Source: Candidatus Cloacimonadota bacterium (GTDB lineage Bacteria > Cloacimonadota > Cloacimonadia > Cloacimonadales > TCS61). From it: a stretch of 11,037 nt of DNA. Position 1 is the first letter of the stretch, and every line of letters begins with the position of its first letter. Shown here piece after piece: positions 1 to 11,037 of the stretch. The translations under genes and the position numbers were made by a program. The notes under the pieces were generated by a model. It had not been told where the DNA came from, did no database searches, and saw nothing but the letters and a program-made list of their open reading frames with translations. The stretch spans positions 1 to 11,037 of the forward strand of contig JACNIV010000337.1 of NCBI GenBank assembly GCA_014382915.1, given 5' to 3'.

Positions 1-995
1 ACAATATAGGGTCCAACAACACTATAAATCATTGTTTGAAGTTGAGGTTTTAAGCCTGATTGAAACTCAATTGAGCCATATCCATTGGGTTCGCTAAAAT
101 CAAGAGATTTTTCGTAGCTGCTGATTGGACTCCATTCTCTATTTTCATACATAGCACCTGTTGTCATTGTCTCTGTTGCAGTAACTCCAAAACTAATACC
201 AGCTTGAACTGATGCATCGGCATACGCATCTACACTAATTGTTGGATGAATTGTTACGGGTAATAAGCCGATTGTAAAAGTTATTACAGGAAAATTAAAA
301 GTAAAAAGATTAATTTCATTTTGAGAATTATATTCAATACTACTTTCAAAGGTTAGATCTTTTTCAAAAGTGTTTACTAATTGAATATCGAATTCATCTA
401 ATTGCCAATTACTAATATCAACATTCATCAACATTTCAGCTGTAAAATTTAATGTTCCTACAATTGTGATCTGGTCATCTGTCGTATTAGAATTTCCATC
501 TGCATCGTAAATTATACCATCGATTTCTAAAGTGAATAAATCATCACGAGAATTTGAAATTAATTGAACTCCATCAGCATAAGTTGCATTTTCTATTCTT
601 GAGGGTAAAAAAGTATAACTTGCTGATAAAGCACCTTGCTGTAATGCCTCATCTAAAGAAGCATTTTCGGTTGTTACGGTAATTGTATTAGAATTTTCTT
701 GAACATTTGTAACTTTTTTTAGAAAACCATTTGGCATTAAATCGGTAATTCCACTTACGAGAATGTCACCTTCTTCAATATCATCAGTCGTAGAAGTCTT
801 AGAGAATGTAAAAGTGTTTCCATCTGGTGATACAGATTGTAGATCTTCGTTTACTTGCGTTTCTTCAAGAACTACAGTCTCGTCAGAGAGAACAACTTCA
901 CCTGGTTCTGGATCGTTTTCAGTTGGACTTTTATCATCACAACCAAATGCAATTAAAATAATTGCAAACAAAATTAAAACTCTAAATTTTTTCAT
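1..995 (-). CDS. Surface lipoprotein, 5' part only (runs off left edge)
   Basis: The reverse strand is open from an ATG at 995 to the window edge (331 codons plus two bases), with GGAGGA seven bases before the ATG. The protein begins with a Lys-Lys N-terminus, a hydrophobic stretch (about residues 4-17) and a lipobox-like A-F-G-Cys19, followed by DDKSPTE, so it is probably an acylated envelope lipoprotein. Residues about 60-105 carry the pattern GDILVSGIT...PNGFLKKVT...ENASLDEAL, which I recall as a recurring N-terminal module of bacterial surface lipoproteins; that is memory, not a search. The remainder is Thr/Asn/Ser-rich and looks beta-stranded, with no catalytic motif. The function is unknown. 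It is co-directional with the recombinases but separated from them by 137 bases, so it is probably transcribed separately. The coding assignment is confident; the role is not. Confidence 0.85.
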   Translation of the reverse strand, partial: MKKFRVLILFAIILIAFGCDDKSPTENDPEPGEVVLSDETVVLEETQVNEDLQSVSPDGNTFTFSKTSTTDDIEEGDILVSGITDLMPNGFLKKVTNVQENSNTITVTTENASLDEALQQGALSASYTFLPSRIENATYADGVQLISNSRDDLFTLEIDGIIYDADGNSNTTDDQITIVGTLNFTAEMLMNVDISNWQLDEFDIQLVNTFEKDLTFESSIEYNSQNEINLFTFNFPVITFTIGLLPVTIHPTISVDAYADASVQAGISFGVTATETMTTGAMYENREWSPISSYEKSLDFSEPNGYGSIEFQSGLKPQLQTMIYSVVGPYI

Positions 996-1056
996 TTCCT
1001 TTTCCTCCATTTTATTTTTTTGATGCACTTAACATATGCATGCCACGTCAATTTTT

Positions 1057-1129
1057 TTATTGTACATAACTAACCTATAGTTACAGTAATTTTGTTGTAT
1101 AATAACTTTTTTAGTAGTTATTGTACAAC
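1057..1129. repeat. Candidate recombinase site: lox/dif-like inverted repeat plus direct repeat
   Basis: Positions 1094-1107 (GTTGTATAATAACT) and 1116-1129 (AGTTATTGTACAAC) form an inverted repeat matching at 13 of 14 positions around an 8-base centre (1108-1115). The 10-mer TTATTGTACA in the right arm occurs again in direct orientation at 1057-1066. A further TAACTA/TAGTTA inverted pair lies at 1067-1072 and 1078-1083. Two inverted arms of 11-14 bp around a 6-8 bp centre is the known layout of tyrosine recombinase core sites, and this one sits four bases beyond the stop codon of the intact recombinase. Its use as an attachment or resolution site is inference. A terminator is the main alternative, but no T-run follows the hairpin on the minus strand. 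Confidence 0.4.
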
Positions 1130-1132
1130 TAG

Positions 1133-2221
1133 TCAATCTTCCATATCTATACTATCTAAAGGACTCTTGATTTTGTTCATTCCAATAGAAGTTACATGAG
1201 TATAAATTTCAGTTGTTTTCGAACTTTTATGCCCTAAAATCTTTTGAATATATCTCAAGTCTTCTCCCTGCTCCAAAAGATGTGTTGCAAAACTATGCCG
1301 TAAGCTATGTACTGATACTTTTTTGTCAATAATTGTTTTTTCTAGAGCTTTGTAAAATATCTCCTGTACACTTCTTTTACTGTATTGCCCGCCATTAACT
1401 CCTTCAAACAGCCAAATCTTAGGTTTGAATTCCTTAAAATATTTTCTCAATAATACGAGCAATTCTATTGATAGGATTGTTGTTCTATCTTTCTTACCCT
1501 TCCCACCCCGAATATAGATCAATTTTCTATCCGAATCAATATCTGCGATTTTAAGGTTAACTGCCTCGCTTAATCTCAATCCGGCAGAATAGATCGTTGA
1601 TAAGATTGCTCTGTGTTTCATATTATTAGTGCAGTCAATTATCTGTTTCACTTCCCGTTTACTAAGCACAATAGGCAGTTTCTGTTCTTTGCTTTTAGGA
1701 ATCTCAAAATAATATTTCTTCGTTTCTCTTCTCAATATCTTTTCAAAATAAAATTTGATAGCACTGATCACCTGTTTCTGAAGAGAAAAAGATATTTTCT
1801 TTTCATTCAATAGGAACAACATATATTCTTTCACATCCTCATCGGTTAGTTCGGACGGATCTTTTTTAGAATAATAATTGAAAAATCTAATGATCTGTTC
1901 TTTGTAAACTACAATGGTATTTTCACTATATCTCTTCAAAATTAGTTGATCACTATAATCTTTTAATGCTTTCTCAAAGGGAGACATTTTCTTCATTTCT
2001 GTTTGTGGTTTGGAAGGGAATAGCTTTAGGAATTGTTCCAAGCACTTTTTGGTTTGCGGCATAACCCAGCTTTGCTGAGGTCCGCTAAAATAACAACCCT
2101 GAATTGTAATACCATGAGTTTTATTAAATTCAAAAGAAAGTACATCAATTTTGTATCTGTTTTTTGAAATCGGTGTTAAACAATAATCATCAGTTTTTAT
2201 CTTATCCATACCTTGCACCAT
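1133..2221 (-). CDS. Tyrosine recombinase, integron-integrase/XerD-like, catalytically intact
   Basis: This 362-residue protein should cut and rejoin DNA through a phosphotyrosine intermediate. All catalytic residues are visible: Arg216 (YSAGLRLSE), Lys241 (GGKGKKDR), His305 and Arg308 (VHSLRHSF), His331 (ILGHKSSKTT) and nucleophile Tyr340 (EIYTHV). The SAM-like core-binding domain covers about residues 80-165 and the catalytic domain about 180-345. The C-terminus, IKSPLDSID, matches the SPLD ending I remember for integron integrases, but the insertion specific to IntI before the HxLRH box appears absent. An extra N-terminal domain (1-75) contains W52-V-M-P55, aligned without gaps to the same domain of the upstream paralogue. 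The start is uncertain: Met1 (AAGGG nearby) or Met5, because the first codons merge with a G/T-rich repeat. It lies 42 bases after its paralogue and is probably co-transcribed with it. The gene is much more AT-rich than the peptidase gene to the right, suggesting mobile origin. Confidence 0.93.
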   Translation of the reverse strand: MVQGMDKIKTDDYCLTPISKNRYKIDVLSFEFNKTHGITIQGCYFSGPQQSWVMPQTKKCLEQFLKLFPSKPQTEMKKMSPFEKALKDYSDQLILKRYSENTIVVYKEQIIRFFNYYSKKDPSELTDEDVKEYMLFLLNEKKISFSLQKQVISAIKFYFEKILRRETKKYYFEIPKSKEQKLPIVLSKREVKQIIDCTNNMKHRAILSTIYSAGLRLSEAVNLKIADIDSDRKLIYIRGGKGKKDRTTILSIELLVLLRKYFKEFKPKIWLFEGVNGGQYSKRSVQEIFYKALEKTIIDKKVSVHSLRHSFATHLLEQGEDLRYIQKILGHKSSKTTEIYTHVTSIGMNKIKSPLDSIDMED

Positions 2222-2263
2222 TTACCCTTTACCAAACACCTCTAACCCAACACCTTACACCTC
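2222..2263 (-). repeat. G/T-rich C-free spacer of degenerate GGTGTTR units between recombinases
   Basis: Read on the minus strand, the 42-base gap contains no C at all and consists of degenerate units such as GGTGTAA, GGTGTTGGG, GGTGTTTGG and AAGGGTAA. The pattern continues into the first codons of the downstream recombinase (ATGGTGCAAGGT). It looks like a simple repeat that expanded between the two genes. It contains the only candidate ribosome binding sequence (AAAGGG) for the downstream gene. Confidence 0.5.
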
Positions 2264-3334
2264 TTATACATCCAAACTATCTAATGGACTTTGAATTGCA
2301 CTCAAGTCTCTTTTGCTTACTCTCAAATATTTCATTGTAGTCTTAGAATGTTTATGCCCCAGCATCTGCTGAATATATCGGACATCAACTCCTTTTTCCA
2401 ATAAATGAACAGCAAAAGAATTTTTTAAGATGGAAAGCGTTGCAGGCTTGGTTATTCCACTTTTATCTACTGCAGTTTTAAAAGCTTTCTGAATATTTCT
2501 CTTCGAATACTGCATCCCGGGTTTGTTTTCAAACAACCATTCCTGAGGTTTATATTTTTTGAAATATTCTCTCAGCAAATTTAGAATTTTCTCCGATAGA
2601 ATTACGAATCTGTCTTTCTCTCCTTTTGCACTACTTACAAAAATTTTCATTTTATTAGAATCAATATCTTTTATCTTTAAATAAGTTATCTCACTGGGAG
2701 ATAGACCTGCTGAGTATATAAGAAATATCATACATTTATCTCTTAAATTATTAATATTCTTTAGGATTTTACTAACTTCCTGCTCATTCAAAATTTTAGG
2801 AATCGTTTTAGCTTTACGGGGTCGTGGAATGAAAAAGTCATCAATAGTTCTATTTATTACTTCATTATAATAAAATTTAATTGCATTTATCGCATTGTTT
2901 TGTGATGAAGTAGAATACTTTTTTTCTTCAACCAAAAAGAGAATGTATTGCCTGATCTCATCAAAAGTGATCTCTTCCGGTTTTGTATTTTTAAAGTATC
3001 TTAACAACTGCTGGAAATGAAGTCGATATGTTTTGATCGTTGGCTCACTATAGTTCTTTAATTTTAGAGTTTCAATGTATTCCGCTGGTAATTTAATTTT
3101 CTTCTCTATTTTGCTTTCAGAAGTGTTTTCTATAAATTCCAGTTTCCCATGAAATTTTTCATTCAATTCTTTTAAATAATTTGCTTGATAAGGAATATGC
3201 CAGAATTTGTTAGAAGCAGACCATTTTCGCCCTTTAATTTGCTTAACTAATGTTATGACATCTTCATTATAATCGAATAGTAAAGCAATTCGTCTCTCAT
3301 TTCTTATCGTGCAAATTCCGGTTTTGATAAGCAT
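2264..3334 (-). CDS. Tyrosine recombinase paralogue with degenerate active site
   Basis: This 356-residue protein is homologous to the downstream recombinase over its full length, including the N-terminal domain (W38, W45 and P48 in GRKWSASNKFWHIP), the core-binding domain (about 80-165), the catalytic domain and the IQSPLDSLD ending. Catalytic positions are altered: the first Arg is Ser212 (SAGLSPSE), and the HxxR box reads LSILKNSF, giving Ser301 for His and Lys304 for Arg. Lys237, His327 and nucleophile Tyr336 remain. Loss of both arginines should abolish normal strand cleavage, yet the frame is undamaged, the preserved ITKPAT and LLEKG segments look selected, and the start has a good AAGGA site six bases upstream. 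It may be a structural or regulatory partner of the intact enzyme, or a decaying gene in an early stage. It is the first gene of the probable two-gene unit. Confidence 0.9.
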   Translation of the reverse strand: MLIKTGICTIRNERRIALLFDYNEDVITLVKQIKGRKWSASNKFWHIPYQANYLKELNEKFHGKLEFIENTSESKIEKKIKLPAEYIETLKLKNYSEPTIKTYRLHFQQLLRYFKNTKPEEITFDEIRQYILFLVEEKKYSTSSQNNAINAIKFYYNEVINRTIDDFFIPRPRKAKTIPKILNEQEVSKILKNINNLRDKCMIFLIYSAGLSPSEITYLKIKDIDSNKMKIFVSSAKGEKDRFVILSEKILNLLREYFKKYKPQEWLFENKPGMQYSKRNIQKAFKTAVDKSGITKPATLSILKNSFAVHLLEKGVDVRYIQQMLGHKHSKTTMKYLRVSKRDLSAIQSPLDSLDV

Positions 3335-3360
3335 TTAAAATCCTTGTTAATATTTCACAA

Positions 3361-3376
3361 ACGAAACTGCTTTCGT
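3361..3376 (-). repeat. Small hairpin in the recombinase leader
   Basis: ACGAAA and TTTCGT pair around the loop CTGC, 27 bases upstream of the recombinase start codon. A TTGACA-like hexamer on the minus strand lies just beyond it, but no matching -10 sequence sits at a sensible distance. The hairpin could be part of the leader transcript; nothing more can be said. Confidence 0.3.
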
Positions 3377-3419
3377 GAGTTATTTCTGTCAAAGAAAAAT
3401 TATTTAACACTCCCGGAAA

Positions 3420-3450
3420 CCCACGAATTAATTCGTGGGATTAAACGAAC
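3420..3450 (+). repeat. Perfect 20-bp palindrome with ATTAAACGAAC tail (REP-like copy 1)
   Basis: Positions 3420-3439 (CCCACGAATTAATTCGTGGG) form a perfect palindrome, followed directly by ATTAAACGAAC. The same arrangement, with a diverged palindrome and an almost identical tail, recurs at 3777-3805. A palindrome plus conserved flank is typical of REP elements mobilised by single-strand transposases, but no such transposase is in the window. Confidence 0.6.
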
Positions 3451-3459
3451 AACAACCCG

Positions 3460-3480
3460 GTGGGTTGGCAACCAACCTGC
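3460..3480. repeat. Hairpin, GGTTGG/CCAACC stem
   Basis: GGTTGG (3463-3468) pairs with CCAACC (3472-3477) around CAA, and the stem can extend by one GC and two GU pairs to nine pairs. It lies 10 bases beyond the first palindrome tail. Confidence 0.5.
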
Positions 3481-3612
3481 AAAAATCAGACTCTTCCGTC
3501 TTCGCTCTGGATACGGAGCTACGCCGGACACGGTCGTCGAATGCCATTGAGAGCATTTCTCAGAGAGACAGCCTTTTCTTGTTCCCACAACACCATGCGG
3601 TTTCTCATGCTT

Positions 3613-3651
3613 GTCAGCCTTGGGCTGATTCCCGTTTAACTAAAAGGGAAT
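3613..3651. repeat. Two abutting hairpins
   Basis: CAGCC (3615-3619) pairs with GGCTG (3623-3627) around TTG. Immediately after it, ATTCCC (3628-3633) pairs with GGGAAT (3646-3651), with extra TTT/AAA pairing inside across a one-base bulge. Two abutting stems resemble coaxially stacked helices of a structured RNA or a complex repeat. No T-run follows, so this is not an intrinsic terminator. Confidence 0.45.
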
Positions 3652-3670
3652 AGCACCTGTCTAGGCGTAT

Positions 3671-3684
3671 CCGGCAGTTGCCGG
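3671..3684. repeat. GC-rich hairpin CCGGCA/TGCCGG
   Basis: CCGGCA (3671-3676) and TGCCGG (3679-3684) are perfectly complementary, so the usable stem is about five pairs with an AGTT loop. It is the most GC-rich structure in the gene-free region. Confidence 0.45.
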
Positions 3685-3735
3685 AGAAGACTGAAGGGAT
3701 TCTACTGACTGGTGTGATTTTATAATTCCATTATC

Positions 3736-3752
3736 ATGATCGGGACGATCAT
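3736..3752. repeat. Hairpin ATGATCG/CGATCAT with GGA loop
   Basis: Seven perfect pairs enclose a GGA loop. The same loop occurs in the CAGCC-GGA-GGCTG hairpin at 6944-6956 after the peptidase gene, so both may belong to a family of extragenic palindromes. Confidence 0.5.
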
Positions 3753-3776
3753 TCTTACCTATTTCATTCAATAAGG

Positions 3777-3805
3777 TCCCCGATTTAATCGGGGATTGAA
3801 CGAAC
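3777..3805 (+). repeat. Palindrome with ATTGAACGAAC tail (REP-like copy 2)
   Basis: TCCCCGATT (3777-3785) and AATCGGGGA (3787-3795) form a palindrome about one central T. ATTGAACGAAC follows the GGGG run and differs from the tail at 3440-3450 at one position in eleven. The stem sequences of the two copies differ but both centre on a GATTTAATC/GAATTAATTC-like core, which indicates related, diverged elements. Confidence 0.55.
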
Positions 3806-3826
3806 TTTATTGTAACGAGAGAAAAA

Positions 3827-3862
3827 ACCGATTCAACCAGTTCCACCGATTCAACTAATTCT
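3827..3862. repeat. 18-nt tandem duplication
   Basis: ACCGATTCAACCAGTTCC (3827-3844) is followed directly by ACCGATTCAACTAATTCT (3845-3862), identical at 15 of 18 positions. On the minus strand it reads as ELVESV repeated twice, but that frame has no ribosome binding site. It is probably a simple sequence duplication. Confidence 0.55.
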
Positions 3863-3929
3863 CCCATTCCAAAAAGTTTATTGCCTAATTTCTTACCATT
3901 TCCTTAAGTTGACATCGATCAAACCCGAT

Positions 3930-3937
3930 GGGAGGAG
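3930..3937 (+). promoter_or_regulatory. Ribosome binding site that fixes the peptidase start
   Basis: GGGAGGAG lies two bases before the ATG at 3940, with the GGAGG core four bases away. The in-frame ATG at 3928 overlaps this site and has no site of its own, so 3940 is the likelier start and gives a clean MKK signal peptide. Confidence 0.75.
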
Positions 3938-3939
3938 AT

Positions 3940-6903
3940 ATGAAAAAAGTTTTACTTTTTACTTTTATATTTTTCGTAGTTTCATGTATATTCGCAGAAC
4001 ATAAAATCCAAATGCCGGATTTCAAATACATCGTTCAAAAGCAGATAGAAGCAGCCGAAATGAAGGCGCAAACTTACGCAAAGTGGATGGATGGTATGCG
4101 TGAAGATACTCGCGAAATGGATAATTACGATGTGCGTTATTATTTTATCGATATCGATATTAACTTCGATACACAGTATGTAGAAGGCTCTGTAGAGTCC
4201 CATCTTGAGATCATGGAAAACGCCACTTCGGAGATCTGCTTTCATTTTACCACCGATCTGGATGTGGATGATATCCTGATGAATGGTCAAAGCCTTATTT
4301 TTACTCATGCGGACGATCTCATAGATATCGATCTGGGATACACATACCAGGCAGGTGATATTATCGAACTGGTCGTGCAATATTCCGGTTACCCGCAAAA
4401 CAGGTTGAACGATGGTATGAAATTCCAGGAACACAATGGCGTACCTATTGTATTTACCATGGTGTCTCCCAAAGGAGCACGTAAATGGTGGCCCTGTAAA
4501 GACACACCTGCCGATAAACCCGATTCTCTCGATATCTGGATCACATATCCTTCCCAATATATCAGTGCTTCCAACGGAACTTTGCAGGAAGTGGTGAATA
4601 ACGGCAATGGTACCAGCACCAGTAAATGGCACGAAGCCTTTCCTATCTGTACATACCTTACGTCTTTTGCTATTACCAATTACCAGATGTACTCTTTTGT
4701 ATGGGAATATGAAGGCACCCAGATGATGGTGGATAATTACATTTATCCCGAACAATATGCCATCAGTGTTTCTCTTTATGAATTGTGTGAAGATATGCTC
4801 ACGTTCTATTCCTATATTTACGGTGAATATCCCTTCATAACAGAAAAATACGGTCATGCCACCTGTACCAATCTGGGAGCGCTGGCTATGGAACATCAGA
4901 CTTGTACCTCATTCGATTCAGGTTACATTAGCGATCCTGCAGCAGAATATACCGTAGCTCATGAACTGGGACATTCCTGGGCGGGAGATTGCCTGAGCAT
5001 CGGTTCCTGGAGTCATGTGTGGCTTAAGGAAGGCTTTGCTTCCTATAGTGAAGCCCTGTGGGCAGAACATCTTTACGGCATGGAAGCTCTGTATGAATAT
5101 ATGCTGGCCGAAGACTCCGGGTCCCAACTGGATGAATGTCTGTACCGTGATGAAACACTGGGAGCCAATCATATCTTTAATACTGTTGTTTACAGGAAGG
5201 GTTCGTGGACTCTTCACATGCTGCGAGGTGTGATCGGGGATGAAGATTTTTTCCAGATGCTCACCGAATTCATGCAGGATCCCGACTTGAAATATGGAAA
5301 TATGCTGACCGAGGATCTGGAGAATTCCACGGAAAACGTTACAGGTTACGAAATGGACTGGTTCTTTGATGAGTGGTTCTGGAATTATGGACGACCAAGA
5401 TATAAATTTGTTACCTATACTTCCGATGTTTATGATTCCCTCAAAGTCACTTTATATTCAGAAGGCAGCCAGGGTGATCCATTTTCGATGTTCGTTCCTT
5501 GTATTGTAAACGGAGAAACAGACAGGATCTGGGCAGATGACGGATTTAATTATGAAACCATTTTCATGGAAGGTGAACTTGATTCCCTGGTTTTTGATTA
5601 TGATAACTGGGTGCTGGATTACGGATATACTGAGAAGATCCCACACCTGGATGAGGTGAGCATGAACCGCGATGGAGCGGCAGTAATTACCTGGGAAGAG
5701 TTCTTCGATCCGGCTGTGGAGGGATTCAATGTTTACCGTAAAGAAGCAGGTGGGGAATATGTGCAATTGAACACTTCGGCTGTAACCGGTACTGCCTATT
5801 TTGATGAGGATGTCATTCCTGGAGAGCAGTATTATTACAAAATTGCTGCTGTGTTTGATAGTGATGGAAATTACCTGAGTAAGTTCTCCAATGAGATATC
5901 TGTTATACCTGTAGATTTTACCCTCGATCAGGGTATTCTGCTGGTGGACGGCACCTGGGATTATGCTGCCGCTTCACCTTTTCCCACAGATGAAGAAGTA
6001 GATGAATATTACGATCAGCTTCTGCAGGGATATGCTTTTACCAACTGGGATGTGAACGAAAACGGACTGCCGCCTTTAGAGGAAATTGCGCAGTATTCCA
6101 GTATTATCTGGCATACGGATGATATGGTGAACCATCCATTTAATGCCGATGTATATAATGTAAAAAGCTATCTTTTGGCAGGTGGAAATCTTTTGATCTC
6201 TGCCTGGAAATTACTTTTTAATCTTCCGCAAAATTTTTCTATTTACTACCTGAATTTTACTGATCCGTATACTAACGTAGAAACGGATTTTGCTGGAGCT
6301 TTCGGGCAGATGGGCTTTCCTGATATTGCAGTAGATACCGATAAGATACCATTGTCGGTCTGGGGAGATAATTTGCAATATGTTAATAAATTCATTCCCG
6401 GAGCAAGTGCAGAACCCGTTTTCCTGTTTGATTCTGTTGTAAATGACCCCGAATGGGAAAATGCTGTTTGCGGACAGAAATATGAAGCTGAATACAATGT
6501 TTATGTGTTTGGTTTTCCTCTGTATTATATGCAGCAACCACAAGCCCGGCAGATTGTTAATATGATTTTACAGGATTTCGGAGAATCAACAAGCGTTGAA
6601 GAAAATTTTATTCAAACAAACAATATTTCATTACATAATTACCCGAATCCTTTTAATCCTGAAACAATTATCTCATTTAATCTCACCGCAGAGGACGCTG
6701 AGTACGCAGAGTTAATAATCTATAATCTGAAAGGGCAGAAAGTAAGAACATTGAATATTGAAAATTGTAAATTGAATATTGGGAAAGCAGTCTGGAACGG
6801 AACTGATGAATCTGACAATCAAGTGAGTTCTGGTATTTATTTTTACCAGTTTCAGGTAAATGGCAAATCAATGGTCAGCAAAAAGATGTTATTGTTGAAA
6901 TAG
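3940..6903 (+). CDS. Secreted M1-family zinc aminopeptidase with C-terminal sorting domain
   Basis: This 987-residue protein has an N-terminal signal peptide (MKKVLLF... to about Ala19; a Cys16 after VVS makes a lipoprotein signal possible but less likely). An N-terminal beta domain occupies about residues 45-240. The catalytic domain carries HELGH at 341-345 and zinc ligand Glu364, exactly 18 residues after HExxH, as in family M1, and Tyr418 is the likely transition-state stabiliser. The exopeptidase GAMEN motif is replaced by LAMEH (315-319). It should trim N-terminal residues from peptides outside the cell. A fibronectin-III-like domain spans about 566-658, followed by a region (about 662-885, ILLVDGTW...) that looks like a Rossmann/amidotransferase-like fold; this is inference. 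NYPNPFNPET from residue 900 begins an 88-residue type IX-type sorting domain. The large helical C-terminal domain of long M1 enzymes is absent. Base composition is about 46% GC in the catalytic part. The start at 3940 is chosen because GGAGGAG precedes it. Confidence 0.93.
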   Translation: MKKVLLFTFIFFVVSCIFAEHKIQMPDFKYIVQKQIEAAEMKAQTYAKWMDGMREDTREMDNYDVRYYFIDIDINFDTQYVEGSVESHLEIMENATSEICFHFTTDLDVDDILMNGQSLIFTHADDLIDIDLGYTYQAGDIIELVVQYSGYPQNRLNDGMKFQEHNGVPIVFTMVSPKGARKWWPCKDTPADKPDSLDIWITYPSQYISASNGTLQEVVNNGNGTSTSKWHEAFPICTYLTSFAITNYQMYSFVWEYEGTQMMVDNYIYPEQYAISVSLYELCEDMLTFYSYIYGEYPFITEKYGHATCTNLGALAMEHQTCTSFDSGYISDPAAEYTVAHELGHSWAGDCLSIGSWSHVWLKEGFASYSEALWAEHLYGMEALYEYMLAEDSGSQLDECLYRDETLGANHIFNTVVYRKGSWTLHMLRGVIGDEDFFQMLTEFMQDPDLKYGNMLTEDLENSTENVTGYEMDWFFDEWFWNYGRPRYKFVTYTSDVYDSLKVTLYSEGSQGDPFSMFVPCIVNGETDRIWADDGFNYETIFMEGELDSLVFDYDNWVLDYGYTEKIPHLDEVSMNRDGAAVITWEEFFDPAVEGFNVYRKEAGGEYVQLNTSAVTGTAYFDEDVIPGEQYYYKIAAVFDSDGNYLSKFSNEISVIPVDFTLDQGILLVDGTWDYAAASPFPTDEEVDEYYDQLLQGYAFTNWDVNENGLPPLEEIAQYSSIIWHTDDMVNHPFNADVYNVKSYLLAGGNLLISAWKLLFNLPQNFSIYYLNFTDPYTNVETDFAGAFGQMGFPDIAVDTDKIPLSVWGDNLQYVNKFIPGASAEPVFLFDSVVNDPEWENAVCGQKYEAEYNVYVFGFPLYYMQQPQARQIVNMILQDFGESTSVEENFIQTNNISLHNYPNPFNPETIISFNLTAEDAEYAELIIYNLKGQKVRTLNIENCKLNIGKAVWNGTDESDNQVSSGIYFYQFQVNGKSMVSKKMLLLK
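6685..6711 (+). repeat. In-frame triple 9-mer (NACGCAGAG-type) inside the sorting domain
   Basis: Three tandem 9-mers, ACCGCAGAG, GACGCTGAG and TACGCAGAG, lie inside the peptidase gene and encode TAEDAEYAE in the sorting domain. The unit is like CGCAGAG-type repeats that I recall as common in intergenic DNA of environmental bacteria. The nine-base period keeps the frame. Confidence 0.6.
6750..6781 (+). repeat. In-frame AATTGAAAATTG-type repeat inside the sorting domain
   Basis: ATTGAATATTG occurs exactly at 6750-6760 and 6771-6781, separated by AAAATTGTAA, and encodes NIENCKLNIG. A similar repeat lies in the opposite orientation in the spacer at 6961-6998, where the minus strand reads AATTGAAAATTCAAAATTAAG. 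The same kind of low-complexity sequence is therefore both coding and non-coding within 250 bases. Confidence 0.6.
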
Positions 6904-6942
6904 AATACAGACTGCGTTCTCATCACAAATGCAATAATGAAA

Positions 6943-6998
6943 CCAGCCGGAGGCTGATATTAATTTTCAATTTCTTAATTTTGAATTTTCAATTAAAA
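6943..6998. repeat. Extragenic hairpin followed by AT-rich simple repeat
   Basis: After the peptidase stop codon, CAGCC (6944-6948) pairs with GGCTG (6952-6956) around GGA. It is followed by TTTTCAATTTCTTAATTTTG-like repeats up to the tRNA end. The hairpin might weakly terminate the peptidase transcript, although it is short and not followed by a clean T-run. It also lies at the 3' side of the converging tRNA gene. Confidence 0.45.
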
Positions 6999-6999
6999 A

Positions 7000-7076
7000 T
7001 GGTACCCCCGGCGCGAGTCGAACGCACGACCTTTTCCTTAGGAGGGAACTGCTCTATCCTGCTGAGCTACGGGGGC
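7000..7076 (-). tRNA. tRNA-Arg (anticodon CCT)
   Basis: The minus strand folds as a complete 77-base tRNA. The acceptor GCCCCCG pairs with CGGGGGT (G-T at the end pair), the D arm is GCTC/GAGC, the anticodon loop is CTCCTAA, and the T arm GTGCG/CGCGC encloses TTCGACT. CCA is encoded at 7000-7002. The anticodon CCT reads AGG arginine codons, and the loop is identical to the one I remember for E. coli tRNA-Arg(CCU). The outermost anticodon-stem pair is a G-A mismatch. It stands alone between convergent and divergent protein genes. A TTGACA on its upstream side (7121-7126, minus) lacks a well-spaced -10. Confidence 0.95.
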
Positions 7077-7195
7077 ACTCTATAATCCTGTTAAATAGGA
7101 AAATTTTTCTTCGCTTTTGATGTCAAGAAAATGATTAAATTGACAAAAAATCCTCTAAATATAAGAAACTTATCATAGTAAAATGGAGTTGAAAT

Positions 7196-8299
7196 ATGTT
7201 AGATTTAATTAAGATCAGAAAAGACCTGCACAAGATTCCAGAATTGGCTTTTGAAGAATTTAAAACACAAGAATATTTATTAAATATTTTGAAAGCATTC
7301 AAAGATATCGAGATACACACATTCGATTTTCCCGGTATCTTAGTAGAATATTCACATGGAGATGGAGATTATAAACTATTTCGTTCTGATATGGATGCAC
7401 TTCCCATCACAGAAGAAACAGATTGTGATTTTAAATCTGCTCACCAAGGGAAAATGCATGCCTGTGGACACGATATGCACATGACCATTCTCCTCGGATT
7501 GATCGATAAGGTGATCAGTGAGAAAATCGCAAAAAACATTCTTTTTCTTTTCCAACCAGCCGAGGAAGGAAAAGGAGGAGCAAAACGCATTCTGGAAACT
7601 GGTGTTCTTGATAAATATAATATATCTGCAGCTTACGCTTTGCACGTCATAGGAGGTATTCCTGTTGGTACAATTTCGACCAGACCGGGAATCTTTTTTG
7701 CCAATACAGAAGAAGTAGATGTGATCTTCAAAGGAAGAAGTGCCCACGTTGCTCTGGCAGAAAAAGGTAAAGACGCACTGGAAGCCGGGGTTGAGTTTTA
7801 CCGGTTAGTTAATGAAAGAGTAAAAGAGAAATTTAATAATTCAAAAGAGATCCTCTGCAAATTCGGAAAAATGAACGCAGGAAATGTTCGAAATGCAATT
7901 GCCGCAGACTGCAGACTTGAGGGAACAATCCGAGCATTTTCTGTAGAAGACCATGATCTATTAAAAGAAATTGTAAAAAATTCTGTAAAAGAAATTTCCA
8001 GAAAATTCAATATAAATGGGAAATGTGAATATTCCAGTTATTACAAAGCACTTATAAATGATAAAAAACTCTATAAAGAATTTGTTAATAAAATCAGCGA
8101 TTCGAAGTACACATTCCGGGAAGCCGATAGGTTGATAGGAGGGGAGGACTTTGGTTTTTTCGCAGAAAAATATACAGGTCTTTTCTTCTGTCTGGGAGCG
8201 AATCAAGGTGAAGAACAGGATCTGCATTCTTCCAGATTTTTGCCTAATGAAAAGGCAATCGAAGTGGGAATTGAAGTTTTTCTGAAATTAATAAGATAA
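7196..8299 (+). CDS. M20D-family metal-dependent amidohydrolase
   Basis: This 367-residue cytoplasmic enzyme belongs to the M20D peptidases (IAA-amino acid hydrolase, hippurate hydrolase and N-acetyl-diaminopimelate deacetylase type), which remove acyl groups from amino acids. The family motifs are all present in order: RSDMDALP (63-70), HACGHDMH (88-95, metal ligands Cys90 and His92), QPAEE (120-124, catalytic and ligand Glu), ALH (His150), a GRSAHVA dimerisation-domain motif (180-186), GGEDFG (315-320) and LHSSRF (His344). Length is near the family norm of about 370-400. The start is supported by GGAG seven bases upstream. It appears to be a single-gene unit. The physiological substrate cannot be told from sequence; deacetylation of N-acetyl-diaminopimelate or scavenging of acylated amino acids are both possible. 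Confidence 0.92.
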   Translation: MLDLIKIRKDLHKIPELAFEEFKTQEYLLNILKAFKDIEIHTFDFPGILVEYSHGDGDYKLFRSDMDALPITEETDCDFKSAHQGKMHACGHDMHMTILLGLIDKVISEKIAKNILFLFQPAEEGKGGAKRILETGVLDKYNISAAYALHVIGGIPVGTISTRPGIFFANTEEVDVIFKGRSAHVALAEKGKDALEAGVEFYRLVNERVKEKFNNSKEILCKFGKMNAGNVRNAIAADCRLEGTIRAFSVEDHDLLKEIVKNSVKEISRKFNINGKCEYSSYYKALINDKKLYKEFVNKISDSKYTFREADRLIGGEDFGFFAEKYTGLFFCLGANQGEEQDLHSSRFLPNEKAIEVGIEVFLKLIR

Positions 8300-8382
8300 G
8301 TTCTTTTAAAATGAAAAAGGTTAACACGCAAAAAAGCTCATTAACCAATTAAAAAACTTATAATTCTAAATTTATCTAAGTG

Positions 8383-8667
8383 TCATAGATCATCATCATC
8401 CAGGTCAATATCCCCGATGTCGTCTTCCTCTTCATCATCACGCATCCAATCGGGGCAGAAGGCAACATTTTCTGTCTTATCCCAGCCATCCACGTTCTTC
8501 AATCCGAACCTTTCCAGAATATCTGTTTCCCAAAGTGAGTAGCGCACTTTATCATCTACCACTTCATACACTAAAACAGGTTTATGATAGTTTCTTAAAC
8601 TGAAGTCACTATCGCTCAGTTCAAAGAATTCTTTAATTCTCTTCAGATCTCTTTCGGCAATCATCAT
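8383..8667 (-). CDS. Small protein with acidic tail, function unknown
   Basis: This 94-residue protein is not one I recognise. Its start has GGAGG six bases upstream, and the composition is protein-like, which supports a real gene. The N-terminal part (1-75) looks like a compact mixed alpha/beta domain, with PVLVYEVVDDKVRYSLWE suggesting a beta hairpin. Residues 77-94 are a tail in which 13 of 18 positions are Asp or Glu. There is no signal peptide or membrane segment, so it is probably cytoplasmic. It converges on the amidohydrolase gene and diverges from the next gene across an 86-base gap. An acidic tail could mimic nucleic acid or bind metal or a basic partner, but this is speculation. 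Confidence 0.75.
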   Translation of the reverse strand: MMIAERDLKRIKEFFELSDSDFSLRNYHKPVLVYEVVDDKVRYSLWETDILERFGLKNVDGWDKTENVAFCPDWMRDDEEEDDIGDIDLDDDDL

Positions 8668-8753
8668 AATCGGCCTCCGGATTTTTAATCAGAAATCATT
8701 GACCTTTTTCTTTATCCCAATTTCCTCGTTCACAAATGCAGGGCAGGAAAGAA

Positions 8754-10160
8754 ATGTCAAATAAAATAGGAAAAATTTTAAGAAGCATTCCGGGAATTCT
8801 GTGGTTTATGTTATTATCATCAGAAGCTTTGGGATTTGAACCGGATTTCGAAGATTTTTCCTCAGGCTATCAATTTGAACTTTATCATTCCTGGTTGGAA
8901 AAGGGTAATTTCAAGATAGATTTTCCTGCTGGATTTACATCTGCTAAAGTGGTGAAAACGTTTCTGGATACTAGCGGGAAAGAAGTGATAGTAGAATATG
9001 ACTGGCAGGATTGGAAGATATATGATCAGCGGGAAGTATTACCCTATTTTTTTTATGTGGATGAATCGGTGAATATCACACTCTATCTCACTTATCTGGA
9101 AGCGTTCGTATATCGCCTGAATGCTGCAGATAAAGAATATCTGTTTGATTTTGTTGATTTGGAAAGTATTGAGATTCACTATGCGGACAAATCGGGCAAA
9201 GAAGCACTCTCACAACTCTGGAATGATTTTTCTTCCAAGAGGATTAAAGTAGAGCCGATTGAACTTTTTTTGGAAAACGATAAACTCGGATTCAAGATCA
9301 GATTGCATAGTGCAGATGAATTGGATATTCTATTTCCAGAAAATTCAGAATTAATAACTATGCTCGATAAAATAAAACTTAAAGAATTAGAAAAATCCAG
9401 ACCTGTGTCTTATTATAAAGCTCGTGAACCTGCTGTAAAAGAGCAAATACTTCCTACACTGGAAGATCTGTCTCTATCAGAGTATATCAAAAACTATATC
9501 CAAATACCACCCATTCGAGAACTGCTGCACAACAAGATCGGTAACGTACAGGAATTCTTAAGATCAGAATTTCCACACCATCAAATAGACCACAAAGAAA
9601 CAGATTATTCGTTGAAGGCAGAACCTTATGATCGGAACTTCTACGGTGATTTAAATCTGAGAGTTGAACAAAGGACCGACGGTATCAATATTCTTACAAT
9701 GAACGATTTCCAATGTTCCGGGAAGGAGATTATATTCAAAAATGGGGAACAAATAGTTCTTTCCCGGCTTACAGATCATGAATTCGAGCAGACCGCACAA
9801 TTTATTCCTCAGCTTCTTTATGAGCACCGAGCTCTGGGTTCCAAATTGCTGAACTTCCTGCTTATACATGATGACATCCCTACTACTTTAGTGGTTTACG
9901 GTGATGAGCGTGAATTGTATGAGATCGATTCCTATGCCGATCTATTGCTGCTTTTAAACGAATACTGGCACGACAGGATTGTATATTTCAGCCTCAAAGA
10001 GGTGAATAAAATTGACGGCTTTATCGAGTTCAAAGGATTCCTGATAGCAGCTATTCCCGGAAAAGAAAGCTGCGATATGGCTGAGATCCTCTTTCACCTC
10101 GATAAGGATTTCAAAATAGATCTGATAATGATGATACTGCATCCGGAAAATAAATCGTAA
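8754..10160 (+). CDS. Unrecognised 469-residue protein upstream of tatD
   Basis: I do not recognise this protein. The start at 8754 is preferred over the in-frame ATG at 8736 because AGGA lies five bases before it and nothing precedes the earlier one. The N-terminus (MSNKIGKILRS followed by IPGILWFMLLSSEALGF) could be a weak signal peptide or anchor, so an envelope location is possible but unproven. The first 220 residues are beta-rich (FKIDFPAGF, KEVIVEYDW, VNITLYLTYLEAF); a segment around 215-280 is helical (SLSEYIKNYIQIPPIRELL); the last 110 residues alternate strands and helices (IPTTLVVYGD, GFIEFKGFLIAAIPG, KIDLIMMIL). No catalytic motif or Cys cluster is visible. It ends 10 bases before the TatD gene, so the two are probably co-transcribed. 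Confidence 0.85.
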   Translation: MSNKIGKILRSIPGILWFMLLSSEALGFEPDFEDFSSGYQFELYHSWLEKGNFKIDFPAGFTSAKVVKTFLDTSGKEVIVEYDWQDWKIYDQREVLPYFFYVDESVNITLYLTYLEAFVYRLNAADKEYLFDFVDLESIEIHYADKSGKEALSQLWNDFSSKRIKVEPIELFLENDKLGFKIRLHSADELDILFPENSELITMLDKIKLKELEKSRPVSYYKAREPAVKEQILPTLEDLSLSEYIKNYIQIPPIRELLHNKIGNVQEFLRSEFPHHQIDHKETDYSLKAEPYDRNFYGDLNLRVEQRTDGINILTMNDFQCSGKEIIFKNGEQIVLSRLTDHEFEQTAQFIPQLLYEHRALGSKLLNFLLIHDDIPTTLVVYGDERELYEIDSYADLLLLLNEYWHDRIVYFSLKEVNKIDGFIEFKGFLIAAIPGKESCDMAEILFHLDKDFKIDLIMMILHPENKS

Positions 10161-10170
10161 TGGAGATGGA

Positions 10171-10935
10171 ATGAAGATATTTGAAACTCACGCCCATCTG
10201 GATTTTTCTCAATATAATAAAGATAGAGAACAGGTTTTACAAAACTGCTTTAAAAATGGAGTAGAATACATCATCAATGTAGGAGTAGAGCAGAAAACCT
10301 GCCGGCAGAGTATTGCGCTGGCAGAAAAATATGAACAAATTTTTGCAGCAGTAGGATTTCATCCTCATGACGCCAAAAAATATGATAGTAATTTCTTGTT
10401 GAAAATAGCCCGACATCCCAAAGTAGTTGCTATCGGAGAGATCGGGCTCGATTTTTATCGTGATCTTTCTCCGCGCGATATTCAGAGAAATGTGTTCGAA
10501 GAACAGGTCAAAATTGCCCTGGAATTGGAATTACCAATTATAGTTCATGACAGAGAAGCTCACGATGATTGTTTCGATATCCTTTCCAGATATAATCCGG
10601 AAAAAGTGGTGTTTCACTGCTTTTCGGGAGATGAGATCTTTGCCGAAAAAGTTGTAGAAAAAGGCTGGTATATATCTTTCACCGGCTCTATAACATATAG
10701 AAATTATAATCTGGAAAACGTAATTCGCCTGGTTCCACCCGACAGGTTCTTTATCGAAACAGATTCTCCCTATTTGACTCCTGTTCCCATGCGTGGAAAG
10801 CGAAACTCTCCATTATTTCTTCGTTATGTGATAGAGAAAATAGCCGATATTCGTGGTATTTCTCCCAGACAGGTGGCAGAAATAACCTATTGCAATGCCT
10901 GCAATTTCTTCTTGGTGGGAAAGAAAAATAGTTAG
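10171..10935 (+). CDS. tatD: TatD-family metal-dependent hydrolase/deoxyribonuclease
   Basis: This 254-residue protein has the full TatD set: HAH (His7 and His9), GEIGLDFY (Glu90, Asp94), HDRE (His126), HCFSG (His149) and ETDSPYLTP (Asp198), with the usual CNACNFF near the C-terminus. Family members are cytoplasmic TIM-barrel nucleases, linked to 3'-5' DNA/RNA trimming, DNA repair and, in some species, D-aminoacyl-tRNA deacylation claims. Length is typical (about 255-265). GGAG lies near the start, and the gene follows the upstream unknown gene by 10 bases. A probable ferredoxin gene starts 71 bases downstream. The assignment as TatD family is secure; whether it is the orthologue of E. coli tatD or of the paralogues ycfH/yjjV is not resolved. 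Confidence 0.93.
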   Translation: MKIFETHAHLDFSQYNKDREQVLQNCFKNGVEYIINVGVEQKTCRQSIALAEKYEQIFAAVGFHPHDAKKYDSNFLLKIARHPKVVAIGEIGLDFYRDLSPRDIQRNVFEEQVKIALELELPIIVHDREAHDDCFDILSRYNPEKVVFHCFSGDEIFAEKVVEKGWYISFTGSITYRNYNLENVIRLVPPDRFFIETDSPYLTPVPMRGKRNSPLFLRYVIEKIADIRGISPRQVAEITYCNACNFFLVGKKNS

Positions 10936-11006
10936 TCTTAAAAAAAGCTTGAAAGAAAAGGTCGGGTAAATAACTTTGCACCAAATTTTTTTAAATGGAG
11001 GGAAGA

Positions 11007-11037
11007 ATGGCTGTTATCATTAACGAAGAAACCTGCA
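11007..11037 (+). CDS. Probable 4Fe-4S ferredoxin, first ten codons only
   Basis: An ATG at 11007 has a strong GGAGG site five bases upstream and reads MAVIINEETC up to the window edge. This matches the usual opening of small bacterial 2[4Fe-4S] ferredoxins, in which the Cys begins the first CxxCxxC cluster motif. Only the first Cys is inside the window, so the assignment rests on the N-terminal pattern. It follows the TatD gene on the same strand and may be in the same transcript. Confidence 0.6.
   Translation, partial: MAVIINEETC

Follow-up and report, generated by a model that had tools for sequence, protein, structure and literature searches.

The window, an 11,037-nucleotide stretch of DNA from a Candidatus Cloacimonadota bacterium (contig C337 of genome G000, 77.8% complete), carries two adjacent tyrosine recombinase genes, of which the upstream one (UP) has a degenerate active site and the downstream one (DN) is intact. 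Comparison with related loci gives good support to a conserved pseudo-recombinase that is partnered with an active one and heads integron-like cassette arrays. Many arrays apparently served by integrases without the I2 insertion of canonical IntI, some of them with a conserved dead partner, would mean another form of integron-like recombination. A literature search, in which subscription journals were thinly covered, returned by title nothing on integrons of Cloacimonadota or Cloacimonetes and no such pair for two integrase genes; it found nothing on inactive or pseudo tyrosine recombinases, and only known integrons for a catalytically inactive integrase.

Table 1. Features of the window and their positions
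Feature	Position	Strand	Remarks
Lipoprotein-like ORF, read as first cassette	1..995	-	No Pfam match; cut by contig end
Predicted cassette junction ATG/TTA (minus strand)	1030..1035	-	Predicted from sequence
attI-like region	1030..1132	-	Follows DN; conserved across eight aligned pair loci
Half-site 3	1059..1071	+	Shorter by one base than the arms; co-varies with them from locus to locus
Half-site 2	1094..1107	+	Other arm of inverted repeat
Half-site 1	1116..1129	-	One arm of inverted repeat
DN, intact tyrosine recombinase	1133..2221	-	362 aa; RKHRHY; without IntI insertion
UP, degenerate tyrosine recombinase	2264..3334	-	356 aa; upstream gene
Upstream conserved region	3335..3405	-	TTGACA box at 3387-3392

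The recombinase pair, its conservation and descent

Both frames were open at the positions in Table 1 (ORF check of the window) and the two proteins were 40% identical across 348 residues in a pairwise alignment, which bears out the initial annotation of adjacent paralogues with an intact upstream frame. Profile search placed both far over the Pfam cut-offs for Phage_integrase and Phage_int_SAM_4. In one alignment of the two, the columns occupied by R, K, H, R, H and Y in DN hold S212, K237, S301, K304, H327 and Y336 in UP; ArgI is replaced by Ser212, HisII by Ser301 and ArgII by Lys304, with Lys237, His327 and Tyr336 retained, and the residues and numbering first assigned to the upstream gene were correct. 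Of the R, K, H, R, Y set of five, UP itself lacks three; its predicted structure retains the recombinase fold. A second UP copy, cut by the contig end, lies in the same genome (L004, contig C139, bases 1-193); it is 84% identical to window positions 3213-3405, and its flank beyond differs.

The pair search covered 147 relatives and 124 genomes of the phylum and returned 10 tandem pairs, in 9 genomes. UP was degenerate in 10/10 pairs and frames were open in 10/10, while DN was intact in all nine pairs having the downstream catalytic domain on the contig. The UP of L061 retains ArgI and has Lys, His and ArgII altered. Among 24 rows of single relatives (L026 and L074 being one place), 20 read RKHRHY, L021 and L073 break off ahead of the Tyr, and the distant rows L030 and L040 deviate. 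The table of pairs and single enzymes excludes the fragmentary or broken copies L004, L011, L027, L029, L031, L032, L044 and G035:C148, as well as many lower matches in the relatives and phylum genomes. Five stop codons fall within the aligned stretch of L011, one degenerate copy.

The protein database held 1147 UP homologues, and of the best 120 of these, 86 were altered in their catalytic residues (the window's UP included) and 34 read RKHRHY. Among these 86 degenerate proteins of the best 120, ArgI was Thr or Ser in 84, HisII was Thr or Ser in 84 and ArgII was Lys in 81; Tyr was retained in 77 and otherwise replaced by Phe (8) or a gap (1), His327 and the C-terminal SPLD tail were each retained in 84, and all 86 had substitutions at two to four positions of the R, K, H, R, Y set of five. 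At 31 positions, many of them around the dead site, a residue unlike the commonest one of the intact proteins is common to more than 80% of the degenerate ones. Of 8000 scored DN homologues, the best 120 comprised 115 that read RKHRHY, two that were cut and three that deviated. The longest contig had the same size as that of a listed DN-type protein for 33/86 degenerate versus 0/34 intact proteins, a comparison that matches sizes rather than names and draws on the best 120 UP and best 120 DN matches. The initial annotation had made its reading turn on whether the pair, its gene order and the Ser/Lys substitutions recur in related bacteria; they do, as the ten tandem pairs, the degenerate UP in every one of them and the Thr/Ser or Lys nearly throughout the 86 listed proteins attest.

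Several relatives differ in their N-terminal part or in their setting. In L021 (G034:C302) an N-terminus of UP type is apparently fused to a catalytic domain of DN type; its contig stops within the gene, and the fusion appears to be either a natural hybrid or an assembly error. In L056, L057, L058, L062 and L063, UP resembles the window's protein only from residue ~82-86 onward and lacks the greater part of the ~80-residue N-terminal extension; a similar gene start is present upstream of this similarity in L057 and L062. Plasmid relatives numbered 369 records at E-values up to 1e-30, all below 60% identity, and relatives on the Chryseobacterium plasmids NZ_CP041688.1 and NZ_CP094530.1 were ~40% identical, N-terminal extension included. 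Viral contigs yielded 18 relatives with best segments of 22-54% identity; in a motif scan the GH...Y box was present in 18/18 and the HxxR box in 0/18, and any of these relatives may or may not be degenerate.

In a tree of 93 rows (the pair rows, 17 of the 34 intact and about one third of the degenerate listed proteins, and six odd ones, without L030, L033, L040, L074 and the truncated DN of L064), the degenerate proteins grouped as sister to the intact single enzymes, away from DN. The 44 sampled degenerate rows formed one clade with support of 100/99, in a tree from which the distant rows L028, L041, L042 and L043 had been dropped. Given where the degenerate clade branches, the pair is no fresh tandem copy. 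The simplest account is one loss of catalysis in a single-type enzyme that sat beside an enzyme of DN type, followed by diversification.

For selection on the upstream gene, a check that the initial annotation had proposed, dN/dS was ~0.1 for both UP and DN where it could be estimated (finite dS in 8/36 UP and 11/36 DN comparisons), and DN was more conserved than UP in 35 of 36 comparisons. Mean identities for degenerate, DN-type and single-type proteins were 0.875, 0.817 and 0.843 in the Box II region minus catalytic positions, 0.553, 0.728 and 0.834 in the core-binding domain, and 0.744, 0.704 and 0.794 (intact single-type) in the whole catalytic domain; 72 of the best 120 DN-type proteins were used, and the groups are biased by having been listed on similarity to the query. 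UP and DN distances were correlated across nine pairs (Mantel r 0.84, 13/20000 shuffles), and across those other than L061 and L060 the correlation was 0.50 (783/20000 shuffles).

The attI-like region, cassettes and attC-like sites

The inverted repeat at 1094-1129 consists of two 14-nt arms and an 8-nt spacer in the window. Its arms co-vary across eight aligned pair loci (window included), with 9 of 14 pairs double-changed and 93.7% of cells paired; shuffles scored as high in 0/500 cases on four of five measures and in 158/500 for pair types. Half-site 3 agreed with the arms at 0.79 within loci versus 0.47 between loci (4/40320 permutations). The junction ATGTTA was present in 7/7 pair loci reaching that point, of the eight aligned. 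Since the spacer ranges from 8 to 11 nt among loci, while the conserved junction sits ~60-100 nt further on, the repeat is, judging from these alignments, probably not the crossover. The recombination site that the initial annotation placed there thus holds as a real, co-varying inverted repeat, but its role as crossover was set aside. The pair contigs L059 and L060 terminate exactly at the junction and L063 a few bases earlier, and the single-enzyme contig L070 also terminates exactly at the junction, which there reads ACATTA; such ends are expected if the DNA that follows differs between cells.

Nucleotide similarity of the window to related copies extends from ~1003-1064 to ~3405, with that to L004, L005, L009 and L019 breaking off at 3398-3405, and the TTGACA box occurs in 13 of 17 upstream stretches compared. 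The attI-like region was also considered as a repeat of its own genome and rejected, as only itself matched and the next best hit had an E-value of 0.37. Rfam at the gathering threshold gave a tRNA as the sole match in the window: a tRNA-Arg (CCT) gene at 7000-7076, between M1-type peptidase-like and M20 peptidase genes, with no visible tie to the pair.

The window's contig stops inside the first cassette, the array being cut at base 1, so that no attC is visible beside the pair; in L058, too, the junction is present and the contig ends ahead of any attC. In L056 and L057 the pair heads an attC array with the conserved junction. Content past the junction differs: a lipoprotein-like ORF in the window; in L056, a protein with a weak outer-membrane match below the cut-off; and in L057, a beta-helix protein that ends in a sorting tail. 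The pair of L152 (genome G033) is followed by seven attC-like sites on one strand, which divide eight cassettes of the same direction, one of them with two ORFs; L156 (pair, genome G035) has two attC-like sites and L153 (single enzyme) five, on one strand. Type IX-like sorting tails end 3 of 4 scanned cassette proteins of L056 and L057, and beta-helix or PKD was seen in two.

Two attC covariance models, built from 4 and 6 sites, were used to scan the phylum genomes; attC-like sites were found in 49 and 46 of 124 genomes with models R1 and R2, respectively (53 combined), with at most 36 (R1) and 24 (R2) candidates scored per genome. Stem A3 had 11/12 pairs double-changed and pairing in 93.7% of cells, against no more than 45.7% in slid versions, and shuffles were as high in 0/500 cases on three measures and in 7/500 and 55/500 on the remaining two; stem A4 had 15/29 pairs double-changed and 90.3% of cells paired (slid versions at most 44.8%), with shuffles as high in 0/500 on four measures and in 4/500 on one. 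Both alignments are model-fitted, contain the seeds and include partly overlapping sites. The single unpaired base of the 3' arm was C in 49/49 and 38/39 distinct sites, and among hand-picked candidates the bottom strand folded better in 10/13 and the top strand in 3/13 (RNA parameters). In the window's own genome R1 gave two sites (contigs C133 and C201) and R2 one match, none of them beside the pair. Two pair genomes, G011 (98% complete) and G013 (75%), had no attC-like site with R1 or R2, and family f10 (at least 44 genomes among the relatives) had no member among the genomes listed with an attC-like match. G011 bears two pairs and a canonical IntI (contigs C75, C89 and C128) with no site under either model, and its attC type may be different.

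Proposed roles of the two proteins and alternative explanations

The family of the pair's enzymes lacks the IntI insertion. Among 89 rows of the family, 83 had 64 residues between the catalytic Lys and HxxR and the other 6 had 65-71, compared with 106 in 3/3 canonical IntI and 70 in the Xer-type L003; TIGR02249 matches are interrupted at about model positions 179-239. Single enzymes without insertion and without UP also head arrays of the same attC types (L153 and L072, with L066 truncated by the end of its contig), so that using attC does not in itself require UP. Their attI-like regions are of other sequence than the pair's, with the same attC types.

We give slightly better than even credence to the pair being the two-protein integrase of an integron-like cassette platform, in which UP fills the non-cut positions beside catalytic DN. 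DN would be the catalytic recombinase that does the cutting, placed where the strand is cut, on the R-box side of folded attC and in the half of attI that bears the junction. UP would have lost cleavage and, as a conserved pseudo-recombinase, would still bind att DNA, pack with DN in a mixed DN/UP tetramer, and sit on the side where cutting must not occur. Exchange would thereby be confined to one strand, with the remaining junction presumably left to replication for resolution at the end of exchange, and a separate dead subunit would replace the role of the I2 helix and extrahelical bases. The stricter proposal that cassettes are captured without I2 by an obligate heterotetramer, whose dedicated pseudo-recombinase hard-wires single-strand exchange independently of IntI's solution, is possible and can be put forward only tentatively. 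The arrays headed by single enzymes, the pairs of G011 and G013 without an attC-like site, the recombinase-fold repressors among the fold matches, the cut-off array of the window with no attC visible next to its pair, the broken L011, the ArgI kept in the UP of L061, the lower conservation of UP than DN (35/36 comparisons) and the catalytic-domain identity of 0.744 versus 0.794 in single-type enzymes all count against the two-protein integrase. The non-cleaving partner suggested by the initial annotation stands in so far as UP is conserved and not decaying (pairing, substitutions, dN/dS of ~0.1), while the integron-like cassette platform had been overlooked.

That UP is merely a decaying copy of DN has in its favor the stop codons of the related copy L011 and the weaker conservation of UP, but the frames are open in all ten pairs, dN/dS is ~0.1, and the degenerate proteins form one clade that is sister to the single enzymes and not to DN. 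We rejected decay, which is exceedingly improbable given a conserved clade under purifying selection, in line with the original view that this is not simple decay. UP might instead still be an active enzyme with an altered active site built on Ser/Thr212, Ser/Thr301 and Lys304, as the retention of Tyr (77/86) and His327 (84/86) and the replacement of Arg by Lys304 (81/86) would allow; this we hold to be very improbable, given the replacement of two to four of R, K, H, R and Y in every one of the 86 proteins, the change of Tyr to Phe in 8, and the crucial part of the arginine pair in transition-state stabilisation that is described in the available part of PMC4499138. The main alternative is that UP acts outside the exchanging tetramer, bound to the repeat 1094-1129 and serving as a repressor, as an architectural factor or as a dominant-negative brake on DN. 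Recombinase-fold repressors are a precedent and were present among the fold matches of the UP model, and for this reason we weighted the repressor explanation up and both the two-protein integrase and the obligate heterotetramer down. In those model-based matches, however, the repressors scored below active XerA, IntI, XerH and Cre, while the conservation of Box II (0.875) relative to the core-binding domain (0.553) is unpredicted by mere DNA binding and the SPLD tail is kept in 84 of the 86 degenerate proteins from the best 120 of 1147; we regard a role outside the tetramer as rather unlikely, if a serious contender.

A further explanation leaves the arrays to canonical IntI and takes the pair for another mobile element that is merely adjacent. 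Canonical IntI exceeded the cut-off in 7/124 genomes, the R1 and R2 attC-like sites of G035 share contig C175 with an IntI-like gene, and neither kind of integrase was detected in 28 of the 53 attC genomes, all of which would suit it. The pair's enzyme family, found in 23/124 genomes (E-values up to 1e-50), was nevertheless the one that attC-like sites tracked: 21/23 genomes with the family had them versus 32/101 others (Fisher p 1.3e-7), compared with 7/9 genomes with the pair versus 46/115 (p 0.037) and 5/7 canonical-IntI genomes versus 48/117 (p 0.14, not significant), all three tests being uncorrected for shared descent. In addition, 20 of the 21 genomes having both family and attC have no canonical IntI, and in L056 and L057 it is the pair that heads the array, which makes service by IntI improbable.

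Comparison with known systems

The loci share with canonical-IntI integrons a tyrosine recombinase adjoining an attI-like site, a TTA junction common to the loci as predicted from sequence, cassettes of one direction with one to a few ORFs each, and, in relatives, arrays of attC-like imperfect hairpins with R''/R' boxes and an extrahelical base. They differ in the 64 versus 106 residues from Lys to HxxR, in the dead recombinase that precedes the active one, in the A or G before TTA, and in the missing additional I2 domain; because this IntI-specific insertion is absent, we class them as integron-like and not as integrons. In canonical IntI, the extra I2 helix and the extrahelical bases pull the Tyr of one monomer away. 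According to the available parts of the respective papers, the IntI insertion is essential for integron function (PMC8138268), I2 is an innovation permitting single-strand recombination, and a second strand exchange is deleterious, with the extra helix as the remedy (PMC7790495). The pair raises the testable question of how the harmful second strand exchange is avoided without I2, and a natural half-dead recombinase would be a possible one-way tool. As in the Treponema integrons, to the extent described in the available part of PMC3607928, the integrase is transcribed towards attI, along the cassette direction, but here there are two genes and no IntI insertion.

Like XerC/XerD, the pair comprises two related recombinases at one site. 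XerC and XerD are both catalytic, whereas UP lacks three of R, K, H, R and Y; the window's genome has a further recombinase, L003, which exceeds the NF001399 (Xer subfamily) cut-off. UP resembles the MrpR/YopR and SroF phage repressors in having the recombinase fold without an active recombinase role, and those repressors presumably lost their recombinase function. GInts and RIT elements are similar in having several recombinase genes per operon, and GinC, from which some catalytic domains are missing, is a precedent for a reduced recombinase within an operon; GInts differ in comprising three recombinases and GinD, and the available part of PMC5385486, the source for these GInt features, mentions no attC cassette array. 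A third recombinase ORF was absent from the window, L056 and L057 at an E-value limit of 1e-15, each having only two. NF040815, named XerA-like "site-specific tyrosine recombinase/integron integrase", scored 208.5 bits for DN and 206.3 bits for UP, both slightly below its cut-off of 220; its proteins are like the pair in this respect and unlike it in that pairing with a dead copy and an ~80-residue N-terminal extension are found here. The single enzymes L066 and L072 scored 226.2 and 219.8, and the same protein name is also carried by Spirochaetota and Bacteroidota records.
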